Assembly: GCA_027019175.1 (NCBI GenBank)
Contig: JALUXB010000043.1
Location: 1-53,447 of the forward strand
DNA: 53,447 nucleotides
Reading direction: 5' to 3'
DNA from: Sulfurovum sp.
GTDB taxonomy: Bacteria > Campylobacterota > Campylobacteria > Campylobacterales > Sulfurovaceae
Part shown: positions 1 through 53,447 of the stretch, piece after piece
How the letters are laid out: each line of letters begins with the position of its first letter
How positions within the stretch are numbered: the stretch's first letter is position 1
Program-made: the position numbers and the translations under genes
Notes under the pieces: generated by a model
Database searches by the model: none
The model's input: the letters and a program-made list of their open reading frames with translations, nothing else
Told to the model about the DNA's origin: nothing

Positions 1-60
1 GAAAAGTCCAAAAAAGCGTAACGCGACAATCAGGCTTAAGGGTAAAACCTTTTTAATCAT
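1..60 (-). CDS. Start of a leftward membrane protein gene, possibly an MFS transporter (partial)
   Basis: An ATG on the minus strand at 60 is preceded by a GGAG ribosome-binding site 8 nt away and opens a frame that runs off the left edge. The 20 visible residues begin [20 protein letters not shown]: two lysines followed by a hydrophobic stretch, as in a first membrane segment. The ALRFFGLF pattern resembles the first helix of some major facilitator transporters, but 20 residues cannot prove this; a signal peptide is the alternative. It is divergent from rdgB. Confidence 0.4.
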
Positions 61-129
61 CTTGATATCTCCGATAGGGTAAAATTTGTCCCAATTATAT
101 TCCTATTAAGTAAAATGAAGGTTAACCGA

Positions 130-723
130 ATGAAGATGGTTCTTGCAACAGGCAATAAAGGCAAACTTCGTGAGTTTCGCAACATGTGTAAAAATGAAGT
201 GGTGCCTTTCTCCGATCTACTCGGAGCGTTTGATATTGTTGAAGATGGAGAGACCTTTGCGCAGAATGCGCTGATCAAAGCGCGTACCATTTATGAAAAG
301 CTGGGAAGTGACTACATAGTCATTGCTGATGACAGCGGCATATCCCTGCCCGTACTCGGCGGTGAGCCGGGCATCTACTCGGCACGTTACGCAGGAGAGG
401 ATGCAACGGACAAAGAAAACCTTTTCAAACTTGTTGATGCCGTAAAAGCCAAAGGGCTCAAAGAGACCCCAGCATACTACACCGCAGCCATCGCTATCGT
501 CTCCAAATACGGCGAGTATGTCGTACACGGATGGATGCACGGAAAGGTCATCGACGAAGTACGTGGAGAGAAAGGCTTTGGTTACGATCCCGCCTTCATC
601 CCCGACGGATACGACAGAACACTGGGAGAGCTCGATGACGATGTCAAGAGTGCCATCTCCCACCGCGGCAAGGCGCTGGTGCTGGCGAAGCCCATCATAG
701 AGATGCTTCAAAAAAAGATATAA
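130..723 (+). CDS. rdgB: Non-canonical purine NTP pyrophosphatase, RdgB/HAM1 family
   Basis: Hydrolyses deaminated purine nucleotides (ITP, dITP, XTP) to monophosphates in the cytoplasm and so keeps them out of DNA and RNA. The 197-aa product shows the family motifs in order: [10 protein letters not shown] at the N-terminus (residues 7-16), DDSG near residue 67, [20 protein letters not shown] and [11 protein letters not shown] near the C-terminus. The length is normal for the family. An upstream in-frame ATG at 115 exists, but AAGG lies 7-8 nt before the ATG at 130, and the family normally begins only a few residues before TGN, so 130 is preferred. It is followed 19 nt later by the MntA-like gene. 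Confidence 0.93.
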
Positions 724-742
724 TGACGTTAAAGGAGTCGGT

Positions 743-1033
743 ATGCTTAAAGATGAGGTATTGATGCAGTTGCGTGAATTCTACAGAGCAAATGCCAAGC
801 AGTATGCGCTGAAAAAGATGGGGCTCTTTGGAAGTGTGGCGCGTGGAGAAGAGACCAAAGAGAGTGATATCGATATTGTGGTTGAATTTGAAAATCCCAA
901 TCTGCTCAAACAGGCGGAATTGATGCTGCAACTGAAAAGACTTTTTGGCAGAGATGTGGATGTGATTGCTTTGTGGAAGCGTATGAACCCGCGCTTAAAG
1001 CAAAGAATAGAAAAAGAGGCGATTTATGTCTGA
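743..1033 (+). CDS. Minimal nucleotidyltransferase, MntA-type antitoxin
   Basis: A 96-aa protein with the minimal nucleotidyltransferase signature: G30-S31, ten residues, then D42-I-D44, matching the GSX10DXD motif of MntA antitoxins. A possible third catalytic Asp is D71 or D73 in the RDVDV strand. A GGAG site precedes the ATG. Its last 8 nt overlap the start of the HEPN gene, a typical arrangement for translationally coupled MntA-HepT pairs. In characterised pairs MntA adenylylates a tyrosine of HepT and silences it; that function is inferred here from motif and context. The pair sits between housekeeping genes with no mobile element nearby. Confidence 0.85.
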   Translation: MLKDEVLMQLREFYRANAKQYALKKMGLFGSVARGEETKESDIDIVVEFENPNLLKQAELMLQLKRLFGRDVDVIALWKRMNPRLKQRIEKEAIYV

Positions 1034-1400
1034 TACCTCACTGGTGTATGATTTTCTGACAGAGATGCTTGAAGCTACTGACAAGATAGTGGAACGTTGC
1101 GGCAGTGTATCCTGTGTAGATGACTTGATGAGTAAAGAGGGACAGGTGCTTCTTGACAGTATTTGTATGCAGTTGATTGCACTGGGTGAAGGGGTCAAAA
1201 AGGTAGATAAGTTGACAGAGAAACAGCTTTTTGCGGAGTATCCTGAAGTCAACTGGCGTGCTGTAGCAGCAATGAGAGACATTCTTTCACATTACTATTT
1301 TGACTTGAATGCCGAGACTGTGTATGGTGTCTGTGTCGATGACATTACAAGAGTTCGGGAAACACTGCAGAAAATCGTAGAAAAATACAAAACAAAATAA
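1026..1400 (+). CDS. HEPN-domain protein, HepT-type toxin (DUF86)
   Basis: A 124-aa, mostly helical protein with the HEPN ribonuclease motif RX4HXY: R84, H89 and Y91 in RDILSHYYF. In the established MntA/HepT systems Arg and His form the RNase active site and the Tyr is the residue adenylylated by the partner. All key residues are present, so the toxin looks intact. The start codon lies within the end of the upstream MntA-like gene (8-nt overlap). HEPN/MNT pairs can act in plasmid maintenance or phage defence; which applies here cannot be told from sequence. Confidence 0.85.
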   Translation: MSDTSLVYDFLTEMLEATDKIVERCGSVSCVDDLMSKEGQVLLDSICMQLIALGEGVKKVDKLTEKQLFAEYPEVNWRAVAAMRDILSHYYFDLNAETVYGVCVDDITRVRETLQKIVEKYKTK

Positions 1401-1410
1401 AGGGATATAG

Positions 1411-3276
1411 GTGACAAAACAACAATTTATGAACGACCTGCAGGCAGTTTATCTGGAACTGCAGGACAGACAGGCGGAGCTCAACGGCTATTATGATCTG
1501 CTTGATGAGACAAAAGGGCATGCCAAGGCCGATGAGGTGGTGGGTGCCTTTTTGCAGTTGGTAGATCTGCCGCGTAACAAAGAGAGTGAAATGGCGGCCC
1601 TTACACGTATTGTCAATCTGCGGGAGGACGCGCTCGAACAGGTGCTTGAGAAAGAGGGCTTTGGTGAAGATGAGATACGTATTAAAAAAGAACTTGCCTA
1701 CGGGTTTGTCAGTATGCTGCACATTACAAGGCATGAGAGTTTTATAGGCTGGATTGAAAAGCAGAATCTCCTGACGCCGTTTTACCGCGGGCTGATCTTC
1801 GGTGTGCATTTTGTGGGACTGCGCCTTTCGGAGTGGCAGAGCCACTGGACACACCACATTATCAATACAATCAATCCTGAACTCTCCGAACTTTTTAACG
1901 GTGACGATGCCAAAGTTTTCGAAATGCTTCAGGCAGAGTCATTGCTCGATGAGCGTGAAGAAGGGTGCGTGGGAGACCGCTGCTACTCTGTGCTGGTCAG
2001 AGACAACGAGCAGGGGGCAGAGAGTGGGGATCAGCCCAAATACAAGGTACTGGCATATGCCGAAGCGTTCGAGAAGGAGGCGGCAGCTGTTGTGACGGCA
2101 CTGGAGCAGCTCATCGCGCTGCTTGGACAGCACGAAGATGAGGTCTTCGGGCAGAAGCAGGAGTGGATCGCCTACTTCACCGCGCTCAAAGAAGCGTTTG
2201 GGCACAGGAATACCAACGAGCTTATCAAAATGTGGGCAGAGGTGGACCGTCGCTGGATGGCGGTGACGACGCCGATTCAGGTGGGACATCCGTTGGAGTA
2301 CTACGAAGATCATTACCGTAAAGCTGTCGCATTGGAGTGGGATTTGCGTATCATCAACCCCAAGCTGCAGGAGGGGTCGCATACGCGTGAGAACATCAAG
2401 AAGTTCGCCTACGAGATGGCGCAGCGCTTTGGTGATGATGCACAGCACACTATTGCCAAGAATCTTCTGCAGGTAGACGGCACACAGCTCTATATCGGGC
2501 AGCCGATGCTCTACTATGCAGCAGAGTTCAACGGCCTCTTTTCTGCGCAGGTGGTACCCAACGACGAACAGGTCAGCAGCGAGCTTGGCAAGAAGATCTT
2601 TGCCTATGCCGACTTCGTCCTCGAGAGCAAAAAGTCCAAGCCGGTGATGAAACTCTCAGTCGAGACGATGGGAGAGGATTTTGTACGAAAACAGCGCAAG
2701 CTGGCCGAAGAGGAGCCCGAACTCTGGCACAAGCTCTACGACATCTCCACGATCGGGCACGAGTACGGGCATATACTCTGGATAGACAGCGATACCGAAA
2801 CGGCTATGAATGCCACAGGACAGTTCAAGAACATTGAAGAGTTCAAAGCCACTACCGGCGGGCTAATGGCCTTTTTTGTCAATGAAGAGGAGGCGCTTAA
2901 ACCGCACATTGTCGATGATCTGGTCAGCCGTGCGGTAGGACTCATAGCGTGGCGTGAAGTGGGTGAAGTGTTGCCCTACTACTGTGAGGGACTCATTCAC
3001 CTGGATATTCTTTTTGCTTCTGGTATTGTCACCTATGACAATACCATTGTCATCCATTATGACCGATATGAAATGATGAAATCAGCCTACACAGAGGCGT
3101 ATGAATCGCTGGCAAAACATTATCTGGGCAAGAGTGACGCGAATGATTACCTCAAACGCTATGTTGTTAGAGAAGAGGGTGTATTTCTGCCTGCCAATTC
3201 CGAAGTGCGCGCATTCGTCGAACACTACTATGCGCGCTACAAAGCGATTGGGCAACAGACAGTAGCACTGGACTAA
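1411..3276 (+). CDS. CiaB-like protein with a HEXXH zinc-metallopeptidase motif
   Basis: A 621-aa protein that I match by length and overall character to the Campylobacter invasion antigen B (CiaB) family (about 610 aa, widespread in Campylobacterota); this is recognition, not an alignment. The sequence contains H450-E-Y-G-H454, followed about 25 residues later by E476-E477-F-K-A, the spacing of a gluzincin zinc site in which a downstream Glu is the third ligand. There is no signal peptide or membrane segment, so it is probably cytoplasmic or exported by an unusual route. Start is GTG, with AGGGA 6-7 nt upstream; the only alternative, an ATG 15 codons in, has a poorer site. If it is a peptidase, its substrate is unknown. 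Confidence 0.6.
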   Translation: MTKQQFMNDLQAVYLELQDRQAELNGYYDLLDETKGHAKADEVVGAFLQLVDLPRNKESEMAALTRIVNLREDALEQVLEKEGFGEDEIRIKKELAYGFVSMLHITRHESFIGWIEKQNLLTPFYRGLIFGVHFVGLRLSEWQSHWTHHIINTINPELSELFNGDDAKVFEMLQAESLLDEREEGCVGDRCYSVLVRDNEQGAESGDQPKYKVLAYAEAFEKEAAAVVTALEQLIALLGQHEDEVFGQKQEWIAYFTALKEAFGHRNTNELIKMWAEVDRRWMAVTTPIQVGHPLEYYEDHYRKAVALEWDLRIINPKLQEGSHTRENIKKFAYEMAQRFGDDAQHTIAKNLLQVDGTQLYIGQPMLYYAAEFNGLFSAQVVPNDEQVSSELGKKIFAYADFVLESKKSKPVMKLSVETMGEDFVRKQRKLAEEEPELWHKLYDISTIGHEYGHILWIDSDTETAMNATGQFKNIEEFKATTGGLMAFFVNEEEALKPHIVDDLVSRAVGLIAWREVGEVLPYYCEGLIHLDILFASGIVTYDNTIVIHYDRYEMMKSAYTEAYESLAKHYLGKSDANDYLKRYVVREEGVFLPANSEVRAFVEHYYARYKAIGQQTVALD

Positions 3277-3297
3277 AAGGGTGTGCTAAAGCCCTTT
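3276..3297. terminator. Hairpin between convergent genes
   Basis: Arms AAAGGG (3276-3281) and CCCTTT (3292-3297) flank a 10-nt loop in the gap between the stop of the CiaB-like gene and the stop of the leftward HATPase-GNAT gene. The A/T ends on either side make a weak bidirectional terminator plausible. Confidence 0.4.
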
Positions 3298-4743
3298 GCA
3301 GCGCTTTTCATCCGCTTTAATGTAGCGTGAGAGCGCTTTGCAAAAGTCAGAGTAACAGACGTAATTTTTGTTCCCGACCTTGTCACTGTGTTTCATTTGT
3401 AGGCGGAGGTAGTCTTTCTGTTTATGCCACAAAAACATAACCCCGCAGTAGAAGAACCCCCGTTTATTCATGATGTTGACGACTTTTTCTATCTGGGGAA
3501 TATCCTGCAGTGATACATCAGCGTAGATCATGTCGCAGTGCTTGGCACGCAGCTGTGCCACCAGCAATAAAAACTTGCGTTTGAAGTCTTTGCCATAGCG
3601 GTCAATACGGATGGTTGCAATATTGGTCGGCGGATCGAATTCGTAGGAGAGAAAGACATGTGTGTGCTCCTTTTTCTTTTTTATCTTGGCTTTTTTAAAA
3701 TCGATACCGGCATTTTTGTAGGTTTTGGCAATCTGTTTTTTGTAGACATCGGGTAGAAAGAGCTTTCGTTTCCATGTTTGGAAGAATTTGTATCCTATCA
3801 GGACGGCACCGCGTTTTTCCACTTTTGTCAGTTCATTGTTCTCAAGGGTAATATCTGCCGGCGTTCTTCCGATCATCAGTGCGCTTTCGGAAAATCCGTG
3901 CCGCAGGTTGCTCCTTTGGCTGAAGACATGGTACATGATCGCTTCGCCGAAGACCGCATCAAGTCCCACTGACTGAGCCTTTTGAAGAATACGCTCGATC
4001 ATTCTGTTCATGATACCGCGTCCTTTGTAGCGTGGATCAACAACAACAATGCCTATCTCAGCGATGGTAGATTCGGGGATCAGTACAAAGGCGAAGTGGC
4101 CGACAATCTTTCCTTCACTCTCTGCAACGACAGAGTAAAAGCGCTCTCCATGCTCCCGGGCGATACGGCGGGGGTAGTAAAAACTCTCCTTGATATAGCT
4201 GTGGCCGTAATTTTTGTAAATAAGGTAGGCGATACCCTCTTCATCCCCTTCCTGAAAATCCCTGATGGTAACAGGAATATTATCCGGTACAGTTGTTTGT
4301 GGGGGATGCAATGCCGGTGTATGCTTCTTGCGTTTGTGTACGGGGTGTGAGAGATATTTGATGATAATGAACTTTTTGCCCTCTTTGCCAAGGTTTTTGT
4401 ATTCAAAACGGTCGACAAGCCGGTAGATACGGTTGAAGCCCTTGGAAGCATTTGGATCGAGAGGAACACTCTGGTATTTGCTGTGTGACATAGGCACACC
4501 CCAGTCATGGACATCGACACGTACGCCTGTTTCAAAAGGATGAACAGAGATTTGCACATATCCCTCCTCCCCGGGATAGGCATGCTCGATGGCATTCTCC
4601 ACCAGCTCTTTGCTACTTTCTATAACGGCATTGAGATCTGTCTCGTTGAATTCGGAAGCTGCACAGACATCGCGAAGGGTATCTTCGACAAGCTTGATGT
4701 ATTTGTGTTGTGCCGGAACTTTGAGAACTACGCTTTGGGGCAT
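3286..4743 (-). CDS. Histidine-kinase-like ATPase domain fused to GNAT acetyltransferase
   Basis: A 485-aa fusion. Residues ~5-120 form an anti-sigma-factor-type HATPase (RsbW-like): the N-box ELVENAIEHAY, the DWGVP motif and a C-terminal KGFNRIYRLVDRFEY segment. Residues ~155-320 form a GNAT domain with the acetyl-CoA loop pattern DPRYKGRGIMNRMIERIL. A basic linker leads to ~150 further residues whose layout (ADVSLQD..., then KRGFFYCGVMFLW) resembles the second half of another GNAT domain without an obvious CoA loop. No membrane segment or sensor domain is visible. GTG at 4746 is too close to the GGAGG site, so ATG at 4743 is chosen; its A is also the last base of the upstream amidohydrolase stop (TGATG), implying coupled translation. 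Function unknown; either regulation of a partner by phosphorylation or acetylation is conceivable. Confidence 0.8.
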   Translation of the reverse strand: MPQSVVLKVPAQHKYIKLVEDTLRDVCAASEFNETDLNAVIESSKELVENAIEHAYPGEEGYVQISVHPFETGVRVDVHDWGVPMSHSKYQSVPLDPNASKGFNRIYRLVDRFEYKNLGKEGKKFIIIKYLSHPVHKRKKHTPALHPPQTTVPDNIPVTIRDFQEGDEEGIAYLIYKNYGHSYIKESFYYPRRIAREHGERFYSVVAESEGKIVGHFAFVLIPESTIAEIGIVVVDPRYKGRGIMNRMIERILQKAQSVGLDAVFGEAIMYHVFSQRSNLRHGFSESALMIGRTPADITLENNELTKVEKRGAVLIGYKFFQTWKRKLFLPDVYKKQIAKTYKNAGIDFKKAKIKKKKEHTHVFLSYEFDPPTNIATIRIDRYGKDFKRKFLLLVAQLRAKHCDMIYADVSLQDIPQIEKVVNIMNKRGFFYCGVMFLWHKQKDYLRLQMKHSDKVGNKNYVCYSDFCKALSRYIKADEKRCKGL

Positions 4744-5939
4744 CACTCCTCCTTTTTCGAGAGGAAAGCGAGTGCACTTGCTCCCATGATTTTCATACCG
4801 TACTGCAGGGCATCGTCGTCAACATCGAATCGGCTGTTATGTTGCGAGATGCAGGTCTCTTTGGCTTCGTTGCAGGTGCCCAGACGGAAGAATGCCCCAG
4901 GAACGATCTTGAGGTATTCTGAAAAGTCCTCCCCTCCCATGACCGGGTCTTTGAGGTCGATGCAGTTCTCTTCGCCAATGACCTCTTTGGCTTCACTTAC
5001 GACGATGTCTACCATGGCATCGTCATTGATGAGTTCAGGCTGCCCGAATTCGTAGTCGAAATTATAGCTTGCTCCCATCGATTTGCAGATCCCGTCGATG
5101 GAACTCTTCATCATTTCGGGGATATTGCTGCGTACCTCTTCATTGATGGTACGCACAGTGCCTTTGAGAACAACATGGTCGCAGATGATATTGGAAGCTT
5201 TCCCTCCCTCAATGGTGCCAAGTGAAATAACTGCCGGATGCAGCGGATCTATTTTACGTGAAACAATGTGGTTGAGAGAGTTGACGATCATTGCGGTGAC
5301 CAGAATGGCGTCGACCCCTTCGTGCGGTCTTGCCCCGTGTGCTGATTTTCCGAAAATCTCGATGGTGAAGATGTCTGCCGAAGCCATCATGACGCCGTAT
5401 TTATAGCCGATCTGTCCTGTTCTAAGGTAAGGATAGGCGTGCAGTCCGAAAATGCCGTCAACACCTTCGAGCGCCCCCTCTTCGATCATCTCCACACTGC
5501 CCCCTTCCTTGCTCTCTTCAGAGGGTTGAAAAATGAAACGTACATTCCCCGGAAGTGCCGCTTTGTGCTGTGCCATGGCAATGGCGGTTCCCAGCGCAAT
5601 GGCGGTGTGACTGTCGTGACCGCAGGCGTGCATGATACCCTTTTCCCGGGAAGCGTAAGGTTTCTGAGTCTGCTCTTCAATGGGCAGAGCATCCATATCG
5701 GCACGGATAGCGACGGTTTTTGCATTTTCATCCACACGTAGGTCGGCAACCAGCCCATAATGCCTGTCACTCTCTTTTATGTCGTAGCCGCTTGCTTCAA
5801 GTATGCCCTTGACGAGGTATTTGGTATGCTCTTCGTGACCGGAAAGTTCCGGATGCATATGCAGGTCGCGGCGGATGTGAACGACCTTTTCATTGATGGC
5901 ATCGATACTTTCAAACAGTTTGTTTTTGAGTGTTTCCAT
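4743..5939 (-). CDS. M20D-family amidohydrolase (hippurate hydrolase-like)
   Basis: A 398-aa zinc or metal-dependent amidohydrolase that removes acyl groups from N-acyl amino acids, as in HipO, AmhX and related enzymes. Visible motifs are RADMDALPI, HACGHDSHT, FQPSEE, HGARPHEG in the dimerisation domain and GGEDFSEY near the C-terminus, which together carry the metal ligands. Length is normal. ATG at 5939 is chosen over an in-frame start five codons upstream because AGGAG lies 6 nt before it. It shares one base with the downstream HATPase-GNAT gene. The exact substrate cannot be read from the sequence, so I give no gene symbol. Confidence 0.9.
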   Translation of the reverse strand: METLKNKLFESIDAINEKVVHIRRDLHMHPELSGHEEHTKYLVKGILEASGYDIKESDRHYGLVADLRVDENAKTVAIRADMDALPIEEQTQKPYASREKGIMHACGHDSHTAIALGTAIAMAQHKAALPGNVRFIFQPSEESKEGGSVEMIEEGALEGVDGIFGLHAYPYLRTGQIGYKYGVMMASADIFTIEIFGKSAHGARPHEGVDAILVTAMIVNSLNHIVSRKIDPLHPAVISLGTIEGGKASNIICDHVVLKGTVRTINEEVRSNIPEMMKSSIDGICKSMGASYNFDYEFGQPELINDDAMVDIVVSEAKEVIGEENCIDLKDPVMGGEDFSEYLKIVPGAFFRLGTCNEAKETCISQHNSRFDVDDDALQYGMKIMGASALAFLSKKEE

Positions 5940-5968
5940 TCTATTTCTCCTCATGTGCTCAATACTTC

Positions 5969-5974
5969 ATTATA
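5969..5974 (-). promoter_or_regulatory. -10 element for the amidohydrolase operon
   Basis: On the minus strand TATAAT is preceded by TG (extended -10 form), about 30 nt upstream of the amidohydrolase start. No good -35 is visible, which is common for promoters in Campylobacterota. Confidence 0.5.
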
Positions 5975-6086
5975 CACCTTTCGACCGTTATTTTGCAACT
6001 GCTTTTTTGTTTAGAAAGTTGACAAAACTACCTGTCATTTTCCTGCGGAAGCTTTGAGCTTTACCCGCCTCTAACCGCTTTTTGGC

Positions 6087-6092
6087 TATAAT
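6087..6092 (+). promoter_or_regulatory. -10 element for the aminotransferase-hisZ-purA operon
   Basis: A perfect TATAAT sits 45 nt before the aminotransferase ATG in the divergent intergenic region. No convincing -35 hexamer is seen at 16-18 nt upstream. Confidence 0.5.
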
Positions 6093-6137
6093 CCTCACAA
6101 TTATGCCGTCATATATGCGGTTTTATGAGGACAGTTT

Positions 6138-7265
6138 ATGTTACTTTTTACTCCCGGACCAACCCCTGTACCAGAGTCTGTACGCCTTGCAATGGCGGAG
6201 CCGACACTGCATCACCGCACACCTGAATTCGAAGCGATTTTCAAGGAGACCAGAGAACTTCTTTTTGAACTGATGGCAACCGATGAGGTAGTCATGATTG
6301 CCTCCACAGGAACAGGCGCAATGGAAGCGGCAGTCATCAACCTCTGTCACAATACATTGCTCAATATCAATGCCGGAAAATTCGGTGAACGTTTTGGAAA
6401 GATCGCCAAAGCACACGGGCTGGACAATATTGAGATCAAGCACGAGTGGGACACTCCCGCAACGGTCGAAGAAGTGCTTGAAGTACTCAAAGCCAACCCC
6501 GCTGTCGATGCGATCGCTATTCAGATCAGTGAATCTGCAGGCGGTCTCAGACATCCTGTTGAAGAGATTGCCAAGGCGGTCAAAGCCGAGCGTCCGGATG
6601 TCATGGTCATTGCTGACGGCATTACTGCAGTAGGTGTTGAGCGTATCGATGTAAGCCACATTGACGCACTGATCGCCGGAAGCCAGAAAGCACTGATGCT
6701 GCCTCCAGGGCTGGCGATTGTAGGCTTGAGTGAAGCGGCAGTCGTGAAGATCGGTGAAGGGAAAGGCTACTACCTTAACCTTGCCAGTGAGATCAAGAAG
6801 CAGCGCCAGAACACGACAGCGTATACTGCTGCGACCACACTTGTTATCGGACTGGGTGCTGTTCTCAAGCAGATCAAAGAGGGTGGCGGTCTTGGTAAAC
6901 TCTACTGCGATACCGCGCGCCGTGCCAAAGCGACCCGTTTCGCACTTGAAGCGTTGGGACTGCACTCTTACCCGAAAGTACCTGCGCGTTCTATGACGAC
7001 GATAGATGATGTCAATGCCAAAGAGATCCGTGATCTTCTCAAAACCGATTTCGGTGTCAATGTCGCCGGAGGGCAGGATCACCTTAAAGGCAAGATCTTC
7101 CGTATTAATCAGATGGGACTTATCGAACCATATGAAATGGTCTGGGTGGTCAATGCTGTAGAACTGGCACTGGCGAAACTCGGCAGACGTGACTACGATG
7201 GTACAGCAAGCCGTGTATTTAACGAAGAGTACTTCAAAAGTACGCTGAAAAAAGAGGGTGCATGA
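6138..7265 (+). CDS. Class V PLP-dependent aminotransferase (alanine/serine-glyoxylate type)
   Basis: A 375-aa fold-type I aminotransferase. The N-terminal FTPGPTPVPESV and HHRTPEFEAIF are characteristic of the alanine-glyoxylate/serine-pyruvate/PucG subgroup, and the PLP lysine is K184 in GSQKALMLPPG. These enzymes move an amino group between alanine or serine and glyoxylate or pyruvate in the cytoplasm. The exact pair is not determinable; a role in serine or glycine metabolism is a reasonable inference. A GAGGA site precedes the ATG. Its stop overlaps the hisZ start (ATGA), so the two are translationally coupled. Confidence 0.88.
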   Translation: MLLFTPGPTPVPESVRLAMAEPTLHHRTPEFEAIFKETRELLFELMATDEVVMIASTGTGAMEAAVINLCHNTLLNINAGKFGERFGKIAKAHGLDNIEIKHEWDTPATVEEVLEVLKANPAVDAIAIQISESAGGLRHPVEEIAKAVKAERPDVMVIADGITAVGVERIDVSHIDALIAGSQKALMLPPGLAIVGLSEAAVVKIGEGKGYYLNLASEIKKQRQNTTAYTAATTLVIGLGAVLKQIKEGGGLGKLYCDTARRAKATRFALEALGLHSYPKVPARSMTTIDDVNAKEIRDLLKTDFGVNVAGGQDHLKGKIFRINQMGLIEPYEMVWVVNAVELALAKLGRRDYDGTASRVFNEEYFKSTLKKEGA

Positions 7266-8113
7266 TATTTGAACACGAGATCCCAAGCGGATCAAAGCTC
7301 TATTTCGGACAGTCGGCACGCATCAAACGTGAGATTGAATTTGTCTCTGCCGAGATGCTGGAGAACCTTGGTTTTGAAGAGATCGTCACGCCGCTTTTCT
7401 CCTACCACCAGCATGAGTATTTTGAAGACAAAAAACCACTGGTGCGCCTCAATGACGCAGAAAATCACGAAGTAACGCTTCGTGCGGATTCTACAGCCGA
7501 CGTTGTACGTATTGCGACCAAAAGACTGGGGCGTACTACAGAGTCGAAGAAGTGGTTTTATATTCAGCCGACCCTCTCTTTCCCTACAAAAGAGCAGTAT
7601 CAGGTAGGTGCAGAGATCCTCGGAGGCAGTTTTGAAGAAATTGTCCGTACCAGCAGTATGCTGCTCAATGAGATCGGTGCAAGTCCTTTGCTTCAGGTTG
7701 CCAACATTCGCATTCCGCATCTTCTGAATGAAAAGTATGGTGTATCGCTCGAGCTTCTTAAGGCGATGCATGTAGAGCAGATTCTGAAGAGTGATCTGCC
7801 GTGGATCGAACAGTTGGTACGTCTGAATACAGTTGAAGACCTTGAAGATCTCAGTGCTTTTCCGGATGATATTCGTGAAGAACTTGAAAAAATTAAAGTT
7901 GCTACCTTGACTGTCGCCTATGAGAGAATGGTTATTTCGCCGCTCTTTTATGCCAAAATGCGCTACTATGATTCATTGACTTTCCGTATGTTCGAAGGCA
8001 ATAGTTTGCTGGCAATGGGGGGTATTTATACGATTGACGGCATGGAAGCAGCGGGGTTTGCACTCTATACCGATGAGTGTATTGTGAGTAAATTGAACAG
8101 GGAAGAAAAATGA
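7262..8113 (+). CDS. hisZ: ATP phosphoribosyltransferase regulatory subunit HisZ
   Basis: A 283-aa paralogue of the class II histidyl-tRNA synthetase catalytic core. It starts like other HisZ proteins ([19 protein letters not shown]), has the motif 2 region [11 protein letters not shown] and ends before any anticodon-binding domain. HisZ pairs with the short form of HisG to make the first enzyme of histidine synthesis and supplies feedback control. Its presence predicts a short HisG elsewhere in this genome. It is shorter than many HisZ proteins (~320-390 aa). It is overlapped at both ends by ATGA junctions, with the aminotransferase and with purA. Confidence 0.85.
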
Positions 8114-9360
8114 GTAAAGCAGATTTGATCGTAGGGCTCCAGTGGGGTGATGAGGGAAAAGGGAAGATTGTTGACCACATGGCGCAGACCCATGACTATG
8201 TGTGTCGTTTTGCCGGTGGACACAATGCCGGGCATACCATCGTCATCGGTGACAAGAAGTATGCGCTGCACCTGATTCCGTCGGGTGTACTCAACCCTGA
8301 AGCCAAAAATATCGTCGGTAACGGTGTTGTACTCTCACCTGTCGATTTCATCAAAGAGATGGAACAGTTCGACGATCTTACCGGACGGCTTTTCCTGTCA
8401 GACAAGGCACACATTCTGCTGCCGTACCATGCACAGATTGATCAGGCACGTGAGCGTCTCAAGGGTGACAAGGCCATCGGTACGACAGGTAAGGGTATCG
8501 GGCCGGCTTACGGTGACAAGGTTGCCCGTGTTGGGCACCGGCTGGGTGAACTGCTGCATCCTGAAAAGCTGACCGGAAAGATCATGGAATTTTTTGCCAT
8601 CAACAAACCGGTTTTTGATGCGATGGGTCTTGAAGCCCCGGTAGAGAGTGAACTGCTTGCCGAGCTTCAAAGCTATAAAGAAGTACTGTCTCCATTCATT
8701 TGTGATACAACACAACTGATGTGGGAAATTCTCGATGCTGACAAAAAGGTACTGCTTGAAGGAGCACAGGGGACAATGCTTGATATCGACCATGGTACCT
8801 ATCCTTATGTTACTTCTTCCACAACGGTGAGTGCAGGTGCCTGTTCCGGACTTGGTATCAACCCTAAAGATATCGGCAAAGTGACCGGTATTGCCAAAGC
8901 CTACTGTACCAGAGTGGGCAACGGTCCTTTCCCCAGTGAAGACTTTGGTCCAGAGGGTGACAGACTGAGAAAAAACGGTCATGAGTTTGGTACAACTACA
9001 GGACGTCCAAGACGCTGTGGTTGGTTCGATGCTGTGGCAATGCGTCATGCGGTACGCGTCAACGGTGTCGACCAGGTGGCACTGATGAAACTCGATGTAC
9101 TTGACGGCTTTGACGAGATCAAGGTCTGTGTTGCCTATGAGTTTGAAGGCAAAGAGATCGACTATGTACCTTACGATCTTGAAGATGTCAAAGCCATTTA
9201 CAAGACCTTCCCGGGTTGGGAGAAGACCGAAGGCGCACGCACTTTTGATGAACTGCCAGAGACAGCGAAGTCATATATTGAAGCGCTCGAAGCGATGATC
9301 GGTACCAAGATAGGCATCATTTCGACAAGCCCTGAAAGAGAAGATACTATCGTACGGTAA
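8110..9360 (+). CDS. purA: Adenylosuccinate synthetase
   Basis: Joins IMP and aspartate using GTP, the first committed step to AMP, in the cytoplasm. The 416-aa product shows the GTP-binding [11 protein letters not shown] loop at residues 9-19, the IMP and catalytic motifs NAGHT and [10 protein letters not shown], and [16 protein letters not shown] late in the protein. Length is as expected. It is the third gene of an aminotransferase-hisZ-purA operon joined by 4-nt overlaps. Confidence 0.97.
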
Positions 9361-9362
9361 AA

Positions 9363-9389
9363 GCAGGGTCAGGCCTTGTGCCTACCTGC
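9363..9389 (+). terminator. Hairpin after purA
   Basis: Nested arms GCAGG/CCTGC and AGGC/GCCT form an imperfect stem-loop directly after the purA stop. There is no following T-run, so it may stabilise the mRNA end or act with Rho rather than as a classic intrinsic terminator. Confidence 0.35.
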
Positions 9390-9432
9390 GTGATTGCGTT
9401 AAGAAATAATAAAACACAAGGAGTATCAAGCA

Positions 9433-9984
9433 ATGAGATTGAAACCACAACAGACGGGATATGTAGCGACCAAGATAGGGATCGATTTGGCAAATGCTCC
9501 TTTTGTAACACTTCCAAAAGGAAAAGAAGCAGTCGTAGAGGTTGCCAAACGCATTATTGATGAGAACCTGGCCAAGGAACGTGCACTCGATGAGCAAGTC
9601 AAGAAAATACTTGACGAGAACTATGATGAGATCGAGTTTCAGCATGCTGACGAGCGTCAGCTCTTCTTTATGATCAAAAAGAAGATGGCACCGGAATACG
9701 GGGTGATCATGAATTATGACGACCGCTACAATGACCTTGCACACGTGATCCTTGACGAACTCTATGAGAACTATCTGGCAGAGTACAGTGTCAGTGACAA
9801 TCAGGTGAAGAATGTCATCTTCAAATCCTTCAAAGCCTTTGCCGATGCTTTTGATGAAATTGATGATATTGTCTATGAAAAGATTAGAAACATGGAACGT
9901 GAGATCGTTCCCGGCTCCCAGGACTATGAGCTTCTGTATGACAGACTTTACCAGGAAGAGTTGGCAAAAAGAGGCATGCTGTAG
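9433..9984 (+). CDS. DUF507 family protein
   Basis: A 183-aa acidic, helical protein with no signal peptide or membrane segment that I recognise as DUF507, a family of unknown function common in Campylobacterota and often found beside carA, as here. It looks like two related halves: an N-terminal LxPxQxGYVATKIGIDL segment and a second half with DRYNDLAHVILDEL and EEIDDIVYEK-like helices. AAGGAG lies 8-9 nt before the ATG. Two copies of a 22-bp palindromic repeat separate it from carA. No function is proposed. Confidence 0.8.
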   Translation: MRLKPQQTGYVATKIGIDLANAPFVTLPKGKEAVVEVAKRIIDENLAKERALDEQVKKILDENYDEIEFQHADERQLFFMIKKKMAPEYGVIMNYDDRYNDLAHVILDELYENYLAEYSVSDNQVKNVIFKSFKAFADAFDEIDDIVYEKIRNMEREIVPGSQDYELLYDRLYQEELAKRGML

Positions 9985-9986
9985 CT

Positions 9987-10008
9987 GTAGGGTGTGTAAC
10001 CATACACC
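9987..10008 (+). repeat. 22-bp palindromic repeat, copy 1
   Basis: GTA, then GGGTGTGT, a four-base loop AACC, then ATACACC. Arms 9991-9997 and 10002-10008 pair with one G-T wobble. Related copies are at 10020, 17336 and 38922. It begins 3 nt after the DUF507 stop codon. Confidence 0.8.
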
Positions 10009-10019
10009 GAAAAGAGAAT

Positions 10020-10041
10020 GTAGGGTGCGTAACCACGCACC
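10020..10041 (+). repeat. 22-bp palindromic repeat, copy 2
   Basis: Same layout as the preceding copy, with perfect arms GGTGCGT (10024-10030) and ACGCACC (10035-10041) and loop AACC. It abuts the carA ribosome-binding site AAGGAG at 10042-10047, so a folded hairpin would sit immediately before the site of translation initiation. Confidence 0.85.
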
Positions 10042-10053
10042 AAGGAGAGTAAA

Positions 10054-11172
10054 ATGAATAAAGTAAGCTTGTATTTTGAAAACGGTTTGATGCTGGAAGC
10101 GAAGAGTTTCGGTGCAGAAGGAACGGCGGTTGGTGAGATTGTCTTCAACACCTCTTTGACTGGGTATCAGGAGATCGTGACCGATCCTTCGTATGCGGGA
10201 CAGTTTGTGACGTTTACCATGCCCGAAATCGGCAATGTCGGCTGTAATGCACAGGATATGGAGAGCAAAGGTGCTTACTGTAAAGGTATCATTGTACGCT
10301 CCTATCAGGCGCGCCCTTCGAACTTCCGCTCTGAAGAGAGTCTCGATGCACTGCTGAAGCGTGAAAACGTACTTGGTATTACCGATGTTGATACCCGGTT
10401 TTTAACCAAAATGCTTCGTAGCGAAGGGGCGATGATGATGGTTGCTTCCACAGAAGTGCATGATGAAGCAGCGCTGAAAAAAGTACTTGAAACTTCGCCG
10501 CGCATCGAAGAGATCAACTACATTGAACAGGTGAGTACCAAAGAACCGTACGTGCATAAAGAAGCGCGTTACAACGCCTTTACCTTCGCGTATGAAAAAC
10601 CTGACACCACGAAGAAGATTATTGCACTTGATTTCGGGATCAAGCGTAATATCCTCAACGAACTGACCCATGCCGGCATGGAGGTGACAGTGGTACCAAA
10701 CTCAATGAGTGCCGAAGAGATCATCGGTAAGTTTGAGGCAAAAGAGATTGACGGTGTCTTCCTTTCCAACGGCCCCGGAGACCCGCTTATTCTCAAAGAG
10801 GAGCAGGCAAAGATTAAACAGCTCATCGCTGCGAAGGTACCGATGTTCGGTATCTGTCTGGGGCATCAGCTGCTCTCTATCTCACACGGTTACGATACCT
10901 ACAAACTGAAATTCGGCCACCACGGAGGTAACCACCCTGTAAAGAATACACAGAAAGGTACAGTGGAAATTACCGCGCAAAACCACAACTACAATGTCCC
11001 TGACAATATTGTAGAGGTTGCAGAAGTGACACATGTGAACCTCTTTGACAACACGATTGAGGGGCTGCGCTATAAAGATGCACCCATCATGTCTGTACAG
11101 CACCACCCCGAAGCGAGTCCTGGACCCCATGAGAGCGCCTATATTTTCGGCGAATTTGCAAAGATGCTGTAA
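10054..11172 (+). CDS. carA: Carbamoyl-phosphate synthase small subunit
   Basis: The glutaminase subunit that supplies ammonia to CarB for carbamoyl phosphate, used in arginine and pyrimidine synthesis. The 372-aa product has the N-terminal CarA domain (LTGYQEIVTDPSY) and a C-terminal class I glutamine amidotransferase domain with the nucleophile C268 in FGICLGHQL and the His-Glu pair in HHPEASPGPHES. All catalytic residues are present. carB is not adjacent; ddl follows instead, after a heptanucleotide repeat tract. Confidence 0.97.
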   Translation: MNKVSLYFENGLMLEAKSFGAEGTAVGEIVFNTSLTGYQEIVTDPSYAGQFVTFTMPEIGNVGCNAQDMESKGAYCKGIIVRSYQARPSNFRSEESLDALLKRENVLGITDVDTRFLTKMLRSEGAMMMVASTEVHDEAALKKVLETSPRIEEINYIEQVSTKEPYVHKEARYNAFTFAYEKPDTTKKIIALDFGIKRNILNELTHAGMEVTVVPNSMSAEEIIGKFEAKEIDGVFLSNGPGDPLILKEEQAKIKQLIAAKVPMFGICLGHQLLSISHGYDTYKLKFGHHGGNHPVKNTQKGTVEITAQNHNYNVPDNIVEVAEVTHVNLFDNTIEGLRYKDAPIMSVQHHPEASPGPHESAYIFGEFAKML

Positions 11173-11200
11173 AATTAGAAATTAGAAATTAGAAATTAGG
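11173..11200 (+). repeat. Heptanucleotide tandem repeat, four units of AATTAGA
   Basis: Units at 11173-11179, 11180-11186, 11187-11193 and 11194-11200, the last reading AATTAGG. The tract begins on the base after the carA stop and its last unit supplies the AGGG of the ddl ribosome-binding site. Two units of the same heptamer recur at 38890-38903. Confidence 0.9.
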
Positions 11201-11208
11201 GAATTACT

Positions 11209-12249
11209 ATGAATATCGCAATCCTGTTTGGCGGGTCGAGTTACGAGCATGAGATCAGCATTGTCTCTGCCATTACAATGAAGAAGGTACTCAAAAAGAG
11301 TACGCTGACATACATCTTTGTCGATGCCAACCGCGAATTCTATCTGGTAGATACAGACAAGATCAACTCCAAACTTTTCTCTTCGGGAGCATATAAAAAA
11401 GGGAAAAAGCTGACACTTAAGAAAGGCGGGTTCTTTACTGAGGGTATGCTTGGAAGAAAACAGTTAGGCTTTGATGTCCTGCTCAATCTCATTCACGGAC
11501 GTGACGGAGAGGACGGCAAAGTTGCTTCACTCATGGAATTTTTTGGCATTCCCTACATTTCACCGCGTCTGGAAGCTTCCGCACTTTCTTACAACAAACT
11601 CTATACAAAATATCTTGCACAGAGTCTTGGGATCAAGACAGTCCCCTATGAGCACCTGCGTAAGAACGGTGAGCGTAAGATTTCTATGGCATATCCGGTT
11701 ATTATCAAGCCGGTACGCCTTGGCAGCAGTATCGGGGTGAGCATTGTTAAAAACGAGAGTGAGCTTGACTATGCGCTCGATGTTGCGTTTGAGTTTGACA
11801 GCGATGTGATCGTAGAGCCTTTCCTTGAAGGTGTCAAAGAGTACAACCAGGCAGGCTGTCTGACCGATAGATGGGAACTCTCCATTGTCGAAGAACCGCA
11901 TAAAGAGGAGTTCCTGGACTTTGAAAAAAAATATATGGACTTTGCACGAGACGCTCAAGTGCTGGCAGCAGATATTTCTGGTGAAATGAAAGAAAAGATC
12001 CGGGAAAGTTTTAAAACCATTTACGATCCGCTCTTTAGAGGCAGTATTATTCGTTGTGACTTCTTTGTACATGAGGGAGAAGTGCTGCTCAACGAGATCA
12101 ACCCGATCCCGGGATCTATGGCGAACTATCTCTTCGAAGACTTTGAAGGGATGCTGGGACGGCTTGCCAAACACCTTCCCAAAGAGCCCGAGATCAAGAT
12201 CGACTATCAGTATATCCACTCTATCCAACAGGCCAAGGGAAAGGCGTAA
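11209..12249 (+). CDS. ddl: D-alanine--D-alanine ligase
   Basis: An ATP-grasp ligase that makes D-Ala-D-Ala for peptidoglycan precursors. The 346-aa product begins with FGGSSYEHEISIVSA, has the nucleotide-binding VIIKPVRLGSSIGVSIV strand-loop, EPFLEGVKEYNQA, and the metal-binding end RCDFF...LLNEINPIPGSMANYLF. Length and motifs are standard. It is separated from carA only by the AATTAGA repeat tract and ends in an intrinsic terminator whose stem includes the last codons. Confidence 0.95.
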   Translation: MNIAILFGGSSYEHEISIVSAITMKKVLKKSTLTYIFVDANREFYLVDTDKINSKLFSSGAYKKGKKLTLKKGGFFTEGMLGRKQLGFDVLLNLIHGRDGEDGKVASLMEFFGIPYISPRLEASALSYNKLYTKYLAQSLGIKTVPYEHLRKNGERKISMAYPVIIKPVRLGSSIGVSIVKNESELDYALDVAFEFDSDVIVEPFLEGVKEYNQAGCLTDRWELSIVEEPHKEEFLDFEKKYMDFARDAQVLAADISGEMKEKIRESFKTIYDPLFRGSIIRCDFFVHEGEVLLNEINPIPGSMANYLFEDFEGMLGRLAKHLPKEPEIKIDYQYIHSIQQAKGKA

Positions 12250-12266
12250 AAAATCGCCTTTTTTTC
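12240..12266 (+). terminator. Intrinsic terminator of ddl
   Basis: AAAGGCG pairs with CGCCTTT around an A-rich loop that contains the ddl stop codon, and the stem runs into seven T residues. It is a classic Rho-independent terminator. Confidence 0.85.
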
Positions 12267-12271
12267 GTTTA

Positions 12272-12294
12272 AATAGGAGTCCTTTTCTCCTATT
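12272..12294. repeat. AATAGGAG/CTCCTATT hairpin
   Basis: Perfect 8-bp arms at 12272-12279 and 12287-12294 with a 7-nt loop, directly after the ddl terminator. A similar hairpin with 12-bp arms precedes petABC at 43270-43300. It may be a backup terminator or processing site. Confidence 0.6.
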
Positions 12295-12344
12295 AATCTC
12301 TCTGCAAAGCCCCATGAGATCGAACTTTGCTACGATTTGGTATC

Positions 12345-12369
12345 TTTTGTTAAATAATTTTTAACAAAA
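12345..12369. promoter_or_regulatory. 10-bp inverted repeat upstream of ccoN, candidate operator
   Basis: TTTTGTTAAA (12345-12354) and TTTAACAAAA (12360-12369) are exact reverse complements with a 5-nt spacer. The element lies about 50-70 nt upstream of the ccoN -10 box. The GTTAA/TTAAC half-sites resemble those of Crp/Fnr-family regulators in general form. An AT-only hairpin is the alternative reading. Confidence 0.55.
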
Positions 12370-12416
12370 CCCTTTTTTACCCCACTTCTTTAAGCTTCAT
12401 ATGGGAAAAGTTAACC

Positions 12417-12422
12417 TATAAT
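12417..12422 (+). promoter_or_regulatory. -10 element of the cbb3 oxidase operon
   Basis: A perfect TATAAT, 54 nt before the ccoN start. No -35 hexamer of standard quality is visible. Two inverted repeats flank it, at 12345-12369 and 12432-12453. Confidence 0.6.
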
Positions 12423-12431
12423 TAACGCTGA

Positions 12432-12453
12432 ATGTTGTTATTAGTTACAACAT
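12432..12453. promoter_or_regulatory. Inverted repeat just downstream of the ccoN -10 box
   Basis: ATGTTGT (12432-12438) and ACAACAT (12447-12453) are perfect arms with an 8-nt spacer. The position covers the first transcribed bases, suiting a repressor site. Confidence 0.45.
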
Positions 12454-12475
12454 AAATTTTTACAAGGGGGTATGC

Positions 12476-13942
12476 ATGCAGTCAAACGCAGCATTGGAAT
12501 ACGATTATTCCGTAGCAAAATTGTATACATATACAGCAATTTTGTTTGGATTTGTAGGGATGCTTATTGGTACGCTTATCGCGGCACAATTAGCATTTCC
12601 GGAACTGAACTACCTATTCGGTGAATACGGTACGTTCTCAAGACTTAGACCACTTCACACAAACGTCGTGATTTACGGCTTTACAGTAAGTGGTGTTTTT
12701 GCGACATTCTACTACTCTGCACAAAGGGTACTGAAAGTATCTATGGCGGAGTCCAAGTTTATCATGTTTGTCGGTAAATTGCAGTTTGCGCTTTACCTTA
12801 TCGCTGCTACAGCAATGGTAGTAACCGAATTGATGGGGATTACACAGTCAAAAGAATATGCACAAATGGAATGGCCGCTTGATCTCCTTATCGTAGTGAT
12901 TTGGGTACTCTGGGGTGTCGCAATGTTCGGACTGATCGGTATCAGAAGAGAAAAAGCACTTTACATCTCTATGTGGTATTTCATTGCATGTTTCCTCGGA
13001 GTAGCTATGCTTTACCTCTTCAACAACATGGCAATACCTACTTACTTTACATCTGGTAACCTCGGTAGTGTTATGCACTCTGTTTCTATGTACTCCGGTA
13101 CAAACGATGCACTGGTACAGTGGTGGTGGGGACACAATGCGGTTGCATTCGTATTTACTGTGCCTATCGTTGCGATGATCTACTACTTCCTGCCAAAAGA
13201 GTCTGGTCAGGCAGTTTACTCCTACAAACTTTCACTCCTCTCTTTCTGGGGTCTGATGTTCGTATATCTCTGGGCAGGATCCCACCACCTTCTGTGGTCA
13301 ACAGTTCCAGACTGGATGCAGACAATGGGTTCAGTATTCTCTGTTGTTCTTATCCTCCCATCTTGGGGTTCAGCGATCAACATGCTCCTTACAATGAAAG
13401 GTGAGTGGAACCAGCTGACTGAGAACCCACTGATCAAGTTCATGGTACTGGCATCTACATTCTATATGCTTTCAACACTTGAAGGGCCAATCCAGGCGAT
13501 CAAGTCAGTCAATGCAATTGCACACTTTACTGACTGGATTCCAGGTCACGTTCACGATGGTGTACTTGGTTGGGTTGCCTTCATGATTATGGCAGGTCTT
13601 TTCCACATGGCACCAAGAATGTTCAAAAGAGAGATTTACTCCAAGAAATTGATCGAAGCTCAGTTCTGGATTCAGACCACTGCGGTTGTACTCTACTTCA
13701 CATCTATGTGGATTGCAGGTATCACTCAGGGTATGATGTGGAGAGCGGTTGATGAATATGGTAACCTGATGTATTCATTCATCGATACTGTTACAGTACT
13801 TCATCCATACTATGCGATCAGAGCGCTTGCCGGTGTACTTTATGTAACTGGTTTTGCAATGTTCGCTTACAATATGATTAAAACAATGACTTCTTCAAGA
13901 GAACTTTCTGAAGAGCCACAGTTTAGATCACCTATGGCATAA
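12476..13942 (+). CDS. ccoN: cbb3-type cytochrome c oxidase subunit I
   Basis: The catalytic haem-copper subunit that reduces O2 to water at low oxygen tension in the inner membrane. The 488-aa product has about 12 hydrophobic segments and the conserved histidines for low-spin haem b, CuB and haem b3: PLHTNVVIYG, WWWGHNAVAF, AGSHHLLWS and WIPGHVHDGVLGW. AAGGGGG precedes the ATG. It is the first gene of an operon of eight genes that ends with fixH. Codon use is even and unremarkable. Confidence 0.98.
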   Translation: MQSNAALEYDYSVAKLYTYTAILFGFVGMLIGTLIAAQLAFPELNYLFGEYGTFSRLRPLHTNVVIYGFTVSGVFATFYYSAQRVLKVSMAESKFIMFVGKLQFALYLIAATAMVVTELMGITQSKEYAQMEWPLDLLIVVIWVLWGVAMFGLIGIRREKALYISMWYFIACFLGVAMLYLFNNMAIPTYFTSGNLGSVMHSVSMYSGTNDALVQWWWGHNAVAFVFTVPIVAMIYYFLPKESGQAVYSYKLSLLSFWGLMFVYLWAGSHHLLWSTVPDWMQTMGSVFSVVLILPSWGSAINMLLTMKGEWNQLTENPLIKFMVLASTFYMLSTLEGPIQAIKSVNAIAHFTDWIPGHVHDGVLGWVAFMIMAGLFHMAPRMFKREIYSKKLIEAQFWIQTTAVVLYFTSMWIAGITQGMMWRAVDEYGNLMYSFIDTVTVLHPYYAIRALAGVLYVTGFAMFAYNMIKTMTSSRELSEEPQFRSPMA

Positions 13943-13954
13943 GGGAGGTAGGTT

Positions 13955-14644
13955 ATGTTTCATTGGTTGGAAAAAAGACCGTTTTTCTTTGCGGTAGGTG
14001 TATTTTTGGTTATCGCATTTGCAGGGCTCATCGAGATCCTGCCAAACTTTGCTGAGGCATCAAGACCGGTAGAGGGACTTCGTCCTTATACTGTCCTGGA
14101 GCTTGCAGGAAAAGAAGTCTATAAAAAAGACAACTGTATTGCATGTCATTCACAGCTTATCCGTCCGTTCAAAGCGGAAACAGACAGATATGGCCAATAT
14201 TCACTTTCCGGTGAATATGCTTACGACAGACCATTCCTGTGGGGTTCAAAAAGAACCGGTCCGGATCTGCACCGTGTAGGGAACTACAGAACAACTGACT
14301 GGCATGAAAACCATATGTGGGAGCCAAGTTCTGTGGTACCTGGATCTATCATGCCAGCATACAAGCATCAGTTCAAGAACATTGCAGATCTTGAAACAGC
14401 CTATGCTGAAGCTGTGACAGTTAAAAATGTATTCAACGTACCATACGGTGACGACATTAAACCTGGCAAAGCAGCATGGGAAGCATATAAGCCGAAAGTA
14501 CTGGCTGAAGCGAAAAAAATCGCTGCAGACATGAAAAACAAGGATGTAAAAGATGCGGTAGCAGCAGGGAAAGTACCAGAAGTGGTAGCACTCATCGCAT
14601 ATCTTAACAGCCTTGGATCAAGCCGCTACGAGGCGAAAAAGTAA
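13955..14644 (+). CDS. ccoO: cbb3-type cytochrome c oxidase subunit II
   Basis: A membrane-anchored monohaem cytochrome c that passes electrons to CcoN. The 229-aa product has an N-terminal membrane anchor at residues ~11-30 and the haem site C61-I-A-C64-H65. The segment GSKRTGPDLHRVGNYR and GSIMPAY (methionine ligand region) are typical of CcoO. It starts 12 nt after the ccoN stop with a GGGAGG site. Confidence 0.97.
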   Translation: MFHWLEKRPFFFAVGVFLVIAFAGLIEILPNFAEASRPVEGLRPYTVLELAGKEVYKKDNCIACHSQLIRPFKAETDRYGQYSLSGEYAYDRPFLWGSKRTGPDLHRVGNYRTTDWHENHMWEPSSVVPGSIMPAYKHQFKNIADLETAYAEAVTVKNVFNVPYGDDIKPGKAAWEAYKPKVLAEAKKIAADMKNKDVKDAVAAGKVPEVVALIAYLNSLGSSRYEAKK

Positions 14645-14648
14645 GCAA

Positions 14649-14867
14649 ATGGGACTTAGAGAACTACAAGGATATGCGAGTTTCTTTATGACCATTTTCC
14701 TGGTGGTGATGTTGTATTGGTACATTGTGTACCTTTATAGGAGTGAAAAAAAAGGGGAGAAAGATTATGAAAAACTGGGGAAGATCGCGCTCGACGACGA
14801 GCTCGATTCTACGCCGGTGAATACTTCTGATCCTCTTCCGACTGATAACAAGGAGCAAAATAAATGA
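14649..14867 (+). CDS. ccoQ: cbb3 oxidase small subunit CcoQ-like
   Basis: A 72-aa protein with one membrane helix (about residues 8-28) and a charged acidic cytoplasmic tail, the usual form and position of CcoQ/FixQ between ccoO and ccoP. The frame is open from an upstream ATG at 14613 inside ccoO, but the ATG at 14649, 4 nt after the ccoO stop, gives the expected length. CcoQ stabilises the assembled oxidase. The stop overlaps ccoP by four bases. Confidence 0.85.
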   Translation: MGLRELQGYASFFMTIFLVVMLYWYIVYLYRSEKKGEKDYEKLGKIALDDELDSTPVNTSDPLPTDNKEQNK

Positions 14868-15751
14868 ATGCATTAGTAATTAAAGCATTGGCATTTGCAG
14901 CGATACTGATTGTAGCAACATTGATCGTTGTAAAGCAAATGCATATTGACCTGAGTGACCCGATTAACGCTATCACCATGCTTGGTGCTGTTGCGATTGC
15001 GACACTCGCATTTGGTGTCTCGGCGAAATATATCGCTCAGATGAAAACAGACAAGGCGCAAGGTGAGCTTGCTGAAGAGAACTGGGATGGCATTGGCGAG
15101 TACAAAAACGAACTTCCTTCCGGTTGGGCATACTCTTTCCTTGGAACACTGATCTGGGCATTGTGGTATTGGACAGTAGGCTATCCTGTCAATGCGTTTA
15201 GCCAAATTGGACAATACAACGAAGAGGTAAAAGCGTATAACAAAAAGTTTGAAGCGATGCATAAAAATGCCGACAAAGAGACATTGAAGCAAATGGGTGA
15301 ATCGATTTTCCTGGTACAGTGTGCACCATGTCATGGAACGACGGGTGACGGACTTTCAGGGAAAGCGCAGGACTTTACTTCACGTATGACCAAAGCACAG
15401 GTGCTGCACGTCATCAACAACGGTCAGCATCAGCTTGATTTCCCAATGGGTGCAATGCCTCCTGGAATGGCGTCCGGTAAAGATGCTGAAGATATTGCTG
15501 CATGGATTGCAGGCGGTATGAAAGGTGAAAAACCGGCAGCATTTGCAGCATGTGCTTCTTGTCACGGTGCTGATGGCAAAGGTAACAACGGTATGGCGCC
15601 GAACCTTACAGAATATGACGTGACATTGGTTAGCCACGTACTTGAGCATGGCAAGAAAGGTATTATCGGTAGAATGCCTTCATTCAAAACAAGAATGACA
15701 CCGGTACAGGAAAAAGCATTGGCTGAGTACATTCAGTCTCTGAAAGACTAA
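14864..15751 (+). CDS. ccoP: cbb3-type cytochrome c oxidase subunit III (dihaem)
   Basis: A dihaem cytochrome c that takes electrons from soluble cytochromes or the bc1 complex. The 295-aa product has two N-terminal hydrophobic segments (about 5-24 and 36-56), a third at about 90-110 carrying the GWAYSFLGTLIWALWYW pattern, and haem sites C153-APC-H157 and C230-ASC-H234. The extra N-terminal membrane helices are typical of the Campylobacterota form. Confidence 0.96.
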   Translation: MNALVIKALAFAAILIVATLIVVKQMHIDLSDPINAITMLGAVAIATLAFGVSAKYIAQMKTDKAQGELAEENWDGIGEYKNELPSGWAYSFLGTLIWALWYWTVGYPVNAFSQIGQYNEEVKAYNKKFEAMHKNADKETLKQMGESIFLVQCAPCHGTTGDGLSGKAQDFTSRMTKAQVLHVINNGQHQLDFPMGAMPPGMASGKDAEDIAAWIAGGMKGEKPAAFAACASCHGADGKGNNGMAPNLTEYDVTLVSHVLEHGKKGIIGRMPSFKTRMTPVQEKALAEYIQSLKD

Positions 15752-15761
15752 GGAGTAGAGT

Positions 15762-15992
15762 ATGACAGAAAATACAAACAGATCCGTATTTGGACTCAAC
15801 GGTGTGACGGGAATGCTGATTGCAACAGTACTGTTGCTTTCCATTCTTGCTTTCCTGACAACATGGAGCTTGAAGGTACAACAGGCATCGGCACAGAAAC
15901 CGTACGATCCTACACCGATTGTCAGTAGCCTTGACAATGTCAAGATGATCAGCAAAGACAATGCAAAATTTGCATTCCAAGATCCGAAATAA
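15762..15992 (+). CDS. DUF4006 family membrane protein
   Basis: A 76-aa protein with one strong membrane helix (about residues 15-37) and a short extracytoplasmic tail. I recognise it as DUF4006, a family found just after ccoP in Campylobacterota. Its function is unknown; constant linkage to cbb3 genes suggests assembly or stability. AAGGAG precedes the ATG, 10 nt after ccoP. Confidence 0.8.
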   Translation: MTENTNRSVFGLNGVTGMLIATVLLLSILAFLTTWSLKVQQASAQKPYDPTPIVSSLDNVKMISKDNAKFAFQDPK

Positions 15993-16005
15993 GAAAGGAT
16001 AGACT

Positions 16006-16107
16006 ATGATTACAATTATGGATAAAGTACTGGGCTGGGGAATGGTAATTACTGCTATTTACACTGCATGGGCAGTGCTCACACCAAACCATCTGTACGT
16101 AGGGTAA
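16006..16107 (+). CDS. 33-aa single-helix membrane peptide in the cbb3 operon
   Basis: A 33-codon ORF (MITIMDKVLGWGMVITAIYT... ending ...NHLYVG) with the site AAAGGA 7-8 nt before its ATG, fitting exactly between the DUF4006 stop (15992) and the next ATG (16111), with 3 nt to spare. The middle is hydrophobic enough for one membrane helix. Placement and a good ribosome-binding site argue that it is translated. It may be an accessory subunit like other tiny cbb3-associated peptides, but I recognise no family. Confidence 0.65.
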   Translation: MITIMDKVLGWGMVITAIYTAWAVLTPNHLYVG

Positions 16108-16110
16108 CCT

Positions 16111-16740
16111 ATGATAAAAGCAACAGCAAGGTTCGCCTTGCTTGCTTTGTTCCTTCCACTTTTACTTCATGCAAACTATATTCTCAAGAATGACCTTCTA
16201 AATTCTGCGGCACAGCAGTACGTCAAAAAAATGGCAGAAGAATTACATGCCAAGACGGGGGTTAACGGATATTTGATTGCCACCAATGAACATTTCCCTG
16301 TAGGTTTTAATCTGGTGAAATACAGTAAAACATACGAAGCGAACATGAGCAAGCCTTACGTATTATTTATATTTGCACCTTTTGCATTGATTACTCAGAA
16401 ATCGGAACATAGAGGTAGAGTAGCGTTCATTCCTTCCTCTCCCAAAGTTGCTTCTATGTATGACAAAAGCGATGTGATGGATGCGACAATCGGCGTTCTG
16501 GAAGGTGTCGACAAAAACAAAGCTGAAGACAAACATGCCATTGCCATTGTGCAGGGGTTTTCAGAACTTGCAGATCAGATCGCTGATACAAAGGGTGTGA
16601 AATTAAAGAGCACCATTAAAGATTCACGAATAGGATTGCGGGTTGTACAGGTACTTGTACTGTTAGGATCAGCAGTTGTATTTTGGTTTTTTCTCATTAA
16701 CCCAATATATCGAAGGATAAGGTATGGCAAAAAAAAATAA
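16111..16740 (+). CDS. Membrane-anchored periplasmic protein of the cbb3 operon, TPM-like
   Basis: A 209-aa protein with a cleavable-looking signal peptide (residues 1-21, ending LLLHA), a ~145-residue periplasmic part and a C-terminal membrane helix (about 172-195) with a basic tail. The periplasmic part, with N-terminal AAQQYVKKMAEELHAKTGVNGYLIATN and a later DKHAIAIVQGF, has the helix-then-strand layout of TPM domains (pfam TPM_phosphatase), a weak resemblance. It lies between DUF4006 and fixH, so a role in oxidase assembly is an inference. Its end overlaps fixH by 17 nt. Confidence 0.6.
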   Translation: MIKATARFALLALFLPLLLHANYILKNDLLNSAAQQYVKKMAEELHAKTGVNGYLIATNEHFPVGFNLVKYSKTYEANMSKPYVLFIFAPFALITQKSEHRGRVAFIPSSPKVASMYDKSDVMDATIGVLEGVDKNKAEDKHAIAIVQGFSELADQIADTKGVKLKSTIKDSRIGLRVVQVLVLLGSAVVFWFFLINPIYRRIRYGKKK

Positions 16741-17278
16741 ACAAACTTCCTATTGGCCCCATATGATACTGGGCTTTTTGCTTGTAGGTATTACATTGGG
16801 ATACTGGACGGTCAAGTCGGCAACTTCGGTTCCTGTTCAGGAAACGAATGACTATATGCTGAAATATCAACAGGCAGACCTGCATATCAATGACATTTTG
16901 GACAAAAAGAAGCGTTTTGACAAAGGGTATACCATTGTCATCGATGGTGTCAAGAAGGGTACCCTTGAACTGGAGCATGTCAAACGTGCCAAAGAAGAAG
17001 AGGTCATACTGCTGAAGAAAGGTCCCAATACCTTTACATACCGTGTGCTTGACAAAAGCGGCAAACCGGTCGAAGGTGTCAACGTTACGTTTATGCTCAC
17101 CCGCCCACATACCGACAAGGACAATGTGGTTGTTAGCAATATTCCCCTCAAAAACGGTGAATATGTGGTTGCGGATGTCAATATTAGCAAGCCGGGACGA
17201 TATATTTTGCGTCTTAAAGCGGCGGTTGACAAAGATACTGTCGGCTACTCAGATCTTCCTGCCTATCTTAATCCGTAG
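16724..17278 (+). CDS. FixH family protein
   Basis: A 184-aa protein with an N-terminal membrane helix (about 12-31) and a C-terminal periplasmic beta-rich domain of the FixH type (DKSGKPVEGVNVTFMLTRPHTDKDN, ending YILRLKAAVDKDTVGYS). FixH/CcoH is linked to maturation of cbb3 oxidases. Its start overlaps the upstream gene and it closes the ccoNOQP operon. Length is slightly longer than the ~160 aa typical. Confidence 0.85.
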   Translation: MAKKNKQTSYWPHMILGFLLVGITLGYWTVKSATSVPVQETNDYMLKYQQADLHINDILDKKKRFDKGYTIVIDGVKKGTLELEHVKRAKEEEVILLKKGPNTFTYRVLDKSGKPVEGVNVTFMLTRPHTDKDNVVVSNIPLKNGEYVVADVNISKPGRYILRLKAAVDKDTVGYSDLPAYLNP

Positions 17279-17296
17279 GGGGAGATCCTTACTCTC

Positions 17297-17331
17297 GATA
17301 AGACAATCATTTAAAAATGATGCGTCTTATC
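17297..17331. terminator. Long hairpin downstream of fixH
   Basis: GATAAGAC (17297-17304) pairs with GTCTTATC (17324-17331), and inside it ATCATTT (17306-17312) pairs with AAATGAT (17315-17321), separated only by a small bulge. It lies between the convergent fixH and haem-binding genes; no T-run follows. Confidence 0.55.
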
Positions 17332-17334
17332 AAT

Positions 17335-17362
17335 ATAGGGGTGCGTAGTCACGCACCCCTAT
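17335..17362. repeat. Palindromic repeat, extended copy 3
   Basis: Perfect 12-bp arms (17335-17346 and 17351-17362) around loop AGTC. The core matches the 22-bp repeats at 9987, 10020 and 38922. It stands in the gap between two convergent genes and touches the last base of the stop codon of the leftward one, so it may double as a bidirectional terminator. Confidence 0.85.
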
Positions 17363-17805
17363 TAATACGCTTCCTCTTTGATGTGGCTTTTTGCCCACGC
17401 AGCAATTTCATCTCTCTGTGTTTTTGTCAGTTTGGCATCTTTATGCATGCTCAGGTACATTGGCATAGGCATACGGAAGTGGATGGTCTTGACAATACCT
17501 TTGTATATTTTCTGCTTCTTGGCTTCATCGTAATTTCCCCACTCCTGAAAATTGGCAGCTTCACGTCCTTCTTTGATATGGCTTTTAACTTCCAGTGATA
17601 CGGGAGAGATGTATCCATACCATGGCATCTTTGTTTGGTAAGAGTGGCAGTCATAACAGGAGTGTTTGAGCATGGCCATAATCTTTTTGGGAGCCTTGAT
17701 CTCTTTTGCCGGGTCGATATGCTTGGGCGCTTCAGGGATCTTGATTTGAATGAGCTGCAGCAGCAGAAATACACCGAGTACCCAGAGGGCAAGTGTTTTA
17801 AACAT
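17362..17805 (-). CDS. Haem-binding domain protein (monohaem cytochrome)
   Basis: A 147-aa membrane-anchored protein: hydrophobic N-terminus at residues ~4-21, then the haem site C50-Y-D-C53-H54 followed by SYQTKMPWYGYISPVS, the hallmark of the Haem_bd family. The rest is charged and helical with MPMPMY (possible methionine axial ligand). AAGGA precedes the ATG. It faces the cbb3 operon convergently. It may be a periplasmic electron carrier or a cytochrome c peroxidase-like accessory; function is inferred only from the haem site. Confidence 0.8.
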   Translation of the reverse strand: MFKTLALWVLGVFLLLQLIQIKIPEAPKHIDPAKEIKAPKKIMAMLKHSCYDCHSYQTKMPWYGYISPVSLEVKSHIKEGREAANFQEWGNYDEAKKQKIYKGIVKTIHFRMPMPMYLSMHKDAKLTKTQRDEIAAWAKSHIKEEAY

Positions 17806-17899
17806 GGTAGTCCTTTTTTGCCGTGATTATACCGTGCTTATGTAAACGATAATATATGACAATTTGAAAGATCCCCTTTGCTTTGGCGTGACTGTATGC

Positions 17900-17905
17900 T
17901 ATACT
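17900..17905 (+). promoter_or_regulatory. -10 element of addB, close to its start codon
   Basis: TATACT ends only 7 nt before the addB ATG at 17913, so transcription would begin at or next to the start codon. No ribosome-binding site is visible, which fits a leaderless or near-leaderless message. Confidence 0.45.
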
Positions 17906-17912
17906 CTTTTTC

Positions 17913-20240
17913 ATGAATACCTTACACATCTATCCTACCTCCAGAGCCATTCGTACACAGGTTGCAGCTGCACGTGAACGTGATACTTTTTTACCCGCTT
18001 ATATGCGTATGGATGAGTTCGAACAGCGTATGGTGTTGCTGCCAAACATGCAGCTTGTCGATACGATGCAGCGTATACTGCTGCTAAGAGAGGCAAGCGG
18101 CTTTGAAGCCTTTGAAGGGTTGAAGTTTGACAGAAAGCTGGTACGCTTTTTTGGCAAAGGGGAGGCAATTTTCCGTTTTTTTGAAGAGCTTGCAGGGGAA
18201 AAAGTGGACTTTGAGACGCTGGCGCAGGCAGATGCCTATGCAGAGTTCGGAGAACATCTTAAAATCCTCGAAACACTCAGAGAAAATTATAGAAACATAC
18301 TTGATAAGAGAGGATTGACCGATCGCTGTTTCATTCCTGAGCTTTATCAGGTCAACAAAGCTTTTTTGAAGCAGTATGAAACCATAGAGATTTTTCTTGA
18401 GGGGTACCTGAGCCGTTTTGAACTGGAGCTGCTTGAAACGGCAGCCCAGGAGACGACCCTGCTGATCCACTACCGCACCTCAGCTTTTACCAAAAAGATG
18501 CAGGAGCGTTTTTGCGAAATGGGAATTGTCCTGCCCGATAACAGTGAAGTCTGTTTTGACCTTGGCAAACGCAGTATCGTCTCCCAAACGCCTATGAACA
18601 ATACCCTTAGGGTAAGTGTCAAAAGCGTGGAGGAGCGTGAAGCGCAGGTGGCACTGGCACTGGCGCAGATAGAGAAGATGGTACAAAGCGGCATGGATTC
18701 TCAGAAGATCGCACTGGTGCTGCCGGATGAGTCATTCAAGGAGCATTTCATGCTCTTTGACCGGCTTGGCAATCTTAACTTTGCGATGGGCTATGACTAT
18801 AGCGGCGGGAGTATCTACAAGAAAACCGAAGCGCTTCTGCGTTATTTGCAGACAGGTGAACAGGCGTATGTCGATATGCTTGAGCGCTATGGTATGCCAA
18901 AAGAGCGTTATGTACATTTGAGAATCACAACAAAAATGTCTGTTGCCACTTTTTTCGAAACACTGGATACTTTGGAACTGATAGAGAAGAGTAAGGAGCG
19001 CGTTGAGGTGTTGGAAAACGATTTCCTGACACTTTTCGGAGGCTATGAAGAGTCACTGGAGAGCTGGCTCTTTCTCTGGCTAAAGGCACTCTCTTCTGTG
19101 ACACTTGACGATGTTCGGGGCGGAAAGGTGACCGTCCTTGGAGTACTGGAGACACGTGGGGTAGTGTTTGACGGGGTTGTAGTTGTGGACTTCAATGAAA
19201 ACATTGTCCCTGCTACCACCACCAAAGACCGCTTCCTCAACTCTGAGGTACGCAGGTTTGCCGGACTGCCTACACGAACCGACAGAGAGGCACTGCAGAA
19301 ACAGTTTTATCTGCATTTACTTGAGAGCGCAAAAGAAGCTGTGGTGATCTACAGCAGTGCAGATGACCGTCTGCCCTCGAAGTTCCTCTATGAACTTGGT
19401 CTTGAAAAGGCACCCTGCAGCCGTGTGCCGCTGAAGCTGCTCTATGATGAGCCTGTGCAGATGGTCGAGGAGCGTGACCCGGTGGTTGAAAATTTTGATG
19501 CTTCAAAGGTTGTCTGGTCACCGTCCCGCCTCAAGACCTATCTAAGCTGTAAGCGAAAGTATTACTACCGATACATCCAAAAGATAGAAGCACCCAAAGA
19601 AGAGACATTGAACGAAGGGCTCTTTCTGCACCAGGTACTTGATAGACTGTTTGAAAGTGATACCTATTATGAGGAAGAGGCGCAGATGCAGCAGCGGCTT
19701 GAGAAACTGCTCTATGCACTGCATCCCGATAATGATACAAAAGCTGCATACCAAAAACTGCTCTGGGCACAAAAACTCAAACCCTTTGTGGCAAAGCAGA
19801 TAACGCATTTTCAAAACGGCTGGCGTGTTGTTGCGCGTGAAGAGGAGATTGCCGGAGAGGTAGGCGGACTGCGCTTCAAAGGACGTATCGACCGGATGGA
19901 TCAGCATGAGAGCGGAACACTGGTACTGGACTACAAGAGCGGTTCGACGTCTGAAGCACAGAAAGTTAAGAATCTTGAGAGTCTGACCGATTTTCAGATG
20001 AGCATCTACCACCATCTGCTTACGCCCCGTTACCAGAATGTTACGTTGGCTTTTGTCAAGATCCTCGAAGAGGGGCAGATCGAGGAGATCAAAGCACTGG
20101 AGGAGAAAAACGAACTGCTTGCCGAACACATCGTGGCACTCAAGCAGACCCAAAGTTTTGTTGCCCAAAAGTGTGAATCGCTCCAGACCTGTAAGTATTG
20201 CGAATTCGCATTGATGTGTGGGAGAGGAGAGTATCTATGA
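17913..20240 (+). CDS. addB: AddB-like subunit of the AddAB helicase-nuclease
   Basis: Partner of AddA in processing double-strand DNA ends for recombination. The 775-aa protein shows a C-terminal PD-(D/E)XK nuclease (GRIDRMDQ, then LVLDYKSGS) framed by the four cysteines of the AddB iron-sulfur cluster: one in YLSCKRKYYYRY and three in TCKYCEFALMC. The N-terminus (HIYPTSRAIRTQVAA) lacks the P-loop of Bacillus AddB, so ATP use probably rests with AddA. It is shorter than Bacillus AddB (~1160 aa). The start has no clear ribosome-binding site. The stop overlaps addA (ATGA). Confidence 0.85.
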   Translation: MNTLHIYPTSRAIRTQVAAARERDTFLPAYMRMDEFEQRMVLLPNMQLVDTMQRILLLREASGFEAFEGLKFDRKLVRFFGKGEAIFRFFEELAGEKVDFETLAQADAYAEFGEHLKILETLRENYRNILDKRGLTDRCFIPELYQVNKAFLKQYETIEIFLEGYLSRFELELLETAAQETTLLIHYRTSAFTKKMQERFCEMGIVLPDNSEVCFDLGKRSIVSQTPMNNTLRVSVKSVEEREAQVALALAQIEKMVQSGMDSQKIALVLPDESFKEHFMLFDRLGNLNFAMGYDYSGGSIYKKTEALLRYLQTGEQAYVDMLERYGMPKERYVHLRITTKMSVATFFETLDTLELIEKSKERVEVLENDFLTLFGGYEESLESWLFLWLKALSSVTLDDVRGGKVTVLGVLETRGVVFDGVVVVDFNENIVPATTTKDRFLNSEVRRFAGLPTRTDREALQKQFYLHLLESAKEAVVIYSSADDRLPSKFLYELGLEKAPCSRVPLKLLYDEPVQMVEERDPVVENFDASKVVWSPSRLKTYLSCKRKYYYRYIQKIEAPKEETLNEGLFLHQVLDRLFESDTYYEEEAQMQQRLEKLLYALHPDNDTKAAYQKLLWAQKLKPFVAKQITHFQNGWRVVAREEEIAGEVGGLRFKGRIDRMDQHESGTLVLDYKSGSTSEAQKVKNLESLTDFQMSIYHHLLTPRYQNVTLAFVKILEEGQIEEIKALEEKNELLAEHIVALKQTQSFVAQKCESLQTCKYCEFALMCGRGEYL

Positions 20241-22969
20241 GTTTCAAACCTTTTTTAGCCTACTCCGCAAGTGCGGGAAGCGGCAAGACCTTTGCGCTGG
20301 CAGTGCGCTACATATCGCTGCTCTTTATGGGGGAGTCGCCTGCAACGATTTTGGCAGCTACCTTTACCAATAAAGCCGCTGCTGAGATGCGTCAACGTGT
20401 ACTTGAATCACTCAAACATCTTGGAGCCAATGATGCCTTTCTCGATGCCGTTTGTGTGCAAACAGGCATGAGCAGGGAGGTGCTTTTTGCCAAACAGCCT
20501 GAAGTATTGGCACGTTTCCTCTCTTCAACATCGCATATTGTGACACTGGACAGTTTTTTTGCCTCCATCCTGCGTGCTGCATCACTGGAGATTGGGCTGG
20601 AACCCGATTTTGTAACCAAAGATGAGCCGCACGAAAAGCTGGAGATACATTTTCTTGATGCCCTTGAACACGAAGGAAGGCTTGGCTCGCTTGTACAGCT
20701 TGCACTTGACATTGAAGACAAGCGTTTTTCAAAAATCTTTGACCTGATGCAGACATTCTACAAGGTCGATCCGCTGTTGCCCCAGCCGCCAAAGGTCAGT
20801 CGGAGTATCAAAGCGCTTGAAGCAGACATCGAGTCGGCACGTCAAACGCTCTACGAGGCAGTTGTCGCTTCAGGTGCCTCCAAAAGTGCCGTCAACAATT
20901 TTGCTCCTGCCGGTGCCAAGACACTGTTTGGCAAAAGCGTATTTTCCAAAGCGTCACTGCATGAGCATAGAAACTACAAGAAGTATATTGAGAGCCATCC
21001 GGAGATTGAAACGGGCTATCAGAGGCTCAGGATGCTGTTGGGTGAGTGGGCACGGACAAAAGAAGCGATCGTGCTTCAGGCGGTATTTGATGTGTACAGC
21101 TACTACAAAGATGCTGTTGTAGGCAGTGCGGTGGCAACTGGGGTTTTGAGCTTTGATGACCTTGCCTACTTTACCTACCGGCTGCTTTACGAGAGTGTCA
21201 GCAGGGAGTTTATCTACTTCAAGATCGATGCGAAGTTCAGACATATTCTGCTCGATGAGTTTCAGGATACCTCTACACTGCAGTTTCTGCTACTCAAGCC
21301 GATGATCGATGAGATCTTTGCGGGCAAAGGGCAGGGGGAATTTAGAAGCTTTTTTTATGTGGGGGATACCAAGCAGTCGCTCTATCGTTTCCGGGGCGGG
21401 GTGGAGGAGTTGTTTGACAAGGTTGCCGAGCGCTACAACATCGAGATTGAGCAGATGGATACCAACTACCGAAGCGCCAAAGCGGTTGTTGAACAGGTCA
21501 ACCGCTGGTTTGAACCTGTTATGCCGGGCTACGTGCCGCAAAAGAGCGGTCCAAACGCTGCGGAAGGGTATGTGGAGGTTATTGAGAGTGACGTGCTGAT
21601 AGAGGAGGCGGTTGCACAGGCGAAGCGTCTGATGGAAGCAGGCGTACGTGTCGATGATATCGCTTTTCTCGTCAGTACAAACAAAGACGGACAGGCACTG
21701 CAGGAGGCGTGTGAGAAGGAGGGTATCCATACACTGCTGAAGACCTCTTCGTCACTGAAGTATCTGCCCAAGATCGCTGCATTGGCTGCTATGGTATCGT
21801 ACCTCTTTTATGGAGAACGTATCGATGCTGAGCCACTGTTGCAGAGAATAGGGAAGAAGATCGATGAGATAGATACGGCATGGTTCCACCCGTTCATGTC
21901 GCCGCTGCAGGTACTTGACCGACTGGTACGGGTGTTTGGCTACTTCGATGATGATCCGAATATATTGAAGCTGTTGGAGTTTGCCTCTGCTTTCAGTGAC
22001 ATACCTACCTTTTTGGAAGAGTTTGAAACCTCCCGTATTGCCATCGCTTCCCACTCGGTGCACGGTGCCAACATTATGACCATACACGGCTCCAAAGGGC
22101 TGGAGTTTCCCTATGTCATCGTCATGGACAAGCTGACCAAGCCCAACAACGATACTGCACCGCTTATTTTTCACTACAACGATGCACTCTACATTGACAA
22201 GATCCTCTACCGTACCAAAGGGCGTGAACATTTTGACGAAATTTACGCACAGATTCTTGAAGCACGTAAGAGATCGTCAGAAAAAGACAGGCTCAATGTG
22301 CTCTATGTGGCACTGACAAGAGCGATAGACGGGATGCTGGTGCTTAGAAAGCCGGAAGGCTCCATATTTGACCTGCTTGGGATTGTCTCCGGCAGTCTGG
22401 GAACTTTGCGTGTCCTCACGGAAGATGCACAGGGGGAGCGTGGGTGTGTGGCCGAAACACTGCCTGAGCGTGTAAGCTTCTACGGACGTTTGGAGGTGAA
22501 GGGCGAAGAGGAAGAGGAGAAAGACTATGCCGCAATACAGTTTGGGATCGCACTGCACTATGCGCTGGAGATGATGGGCAGTTTCGATATGGAGAGCCTT
22601 GAAGCGGCGATGATCGCGGTGGAAAACCGCTACGGTCAGCGTATTGGCAAAGAGGGGCTTGAAGAGATACGAAGGCGCATTGCCATGCTGCTTGTACATG
22701 AGCCGTTTATGCAACTGCTTGAAGGTGCCAAGATCAGCAAAGAGCAGGCACTCAGCTACAACGGAGAGCTCAAGCAGGTCGATCTGCTGCTTGAGCATGA
22801 GGAGTATGCAGTGGTGGTAGACTACAAAAGTTCGCGCCGGTACAGTTTCAAGCATCAGGAGCAGGTTGCATGGTATGCCAAAGCGGTTGGTGCCTTGCTG
22901 CACAAACCTACCGTTGGGGTGTTGGTTTACCTCGAAAAAGAGGGAATTTCGCTAATAAACTTAAAGTAA
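20237..22969 (+). CDS. addA: AddA/RecB-like UvrD-family helicase-nuclease
   Basis: A 910-aa superfamily 1 helicase with a C-terminal nuclease. Visible helicase motifs, in order: Walker A ASAGSGKT (11-18), TFTNKAAAEMRQR, LLDEFQDTS, VGDTKQSLYRFRGG, NYRS, TIHGSKGLEF and LYVALTRA. The nuclease follows with GIALHYALE and VVVDYKSSRRYS. With AddB it forms a dual-nuclease end-resection complex. The ATG at 20237, not the in-frame ATG 13 codons earlier, is preferred because GGAGAG precedes it and the ATGA overlap with addB is typical. Confidence 0.93.
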   Translation: MSFKPFLAYSASAGSGKTFALAVRYISLLFMGESPATILAATFTNKAAAEMRQRVLESLKHLGANDAFLDAVCVQTGMSREVLFAKQPEVLARFLSSTSHIVTLDSFFASILRAASLEIGLEPDFVTKDEPHEKLEIHFLDALEHEGRLGSLVQLALDIEDKRFSKIFDLMQTFYKVDPLLPQPPKVSRSIKALEADIESARQTLYEAVVASGASKSAVNNFAPAGAKTLFGKSVFSKASLHEHRNYKKYIESHPEIETGYQRLRMLLGEWARTKEAIVLQAVFDVYSYYKDAVVGSAVATGVLSFDDLAYFTYRLLYESVSREFIYFKIDAKFRHILLDEFQDTSTLQFLLLKPMIDEIFAGKGQGEFRSFFYVGDTKQSLYRFRGGVEELFDKVAERYNIEIEQMDTNYRSAKAVVEQVNRWFEPVMPGYVPQKSGPNAAEGYVEVIESDVLIEEAVAQAKRLMEAGVRVDDIAFLVSTNKDGQALQEACEKEGIHTLLKTSSSLKYLPKIAALAAMVSYLFYGERIDAEPLLQRIGKKIDEIDTAWFHPFMSPLQVLDRLVRVFGYFDDDPNILKLLEFASAFSDIPTFLEEFETSRIAIASHSVHGANIMTIHGSKGLEFPYVIVMDKLTKPNNDTAPLIFHYNDALYIDKILYRTKGREHFDEIYAQILEARKRSSEKDRLNVLYVALTRAIDGMLVLRKPEGSIFDLLGIVSGSLGTLRVLTEDAQGERGCVAETLPERVSFYGRLEVKGEEEEEKDYAAIQFGIALHYALEMMGSFDMESLEAAMIAVENRYGQRIGKEGLEEIRRRIAMLLVHEPFMQLLEGAKISKEQALSYNGELKQVDLLLEHEEYAVVVDYKSSRRYSFKHQEQVAWYAKAVGALLHKPTVGVLVYLEKEGISLINLK

Positions 22970-23002
22970 ACTGAATTTAAAATTATTTTAAGAATAACTG
23001 GG

Positions 23003-23041
23003 TACAATCCGTCCACAAAAAGAGCTGCAGTGCAGTTTTTT
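23003..23041 (+). promoter_or_regulatory. rplM promoter and leader hairpin
   Basis: A -10-like TACAAT is at 23003-23008. Downstream, CTGC (23025-23028) and GCAG (23032-23035) form a short stem, extended by weak A-T and G-T pairs, that runs into six T residues (23036-23041) about 22 nt before the rplM ATG. It may attenuate transcription, but the stem is weak. Confidence 0.35.
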
Positions 23042-23062
23042 ATTCAAAACAAGGAAACCATC

Positions 23063-23488
23063 ATGAAAATGACAAAAGTCGTAAAACCTCATGAAGTACA
23101 GCGTGACTGGGTTCTGGTCGATGCGGAAGGCAAAACCTTCGGTCGTATCCTGACTGACGTCGCTTCTATCCTCAGAGGGAAACACAAGCCCTCTTTCACA
23201 CCAAATGTTGACTGTGGTGACTACGTAGTGATCATCAACGCTGAGAAAGCAAAATTCTCCGGTGTCAAAATGGATGAAAAAGAGTACTTTACACACTCTG
23301 GCTATTTTGGTTCTACAAAGTCCAAGAAGCTTAGCGATATGCTTGAGAACCACACTGAAAAGCTCTACAAGCTTGCAGTAAGAGGGATGCTCCCTAAAAC
23401 AAAACTCGGTAAGCAGATGCTCAAGAAACTGAAAGTGTATGCCGGTTCTGAACATCCGCACACTGCACAAATCAATAAGGAAGCGTAA
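23063..23488 (+). CDS. rplM: 50S ribosomal protein L13
   Basis: A 141-aa protein of the large ribosomal subunit. It shows [39 protein letters not shown] and the C-terminal [21 protein letters not shown]. The ATG at 23063 with AAGGAA upstream is preferred over an in-frame ATG 11 codons earlier, because L13 begins close to the HEVQRDW segment. rpsI follows 2 nt later, the conserved rplM-rpsI pair. Confidence 0.97.
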
Positions 23489-23490
23489 TC

Positions 23491-23880
23491 ATGGCAACTA
23501 TTTATGCAACAGGAAAAAGAAAAGCGGCGATCGCGAAAGTCTGGATCACTCCGGGTAACGGTGAAATGCTCATCAACGGCAAAACACTTGATCAGTGGCT
23601 CGGTGGTCACGAAACTCTGAAAATGAAAGTCAGACTGCCGCTTGAAGCAACAAAGCAGCTTGACTCTCTGAACATCAGAGCGACAACGCTTGGCGGTGGT
23701 TACTCTGCTCAGGCAGACGCTGTAAAACACGGTATCTCCAAAGCACTCGTAGCGTACGAGCCTTCTTTCAGAGCAATCCTCAAACCTATGGGTCTTCTTA
23801 CCCGTGACTCAAGAGTTGTTGAGCGTAAGAAACCAGGTAAGAAAAAAGCGAGACGTTCTCCGCAGTTCTCAAAAAGATAG
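23491..23880 (+). CDS. rpsI: 30S ribosomal protein S9
   Basis: A 129-aa protein of the small ribosomal subunit whose basic C-terminal tail reaches the P site. It has [18 protein letters not shown] at the start, the [17 protein letters not shown] segment, and ends [12 protein letters not shown], the invariant S9 end. AAGGAAG of the ribosome-binding site lies in the end of rplM. Confidence 0.98.
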
Positions 23881-23909
23881 TCGGTACCCTCTACCGCACT
23901 CTCTTTGCT

Positions 23910-23940
23910 CCGAACCTTTTTGGGTTTGGGGTTTTTCTTT
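23910..23940 (+). terminator. Terminator of rplM-rpsI
   Basis: CCGAACC (23910-23916) pairs with GGTTTGG (23923-23929, one G-T pair) and is followed by a T-rich run of about 10 bases. It is a plausible intrinsic terminator 30 nt after the rpsI stop. Confidence 0.65.
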
Positions 23941-24012
23941 TATCTATTTTTCTCTAAACACATTTTCCTTTTCTATCAACCATTCAAATCAGAAATAAGC
24001 AGATCTATTTAG

Positions 24013-24041
24013 TTGACATTTTTTCTATTATAGAGTAAAAT
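24013..24041 (+). promoter_or_regulatory. Promoter of the Phd/PIN toxin-antitoxin module
   Basis: TTGACA (24013-24018), 17 nt spacer, TAAAAT (24036-24041): close to sigma-70 consensus and unusual in this window, where most promoters lack a -35. Repeated TATAG and ATTAT/ATAAT patches around the -10 suit autorepression by the antitoxin. Confidence 0.65.
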
Positions 24042-24071
24042 ATAGTCATAATGACCATTAAGGACTCTATT

Positions 24072-24362
24072 ATGGTAGTAAATGCAGCAGATGCAAAAGC
24101 CAAATTCTCAAGCCTGCTGGCACTTGCCGGACTCGGAAAAGAAGAAGTGATTATTTCAAAACGTAACAAGCCGACAGCTGTGCTTATTTCGTATGAAATA
24201 TTTTTGAAAATGAAAAAAAGAGATGAAGCAGTGATAGATAAAACTGTGTGGGAGAGCTTGCCCTCATCAGTGAACCAGTTTATCGGCATTGTGTCTGAAG
24301 ATGAGATAGACGATGAATACAGAAGAAGCAGGGAAGCATACCTTAAAGAGAAATATCTGTGA
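24072..24362 (+). CDS. Phd/YefM-type antitoxin
   Basis: A 96-aa protein beginning MVVNAADAKAKFSSLLALA, with EEVIISKRNKPTAVLISYE, the DNA-binding fold of the Phd/YefM family, and an acidic, flexible C-terminus that would neutralise the toxin. The ATG at 24072 has AAGGA 7 nt upstream and is preferred to the in-frame ATG at 24051. It overlaps the PIN gene by four bases (GTGA). Confidence 0.85.
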   Translation: MVVNAADAKAKFSSLLALAGLGKEEVIISKRNKPTAVLISYEIFLKMKKRDEAVIDKTVWESLPSSVNQFIGIVSEDEIDDEYRRSREAYLKEKYL

Positions 24363-24772
24363 AAATTTTTGTAGATACCAATATCTTTATTGATATATTG
24401 TTAGATAGAGAGCCTTTTTCAGAATCTTCTGCTCTTATATACAAGTTATGTGAAAACAGTTTGGTTGAAGGATATATTGCACCTATTACTGTAAATAACA
24501 TTTACTATATTTGCAGGAAAGCACATAATATTGCGGCAATCAAAGCTTTTTTACATAAAATATCCAAAGATTTTACGATAACTCCCATGGACAGCTTAAG
24601 CATAGAAAAAGCGAACAAGTTGTCTACGAGTGATTATGAAGATGCTTTACAGTATGCAATGGCACTTCAAATTGGAGCTGAATATCTTGTAACACGCAAT
24701 ACCAAAGATTTCAAACACATGACGCACATAAAGGTTTGTACGCCCGAAATGTTTATTTCTGAGATAGGATAA
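24359..24772 (+). CDS. PIN-domain toxin, VapC-like
   Basis: A 137-aa PIN nuclease: VDTNIFIDILLDREPF gives the first acidic residues (D6 and following), DYEDALQYAMA the middle acidic patch and LVTRNTKDFKHM the C-terminal metal-binding end. In known modules such toxins cut RNA, often initiator tRNA or 23S rRNA; the target here is unknown. It starts with GTG inside the antitoxin stop. The module is visibly more AT-rich than its neighbours, suggesting acquisition by transfer. Confidence 0.85.
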   Translation: MKIFVDTNIFIDILLDREPFSESSALIYKLCENSLVEGYIAPITVNNIYYICRKAHNIAAIKAFLHKISKDFTITPMDSLSIEKANKLSTSDYEDALQYAMALQIGAEYLVTRNTKDFKHMTHIKVCTPEMFISEIG

Positions 24773-24782
24773 TATAAAGGTA

Positions 24783-25604
24783 CTAACTGGGATTAACCAA
24801 AAAGTAAGCCCCTACTGCAAATGCGATAGCCGCAACACTCCGTTTGATAACCACACCGATGTTGTTACCCACCTGACAGGAGGAGCACTGTTTGTACTTT
24901 TTTGATTCGTAAAAGGCATAGACAAAGAAGCCTGCCATCAGCAGCAATACAGACGGGAAGGCGATCTTGTCGAACATATAGATGTTCTCTACAGTCGTTT
25001 TTTCAAACTTGAAAAGTGGTGTCAGTAGACTCAATCCCATGAAGAAGAGAATCTTGTCGGCAAAAGAAACGAAGTAGTCTTTGCGTGAAAAAGTAGGGCA
25101 GACATCACCCACTTGCGGGACAAGTCCTTTGCCTTCCAACGCATCGAGAATGCGCTGTTTTTGTTTTTTGTCAATGCGGTCAAGCATGGTGCCGCCAAGT
25201 GAGAAGTCCATCATTTGCTCGAACATTGCAGCGAAGTGTCTGTCATTGTCGGCATCCATGTAGCAGGTGTTGCCGTTACGATCTTCATAGACAATTTTGA
25301 GTTTTTCATGGCGGGGAACGATGGCGGTTACATCCGGGTAGTAACTGCTGCGCTCTTCAGCCTCAAAGGGTTTGCTTTTTTGCAGAATACGCGGATTGGC
25401 AAATTCAATGTATTCACCATCTTTCTTGACAATAAACATATTGAAAGGGTGGGCGACCTGCATAGCGCTGAGTGCATCGAGACCGTGATGATCCATCGTC
25501 TCTTTGATGTCGTCGAAGAGTCTGCCTACACTTTCATCGAAGCCGCGTACATCGCCACACGCCAAAATGCGGTCATCGGGGTAGATTACCAGTTCTTTGA
25601 TCAT
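24783..25604 (-). CDS. Membrane protein with a degenerate peptide deformylase domain
   Basis: A 273-aa protein. Residues ~1-150 follow the peptide deformylase plan: GLDALSAMQV keeps the Gln (Q49) of GxGLAAxQ, FANPRIL matches the INPxI strand, and VPRHEKLKIVYEDRNGN matches the central strands, ending LDRI. But the EGCLS motif is replaced by E84-R-S-S-Y, so the metal-binding cysteine is absent, and HEXXH is replaced by Q130-M-M-D-F. It should therefore be catalytically dead as a deformylase. The C-terminal ~90 residues hold two or three membrane helices and a CSSC pair. Function unknown; binding of peptide ends is a guess. Confidence 0.7.
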   Translation of the reverse strand: MIKELVIYPDDRILACGDVRGFDESVGRLFDDIKETMDHHGLDALSAMQVAHPFNMFIVKKDGEYIEFANPRILQKSKPFEAEERSSYYPDVTAIVPRHEKLKIVYEDRNGNTCYMDADNDRHFAAMFEQMMDFSLGGTMLDRIDKKQKQRILDALEGKGLVPQVGDVCPTFSRKDYFVSFADKILFFMGLSLLTPLFKFEKTTVENIYMFDKIAFPSVLLLMAGFFVYAFYESKKYKQCSSCQVGNNIGVVIKRSVAAIAFAVGAYFLVNPS

Positions 25605-25680
25605 TAGAGCATCCTTTTTTCAATACTTTCTAAAACATTCGGTTCAGGGAAAATTGTAGGAAATACTGGGGTTGACAGGA

Positions 25681-25698
25681 TGCAGGCCGAAGCCTGCA
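25681..25698 (-). terminator. UUCG-loop hairpin after the sulfide:quinone reductase operon
   Basis: Read on the minus strand, 7-bp arms TGCAGGC/GCCTGCA close on a TTCG loop, a very stable tetraloop with the C-G closing pair. It lies 8 nt after the 57-aa ORF. No T-run follows, so it may protect the mRNA end. Confidence 0.55.
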
Positions 25699-25705
25699 AG
25701 AGGGG

Positions 25706-25879
25706 TTAGTGGCTTTTTTGAACCACAATGATCATTTTAATGTTGATGATGATGAAGCGAATGAACTGCCAAATCAGGCATGTTCTCATGAATTTTACAA
25801 AAGGTGTCGGTACCATTGCTTCAAAGCTTTGTTCATACGCTTTAATGTTCTTTTCAATTGAGTGGTCTACACTTGCCAT
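25706..25879 (-). CDS. 57-aa small protein downstream of sulfide:quinone reductase
   Basis: A 57-codon ORF (MASVDHSIEKNIKAYEQSFEA... ending ...IIVVQKSH) with the excellent site GTAAGGAG 6 nt before its ATG. It lies 51 nt downstream of sulfide:quinone reductase on the same strand. The N-terminal half is charged; the C-terminal half (about residues 36-53) is hydrophobic with WQFIRFIII, a possible amphipathic or membrane-associated helix. Placement suggests co-transcription and a membrane anchor or accessory for the enzyme; I know no family for it. Confidence 0.65.
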   Translation of the reverse strand: MASVDHSIEKNIKAYEQSFEAMVPTPFVKFMRTCLIWQFIRFIIINIKMIIVVQKSH

Positions 25880-25930
25880 TGTTTCTCCTTACTTTATTTC
25901 TTTTTCTTTGTCTGAATAATCCGAAGCGGA

Positions 25931-27400
25931 TTATTCAGGAATCAGTGTCCAGCCCGGCTTGAGCTTCGCTTTATAGATGAACAGGTGGTGCAGGATATGT
26001 TTGATCCAGTGTCCTGCAAGACCAATCTCACCGAAGGTATAGTCAAGGTCACGACCGATTCCGGGATACTTCTCGAAGTCAGGTACAACAGGGTAGACAG
26101 TCAGTGCTGCGGCAGTACCGTCAGTCAGACCTTTACCTGCAGATGCCACACATGCTGCACCCATTTCTGCCATAGAAGCTTCATGAATATGTGCGTTTTC
26201 ACCATTTTTGATCATATCGACAATAGAGTGCGCAACCGCTTTACCGATGATACCGGAAGGCATACCTGTTCTTGGCGGTGTCGGGGTGATCGGTGTACCG
26301 TTTGGCGACTGCATTGGCTTGGAGATAGGGTGTGGCGGTGCGAATGCAATACCTGCCGCAAAGATGTTTTTGTACTCAGGGTTCTGATAGGTTCTTGGCC
26401 AGTCACTTGCTTTCCACTCTTCATACGGTTTTGCAGTATAGTCGGCATCGACTTTAAGGAATCCGTTTGGTGCAAAGATCTTGTCTGTCATATCTTCGCC
26501 GTTCTTGTCATAGGCTTTGAGACCCACGCCGGCAAATGGTGGAATAAGCATTGCAAAATCGAATTCCTCTTCACCTGTAGAACCGTCAAGCAGTTCGTAG
26601 TGTACTTTTCCCTCTTCGACTTTGTTGACATGGGCACCGACCATCCAGTCGACACCACGCTCAACAAAGAGTGATTCTGCAAAGAGTTTGGAGCTTGCCG
26701 CATACATACCACGCTTAATGTGAAGACCTCCGATTCCGAAGTCGCCAATGAATGACTCGTTGGAGATCCATTTGATCTCGAGGTTGTCTCTAACGCCTGC
26801 TTTGCGTGCTTCATGCTCGATGTTGAAGATGTACTCGAATGCTGCACCCTGACATGTACACAGACCGTGACCTGTACCAACGAGTACTTTCTGTTTTTCG
26901 GTTTTTGCTTTTTCAAAGAGTTGCTGCAGTTCAAGGTTTGCATGGATCGCATGGTCTGCCGTACAGACAGAAACGGTGTGGTCGCCAAGCTGTCCTTTGC
27001 CGTTGCCAAGACCCGGTGTTGCATCGAAGTTCAGTTTCGGACCGGTAGCATTGATAAGATAGTCGTATGTGATCTCTTCAGTTTGACCCTCTTTGCCCTG
27101 ACCGGTATATTCGATGGTGATATACGGTGTGTCACTGTCTGCTTTTCCATCGGGATGAATGGAAACCGCTTTTGCCTGTCGGTAATCGATACCTGCTTTT
27201 TCATAAACTGGTGCGAGAGGGAATACAACATCCTCTTTCTTCATCTGTCCAACCCCTACCCAAATATTGGATGGGATCCAGTTCCATTGTGCATTTGGAG
27301 TTACTACCACTACTTCATGGTCGCTTCCAAGCCACTTTTTTGCAAATGTTGCGGCAGTGTGTCCGGAGACGCCACCACCCATTACTACTAATCGTGCCAT
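25931..27400 (-). CDS. sqr: Sulfide:quinone oxidoreductase family flavoprotein
   Basis: A 489-aa FAD enzyme that would oxidise sulfide and pass electrons to quinone at the membrane surface. It has the FAD-binding ARLVVMGGGVSGHTAA at the start, the NWIPSNIWVGVG segment of the SQR/flavocytochrome c family, and cysteines in SVCTADHA, GLCTCQGAAFE and AACVASAGKG that could take part in the sulfur redox centre. I cannot assign the SQR type (I-VI) by eye. The long frame from 27448 starts without a ribosome-binding site; the ATG at 27400 follows AAGGAAGG and begins right at the FAD motif. Confidence 0.82.
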   Translation of the reverse strand: MARLVVMGGGVSGHTAATFAKKWLGSDHEVVVVTPNAQWNWIPSNIWVGVGQMKKEDVVFPLAPVYEKAGIDYRQAKAVSIHPDGKADSDTPYITIEYTGQGKEGQTEEITYDYLINATGPKLNFDATPGLGNGKGQLGDHTVSVCTADHAIHANLELQQLFEKAKTEKQKVLVGTGHGLCTCQGAAFEYIFNIEHEARKAGVRDNLEIKWISNESFIGDFGIGGLHIKRGMYAASSKLFAESLFVERGVDWMVGAHVNKVEEGKVHYELLDGSTGEEEFDFAMLIPPFAGVGLKAYDKNGEDMTDKIFAPNGFLKVDADYTAKPYEEWKASDWPRTYQNPEYKNIFAAGIAFAPPHPISKPMQSPNGTPITPTPPRTGMPSGIIGKAVAHSIVDMIKNGENAHIHEASMAEMGAACVASAGKGLTDGTAAALTVYPVVPDFEKYPGIGRDLDYTFGEIGLAGHWIKHILHHLFIYKAKLKPGWTLIPE

Positions 27401-27550
27401 AGCCTTCCTTCTTGTTAAAGTCATTGTTACGGAACTATTGTAGAGCATACGCGTTTAAAAGGAAATAAAATCGTAAATATTTATCTTGATTATTCTGCTT
27501 TCTTATGAGATAGATAATTTTTGGATTCATTTAAGCTTAAAATAATATAA

Positions 27551-27570
27551 ATCAAATCAATTTATTTGAT
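27551..27570. promoter_or_regulatory. Inverted repeat between sqr and the ABC transporter operon
   Basis: ATCAAAT (27551-27557) and ATTTGAT (27564-27570) are perfect arms with a 6-nt spacer, in an AT-rich 260-bp intergenic region shared by divergent genes. The half-sites recall TTGAT/ATCAA of Fnr-type sites but in the opposite order. Confidence 0.35.
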
Positions 27571-27626
27571 GAAATGTGGAGATATATTATCCTATTTATA
27601 TGGTATCTGGATTAGGGAAGTTATGG

Positions 27627-27632
27627 TAAAAT
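27627..27632 (+). promoter_or_regulatory. -10 element for the peptide ABC transporter operon
   Basis: TAAAAT within GGTAAAATCG, 29 nt before the GTG start of the substrate-binding protein. The surrounding form matches -10-only promoters seen elsewhere in the window. Confidence 0.4.
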
Positions 27633-27660
27633 CGCCAAAACCGATAGAGAAGGAAAGAAT

Positions 27661-29844
27661 GTGCAGGCTTGGCTGGTGAAATGGTGTATGGTACTGTCAC
27701 TTTTCACGGTGCTGCTGCATGCTGCCGTATGGAATGCGCCTTACCCTGTTGAGGAGATACGGGGGAATACGCTATTTTCTGCTTTCTCTTCCCCTCCAAA
27801 GCACCTGGATCCGGTACGCTCCTACAATGCCAACGAATGGATGTTTCTCGGACAAATTTATGAGCCGCCGCTACAGTATAACTACCTTAAAAAACCCTAC
27901 GTTCTTGAACCGTTGACATTGACACAGATGCCGCAGGTGGTATATCTCGATAATAATGAAAGTAAAACGGATGCGAAGAGTCCGGCAGTCAAGTTCACGC
28001 TTTACCGTTTCCACTTTCGTGACGATCTTGTCTATCAGAACCATCCTGCTTTTGTGAAAAATCCTGACGGCTCACTGCGTTACGGCAACCTGACGGAAAA
28101 GGTATTGAAAACAATTCAGAGCCTGGATGATTTTCCAATGCAGGGGAGCCGAAGTGTAACGGCTGCCGATTACGCCTATGCCATGAAACGCATGGCGGTA
28201 CGGCAGTACCATTCGCCCATCCTCGATACGATGATGCAGTACATTGTAGGGCTGCGTGACTATTCAAAAGAAGTTACCCGGGAGGCGAAAAAACGTTTTG
28301 CGAACGGAGAACGTCTGGATCTTCGAAAATTTGAAATCCCCGGTGTAAAAGTTGTCGATGATAGAACACTTGAGATCCGTATTTATGGAAAATATCCGCA
28401 GTTTCTTTACTGGATGGCTATGAACTTTTTTGCACCCATTCCCTGGGAAGCGGATCTTTTTTATCAGCAGAAAGGTTTGAAGCAGAAAAATATTTCACTC
28501 GATACACAGCCTGTGGGCAGCGGTGCCTACTATCTGGCTGAGAACAGTCCCAACAGGCGTATCAGGCTGGTAAAAAACCCCCATTTTCATATGGAGCGAT
28601 ATCCCGGACTGACAGCAGAAGAAGCCAATGCTTCCGGTGTGTCAAAGCAATTGCAAAGAGACAGTGGAAAAAGGCTTCCTTTCATCGATGAAGCGGTCTA
28701 TTCGCTGGAGAAAGAGAGCATACCGCTGTGGAACAAGTTTCTTCAGGGCTACTACGATGCTTCGGGCATCAGCTCTGAAGCGTTCGACCAGGCGGTACAG
28801 ATAGGTTCCGGCGGGAGTATGGGGCTGAGCAATGTGATGAAACAGAAGGGGATTCGAATGGTCTCTTCTGTGGAACCTTCCATTTTTTATATGGCGTTCA
28901 ATATGGCAGACCCTGTTGTGGGCGGCTATACAGAGCCACAGAAGAAACTGCGGCAGGCTATCAGCATTGCGCAGGATCAGGAGGAGTATATTTCTATTTT
29001 TCTAAACGAACGGGGCGTACCGGCACAAGGACCTATCCCTCCGGGAATTTTCGGTTATGAGGAGGGTAAAAAGGGAACCAACCCTGTTGTGTATAACTGG
29101 GTAAGGGGCAAGCGGGTACGCAAAAGCATCAATGTGGCCAAAAAACTGCTGACGGAAGCAGGTTACCCCGGCGGTATTTCGGCAAAGACAGGCAAACGGC
29201 TCAAACTCTACTACGACACCACTGCCACAGGGCCGGATGACCGGGCATTGATGGACTGGCGGCGCAAGCAGTTTGCCAAATTGGGCATTGAACTGGTGAT
29301 CCGTGCCACGGACTACAACCGTTTTCAGGAGAAAGTGCGCAAAGGAAAAGTGCAGCTTTTCTCGTGGGGATGGAATGCTGACTACCCTGACCCTGAAAAT
29401 TTCCTTTTTCTGCTTTACGGCAAAAATGCTGCTGTCGATACGGATGGTGCGGGTATCAACAGTGCCAATTACAAAAATCCGGAATTCGACAGACTCTTTG
29501 TGCAGATGCAGACCATGCCCAGCTCGCCAGAACGGCTTGCTGTCATTGAAAAGATGTTGAAAATTGTACGCGAGGATGCGCCGTGGGTATGGGGGTTCTA
29601 CCCTAAAAGTCTTGCACTCGTGCACGGCTGGTTTCATAATGTCGTTCCCAATGCCATGGCGAACAATACGCTTAAGTACAAGCGTATCGACGCTGCAAAG
29701 CGTTTTAGAAAACAGCAGGTGTGGAACCGTCCGGTACTTTGGCCGCTGTTGATGCTTGTTGTTGCAATGTCATTGCTGATATGGGGGCTTAGGAGAGCTT
29801 ACCGAAGACGGCAGTCAAGTGTCATACGAAAGGAAGATGTGTAG
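27661..29844 (+). CDS. Peptide ABC transporter substrate-binding protein, membrane-anchored
   Basis: A 727-aa SBP_bac_5 family protein (OppA/DppA/YejA type). It has an N-terminal signal peptide (residues ~1-21), NEWMFLGQIYEPPLQY, the DYAYAMKR region, GSGAYYLAE, and WGWNADYPDPENFLFLLYG with the following SANYKNPEFDRLF, all standard for this family. Unusually, the C-terminus carries a strong membrane helix (about residues 693-713) and a basic tail, so the binding domain would be tethered at both ends of maturation. Start is GTG with AAGGAAAG upstream. Substrate is probably a peptide; not provable. Confidence 0.88.
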   Translation: MQAWLVKWCMVLSLFTVLLHAAVWNAPYPVEEIRGNTLFSAFSSPPKHLDPVRSYNANEWMFLGQIYEPPLQYNYLKKPYVLEPLTLTQMPQVVYLDNNESKTDAKSPAVKFTLYRFHFRDDLVYQNHPAFVKNPDGSLRYGNLTEKVLKTIQSLDDFPMQGSRSVTAADYAYAMKRMAVRQYHSPILDTMMQYIVGLRDYSKEVTREAKKRFANGERLDLRKFEIPGVKVVDDRTLEIRIYGKYPQFLYWMAMNFFAPIPWEADLFYQQKGLKQKNISLDTQPVGSGAYYLAENSPNRRIRLVKNPHFHMERYPGLTAEEANASGVSKQLQRDSGKRLPFIDEAVYSLEKESIPLWNKFLQGYYDASGISSEAFDQAVQIGSGGSMGLSNVMKQKGIRMVSSVEPSIFYMAFNMADPVVGGYTEPQKKLRQAISIAQDQEEYISIFLNERGVPAQGPIPPGIFGYEEGKKGTNPVVYNWVRGKRVRKSINVAKKLLTEAGYPGGISAKTGKRLKLYYDTTATGPDDRALMDWRRKQFAKLGIELVIRATDYNRFQEKVRKGKVQLFSWGWNADYPDPENFLFLLYGKNAAVDTDGAGINSANYKNPEFDRLFVQMQTMPSSPERLAVIEKMLKIVREDAPWVWGFYPKSLALVHGWFHNVVPNAMANNTLKYKRIDAAKRFRKQQVWNRPVLWPLLMLVVAMSLLIWGLRRAYRRRQSSVIRKEDV

Positions 29845-30819
29845 ATGCTGACCTACATTATTAAACGGATTCTTTATGCCATACCGATTCTCATTGGGGT
29901 GAACCTCATTACTTTTATGCTCTTTTTTATGGTCAATACGCCGGACGATATGGCGCGGGCACAGTTGGGTGCCAAGCAGACCACCCCGGCGATGATCATA
30001 GCATGGAAAGCTGAAAAAGGGTACGATAAACCGCTTTTTTACAATGCCGGGGCTTCCGGACTCCAAAAAGTCACCGATACCCTTTTTGTGAATGAATCTC
30101 TCAAACTCTTTATGTTTGATTTCGGGCTCTCCGATGCCAACCGCAACATTGCCGAAGATATCAAGGCACGTATGGGTCCCAGCCTTGCCATTGCACTGCC
30201 GACCTTCCTGATTGCACTGGTGACCAACATATCGCTGGCATTGCTGCTGGTGCTTTTCCGCGGTTCGGTACTGGATATGTCTGCGATGGTTGTTGCCGTG
30301 ATGATCATGTCTGTTTCGGGACTTTTTTATATCATCGCCGGGCAGGTACTCTTTTCAAAACTCTGGCACTGGGTGCCTATATCGGGCTATGAAAGCGGCT
30401 GGGCTGGGGTGAAATTCGTACTTCTTCCGGTTGCCATCGGCGTTTTTGCCGGGCTGGGCTCAGGGGTGCGCTGGTACCGCTCAATTTTCCTTGAACAGAT
30501 TCATCAGGACTATGTACGTACGGCTCGCGCCAAGGGACTTTCGGAAATCGCGGTACTCTTCCGCCACGTACTGCCAAACGGGATGCTTCCCATTCTGACA
30601 GGTGTGGTGGTGATCATTCCATCACTTTTCATGGGTTCTCTCATTATGGAGTCATTTTTCGGTATCCCGGGTCTCGGATCCTACACGATCGATGCGATCA
30701 ATGCACAGGATTTCGCCATTGTCAAAGCAATGGTCTTTTTGGGATCGGTACTCTACATAGTGGGACTGATAGTGACCGATATCTCCTATACCCTTTTTGA
30801 CCCGAGGGTAACACTGTGA
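29845..30819 (+). CDS. Peptide ABC transporter permease, OppB/YejB type
   Basis: A 324-aa inner-membrane permease with the BPD_transp_1 fold: first helix LTYIIKRILYAIPILIGVNLITF, then a periplasmic stretch, and the EAA-type loop VRTARAKGLSEIAVLFRHVLPNGMLPI that contacts the ATPase. Six membrane segments are visible. It follows the substrate-binding gene immediately and overlaps the next permease by four bases. Confidence 0.9.
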   Translation: MLTYIIKRILYAIPILIGVNLITFMLFFMVNTPDDMARAQLGAKQTTPAMIIAWKAEKGYDKPLFYNAGASGLQKVTDTLFVNESLKLFMFDFGLSDANRNIAEDIKARMGPSLAIALPTFLIALVTNISLALLLVLFRGSVLDMSAMVVAVMIMSVSGLFYIIAGQVLFSKLWHWVPISGYESGWAGVKFVLLPVAIGVFAGLGSGVRWYRSIFLEQIHQDYVRTARAKGLSEIAVLFRHVLPNGMLPILTGVVVIIPSLFMGSLIMESFFGIPGLGSYTIDAINAQDFAIVKAMVFLGSVLYIVGLIVTDISYTLFDPRVTL

Positions 30820-32156
30820 CGCTTTTCTTTTTGTGGACAGATATACTGGTATGGACACTGGTTGCCGTAGCAGCTGTGGGTGGCTGGATACTGCTACGCT
30901 CCCCTGTCTCCCGGCAAAAGTGGGTGATGATTTTCCGTTCAAAGATTGCTATGGCATCTGCGATTGTACTCATGTTCTACCTGGCATTTGCCTTGCTTGA
31001 TTCCGTCCACTTCAGAGTCAACAAGCCCAACGGAGGAGCCCCCATTGTATCTCTTCTTGATATGGCAATGGCACACCAGAAGGACTTTTCAGAACGTACC
31101 TACTCCGCACCCTTTGCGACACACGAATATACCAAAAGCATTGTTGTCAATGCCGAAGGCAGAAGTACACAGCGCTACCTGCCGTTGAAGTATGTTCAGG
31201 GCGGACAGATGCTTTCGGCTTCTCTCAAGGGGATTTTTACAGGAATACTTTTGGCTATTGTGTTGATCGGGCTGCATCTGCTTTGGCGTTCAAAAGGCAA
31301 TTTTAGTATGCGGATCAAGGCAGTTTCCCGGGATGAAATGCAGCTGCCGTGGCGAACGGCATATGGGGTGTTTACGCTGATGACGGTGCTGCTTGCCTGG
31401 CTTTATGTGATGAGTTTCTCCTATCATGTACTCGGTACCGACAAGGTCGGTGGTGATGTTTTCTATGCGGCTCTCAAAAGTATCCGTACCGGAGTGCTTA
31501 TTGGTACGCTGACAACACTGGTGACGCTGCCGCTTGCAATTTTCCTTGGTGTAAGTGCAGGATATTTCAGAGGGTGGGTGGATGATCTTATTCAGTACCT
31601 TTATACCACACTCAGTTCCATCCCCGGCGTGCTGCTAATTGCTGCTGGTGTGCTGATGATGCAGGTGATGATGGACAACCATCCGGACTGGTTTTCTTCG
31701 ACAATCGAACGCTCCGATCTGCGACTGCTCTTTCTGATCGTTATTTTGGGGGTAACCAGCTGGACAGGGCTTTGCAGGATGCTCAGAGCGGAAACGCTTC
31801 GCATTGCAAAAATGGACTTTGTGACAGCGGCAAAGGCGTTTGGGGTAAGCAAGTGGCGTATTATGGCCCGGCATATCGTACCCAATCTGACCCATATCAT
31901 TCTTATCTCTATCGTGCTGGATTTTTCCGGGCTGGTACTGGCCGAGGCGGTTCTTTCGTATGTTGGTGTAGGTGTAGACCCGACCATGTACAGCTGGGGG
32001 AACATGATCAACCAGGCACGCCTTGAGATGGCACGTGAGCCGATGGTATGGTGGTCACTCTTTGCATCGTTCATTTTTATGTTCATTCTGGTGTTGGCAG
32101 CCAACCTTTTCTCTGACAGGGTGCAGCAGGTACTTGATCCAAGAAATGCACAATGA
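30816..32156 (+). CDS. Peptide ABC transporter permease, OppC/YejE type
   Basis: A 446-aa permease, longer than most OppC proteins (~300 aa). The N-terminal ~180 residues add two further membrane segments and a periplasmic insert (HFRVNKPNGGAPI through LPLKYVQGG). The C-terminal half has GTDKVGGDVFYAALKSIRTGVLIGTL and the ATPase-contacting loop TAAKAFGVSKWRIMARHIVPN. Long YejE-type permeases have a similar insert. It overlaps both neighbours by four bases. Confidence 0.88.
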   Translation: MTLFFLWTDILVWTLVAVAAVGGWILLRSPVSRQKWVMIFRSKIAMASAIVLMFYLAFALLDSVHFRVNKPNGGAPIVSLLDMAMAHQKDFSERTYSAPFATHEYTKSIVVNAEGRSTQRYLPLKYVQGGQMLSASLKGIFTGILLAIVLIGLHLLWRSKGNFSMRIKAVSRDEMQLPWRTAYGVFTLMTVLLAWLYVMSFSYHVLGTDKVGGDVFYAALKSIRTGVLIGTLTTLVTLPLAIFLGVSAGYFRGWVDDLIQYLYTTLSSIPGVLLIAAGVLMMQVMMDNHPDWFSSTIERSDLRLLFLIVILGVTSWTGLCRMLRAETLRIAKMDFVTAAKAFGVSKWRIMARHIVPNLTHIILISIVLDFSGLVLAEAVLSYVGVGVDPTMYSWGNMINQARLEMAREPMVWWSLFASFIFMFILVLAANLFSDRVQQVLDPRNAQ

Positions 32157-33844
32157 AAGAATGCACAATAATTTCGTCCAAACACTGCCAAGGAGATACT
32201 ATTATAGATGAGATGAAAGAAAAGCCGGTACTGGATATTGAAAATCTGACCGTGAGTGTGGCGGATAAAACGCTGCTTGACAATGTCAGTTTTACGATTG
32301 GCCGGGCGGAAACCTTTGCACTGGTAGGAGAGTCCGGCAGCGGTAAGTCACTGACCTCTTTGGCGATCATGCGGCTGCTGCCCGAAACACTCAGGATTGG
32401 GAACGGTGATGTCAAACTGCACGGCACATCACTCTTTAAAATCCCGGAATATGAGATGCAGCATATTCGAGGCAGCCGTATTGCAATGATCTTTCAGGAA
32501 CCGATGAGTGCACTTAACCCTGTCATGACTGTCGGTGCACAGGTGGAAGAGGTGGTACGGCTGCATCTGAAGCTCTCAAAAGCTGAGGCAAAAGCACGTG
32601 TTCTCTCCCTTTTTGAAGAAGTGGCAATTCCCGATCCGGAGATACGTTATAGATGGTACCCCCACCAGCTCTCCGGCGGACAGAAGCAGCGTGTGATGAT
32701 CGCGATGGCGCTGGCATGCGAGCCGGATCTGTTGATTGCCGATGAGCCGACCACCGCGCTGGATGTCACCATTCAGGCACAGGTGTTGCAATTGCTGAAG
32801 CGCATTAAAAAAGAGCGCGATTTTTCTATTCTTTTTATCACCCATGATCTGTCTGTCGTGGCACAGGTAGCTGACCGGATCGCAGTCATGCAAAAAGGAC
32901 GCATTGTAGAAACAGCTGAAGCAGAGGTGTTTTTCAAATCCCCCAAACATCCCTATACCCAGCAGTTGTTGAAAGATGCACTTGGAAGTGGGAAGCGTGC
33001 ACTGACACCACCGTCACACCCCTTGTTGGAGGTGCGGAATTTGAAAGTATACTTTTCTGTTAAAAAAGGCATATTTCAAAGGAAAAGAGCTGATATCAAA
33101 GCTGTTGACGGGGTTTCCTTCTGTATTGAAAAGGGAAAAACTCTGGCACTGGTCGGGGAGTCGGGCAGCGGGAAAAGTACGCTTGGACAGGCGATTCTTT
33201 CATTGGTACCTGTTACGGAGGGTGAAATTTCCTTTGAGGGCACCAATCTCGTCGGACTCTCCAAAACGCAACTGCAACCCTACCGCCAAAAGATACAGGT
33301 GATTTTTCAGGATCCCTTTGCTGCTCTTGATCCCCGTATGCGGGTGGGAGAGATTATTGCTGAAGGCATGGAGAGCCTTGGTATCGGTCCGACAAGTAAG
33401 CGGGAGCGTCGTGAAATTATTGTGAAACTGTTACAAAAAGTAGAGCTTGCCGGAGATGTGATAGATCGCTATCCGCACGAATTTTCCGGTGGACAGCGTC
33501 AGCGTATCGGAATTGCCAGGGCACTGGCAGTCGAACCGGAGCTGATCATTTGTGACGAACCTACCTCTGCGCTGGATGTTACAGTACGTGCACAGGTACT
33601 CCAACTGCTTAAAAGGATACAGGAGGAGACGGGAGTGTCCTATCTTTTTATTACGCATGATCTTTCCATCATACCTGCCATTGCAGATGAGGTCGCAGTG
33701 ATGCAGCGGGGGAAGATTGTAGAGCAGGGGCGTGTGGCAGAGGTAATGAAACATCCGCAGGAAGCCTACACCAAAACACTGCTTGCTGCCGCCCCAAAAC
33801 TTCCCAAAACCATACAAAAGGCATGCTATGACCATACTGTTTGA
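32153..33844 (+). CDS. Dual-domain peptide ABC transporter ATPase, YejF type
   Basis: A 563-aa protein with two complete ATPase domains in one chain: [29 protein letters not shown] and [13 protein letters not shown], then [30 protein letters not shown] and [14 protein letters not shown]. One polypeptide would therefore power both permeases. ATG at 32153 overlaps the preceding stop (ATGA) but has a weak ribosome-binding site; a strong AAGGAG at 32190 precedes an in-frame ATT (32201) and lies 17 nt from an in-frame ATG (32213). The true start may be one of these. It overlaps the HAD gene at its 3' end. Confidence 0.9.
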
Positions 33845-34460
33845 TCTTGACGGTACACTGATCGACTCGACAGAGGCGATTTTGGAGAGTTTCGATGTTG
33901 CACTGAAAACTTTTGGTGAAGTATCGTTTGATGAAGCGGCAATCAAAGCTGAGGTCGGCCATCCGCTCGATGCCATGTTCCGTACGCTTGGTGTGCGCGA
34001 AGAGAAAGTATGGGAGCATGTGGCTGCTTACAAGGCGCACTACCGTACCATTGCATGTGAAAAAACCGTATTGCTCCCCCGTGCAAAAGAGGCAGTGGCA
34101 CTGGCAGCAGCCCATGCCAGGCTTGGCGTTGTTACGACAAAAACGGCAGAGTACTCCAGGGAAATGCTGGCATATATGGGGATGATGGATTATTTTGAAG
34201 TACTGATAGGCAGAGAAGATGTCACCCATCCCAAACCCCATCCTGAACCTATAGATAAAGCACTGGAAGCAATGCATGTCTCCAAATCAGGGTGCTGGAT
34301 GGTGGGAGATACACCGATGGATATGCTTGCCGCCAAAGCAGCCGGTATCGACAGTGTCGCGGTCTGCTGCGGCTATGCGGGAAAGGAAACACTGAGTGAA
34401 TATACTCCGAACATTGTTCCTGACGCCTATGAAGCTGTGCAATTTATTGTCGAATCATAA
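33828..34460 (+). CDS. HAD-family phosphatase, phosphoglycolate phosphatase-like
   Basis: A 210-aa haloacid dehalogenase hydrolase: [12 protein letters not shown] holds the nucleophile Asp and acid Asp, VVTTKTAEYS the motif II Thr, KPHPEP the motif III Lys, and VGDTPMDMLAAKAAG the motif IV Asps. The cap insert suits subfamily IA, as in Gph and related phosphatases. The substrate is undetermined. The ATG at 33828 is used because the N-terminal extension from 33783 reads through the end of the ABC ATPase and lies before the catalytic motif. The overlap is 17 nt. Confidence 0.88.
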   Translation: MTILFDLDGTLIDSTEAILESFDVALKTFGEVSFDEAAIKAEVGHPLDAMFRTLGVREEKVWEHVAAYKAHYRTIACEKTVLLPRAKEAVALAAAHARLGVVTTKTAEYSREMLAYMGMMDYFEVLIGREDVTHPKPHPEPIDKALEAMHVSKSGCWMVGDTPMDMLAAKAAGIDSVAVCCGYAGKETLSEYTPNIVPDAYEAVQFIVES

Positions 34461-34473
34461 CACGAAGTTAAAA

Positions 34474-34497
34474 AAATTGTAATTTCAAGCACAATTT
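34474..34497. promoter_or_regulatory. Inverted repeat upstream of porC
   Basis: AAATTGT (34474-34480) and ACAATTT (34491-34497), spacer 10 nt, about 50 nt upstream of the putative porC -10. The TTGT/ACAA half-sites resemble those of the ATGTTGT/ACAACAT repeat before ccoN, but the spacing differs. It could also be a hairpin at the end of the preceding gene. Confidence 0.3.
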
Positions 34498-34542
34498 AAG
34501 AGTCACCCCATTACAATGGGAAACATTTTAGGATTTTGGGTG

Positions 34543-34548
34543 TATACT
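34543..34548 (+). promoter_or_regulatory. -10 element of the por operon
   Basis: TATACT (in GGGTGTATACTC), 31 nt before the porC start, preceded by G-rich sequence and no obvious -35. Confidence 0.5.
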
Positions 34549-34578
34549 CAAATACTTAACCACTATAGAGGAGATACT

Positions 34579-35142
34579 ATGATTGAGATCAGATGGCACA
34601 GCCGTGCAGGTCAGGGTGCCGTGACCGGTGCGAAGAGTCTCGGTGACATTGTCGCTACAACCGGAAAAGAGGTTCAGGCTTTTGCACTGTATGGTTCTGC
34701 AAAAAGAGGTGCAGCCCTCAGAGCCTACAACAGGATCGATGACAAACCGATCATTACCCATGAGAAGTTTATGAATCCGGACTATGTTCTGGTCATCGAC
34801 CCGGCACTGGCAATGACTGACGATATCACGATGAATGACAAAGAGACAACCAAATACATTATCACAACGCACTTGGAGAAGGACGAACTGATCTCTCAGA
34901 TTCCGGCACTCCAGGACAAAGCGGATAGAGTTTATGTTGTCGACTGTATTGAGATCTCGCTTGAGACGATCGGCAGATCGATTCCAAATGCACCGATGCT
35001 TGGCGCGTTTGTCAAGGTCTCCGGAATGTTTGAACTGGATTATTTCCTCGAGAATATGAAGCGTGTTCTTGCAAAGTTCCCGCAGAAGATCATCGACGGT
35101 AACATGCAGGCAATCACAAGAGCCTATAACGAAGTGAAGTAG
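34579..35142 (+). CDS. porC: 2-oxoacid:ferredoxin oxidoreductase gamma subunit (pyruvate type)
   Basis: A 187-aa gamma subunit, starting IEIRWHSRAGQGAVTGAKSLGDIVA, the nucleotide/CoA-associated motif of this subunit. With delta, alpha and beta subunits it interconverts pyruvate and acetyl-CoA plus CO2 using ferredoxin or flavodoxin, in the cytoplasm; in Campylobacterota with a reductive TCA cycle it can run in the carboxylating direction. GAGGAG precedes the ATG at 34579; an in-frame ATG at 34516 has no site. Gamma-delta-alpha-beta order matches Helicobacter porCDAB. Confidence 0.9.
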   Translation: MIEIRWHSRAGQGAVTGAKSLGDIVATTGKEVQAFALYGSAKRGAALRAYNRIDDKPIITHEKFMNPDYVLVIDPALAMTDDITMNDKETTKYIITTHLEKDELISQIPALQDKADRVYVVDCIEISLETIGRSIPNAPMLGAFVKVSGMFELDYFLENMKRVLAKFPQKIIDGNMQAITRAYNEVK

Positions 35143-35152
35143 GGAGAAAAAG

Positions 35153-35605
35153 ATGCAAGATCTTAAACTAAAAGCAGCAGAAAAACGCGGTATTCATCAA
35201 CTCGGCGGTGACGAACTGGTCGGATGGGATGAGGTAACGCAGGGAATCATTTTGACCTCCTTTGAAGGAGATGCCAGTGACATTGTCCATAAAAAGGCAG
35301 AAGAACGTAATTATTCAGATTTCAACTCTTACACAGCGACAGTTGCTTCATGGAGAGTAAAAAAGCCTGTATTCAACATTGATGTCTGTATTGACTGTCA
35401 AAACTGTTGGGTATGGTGTCCGGATACATCGATCATTTCCCGTGACAAGCAGATGCTCGGAATTGACTATGATCACTGTAAAGGGTGTGAAGTCTGTGTG
35501 GAAGTATGTCCAACCAATCCGAAATCACTTTTGATGTTCGGTGAGCAGGAAGACCTTGAGACAGCATTGTCTCAGTGGCCGGAAAAAAAGAAAAAAGAAA
35601 AGTAA
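35153..35605 (+). CDS. porD: 2-oxoacid:ferredoxin oxidoreductase delta subunit
   Basis: A 150-aa ferredoxin-like subunit with two [4Fe-4S] sites: CIDCQNCWVWCPD and CKGCEVCVEVCPTNP, each of the CxxCxxCxxxCP form. They carry electrons between the catalytic core and the external ferredoxin. The N-terminal ~70 residues are not ferredoxin-like and may dock on the other subunits. The C-terminus is lysine-rich. Confidence 0.94.
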   Translation: MQDLKLKAAEKRGIHQLGGDELVGWDEVTQGIILTSFEGDASDIVHKKAEERNYSDFNSYTATVASWRVKKPVFNIDVCIDCQNCWVWCPDTSIISRDKQMLGIDYDHCKGCEVCVEVCPTNPKSLLMFGEQEDLETALSQWPEKKKKEK

Positions 35606-35614
35606 GGGGCTGTT

Positions 35615-36847
35615 ATGGCAGAAAAATTTGATTTGAATGAAAGAGAAGTGTGGGACGGTAACTACGCAGCTTCTCAGGCATTGAGACAGGCTCAGGTAGA
35701 TGTTGTTGCAGCATATCCTATTACACCATCGACTCCAATTGTTGAAAATTATGGTGCTTATGTAGCCAACGGTTATATTGACGGCGAATTTGTTATGGTT
35801 GAGTCTGAACATGCGGCAATGTCCGGATGTGTCGGTGCTTCAGCAGCAGGCGGCCGTGTTGCAACTGCAACTTCGTCACAGGGGTTTGCCCTGATGGTAG
35901 AAGTACTCTATCAGGCATCAGGAATGAGACTCCCTATCGTACTGACTGTTGTCAACCGTGCACTTGCTTCTCCTCTGAATGTACGTGGTGACCATGGTGA
36001 TATGTATCTTGGACGTGATTCAGGATGGATCCAGATCGATGCATTCAATGCCCAGGAAGCGTATGATCTGACTCTTTGTGCATTTAAAATTGGTGAAAAC
36101 CATGATGTCAGACTTCCTGTTATGGTACATCAGGACGGTTTCATTACATCGCATACTGCACAGAATGTCTACCCGCTTTCTGATGAAAAAGCATATGGGT
36201 TCATCGGTGATATTGTACCGGTAGACGATATGCTTGATTTCTCAAGACCTGTTACCTACGGTGCACAGACAGAAGAAGACTGGCACTTTGAACACAAGGC
36301 CAAGCAGCATAAAGCGTTGATGGACTCCAGAACAGTGATCGACGATGTTTTTGCAGAGTTTGAAAAGCTCACAGGCAGAAAATACAACAGAGTTGAAGGG
36401 TATGACATGGATGATGCAGAAGTGGTCATCGTGGCACTTGGAACAACAGTTGAAACTGCACGTGTTGCTGCCCAGGAGCTCAGAGAAGAAGGTGTGAAAG
36501 CTGGTGTTGTCGGCATTAGAGTATTCAGACCGTTCCCGTTCGATCAGGTCAGAGATATGCTTGAGAATGCAAAATCGATTGCCGTACTGGACAGATCGAG
36601 CCCGGGCGGCGCGATGGGAGCCTTCTTTAATGAAGTTTCTGCTGCACTTTATACGACACCGAACAGACCGCTGATCACCAATTACATTTACGGTCTTGGC
36701 GGAAGGGACTTCTCTGTTGCGGAAGCGAAGCGAATCTTCTTGGAGCAGAAAGCGAATGCCGATGCCGGACACATTACGACAGATATCCAGCAGTTCTCAG
36801 GACTCAGAGGACCACACCTCGGATATTTCCAGACAAAAAGGAGCTAA
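35615..36847 (+). CDS. porA: 2-oxoacid:ferredoxin oxidoreductase alpha subunit
   Basis: A 410-aa alpha subunit with the N-terminal TPP-pyrimidine domain (AAYPITPSTPIVENYG, VESEHAAMSGCVGASAAGGR, TATSSQGFALM) and the C-terminal half with VGIRVFRPFPFDQVRDML and LDRSSPGGAMGAFF. The AYPITPST pattern favours pyruvate or similar substrates; other 2-oxoacids cannot be ruled out. It sits between porD and porB, 9 nt from porD. Confidence 0.94.
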   Translation: MAEKFDLNEREVWDGNYAASQALRQAQVDVVAAYPITPSTPIVENYGAYVANGYIDGEFVMVESEHAAMSGCVGASAAGGRVATATSSQGFALMVEVLYQASGMRLPIVLTVVNRALASPLNVRGDHGDMYLGRDSGWIQIDAFNAQEAYDLTLCAFKIGENHDVRLPVMVHQDGFITSHTAQNVYPLSDEKAYGFIGDIVPVDDMLDFSRPVTYGAQTEEDWHFEHKAKQHKALMDSRTVIDDVFAEFEKLTGRKYNRVEGYDMDDAEVVIVALGTTVETARVAAQELREEGVKAGVVGIRVFRPFPFDQVRDMLENAKSIAVLDRSSPGGAMGAFFNEVSAALYTTPNRPLITNYIYGLGGRDFSVAEAKRIFLEQKANADAGHITTDIQQFSGLRGPHLGYFQTKRS

Positions 36848-36849
36848 GT

Positions 36850-37803
36850 ATGGCGATTACATCCATTAAAAACCTGAAAGAATTTTCAACCAACAACGAC
36901 CGATTTGAAGGAGCGCATACACTTTGCCCAGGGTGTGCCCACTCCATGATCGTCAGAGAACTGATGAACTGTACTGATGACAACCTTGTTATCGCTTCCA
37001 ACACAGGATGTCTGGAAGTTTCCACGGCAGTCTACCCGTTTACGTCATGGGATACCTCATGGATCCATATCGGTTTTGAGAATGCCGCAACTGCAGTCAG
37101 TGGTGCAGAAGCAATGTTTAAGGCAAGAAAGAAAAAAGGGACACTTAAAGACAATGATGCTTCGGTGAAATTCGTTGCATTTGGTGGTGACGGTTCTACC
37201 TATGACATCGGTTTCCAGTGGCTCTCAGGAGCTATGGAGCGAGGACATGACTTTACCTATATTTGTCTTGACAACGAGAACTATGCTAACACAGGCGGAC
37301 AGCGTTCTTCGGCAACTCCGATCGGTGCACACACTTCGACTGCACAGGCAGGAACACACTCTTACGGTAAAAAGCAGAAGAAAAAAGACATTGTAGCCAT
37401 CATGGCAGCACATGATGCACCATATGTTGCACAGCTTGCGCCAAACAAGTGGAAGTCCATGGCGAAAGGGTTCCAGAAAGCACTGGAAACTGAAGGACCA
37501 TGTTTCATCAACACAGTCTCTCCATGTTGTACAGAGTGGAAATTCGACCCTAAAGATACCATCAATATCACTGACCTGGCAACAGATACGTTGATGTTCC
37601 CGATCTATGAAATCATTAACGGGCATGAACTGAACATTCTCTACAGACCAAAGAATGTACTTCCTGTTGAAGAGTACCTTGCAGCGCAGGGACGCTACAA
37701 GCACCTCTTCAAGCCGGAAAACAAGCATGTTATCGAAGAGATCCAGAAAAATATCAACGAATACTGGGAGATGTTGCAAAGAAGAGAAGAAGCACGCGTC
37801 TAA
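36850..37803 (+). CDS. porB: 2-oxoacid:ferredoxin oxidoreductase beta subunit
   Basis: A 317-aa TPP-binding subunit. The cysteines CPGC near residue 24, NTGC near residue 55 and SPCC near residue 224 suit its [4Fe-4S] cluster. The TPP/Mg motif is GDGSTYDIGFQWLSGAMERG, followed by LDNENYANTGGQRSSATP. It follows porA by 2 nt and ends the operon. Confidence 0.94.
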   Translation: MAITSIKNLKEFSTNNDRFEGAHTLCPGCAHSMIVRELMNCTDDNLVIASNTGCLEVSTAVYPFTSWDTSWIHIGFENAATAVSGAEAMFKARKKKGTLKDNDASVKFVAFGGDGSTYDIGFQWLSGAMERGHDFTYICLDNENYANTGGQRSSATPIGAHTSTAQAGTHSYGKKQKKKDIVAIMAAHDAPYVAQLAPNKWKSMAKGFQKALETEGPCFINTVSPCCTEWKFDPKDTINITDLATDTLMFPIYEIINGHELNILYRPKNVLPVEEYLAAQGRYKHLFKPENKHVIEEIQKNINEYWEMLQRREEARV

Positions 37804-37804
37804 A

Positions 37805-37902
37805 AGTGCTGCTTCGGCACATCTTTCACTTTAGACTGCAGAATTTTCCTGCAGTCACGTACTATATGTACGCTCCTTTGTAAACTTCTTTGCTAAAGCA
37901 AA
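37805..37902. repeat. Palindrome-rich intergenic element after porB
   Basis: Four stem-loops in 100 bp: GTGC/GCAC around 37806-37820, GACTGCAG (37834-37841) with CTGCAGTC (37849-37856), CGTAC (37858-37862) with GTACG (37868-37872), and TTTGCT (37889-37894) with AGCAAA (37897-37902). The first could end the por transcript. The rest of the 250-bp gap to luxS is AT-rich and ends with heptamer repeats and a promoter. Confidence 0.6.
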
Positions 37903-37992
37903 ATCTGCACCAAATCATCACTTTTCTGTATTTTTCAAAGAATCGAATGTAAAAAATTAACTTTATAAATCTTTTTTCCAAAACTATTCGCC

Positions 37993-38013
37993 ATTCACTA
38001 TTCACTATTCACT
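37993..38013 (+). repeat. Heptanucleotide tandem repeat, three units of ATTCACT
   Basis: Units at 37993-37999, 38000-38006 and 38007-38013, ending 8 nt before the luxS -10 box and therefore occupying the -35 region. Confidence 0.9.
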
Positions 38014-38021
38014 TTTTCCGT

Positions 38022-38027
38022 TATAAT
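38022..38027 (+). promoter_or_regulatory. -10 element of luxS
   Basis: A perfect TATAAT, 26 nt before the luxS ATG. ATTCACT repeats stand where a -35 would be. Confidence 0.6.
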
Positions 38028-38053
38028 TTGAGAAATTATAAAAGGAAAATGCC

Positions 38054-38584
38054 ATGCCACTATTAGACAGTTTTACCGTTGACCATACAAAGATGATCGC
38101 ACCAGCCGTGCGTGTTGCCAAAAAGATGAAAACACCGTGCGGTGATGACATTACCGTATTTGACCTGCGTTTTACAATACCTAACAAAGAGCGTCTCTCT
38201 GCCAAAGGGATTCATACCCTTGAACACCTTTTTGCAGGCTTCATGCGGGAGCATCTTAATTCAAAGAAGGTAGAGATCATCGATATTTCACCTATGGGAT
38301 GTAGAACAGGCTTTTACATGTCACTGCTTGGGACACCGTCTGAAAAAAAGGTAGCCAAAGCATGGGAAGCATCAATGAAAGATGTACTTGCCGTCAAAAG
38401 TGAGTCTGATATTCCCGAGCTTAACCTCTACCAGTGCGGTACCTGTAAAATGCATTCTCTTAAGGCAGCACAAAAGATTGCCAAAAAAGTGCTTAAACGC
38501 GGTATCGGCATTATGAACAACAAGGAACTCAAGTTGAGTAAAAAAGAGTTGAAACAGATTGCCAAAGAGGGGAATGTATGCTGA
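38054..38584 (+). CDS. luxS: S-ribosylhomocysteine lyase
   Basis: Converts S-ribosylhomocysteine to homocysteine and DPD, the precursor of AI-2, in the activated methyl cycle. The 176-aa product keeps the metal ligands H54, H58 (HTLEH) and C128, the catalytic E57 and the second catalytic cysteine C83 (MGCRTGFY). Length is normal. AAAGGA precedes the ATG. A four-base-type overlap (38578-38584) couples it to a 102-aa gene. Whether AI-2 signals here or is only a by-product cannot be told. Confidence 0.96.
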
Positions 38585-38886
38585 TATGGATTCCTGTTGA
38601 TAGTGAAAACGGAAATACGTCGAAGATTGTACCGCAGCTTGAGGCAAAGAAATGGGCACTTGTGGACTTTGAAGAAGGGGTTGTCAAGTCAATTGCCTTT
38701 TACAATACGATTGAAGAACTTGGGGGTGAATGGGTTGATTTTATTATCCTTTCCCATAAATTTGAAAACTATCTTGACTATATGAATGAAGGGATGATGG
38801 TACTGGTCGTGCGTGAGGGGCAGGAGACGATCGAGGATATCATTGAAGCGTTCAAGTTCAAAGAGCTTGATGAAATCGGGCTGTGA
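38578..38886 (+). CDS. Unknown 102-aa protein overlapping luxS, NifX-like fold possible
   Basis: A 102-aa protein beginning [20 protein letters not shown] and ending [11 protein letters not shown]. The pattern of a short N-terminal strand, a DFEEG turn, a central strand FIILSH and a final helix with [12 protein letters not shown] weakly resembles the dinitrogenase iron-molybdenum cofactor (NifX/NifB) domain. No cysteines or metal motif are seen. It starts inside the luxS stop region (7-nt overlap), so it is translated with luxS. Confidence 0.6.
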
Positions 38887-38889
38887 TAA

Positions 38890-38903
38890 AATTAGAAATT
38901 AGA
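38890..38903 (+). repeat. Two units of heptamer AATTAGA
   Basis: Units at 38890-38896 and 38897-38903, just after the 102-aa gene, the same heptamer as the four-unit tract before ddl. Confidence 0.7.
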
Positions 38904-38921
38904 GTGGGTTTTGCCCCTTTT

Positions 38922-38943
38922 GTAGGGTGTGTAATCACACACC
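38922..38943 (+). repeat. 22-bp palindromic repeat, copy 4
   Basis: Perfect arms GGTGTGT (38926-38932) and ACACACC (38937-38943), loop AATC, preceded by the same GTAG. It ends 6 nt before the next start codon, as copy 2 ends 12 nt before carA. Confidence 0.85.
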
Positions 38944-38949
38944 TTTGAG

Positions 38950-39741
38950 ATGCAAGAAGACGAAAGAACGAGGATGTTGTATAATGAAATATTGAGAGGG
39001 GAGAAAGAGAGCATTGTCAGTGATGACGGCTCTTTGACACTTTACTCTAAAGAGTTCAACGAATCATACCATTCCCCCAAAGACGGTGCATTACGGGAGA
39101 GTCTCAACAAACATGTCATTCCCGCTTTTTCGCTGCACAAGGGCAAAAGCTCTTTGCGTATACTTGACATCTGTTACGGACTTGGCTACAACACGCTGGC
39201 GACACTTCACTACATACAAATGCACAATATGGATACCAAAGTAGAGATTATCTCACCGGAGTTTGACGAAGCCTTGGTGCGATCGCTGAAAGATTTTGAA
39301 TATCCTGCCGAGTTTGAATCACTGCATACCATTATTGAAGATCTGTCAAACAACTTTGTCTATGAAGATGCACAATTTAAAATAACCATCCTCATCGGTG
39401 ATGCCAGAGAGACGATTCCGCAGTTGCTCCCTGATCAAATCGATGTAGTCTATCAGGATGCTTTCAGCCCGAAGGTCAATCCTATGCTCTGGACGCGGGA
39501 GTGGTTTGCCGATATTCGTGCACTGTGCAGTGAAGATGCGGTGCTGACAACCTATTCGACTGCTGCAGCAACAAGAATGGGACTATACGAGAATGGTTTC
39601 GAACTCCATTATTACGATGCCCCGAATACAAGACGGTCACTGATTGCATCACCAAAAAAAATAGAGAGCCTTGAATGGATCGATATGGAGCTTAAAAAGC
39701 AGCGCAACCCTCATGCCGAAAGTCTCAGAGATCCTCAATAA
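38950..39741 (+). CDS. MnmC-type tRNA methyltransferase domain protein
   Basis: A 263-aa SAM-dependent methyltransferase of the MnmC N-terminal (DUF752) kind, without the FAD oxidase domain that E. coli MnmC has. Visible are LDICYGLGYNTLATL, the SAM-binding loop, and YQDAFSPKVNPMLWTREWF, the family's substrate loop, followed by LTTYSTAAATRMGLYENGF. It would methylate the modified wobble uridine of tRNA, in the same pathway as MnmG, encoded 0.8 kb downstream. The start lies right after a palindromic repeat and has no strong ribosome-binding site. Confidence 0.8.
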   Translation: MQEDERTRMLYNEILRGEKESIVSDDGSLTLYSKEFNESYHSPKDGALRESLNKHVIPAFSLHKGKSSLRILDICYGLGYNTLATLHYIQMHNMDTKVEIISPEFDEALVRSLKDFEYPAEFESLHTIIEDLSNNFVYEDAQFKITILIGDARETIPQLLPDQIDVVYQDAFSPKVNPMLWTREWFADIRALCSEDAVLTTYSTAAATRMGLYENGFELHYYDAPNTRRSLIASPKKIESLEWIDMELKKQRNPHAESLRDPQ

Positions 39742-40352
39742 CTCATCGTAATAGCGTCAATCTCATTCCACCCCATGCTTCGTTTTTGTGATCTGTGTTT
39801 AAGAATATGGTCGATGTAACGTGCGAACATATCGGTTTCGATGTTTACTTTGGTACCTTTCCTATAGGTACGGATGAGGGTGTTTTCAAGTGTGTGGGGA
39901 ATAATAGTGATTCGAAAACGGTTATCGTATACTTCATTCACTGTCAATGAAATACCATCAATAGTAATAGAGCCTTTGGGAATGATATGCGCAATACATG
40001 CTGTAGGTACCTTGATGATATAATCAGTACCATTTTCCCGTTTGACAATTTCGGTAATTTCCCCCATGCAGTCTACATGACCCTGGACAATATGTCCTTC
40101 GAACCGGTCACTCATCTGCATGGCAGGTTCAATATGTACTTCTCCTTTGAGTTTGCTCTCATCAATGACCGCACGTGTCTCATCAGCCAATTCCAGATCA
40201 AAACCATCAGGATTTACCTTGATAACGGTCAGGCAGACGCCGTTGACAGCGATGGAGTCACCCAGTTTCGCCCTGTGAGTTGACTGGATACTCAGGATAT
40301 TGTTTCGGTATGCTTTAACTTTACCAATTTCACGAATGAGTCCGGTAAACAT
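39735..40352 (-). CDS. ribE: Riboflavin synthase alpha subunit
   Basis: Dismutates two 6,7-dimethyl-8-ribityllumazine molecules to riboflavin. The 205-aa product has the conserved start MFTGLIREIGKV and two lumazine-binding repeats: VNGVCLTV...GHIVQGHVDCMGEI and IDGISLTVNEV...NTLIRTYRKGTKVNIETD. Its stop overlaps the end of the MnmC-type gene by 7 nt, convergently. There is no FMN riboswitch upstream and no strong ribosome-binding site. Confidence 0.95.
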   Translation of the reverse strand: MFTGLIREIGKVKAYRNNILSIQSTHRAKLGDSIAVNGVCLTVIKVNPDGFDLELADETRAVIDESKLKGEVHIEPAMQMSDRFEGHIVQGHVDCMGEITEIVKRENGTDYIIKVPTACIAHIIPKGSITIDGISLTVNEVYDNRFRITIIPHTLENTLIRTYRKGTKVNIETDMFARYIDHILKHRSQKRSMGWNEIDAITMSY

Positions 40353-40441
40353 TAGCAGGCTCTTTGGGGTTGAATAAATGATAAATAGAAAATAGTGTAT
40401 AGTAGAATGTTCATGAAGTTTAGTCCCTTATGAAATTTGGA

Positions 40442-40447
40442 TATAAT
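40442..40447 (+). promoter_or_regulatory. -10 element of mnmG
   Basis: TATAAT, 70 nt before the mnmG ATG. A GGAG/CTCC pair in the leader (around 40480-40492) could form a small hairpin, and the AAAGGT site precedes the start. Confidence 0.5.
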
Positions 40448-40517
40448 TCGCCAATTATAGCAAATTATAGATTGATGATGGAGGGGTGCTCCTTATGTAC
40501 CCACATAAAGGTAAAAG

Positions 40518-42392
40518 ATGGATTATGATGTCATAGTGATTGGTGGCGGACATGCCGGGATAGAGGCTTCGCTTGCAAGTGCGCGTATGGGTGTGAAGAC
40601 CCTTTTGATCACCATACTGGTCGAGCAGATCGGTGCAAGTTCTTGCAACCCTGCTATCGGGGGGCTTGCCAAAGGGCATTTGGTGCGTGAGGTCGATGCA
40701 CTTGGGGGTGAGATGGGGCTCTGTACTGATGCTACAGGCATACAGTTTCGAACGCTTAACGCGTCCAAAGGACCTGCAGTCCGCGGTACACGTGCGCAGA
40801 TCGATATGGATGATTACCGTGAGTATATGCGTACAGTGGTGCTGAATACAGACAATCTCGATGTGAAGCAGGAGATCGCTGACGGTTTGATTGTTGAAGA
40901 TGGTGAGGTAAAAGGGGTAACGACCCAGCTTGGCAATGCATACCGTGCGAAAAAGGTTGTCATTACTGCCGGAACCTTTTTGAACGGGCTGATTCACATT
41001 GGGGAAAAAAAGCAGACAGCAGGGCGTCAGGGTGAATTTGCCTCTGTGGAGCTTGCTGAATATCTTAAATCAATCGGTCTGAAAATGGGGCGGCTTAAAA
41101 CAGGTACATGTGCGCGTATCGATGCCAAGTCGGTCGACATCTCTGTCATGGAAGTACAGCCGGGAGATACCCCGCCGCCGCCCTTTTCTTTCAGGACGGA
41201 CAGAAAAACATTCAATCCAAAGCAGCTTCCCTGCTATGTGACCTATACCAATGAACATACCCATGAGATCATTGAGAGCAATTTTTACCGTGCACCGCTT
41301 TTTACCGGACAGATTGATGGTATGGGACCACGCTACTGTCCAAGTATCGAAGACAAGGTTAACCGTTTCCGTGACAGACCGCGTCATCAGATTTTTGTCG
41401 AGCCGCAGACGATGGATGAAACGGAGTATTATATCAATGGTATGAGTACTTCACTTCCCATTGACGTGCAGCTTGAGATGGTGCGTTCGGTCAAGGGGAT
41501 GGAGAATGCCAAGATCGTCCGATATGGATACGCGATCGAGTATGACTACATTGACCCGACTGAGCTGAAACATACGCTGGAAACCAAAAAGATCCCCAAC
41601 CTCTATATGGCAGGGCAGGTCAATGGAACGACAGGATATGAAGAGGCGGCTGCGCAGGGACTGGTTGCCGGCGTGAATGCAGCCCTTGCTGTTAAAGGAG
41701 AAGAACCGTTTGTGCTCAGACGGGATGAAGCTTATATCGGGGTACTTATTGATGATTTGGTTACCAAAGGTACCAAAGAACCCTACAGGATGTTCACCTC
41801 ACGTGCGGAGTACCGGTTGCTGCTGCGTGAGGACAATGCCGACAGGCGCCTGCTGCATCATGCCAAGCGTCTTGGGTTGATGGATGAATCATACATTCAA
41901 AAAGTGGAAGCTAAAGAGTCTCAAATAGAAGAGGCATTGACACTTCTCAAAGAAAATTATGCTACACCGACAAAAGAGTTCCTTGCCAAACTTGAACAGA
42001 TCGGTGCACCAAAGATCAACGACAAGACTTTATGGATCGATGTGATCGCAAGAGGAGAATTTGACAGAGAAAAGCTGACAACGCTCCTGTCGGAGTTCGA
42101 CAGGTATGATGATGAGGTAATGGAGCAGATTTTGGTTGAGGCAAAGTACTATCGCTACATTGAAAAGCAGGCGCAGCAGATTGCGCAGATGAAAGATATG
42201 CTTAAGATCAAGATCCCTGAAGATTTTGATTTTACAACGGTGCAGGGGTTAAGCAATGAGATTGTAGAGAAACTTCAAAATGCAAATCCACCGACACTTT
42301 TTGCCGCATCGGAGATTTCAGGCGTAACCCCGGCATCGCTTGAAATTTTACATGTCTATATTAAAATGAAACAGAAAGGGAAGATGCAATGA
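40518..42392 (+). CDS. mnmG: tRNA uridine-5-carboxymethylaminomethyl modification enzyme MnmG
   Basis: FAD enzyme that with MnmE modifies the wobble uridine of several tRNAs. The 624-aa product has the FAD motif [14 protein letters not shown], then [43 protein letters not shown] and the C-terminal [20 protein letters not shown] and [19 protein letters not shown]. Length and motifs are standard. The stop overlaps the following gene (ATGA). Confidence 0.98.
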
Positions 42393-43249
42393 TCTATTAT
42401 TATGCACATACGGGCCACAAAGTTGGACTGGAGAGAGCCAGAAGAGGGGTGACCGTACTGCGTCAGCTCGAAGCAGCCGGCAGAGAGGTACAGCTTCTGG
42501 TCAATGATTTCCGTGCCGGTGTGGCAATGAAAGAGGAACAAGGGCTTAAAGATTATGTAAATATTGAAACAGTGCAGGATATTGATGCGATCGCGCAGAT
42601 GGGTGACAGTGTCATCATTGACAGTGATGAAGATGACCACGGCAGACTGGTTAAGTACTGTGCCGATTTTAAAACGGTCTACCGTTTCGCACATGATGAG
42701 AAAGATGTTTCTATTCATGGTGAGACACTTTTCAGACCGGACTGTCATAACCCGGAGTGTGAAGAGGCGGTGATTGTCGATGCCCAGTACTTTGAGAAAA
42801 CATCCAAAACCGAGAGGGTGCTTTTTTTTCTGCGAGACTACGACCATGACAAGACCATCTTGAATAATGCCGATTTCTTTAGGCAGTTTGATATGGAGCT
42901 GCTGTTAGGGCACTATTTCTTTGTAAAATACGAAAATGATTTGGAAAAACTTTTTTACAGGCTGCATGAACCTGAAGAATATACGGAGTTGCTCAGTACC
43001 AGTACGACTGTGGTGACAGCATCTGCACAGGCAGCGGTAGAGGCAAAGGCGAGTGGTGTGAAGGTGATTTTTATGCTGCTTGAAAAGCAAAAACCACTCT
43101 ATCCGGCAGCTCTTTTGCAGGCATTTGGCATTGATGTTGTTGATGGTTTTGATGTGAGTGCACTTGACGCAGCACTGAAGAAAGAGAACCCTGAAGCGAC
43201 AAAAGCATTGCATGCATTTTCTGCGGATGCTTTGCTGAAAGAGATTTAA
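42389..43249 (+). CDS. Unknown protein overlapping mnmG, glycosyltransferase-B-like layout
   Basis: A 286-aa cytoplasmic protein with no signal peptide. It begins [40 protein letters not shown], a Rossmann-type start with a GHxxGLxRA-like turn reminiscent of nucleotide-sugar GT-B or PseG-like proteins, and has [21 protein letters not shown] and [21 protein letters not shown] later. I do not recognise a named family. It overlaps mnmG by four bases, so its expression is tied to tRNA modification genes. Function is unknown. Confidence 0.6.
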
Positions 43250-43269
43250 TCATTACCTTAAATCTGTAA

Positions 43270-43300
43270 GTAAATTAGGAGATATAAACTCCTAATTTAC
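43270..43300. repeat. 12-bp-arm hairpin upstream of petABC
   Basis: Perfect arms GTAAATTAGGAG (43270-43281) and CTCCTAATTTAC (43289-43300) around a 7-nt loop, 21 nt after the preceding stop. No T-run follows. It resembles the hairpin at 12272-12294 upstream of ccoN. Confidence 0.7.
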
Positions 43301-43364
43301 AATGTGTAACACCTTTTCCTCTTTCCCTATTTCTTGAGCGGCATCAATACACTTTTAATTCATT

Positions 43365-43370
43365 TATACT
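43365..43370 (+). promoter_or_regulatory. -10 element of petABC
   Basis: TATACT, 62 nt before petA, without a clear -35. A second possible -10 (TATAAC) lies closer, around 43391. Confidence 0.4.
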
Positions 43371-43431
43371 ACAATTAATGGTTAAAAGACTATAACGAAT
43401 GATTAACAACATCATAACGAAAGGAAAAGCT

Positions 43432-43974
43432 ATGGCTAACAACAACGGTCGTCGTGACTTTATGGGCAAAGCTTTGGGCGGATTTACTGCTCTGGGCGGG
43501 CTTGGTGCACTTTATGCAATGAAGCGTACGTGGGATCCTTTGCCAAGTGTCAAGGCAGCAGGATTCACTACATTGAATATGAAAGAGTACAAAGAGGGAC
43601 AACTTGTCACTGAAAAATGGAGAGGAAAGCCAATCTTCGTACTTAAACAGACCCCGGCTACAATTGAAAAACTCAAAAAAGAGAAACCGGATGATCTGAA
43701 GCGTCTGATCAAAGTCGGTGATGCGCACTATACGGTATGTATCGGACTTTGTACCCACCTGGGATGTATTCCTGGATTCCGTCCGGAAGAACAGGACTTC
43801 CTTTGTGCGTGTCACGGAGGAATGTATGACATTACAGCACAGGTAACCAAGGCGCCACCGCCACGCGGGTTGGATATTCCTCCATTTAGAATTGATGGGG
43901 AAAAGCTTGTTCTGGGTGAAGAAGGTCCTGAGTATAAAAAGATGCTTGAAGATGGCATCACAATGCCGGTATAA
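43432..43974 (+). CDS. petA: Ubiquinol-cytochrome c reductase Rieske iron-sulfur subunit
   Basis: Carries electrons from quinol to cytochrome c1. The 180-aa product has a twin-arginine signal R7-R8-D-F-M-G-K with a hydrophobic stretch to about residue 30, then the Rieske motifs C107-T-H109-L-G-C112 and C125-A-C127-H128. C107, H109, C125 and H128 would hold the [2Fe-2S] cluster and C112-C127 form the disulfide. AAAGGA precedes the ATG at 43432; the in-frame ATG 11 codons earlier has none. Confidence 0.96.
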   Translation: MANNNGRRDFMGKALGGFTALGGLGALYAMKRTWDPLPSVKAAGFTTLNMKEYKEGQLVTEKWRGKPIFVLKQTPATIEKLKKEKPDDLKRLIKVGDAHYTVCIGLCTHLGCIPGFRPEEQDFLCACHGGMYDITAQVTKAPPPRGLDIPPFRIDGEKLVLGEEGPEYKKMLEDGITMPV

Positions 43975-43984
43975 GGGGGCATAA

Positions 43985-45205
43985 ATGGCACATTTTGATG
44001 AAAATGCAAGACCGTTCAGCCACAAGTGGCTGAATGAGAGATTGGCAGTGGATACGCTCAAGCGTGTACTGTCGACAGAGTACTGGATTCCGAAAAATAT
44101 CAACTTCCTGTGGGCAATGGGAATGGTTCTCGCTGCGACATTCGGACTGTTGTTGATTTCAGGGATTTTCCTGTTGATGTATTATCAGCCAAACACACAA
44201 TTGGCCTTTGACTCGGTCAACTACACGATCATGAGTGAAGTGGGGTACGGTTGGCTCTGGAGACATATTCACGGTGTAGGTGCATCCGTTGTATTCCTGA
44301 TCATCTATATCCATATGTTCACAGGGATCTATTATGGTTCCTACAAGCGTGGTAGAGAGCTTATCTGGCTTTCGGGGATGCTTCTTTTTGTACTCTTCTC
44401 GGCAGAAGCTTTTTCAGGCTACATGCTTCCATGGGGTCAAATGAGTTACTGGGCAGGAATGGTAATTACCAACCTTTTCTCTATGGGTGGACTGCATCTG
44501 AACGGTCTGGTTGAGTGGATCAGAGGTGACTACGTTCCTGGACAGGCATTCCTGAACCGATTCTTTATGCTTCACGTACTGCTTGTACCGTTGGCGATCA
44601 TCGGTGTTATTGTTCTGCACTTTGGTACACTGAGAATCCCTCACGTCAACAATCAGGACGGTGAAGAGATTGACTTTGAAGAGGCTGCAGAGCTTTACAA
44701 AGCAGGTAAAATAAAAGAATCCAAAGTGATTCCGTTTAATCCGGTTTTCCTGAGTAAAGACGTATTTGTTATGGGAGTTTACTTTGTGATCTTCTTCTAT
44801 CTTGTCTTTTACCATTTTGAATTCGCGATGGATCCGGTTAACTTTGACCCGGCCAACCCATTGAAGACACCGACACACATTTATCCTGAGTGGTACTTCC
44901 TGTGGAGTTATGAGGTTCTTCGACCGTTCTCAACCAATATTGGGTTGATTGCGTTTGCGTTTGCGCAGGTGATTTTCTTCCTCCTGCCTTTCCTTGACAG
45001 AAGCCCTAATGTGGCACCGGCAAGCAGAAGAGGATTGTTCAAATATTGGTTCTGGGCACTTTTGATCGACATGATTATCCTGACATTTATGGGTAAACTG
45101 CCACCAGAAGGTATCTGGAGTACGATAGGACTTGTTGCAGCACTGACCTTTTTTGGTCTGTGGATTGCGCTGCCTATCATCACATCTAAAGAAAAGAAAC
45201 TGTAA
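43985..45205 (+). CDS. petB: Cytochrome b subunit of the bc1 complex
   Basis: A 406-aa membrane subunit with the two haem b sites and quinone sites. It shows WRHIHGVGASVVFLIIYIHMF (haem histidines), LSAEAFSGYMLPWGQMSYW (Qo region), LHVLLVPLAI with FFMLHVLLVP, and PTHIYPEWYFLWSYEVLR, the PEWY sequence of the Qo site. Eight to nine membrane segments are visible, so it is the long full cytochrome b rather than a split form. Confidence 0.97.
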   Translation: MAHFDENARPFSHKWLNERLAVDTLKRVLSTEYWIPKNINFLWAMGMVLAATFGLLLISGIFLLMYYQPNTQLAFDSVNYTIMSEVGYGWLWRHIHGVGASVVFLIIYIHMFTGIYYGSYKRGRELIWLSGMLLFVLFSAEAFSGYMLPWGQMSYWAGMVITNLFSMGGLHLNGLVEWIRGDYVPGQAFLNRFFMLHVLLVPLAIIGVIVLHFGTLRIPHVNNQDGEEIDFEEAAELYKAGKIKESKVIPFNPVFLSKDVFVMGVYFVIFFYLVFYHFEFAMDPVNFDPANPLKTPTHIYPEWYFLWSYEVLRPFSTNIGLIAFAFAQVIFFLLPFLDRSPNVAPASRRGLFKYWFWALLIDMIILTFMGKLPPEGIWSTIGLVAALTFFGLWIALPIITSKEKKL

Positions 45206-45216
45206 GGAGTAAAGCA

Positions 45217-46122
45217 ATGAAAGAATTGAAAATACTTGGAGTTGTTGTCGTCTTTACTCTGATCCTTTATTGGGGCGTAGAGCCGTTTGCACACTCTCAA
45301 ATGCACAAACATGTTGAAGGTCATGATTTTAAATACCCTGATCTTCCTGCGTTGAAAGTCAAAGGAAACGCTGAAAACGGAAAAGCACTCGTTGCTGCCT
45401 GTGTCGGTTGTCACTCAATCAAATCCCAAGGGATGGCTGCACCTATGGATGCAGTCACTTCTGCACAGACATATGGTGTCAACCCGCCTGATCTGAGTAA
45501 TATGGGAGCGTTGCTTGATGAGAAATTCTTCGCACATTTCCTGCTTGATCCTGCAAAGGTTACCAAGTCCAAACACTTTGCAATGCCGCCAAGTGCCGGA
45601 AGTGAGCAGGATGCTGCAGATATCGTAGCGTATTTCAAATCAATCGCACCGAAAGAGATTTCTCCGAAAGAAGCGTATGAAACTGCATGTGGTAGATGTC
45701 ATGCCAACCGTTATGACCATTGGACACAGATTGGTGAAGTACCAAAAACAAAGTCTAACATCAAAACAGGTGTAGACCTTGATGCTCTTGCATTCAAGAA
45801 AAAAGTTGGTATTTATGAGAATAAATTGGCAGACTATATGGGTAAACTGCCACCTGACCTCTCTATTATTATTAGAGCGAGAAGTGAACAGTTCCTGGAA
45901 ACTTTTGTTGAAGATCCTCAGTCACAGCTGCCTGGTACAGCAATGCCAAGAGTCGGTTTGACAAAAGAGGGTTACGAAAAAGTAAAAGCCTATCTTGAGA
46001 AGACTGGTGATCCAAGTAAGCCGAAACGAGAAGAGTTAGGACCATGGGTGATCGGATACTTTGTCCTCTTCGCATTCCTCGCGTTCCTATGGAAAAAATC
46101 AATCTGGAAAGGGCATCACTAA
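45217..46122 (+). CDS. petC: Dihaem cytochrome c subunit of the bc1 complex
   Basis: A 301-aa protein with two haem sites, C62-VGC-H66 and CGRCHA near residue 154, between an N-terminal membrane helix (about 6-19) and a C-terminal one (about 272-290). Campylobacterota use such a dihaem, cytochrome c4-like subunit in place of the monohaem cytochrome c1. AAGGAG precedes the ATG 12 nt after petB. It passes electrons onward, plausibly to the cbb3 oxidase. Confidence 0.93.
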   Translation: MKELKILGVVVVFTLILYWGVEPFAHSQMHKHVEGHDFKYPDLPALKVKGNAENGKALVAACVGCHSIKSQGMAAPMDAVTSAQTYGVNPPDLSNMGALLDEKFFAHFLLDPAKVTKSKHFAMPPSAGSEQDAADIVAYFKSIAPKEISPKEAYETACGRCHANRYDHWTQIGEVPKTKSNIKTGVDLDALAFKKKVGIYENKLADYMGKLPPDLSIIIRARSEQFLETFVEDPQSQLPGTAMPRVGLTKEGYEKVKAYLEKTGDPSKPKREELGPWVIGYFVLFAFLAFLWKKSIWKGHH

Positions 46123-46139
46123 TTTGTGATCTTTCCTGA

Positions 46140-46158
46140 CCCCGGCTCTTTGCCGGGG
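46140..46158 (+). terminator. Hairpin after petC
   Basis: CCCCGGC (46140-46146), loop TCTTT, GCCGGGG (46152-46158): a very stable 7-bp stem 18 nt after petC. No T-run follows. A weaker second hairpin lies at about 46170-46190. Confidence 0.6.
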
Positions 46159-46236
46159 CATAAGTATTATCATTCCGGATTCGATTCGGGATCTTGCCAT
46201 TTTTCTGCAATAACCTATATTCCATTGACAAACTGA

Positions 46237-46242
46237 TATAAT
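46237..46242 (+). promoter_or_regulatory. -10 element of moaA
   Basis: TATAAT, 93 nt before moaA. A TTGACA lies only 6 nt upstream of it, too close to act as its -35. Confidence 0.4.
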
Positions 46243-46334
46243 TTTATTTGTGCAATTTTTCTTATTTTTTATTCCTAATCCCCGATTTATCTACATTTCG
46301 CTACCCTAACAAAAACTGATACGATTGGAAAGAT

Positions 46335-47315
46335 ATGCTTATAGACGGACATGGTAGAACAGTAAACTATTTGAGGGTTTCAGTGACAGAGCGGTGCAAT
46401 TTCAGATGCCAGTACTGTATGCCCGAAAAACCTTTTTCATGGGTACCCAAAGAGAACCTGCTCTCGTTTGAAGAACTCTTTTTGTTTATGAAAGTGGCGA
46501 TAGATGAAGGAGTCAACAAAATTCGTATTACCGGCGGTGAACCGCTTTTGCGTGAAGACCTTGATACCTTTATCAAAATGATCCACGACTATAGCCCAAA
46601 TATTGATCTTGCGTTAACGACCAATGGATATCTGTTGCCTCAGGTTGCACAGAAGCTCAAAGATGCGGGGCTGAAGAGGTTGAATATTTCACTTGACAGC
46701 CTCAAGCCTGACGTTGCACACAAAATTGCCCAAAAAGATGTGCTTTTGCAGGTACTCAAAGGCATTGACAAAGCACTTGAGGTAGGACTTGGTGTGAAAA
46801 TCAATATGGTACCGCTCAAGAGTATCAATGATAATGAGATCATTGATGTAATGGAGTACTGTATGGAACGGGGGATGAAGATACGCTTTATCGAGTATAT
46901 GGAGAACCGTCATGCCAATATTGATCTTCGAGGGATGCACGGCAAAGAGATCCTTACCAAAGTAAAAGAGAAGTATACAATCCGTGCTTTGGGTCGTGAG
47001 GGGGCAAGTCCGTCATTCAATTATATCATTGAAGAGAACGGCTACGAATTCGGTCTTATCGATCCGCATAAACATGATTTCTGTGAAAGCTGCAATCGTA
47101 TCCGTCTGACTGCCGAGGGCTTCTTGATTCCCTGCCTCTATTTTGACGAGGCGATGAGCATTGCAGAACACGTTAAAAAAGGTGATGTTGAGAGTGCTTC
47201 TAAGGTACTTGCCCAGGTACTTAAAGACAAACCCAAAGAGAACCGCTGGATAGAAGGGGAACTCGAAGAAGGTCAGGAAGTCTCAAGCCGGGCTTTCTAT
47301 GAAACGGGAGGATAA
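46335..47315 (+). CDS. moaA: GTP 3',8-cyclase MoaA
   Basis: A radical SAM enzyme that starts molybdenum cofactor synthesis from GTP. The 326-aa product has C21-NFR-C25-QY-C28 for the SAM cluster, the second cluster cysteines in [18 protein letters not shown], and the C-terminal Gly-Gly (YETGG) needed for activity. All catalytic elements are intact. queE begins 7 nt after its stop. Confidence 0.97.
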
Positions 47316-47321
47316 TAACTT

Positions 47322-48080
47322 TTGTTTTATCTAACTGAACAGTTCTTTTCCATTCAGGGGGAGGGCAAATATGCAGGTACCCCTTCCTATTTTTTGAGAA
47401 CAGGAGGGTGCAACCTCTCCTGCCCAGGATTTGGTGCCGCCTATGAAGTGGATGGTGAAGTACGTTATGGGTGTGACACCTACTTTGCTGTAGATAGCAG
47501 GTTTTCAAAAACGTGGATTAAAGTGGAACATCCTGATGTACTGATTGCTGAACTTGAGGATGCGTTTAAAAAGATCGGTTATTTGCCAGACATGGTTATC
47601 ACCGGAGGGGAACCGTTGATGTACCACAACGACGATGCTTTTTATGCCGTTGTCTCCTGGCTTGTAGAGCAGGGTATTCGCATTACTTTTGAGACCAACG
47701 GTACGATAGAAATCGATTTTGATACTTACCCGGCATACGGCGCTTGTGTCTTTGCTCTCTCACTCAAACTTGCAAATTCCGGAGAGCCTCGAGAAAAACG
47801 CATCAAGCCGCAGGCGTTGAAAAATATTCAGGCCAATACCAAAGAGTCGTTTTTGAAGTTTACGATAGACAAAGCGCTGGTGGAGACGACAGCATTCGAA
47901 GAGATTGATGAAATCAGAAAGCTATTGCCGGAACTCGATATCTACTGTATGCCGGTGGGAGAAAGCAGGGATACAATATGGCATAATGACAAGGCGGTAT
48001 TTCACTTTTGCATGCAACATAATTTTCACTATAGTGACAGATTACATATAAGAGTATTTGACACTACCCAGGGTGTATAG
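47322..48080 (+). CDS. queE: 7-carboxy-7-deazaguanine synthase QueE with expanded cluster loop
   Basis: A radical SAM enzyme of queuosine synthesis. The 252-aa product has the typical SIQGEGKYAGTPSYFLRTGGCNL start, VITGGEPLM, and FETNGT. The cluster loop is unusual: C30-NLS-C34 is followed by 16 residues before C51-D, giving CX3CX16C instead of CX3CX2C. QueE proteins with long loops are known (CX14CX2C), but this arrangement differs. Start is TTG with GGGAGG about 10 nt upstream; no better start exists before the conserved region. With queD nearby, a full queuosine pathway is plausible. Confidence 0.85.
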   Translation: MFYLTEQFFSIQGEGKYAGTPSYFLRTGGCNLSCPGFGAAYEVDGEVRYGCDTYFAVDSRFSKTWIKVEHPDVLIAELEDAFKKIGYLPDMVITGGEPLMYHNDDAFYAVVSWLVEQGIRITFETNGTIEIDFDTYPAYGACVFALSLKLANSGEPREKRIKPQALKNIQANTKESFLKFTIDKALVETTAFEEIDEIRKLLPELDIYCMPVGESRDTIWHNDKAVFHFCMQHNFHYSDRLHIRVFDTTQGV

Positions 48081-48183
48081 TATATATTTTATAACATTAT
48101 AAAAATAATAATTAAATCATATAAGATAGCCCCAAGCTTATTCGGAGTAATATTATCCTAATAAAATAGTAAGGAGTTGTTTC

Positions 48184-48693
48184 ATGAAAGAGATTACACT
48201 CGATACAAAGATCGCTGATCTGCTGAATGAGTATGACGGAATGAAAGATATACTTATACAGATAAACCCCAAATTTAAAAAACTCAACAACCCGGTACTC
48301 AGAAAAACACTTGCAAAAATTGCAGGTGTAAAACAGGCTGCTGTGGTGGGAGGAATGGATCCTGTCGATCTGTTAAACCAACTTCGTGAGGCAGTTGGCC
48401 AGCCACCTGTTGATATAAATACACCCAAAGGGGAAGTAGAGGCAGAAGAAGCACCGGAATGGATACTTAAAGAGCCAAAACAGACACTCAACGCCAATGA
48501 AATACTTGATGAAGAACGTAATCCTTTGGCAGAACTGCATAAAGCACTCAAAACAATATCTGAAGACGAGATAATTACGATAGAAGCAGATTTCCAGCCT
48601 GAACCGCTTATGGATGAGATGCTGAAGGCAGGACATGAAGTCTTTTCACGTGAAGTTAGACCAAATCATTTTATTACCTACATTAAAAAATAG
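48184..48693 (+). CDS. DUF1858/DUF2249 domain protein
   Basis: A 169-aa protein: residues ~1-65 form DUF1858 (KIADLLNEYDGMKDILIQINPKFKKLNNPVLRKTLAKIAG), a hydrophilic linker follows, and the end (DFQPEPLMDEMLKAGHEVFSREV) matches a DUF2249-like domain. Such proteins often occur with redox and iron-sulfur genes and may bind metal or nitric oxide related ligands; function is not established. AAGGAG precedes the ATG. It starts a run of closely spaced genes to 50832. Confidence 0.75.
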   Translation: MKEITLDTKIADLLNEYDGMKDILIQINPKFKKLNNPVLRKTLAKIAGVKQAAVVGGMDPVDLLNQLREAVGQPPVDINTPKGEVEAEEAPEWILKEPKQTLNANEILDEERNPLAELHKALKTISEDEIITIEADFQPEPLMDEMLKAGHEVFSREVRPNHFITYIKK

Positions 48694-48696
48694 ATA

Positions 48697-49233
48697 ATGA
48701 GAGTACATACTTCTTTCTCTGTTGTGATACGTCTTTTGCTATGGTTTGTGATGATCGTCGGAGGTACAGTCTATGCCTTGATGTGTGACTGGCATAATCC
48801 TCTTTTTACAAATATTTTTTTTCATCTTGTGTGTGGCATACTGGGTATTGTTATCCTTAAACTGGCATTCAATGCTGCAGCTAACGGCGGGCGGGAATTG
48901 GCTCAAGGACGTGTGGGAAATATCCCCCGCTTGGAGACCAACAGGCTGGTTACCAGCGGTATTTACAGCTGTATGCGTCATCCTATGCTTTTTGGTTTAA
49001 CACTGCTGCCACTTGGCTGGGCACTGTTGCTTGGAAGCCCAACATTCATTACCATAGTCGCACCGTTGGAGATGCTGTTTATTATAGTAATGGTTATGGT
49101 TTTTGAAGAGAGGGAAGCGGAACAAAAATTTGGTGAGGACTATCTTTGGTATCGTCAGAAAGTACCAATGATCTCTTTCAAACTGATGTGTTTGAAGCAG
49201 CTTTTTGGATTTAAAAAAGGTACAATAGCATAA
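48697..49233 (+). CDS. Integral membrane methyltransferase-like protein (isoprenylcysteine carboxyl methyltransferase family)
   Basis: A 178-aa protein with four or five membrane helices and the family motif LVTSGIYSCMRHPMLFGLTLLPLGWAL followed by EEREAEQKFGEDYLWYRQKVPM. These are the hallmarks of PEMT/ICMT-like and DUF1295-related membrane enzymes. The substrate in bacteria is usually unknown. It follows the DUF1858 gene by 3 nt. Confidence 0.8.
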   Translation: MRVHTSFSVVIRLLLWFVMIVGGTVYALMCDWHNPLFTNIFFHLVCGILGIVILKLAFNAAANGGRELAQGRVGNIPRLETNRLVTSGIYSCMRHPMLFGLTLLPLGWALLLGSPTFITIVAPLEMLFIIVMVMVFEEREAEQKFGEDYLWYRQKVPMISFKLMCLKQLFGFKKGTIA

Positions 49234-49243
49234 AGGAGTATAA

Positions 49244-49609
49244 ATGACATTTTCAGATGAAGATATTTACGCAGCAGTAAAACACCATCTGCCGGAGGTA
49301 AATGAATATATCGCGTCTCACGGCGGTACGATCAAACTGCTTGGAGTCAAGAATGGAACAGTATATATCGAACTCGCCGGAACCTGTCATGGATGTTCCA
49401 TGAGTTTGATGACGACTAAAATGGTTGTGCAAAAGCGTCTTAGAGAGCTAATACACCCTGAATTAACAGTGGTCAATGTGGATGGAACTCCAGAAAATGC
49501 GCTTCCTGATGATGTGTATCGTGAAGATGAACCTGAGGAAGATGAGGAAATCGATGAAGAGATCTCTCTGTGGGATAAAGCCAAAGGCTTCTTTGGTAAG
49601 GAGAATTAA
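49244..49609 (+). CDS. NifU-like iron-sulfur protein
   Basis: A 121-aa protein with a NifU C-terminal domain: an N-terminal helix, GGTIKLLGVKNGTVYIELAGTC48-HG-C51-SMS, and a strongly acidic tail. The CxxC pair can bind an iron-sulfur cluster for transfer to target proteins. AAGGAG precedes the ATG. Its place beside DUF1858 and flavin reductase genes suggests a role in redox cofactor supply. Confidence 0.85.
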   Translation: MTFSDEDIYAAVKHHLPEVNEYIASHGGTIKLLGVKNGTVYIELAGTCHGCSMSLMTTKMVVQKRLRELIHPELTVVNVDGTPENALPDDVYREDEPEEDEEIDEEISLWDKAKGFFGKEN

Positions 49610-49611
49610 CG

Positions 49612-50205
49612 ATGCATTTCACTATCGCTGATATGGAAAATAAAACCGATATTTACAAACTGATGTCACAGACGATCATCCCGCGTCCTATTGCGTGGAT
49701 TGTCACAGAAGATGATGAGATAGTCAATATTGCACCATTCAGTTACTTTACCGGGCTCTCATCGAGTCCAGCAACAGTGCTTGTCTCCATTGGCCACAAG
49801 AGTGACGGTACACCTAAAGATACATTGGCAAACTTGAGAAAGCATAAACGCTGTACACTCTGTATGGTTGAAGGTGGAGACCTCAAAAAGATGCACTACA
49901 GTTCCAAAGCGCTTGGGCATGATGAAAGTGAAGCTGAGCTCTTTGACATAGACACAAATCGTGAAAAAGAGGATTTTCCTCCTAAGATTACATCTTCTCC
50001 CGTAGTCTATTTCTGTGAACTAATGCAGGAAATTACATTGGGTGGGGCAACAGTACCGGTTATTCTGGAGATTAAAGAGATCTTTGTGGATGACAAGATC
50101 GTTACCGATAGGGAAAAACTTGATATCGTATTCGATCCGGTAGCACGTATCGGGAAAAGTTATGCTTTTTTGGATGAAGCAGTAACTCCGCCGCCCATAC
50201 CTTAA
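49612..50205 (+). CDS. Flavin reductase family protein
   Basis: A 197-aa FMN-binding split-barrel protein. The start PRPIAWIVTEDDEIVNIAPFSYFTGLSSSPATVLVSIG is the typical FMN-site segment, with KDTLANLRK following. These proteins bind FMN and may reduce it with NAD(P)H. No partner oxygenase is adjacent. AAGGAG precedes the ATG. Confidence 0.85.
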   Translation: MHFTIADMENKTDIYKLMSQTIIPRPIAWIVTEDDEIVNIAPFSYFTGLSSSPATVLVSIGHKSDGTPKDTLANLRKHKRCTLCMVEGGDLKKMHYSSKALGHDESEAELFDIDTNREKEDFPPKITSSPVVYFCELMQEITLGGATVPVILEIKEIFVDDKIVTDREKLDIVFDPVARIGKSYAFLDEAVTPPPIP

Positions 50206-50250
50206 GTCGCTTTTGTTAAAATCAATGATTATAGCAAAAGTGAGGCAGCT

Positions 50251-50832
50251 ATGTTGATCCGTAAACTTTTCAAATTTGAAAATGCGCATATTGTCAGAGA
50301 CTGCAGTACCCGGCGTTGCAGTGAAAATATTCACGGGCACTCTTATCGTGTAGAAGTGCTTCTTGAATCCAATTACCTTGACAATGGGCAGATGGTCTAT
50401 GATTTTGGTTTGACAAAACTCTATATCAAGACCCTGATTGATTCCTTCGATCATGCGATTACCCTCTGGCATGAAGATGATAAAGCATATGTAGAAGCGA
50501 TGAAAAGGCACTCTCAGCGCTGGATAGAGCTTCCTGTTTCCCCCTCAGCAGAGCAGTTTGCCAGAATCTTTTTTCTAATAGTCGAAAAAATACTTGCATC
50601 TACACAGAAGAGAAACGGTGAAAAAGAGGTAAAGCTGCACAGTGTCATTGTCCATGAAACCGATACAGGATATGCACAGGCATTTGAAGCAGACGCTCAC
50701 AGTGTACTGATGGGAACAATCGATCTGAATCAGATTGTGTTCTCTCCCCAGGTGCGAAGTGAGTGGGATGATGGAGAATTATGGGCAAAACTGTTGGCGG
50801 GTGAGATGCTTGCTGTACCGGCAAAGGTGTAA
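50251..50832 (+). CDS. queD: 6-carboxytetrahydropterin synthase family protein (QueD-like)
   Basis: A 193-aa protein with the zinc site of 6-pyruvoyl-tetrahydropterin synthases: FKFENAHIV (first His), then RRCSENIHGHSYRVEVLLE with the HGH pair and the catalytic-type cysteine, and FDHAITLWHEDD for the third element. It is longer than typical QueD (~120-140 aa), mainly in the C-terminal half, where HETDTGYAQAFEAD carries the conserved Glu. In the queuosine pathway it makes the substrate of QueE, whose gene is 2 kb upstream. Confidence 0.85.
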   Translation: MLIRKLFKFENAHIVRDCSTRRCSENIHGHSYRVEVLLESNYLDNGQMVYDFGLTKLYIKTLIDSFDHAITLWHEDDKAYVEAMKRHSQRWIELPVSPSAEQFARIFFLIVEKILASTQKRNGEKEVKLHSVIVHETDTGYAQAFEADAHSVLMGTIDLNQIVFSPQVRSEWDDGELWAKLLAGEMLAVPAKV

Positions 50833-50841
50833 GGAGGAAAA

Positions 50842-51402
50842 GTGAAAAAAAATATATCTCTTTTAATGGTGATGGCTGGGATAGTGCTCCTGTCTGGATG
50901 TAAAGACAAGGAGACGGAGCAGGCGGTTGCCAAAGCGACAGCACAGAGTGCCAAATTGGTGAAAGCGCATGATACAAAGATCAGTGATGCAACAAAACAG
51001 ACAGCGACACAATTGGCAAAAGATACGACACAGGTTGCAAAAAAAGCTGTTGAGAGTGTTAAAACACATGCTGTACATACAATTGCTGAAGCAAAGAAGA
51101 CAATTCAGGAAGTTGTCGTGGCTCAGGCTCCCGGAGACCGTGGCAAAGTGCTCTATCAAAAATGTGCAGGCTGTCACGGTGAGCAGGGAGAGAAGCAGGC
51201 TTTGGGAAAGTCTGCACTGCTTGCCGGACAGTCTGCTTCCGATCTGGCAAATAAGCTGATCGCATACAAAGAGGGGAAACGTAATGTGGCAGGAATGGGA
51301 AATTTAATGAAAACTCAGCTTGCTTCTATGCAAAAAAGTGATATATTGGCGCTTGCGGAATATATTTCGACATTTCAAACAAAAAAAGGTAACACAAAAT
51401 GA
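50842..51402 (+). CDS. Lipoprotein cytochrome c
   Basis: A 186-aa periplasmic protein with a lipoprotein signal (LLSGC, lipid at C20), a 75-residue Ala/Lys/Thr-rich helical spacer, and a C-terminal cytochrome domain with C108-AG-C111-H112 and GMGNLMK for the methionine ligand region. The spacer resembles a rod holding the haem domain away from the membrane. Start is GTG after AAGGAGG. The stop overlaps the next gene (ATGA). Confidence 0.85.
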   Translation: MKKNISLLMVMAGIVLLSGCKDKETEQAVAKATAQSAKLVKAHDTKISDATKQTATQLAKDTTQVAKKAVESVKTHAVHTIAEAKKTIQEVVVAQAPGDRGKVLYQKCAGCHGEQGEKQALGKSALLAGQSASDLANKLIAYKEGKRNVAGMGNLMKTQLASMQKSDILALAEYISTFQTKKGNTK

Positions 51403-51827
51403 TAGAACAGATGATTATGGCACATAGTATATTGGTAAAGATCTTTTTGGTCTTTCTGCTTGGGGGACTTTTTATTCCCTTTGTAACAAAAAAGAATCCG
51501 GCCGGATTTAAAAAAGCAAGTTTCATTTACACGATGAGTTTTCAGGCACTGGCAACTATGATCGCCTTTACAGGTCTTGTTATTATGGCTATGAACGATT
51601 TTCACTGGACCCTCAGTGTGATTGTTATGATTATTGTTTGGGCACTTTTGATGTATATTGAGATCAAAAAGTACAAACTGATTAAAGTTGCTAACATAAA
51701 GGATGAAACAACACACAAACTGCTTAGAGGGGCATTTTTGAAGATCTCATTGGTTCAGATCATGCTCGTTGTAATGATAGTAGTACTTAAAATTATGGAA
51801 GCCAAGGGTGTTATATCTTTATCATAA
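51399..51827 (+). CDS. Unknown four-helix membrane protein
   Basis: A 142-aa protein with four membrane helices (about 8-28, 45-65, 71-88 and 110-132) and a charged loop (EIKKYKLIKVANIKDE). It may belong with the cytochrome lipoprotein, with which it overlaps by four bases, as a quinone or haem partner, but has no clear haem motif. The last 20 nt overlap rsmE. Confidence 0.65.
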   Translation: MIEQMIMAHSILVKIFLVFLLGGLFIPFVTKKNPAGFKKASFIYTMSFQALATMIAFTGLVIMAMNDFHWTLSVIVMIIVWALLMYIEIKKYKLIKVANIKDETTHKLLRGAFLKISLVQIMLVVMIVVLKIMEAKGVISLS

Positions 51828-52479
51828 AGAGGCTGGTGCCTCGACACTGACACTCACTGGCGAAGAACACAGGTACCTCTTCAAGGTACGTCGTCATAAA
51901 GCCAATGAGAAGCTCCATCTTCGAAATCTTGAAGATGGCTACCTCTACACCTATGAGGTGGCATCTATTGACAAGCGTTCGGTCGTACTCTCATTACTCT
52001 CCAAGACACTACATGAAGTTAAACCAACGAGATCGCTGCACATAGGCTGGTGTGTCATTGATCCTAAAAGTATTGAAAAGGTACTGCCGTCACTGAATGA
52101 AATAGGTGTGGAAAAGGTCACATTTATCTACTGCCAGCGTTCGCAAAAAAGTTTTAAACTCGATTTCAAACGACTACATAAAATTTTGATTAATTCTTCA
52201 CAGCAATCCGGCCGCACTGAAATGATGGTACTTGAGATAGCAGATAATATAGATTCTTTTCTTGAAAAACATCCGAAAAGTTATATGCTAAATTTCAGCC
52301 AGACATCTCTTGATACAGTACGTGAGAATATTGAAACGCTCATTATTGGATGTGAGGGTGGTTTTACAGATGAAGAGCGCGCACTTTTTGAGGAGCATAA
52401 GATTGTAGGTTTCTCTACACCGCTTGTACTTAAAAGTGAAAGTGCCGCCTGTGCAGTGGCAGCAAAGATTTTACTTTAA
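51808..52479 (+). CDS. rsmE: 16S rRNA (uracil-1498-N3)-methyltransferase
   Basis: A 223-aa SPOUT-family methyltransferase that modifies U1498 of 16S rRNA. It has a PUA-like N-terminal part (GEEHRYLFKVRRHKANEKLHLRN) and the knot motifs LPSLNEIGVEKVTFIYCQRSQ, SSQQSGRTEMM, LIIGCEGGFTDEE and STPLVLKSESAACAVAA. Start is GTG; the overlap with the upstream gene is 20 nt. The 16S gene itself lies 0.45 kb downstream. Confidence 0.92.
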   Translation: MLYLYHKEAGASTLTLTGEEHRYLFKVRRHKANEKLHLRNLEDGYLYTYEVASIDKRSVVLSLLSKTLHEVKPTRSLHIGWCVIDPKSIEKVLPSLNEIGVEKVTFIYCQRSQKSFKLDFKRLHKILINSSQQSGRTEMMVLEIADNIDSFLEKHPKSYMLNFSQTSLDTVRENIETLIIGCEGGFTDEERALFEEHKIVGFSTPLVLKSESAACAVAAKILL

Positions 52480-52704
52480 CTCCTTTTCCCCATCACTATA
52501 CTGATACAAAAAGAAAAATGCTATTCCCCCTACCGAAAACATAATGAATCGGTAAATCGCGACTTTTATCAATCATAAAAAGAAACGTAACAAAAATTTT
52601 CGCTAAAAAGTAAAAAAATAGTGCAAAAGGAACGAAAAAAAATTCCTATATAATGTAAGCAAAGAAAAAAATTTAAAAAAAAACGAAAAAAAACGAAAAA
52701 ACCC
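52480..52704 (+). other. A-rich region upstream of the rRNA promoter
   Basis: This 225-bp gap after rsmE holds no ORF of note. The last ~90 bp are nearly all A with repeated CGAAAAAA blocks up to the -35, the expected composition for an UP element or curved DNA that boosts rRNA transcription. Confidence 0.5.
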
Positions 52705-52733
52705 TTGACAAGGGTGACGTTCGGTGCTATAAT
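52705..52733 (+). promoter_or_regulatory. rRNA operon promoter
   Basis: TTGACA (52705-52710), 17-nt spacer, TATAAT (52728-52733) with TG one base before the -10 (extended form). All elements match the sigma-70 consensus perfectly, the strongest promoter in the window. Transcription should start near 52740, about 195 nt before the mature 16S end. Confidence 0.92.
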
Positions 52734-52788
52734 ACGCGTCCACAAACACAGAGACCTTAACCGAGTTGGTTGAGAGAGTGAGAGTGAG

Positions 52789-52801
52789 TGATCTTTGACA
52801 A
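52789..52801 (+). promoter_or_regulatory. boxA-like antitermination element in the rRNA leader
   Basis: TGATCTTTGACAA resembles the bacterial boxA (TGCTCTTTAACAA) bound by the NusB-S10 complex and sits in the expected part of the leader between promoter and 16S. It has three mismatches. Confidence 0.6.
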
Positions 52802-52934
52802 CTGAATATAAGTAAACAAATCAACGTCTATTTGAGATTTAATTTTTGCACTTTTTTTTCAAAAAGGTGATAGGGATTAACTTAGATAGCAAATATTTAA
52901 GTGATTCTGACAATGGTTCAAACCATTCTATTTT

Positions 52935-53447
<513 letters not shown>

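Follow-up and report, generated by a model that had tools for sequence, protein, structure and literature searches.

We have found that the 273-residue protein encoded within the window (the whole stretch of Sulfurovum sp. DNA analyzed here, 53,447 nucleotides of contig JALUXB010000043.1) is a paralogue of peptide deformylase that has lost the catalytic site. Its deformylase-like domain is followed by three predicted membrane helices and an invariant cysteine pair, its gene lies behind that of sulfide:quinone reductase (SQR) in most of the loci compared, and the protein probably serves sulfide oxidation as a helper or partner (Table 1). In bacteria abundant at vents and seeps, the oxidation of sulfide begins with SQR, and a conserved accessory protein and a microprotein in its operon would render the membrane assembly of the enzyme testable. 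The protein also shows clearly how an essential housekeeping enzyme can become a pseudoenzyme of the membrane. The database name "peptide deformylase" is probably wrong for it, and this public label on such genes can mislead counts of deformylases.

Table 1. Features of the SQR and pseudo-deformylase locus, in window coordinates.
Feature	Positions	Strand	Basis
SQR, 489 aa, probably type IV	25931..27400	-	best PDB match Aquifex SQR 3hyv, E 2.4e-45
Unannotated microprotein, 57 aa, between SQR and pseudo-deformylase	25706..25879	-	translation
RNA hairpin TGCAGGC-TTCG-GCCTGCA	25681..25698	-	after microprotein stop, no T run
Membrane pseudo-deformylase, 273 aa	24783..25604	-	ORF; PF01327 E 1e-20; 85 distinct homologues; dN/dS about 0.04
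Deformylase-fold domain, residues 1-157	25134..25604	-	AlphaFold pLDDT mostly >90; Foldseek 1xen E 1.2e-13; VIA-align 2ew5
S86 at the position of the metal-binding Cys	25347..25349	-	column T/S/D in 84/85 homologues, C in 1/85
QMMDF (130-134) at the position of HExxH	25203..25217	-	alignment of 85 homologues
C169, immediately N-terminal of membrane helix 1	25098..25100	-	Cys in 80/85 homologues
Membrane helix 1, about residues 179-197	25014..25070	-	hydropathy; AlphaFold helix 175-192
Membrane helix 2, about residues 214-232	24909..24965	-	hydropathy; AlphaFold helix 202-236
C240-S-S-C243 and Q244, basic loop between helices 2 and 3	24876..24887	-	invariant in 85/85 and in the 77-row alignment
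Membrane helix 3, about residues 251-269	24798..24854	-	hydropathy; AlphaFold helix 242-269

A deformylase fold without the active site

The first-pass annotation of this DNA recognized the plan of peptide deformylase in the first 150 residues or so, and both sequence and structure comparisons agree with that assignment. The Pfam family PF01327 (Pep_deformylase) covers residues 3-149 (E 1e-20, 74.4 bits against a curated cut-off of 22.8), the deformylase segments GLDALSAMQ, NPRIL and LDRI can all be aligned, and phmmer matches the protein to E. coli deformylase with E 8e-11; the match to TIGR00079 (E 1.4e-10, 41 bits) falls far below the NCBIfam equivalog cut-off of 103.95. The AlphaFold model, calculated from an alignment of 77 family members (mean pLDDT 91.7), displays the deformylase fold: the 50 best Foldseek matches are all deformylases (1xen, E 1.2e-13; 2ew7, E 8.6e-14), and VIA-align superposes the model on H. 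pylori deformylase 2ew5 with Z 25.3 and an rmsd of 1.5 over 157 residues. The pTM of the model is 0.62, so that the placing of the domain relative to the tail is less certain. The protein is thus a member of PF01327 by sequence and a deformylase by fold, a likeness to the canonical enzymes (E. coli Def, 1xen; H. pylori Def, 2ew5) that extends over residues 1-165 with Z about 25 and 24-28% identity. It includes the structural residues N70, E84, R98 and D133, which are invariant despite the loss of the metal ligands.

What separates the protein from PF01327 enzymes is the absence of the metal ligands and the catalytic Glu, together with the addition of three membrane helices and a CxxC loop. Alignment with the genome's own def shows that Cys90, His132, Glu133 and His136 (E. 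coli numbering) are replaced by S86, Q130, M131 and F134, confirming the initial observation that the metal-binding Cys is gone and HExxH replaced. Motif II reads EERSS where deformylase has EGCLS, and motif III reads EQMMDF where the genome's own def has QHEIDH; neither has the form found in an active enzyme. This loss extends across the 85 distinct homologues: the column of the first His holds R or Q in 83 sequences and H in 2, while the catalytic Glu and the last (third-ligand) His are found in none. Cys survives only in row L034 and His only in rows L064 and L085, so each sequence retains at most one of the four residues, and neither the complete active site nor the set of three ligands is found in any of the 85. 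The residues at the replaced positions vary by subclade, with RKxDY in most and QMMDF in that of the window. In motif I, the glutamine (Q49) is kept in 79/85, and the glycine is Ala in 60/85.

On the evidence of the ligand columns, we reject the reading as an active second deformylase. A separate, intact def is present in the same genome (contig C12; EGCLS, HEIDH), indicating that housekeeping deformylation is independent of the pseudo-deformylase.

An old family under purifying selection

Long-form homologues, amounting to the 85 distinct sequences above, occur in the same genus and in several Campylobacterota families of the same order, the named members being Sulfurovum and Sulfurovum mangrovi. 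In the phylogenetic tree, 43 sampled pseudo-deformylases are separated from 20 canonical deformylases with support of 100/100. Compared with close relatives, the gene as a whole has a dN/dS ratio of about 0.03-0.04, with similar values for domain and tail. The family is therefore old and conserved, forms one clade, and is under strong purifying selection. Chance is excluded as an explanation, because 85 distinct homologues share both the ligand loss and the tail at a dN/dS of about 0.04; the same low ratio, together with the conservation, rules out a pseudogene. A conserved loss under purifying selection, with an intact def kept in the genome from which the window comes, is the pattern of a pseudoenzyme with a role of its own.

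A scan of species genomes returned close relatives as the sole matches, and a scan of plasmids returned a full-length match in Sulfurovum mangrovi only. Several genomes (G019, G258, G206, G237 and G248) have one internal stop within the pseudo-deformylase gene. Two long-form copies per genome are found in G254, G202, G093, G153, G355, G410 and G447; where both copies were fetched (G202, G093 and G410), one is linked to SQR and the other is not.

The membrane tail and its cysteines

The proposed membrane tether and CSSC pair were borne out: three helices are predicted, with the CSSC between the second and the third (Table 1). The tail is present in all 85 homologues, so that its possession and the loss of the metal ligands are conserved jointly. 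C169 is found in 51/51 copies adjacent to SQR and in 9/12 others, and N247 and the CxxC are likewise kept in all 51 of the SQR-linked copies. The mean net charge of the CSSC loop is +2.5, compared with about -0.5 for the other loop between helices; by the positive-inside rule, this places the loop and the deformylase-like domain probably on the cytoplasmic side of the membrane.

Modelled alone, the tail has a pLDDT of 90.6, and a Foldseek search with this model gave no match at E <= 0.001, which does not in itself prove a new fold. We also considered membership in PF12669 (FeoB_associated), a family of Cys-rich membrane proteins that likewise have a membrane helix followed by basic residues and then Cys. 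The match is weak and partial: 37 of 75 pseudo-deformylase tails match weakly, with a best E of 1e-4, about 26 residues are covered, and the window's own match (E 0.05) does not pass the cut-off. We read it as a likeness of composition, not as membership.

Linkage to sulfide:quinone reductase

The nearest long gene upstream of the pseudo-deformylase, on the same strand, is SQR. The first-pass annotation had placed the gene beside the SQR operon; the shared strand and the adjacency stand, but the description is too weak, since by position the pseudo-deformylase is the third gene of the operon, behind the microprotein. The same arrangement, with SQR directly upstream on the same strand, recurs in 51 of the 63 loci with fetched neighbourhoods and spans several families, while the other 12 loci are unlinked to SQR, several of them lying in a conserved housekeeping neighbourhood. 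The plasmid of S. mangrovi (NZ_CP087125.1, 395 kb) carries the whole module beside rpsI and rplM (L169, 5001-5816). Its annotation lists a FAD-dependent oxidoreductase, a hypothetical protein and a "peptide deformylase" split over two genes, in that order, thus confirming the gene order independently and giving an example of the misnaming.

The co-occurrence of the two genes is strongly one-sided. The pseudo-deformylase is found in 122 of 399 genomes of the order, and 119 of these 122 also have this SQR, whereas 77 of the 196 genomes with it have no pseudo-deformylase (Fisher p 4e-44 over the 399 genomes, uncorrected for shared ancestry). The three that have a pseudo-deformylase and not this SQR are G031, G235 and G330, two of which are only 80% and 57% complete. 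This one-way dependence indicates that the protein is an accessory to SQR, and its linkage to one particular SQR, in loci and in genomes alike, points to a specific partner. A second SQR locus of genome G080 (L132) holds an SQR copy 72% identical, a microprotein with a divergent C-terminus and no pseudo-deformylase, which suggests that the accessory accompanies a single lineage of SQR.

The SQR of the window is probably of type IV; its nearest PDB relative, from Aquifex, we take to be of type I. A review (PMC4584964) treats type I and type IV as sister groups and finds type IV in every Sulfurimonas sequenced, which makes type IV the likely assignment here. Type IV SQR of Sulfurimonas and Sulfurovum, the probable identity of the neighbouring enzyme, is well known, and the accessible parts of PMC4584964 and PMC10045233 mention neither an accessory protein nor a microprotein.

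Proposed function and alternatives

How might a dead deformylase serve SQR? We put at about even the chance that it faces the cytoplasm from the membrane and acts as a partner or assembly factor of the enzyme. In sulfur-oxidising Campylobacterota, a deformylase gene would have been copied, losing its metal site and gaining three membrane helices and a cysteine pair, and the resulting gene would have been placed behind that of SQR, so that a dead paralogue was recruited to the SQR operon. Anchored by its three helices, the deformylase-like domain would lie on the cytoplasmic face and bind newly made SQR, or the microprotein, at or near the N-terminus, keeping the bound protein at the membrane during insertion or stabilisation of the flavoprotein. 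On the same membrane face, C169 and the CxxC loop would provide a site, whether redox, metal or structural, on which this role depends.

The linkage, the co-occurrence and the cysteines kept in every linked copy speak for a partnership with SQR, as do the purifying selection on domain and tail, the invariant structural residues, the fitting topology and the intact def. Against it stand the 77 genomes in which SQR does without the protein, the 12 loci away from SQR, a few of which lack C169, and the pTM of the model. Assembly is one of several roles that the operon position allows. A bolder version, which we regard as rather doubtful, is that SQR, the microprotein and the dead deformylase constitute an undescribed three-protein membrane module, in which the deformylase would recognize the N-terminus of SQR and place this signal-less flavoprotein on the membrane, with the cysteine site on the same face.

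In the best rival to a partnership with SQR, the cysteines do the work. C169 and the CxxC would take up electrons or sulfane sulfur from reactions linked to SQR, or else act as a sensor of sulfide or polysulfide, with the domain serving only as a docking platform. The complete invariance of CxxCQ among the homologues, the near invariance of C169 and the position of the gene behind a sulfide-oxidising enzyme speak for this proposal, to which we attach a good deal less than even probability. The general view is that SQR acts at the periplasmic face, whereas the charge of the CxxC loop puts it in the cytoplasm, and the tail shows no known sulfur-carrier or thioredoxin-like fold in the Foldseek search at the threshold given above.

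That the protein is a passenger, sharing the operon while doing some other membrane job, is unlikely. The unlinked loci, some of them in a conserved housekeeping neighbourhood, are what such an explanation would draw on; yet the genomes with unlinked copies usually still have SQR, and the linkage persists through deeply diverged families. The suggestion that came with the original annotation, that the protein is tethered to the membrane and binds N-terminal (formyl-Met) peptides of nascent or membrane proteins in general, agrees with the retained fold and with Q49 of motif I, but we think it slightly more improbable still, as the motif I glycine is mostly replaced by Ala. Moreover, the distribution of the protein tracks one SQR lineage, and most of the genomes sampled lack it, which a general role does not predict. 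That the protein is still an enzyme, a deformylase or another hydrolase with a different site, is highly improbable: a single ligand is left in a few rows, and activity is noted for some type 3 deformylases whose motifs are altered (PMC12690207), but the catalytic Glu and last His are gone throughout, and the alternation of QMMDF and RKxDY between subclades means that no alternative conserved site exists there.

S. aureus and S. pneumoniae have type 3 accessory deformylases that, like the present protein, represent a second copy with altered motifs, regarded as inactive, next to a working enzyme. The accessible text of PMC12690207 mentions neither a membrane tail nor a link to SQR for these copies, and in the pseudo-deformylase the motif loss is complete. 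In the same accessible text, a 2025 survey of accessory deformylases, the words "transmembrane" and "Campylobacter" do not occur and no membrane form is described. Our search of the open literature found nothing linking a deformylase to SQR or to a membrane form.

Microprotein, hairpin and flanking genes

The microprotein that separates the two larger genes has relatives of 48-68 residues sharing the pattern RTCxIWQFIRFxxINxKM, and no Pfam or NCBIfam family matches it above cut-off. Across Campylobacterota it follows SQR directly in nearly all loci examined, with a pseudo-deformylase nearby or absent, and could possibly be a small subunit of SQR.

A perfect G+C-rich hairpin lies 3-15 nt 3' of the microprotein stop in 31 of 51 loci, compared with 2.3% of shuffled sequences, and its stem sequences differ between species. 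An intrinsic terminator between the microprotein and the pseudo-deformylase was considered and rejected, as no T run stands behind the hairpin. The hairpin may protect the sqr-microprotein message at its 3' end and reduce the expression of the pseudo-deformylase.

On the opposite strand, two small genes (24051-24772, +) end next to the pseudo-deformylase; by eye, the first resembles a Phd/RelB-type antitoxin and the second a PIN-domain toxin.
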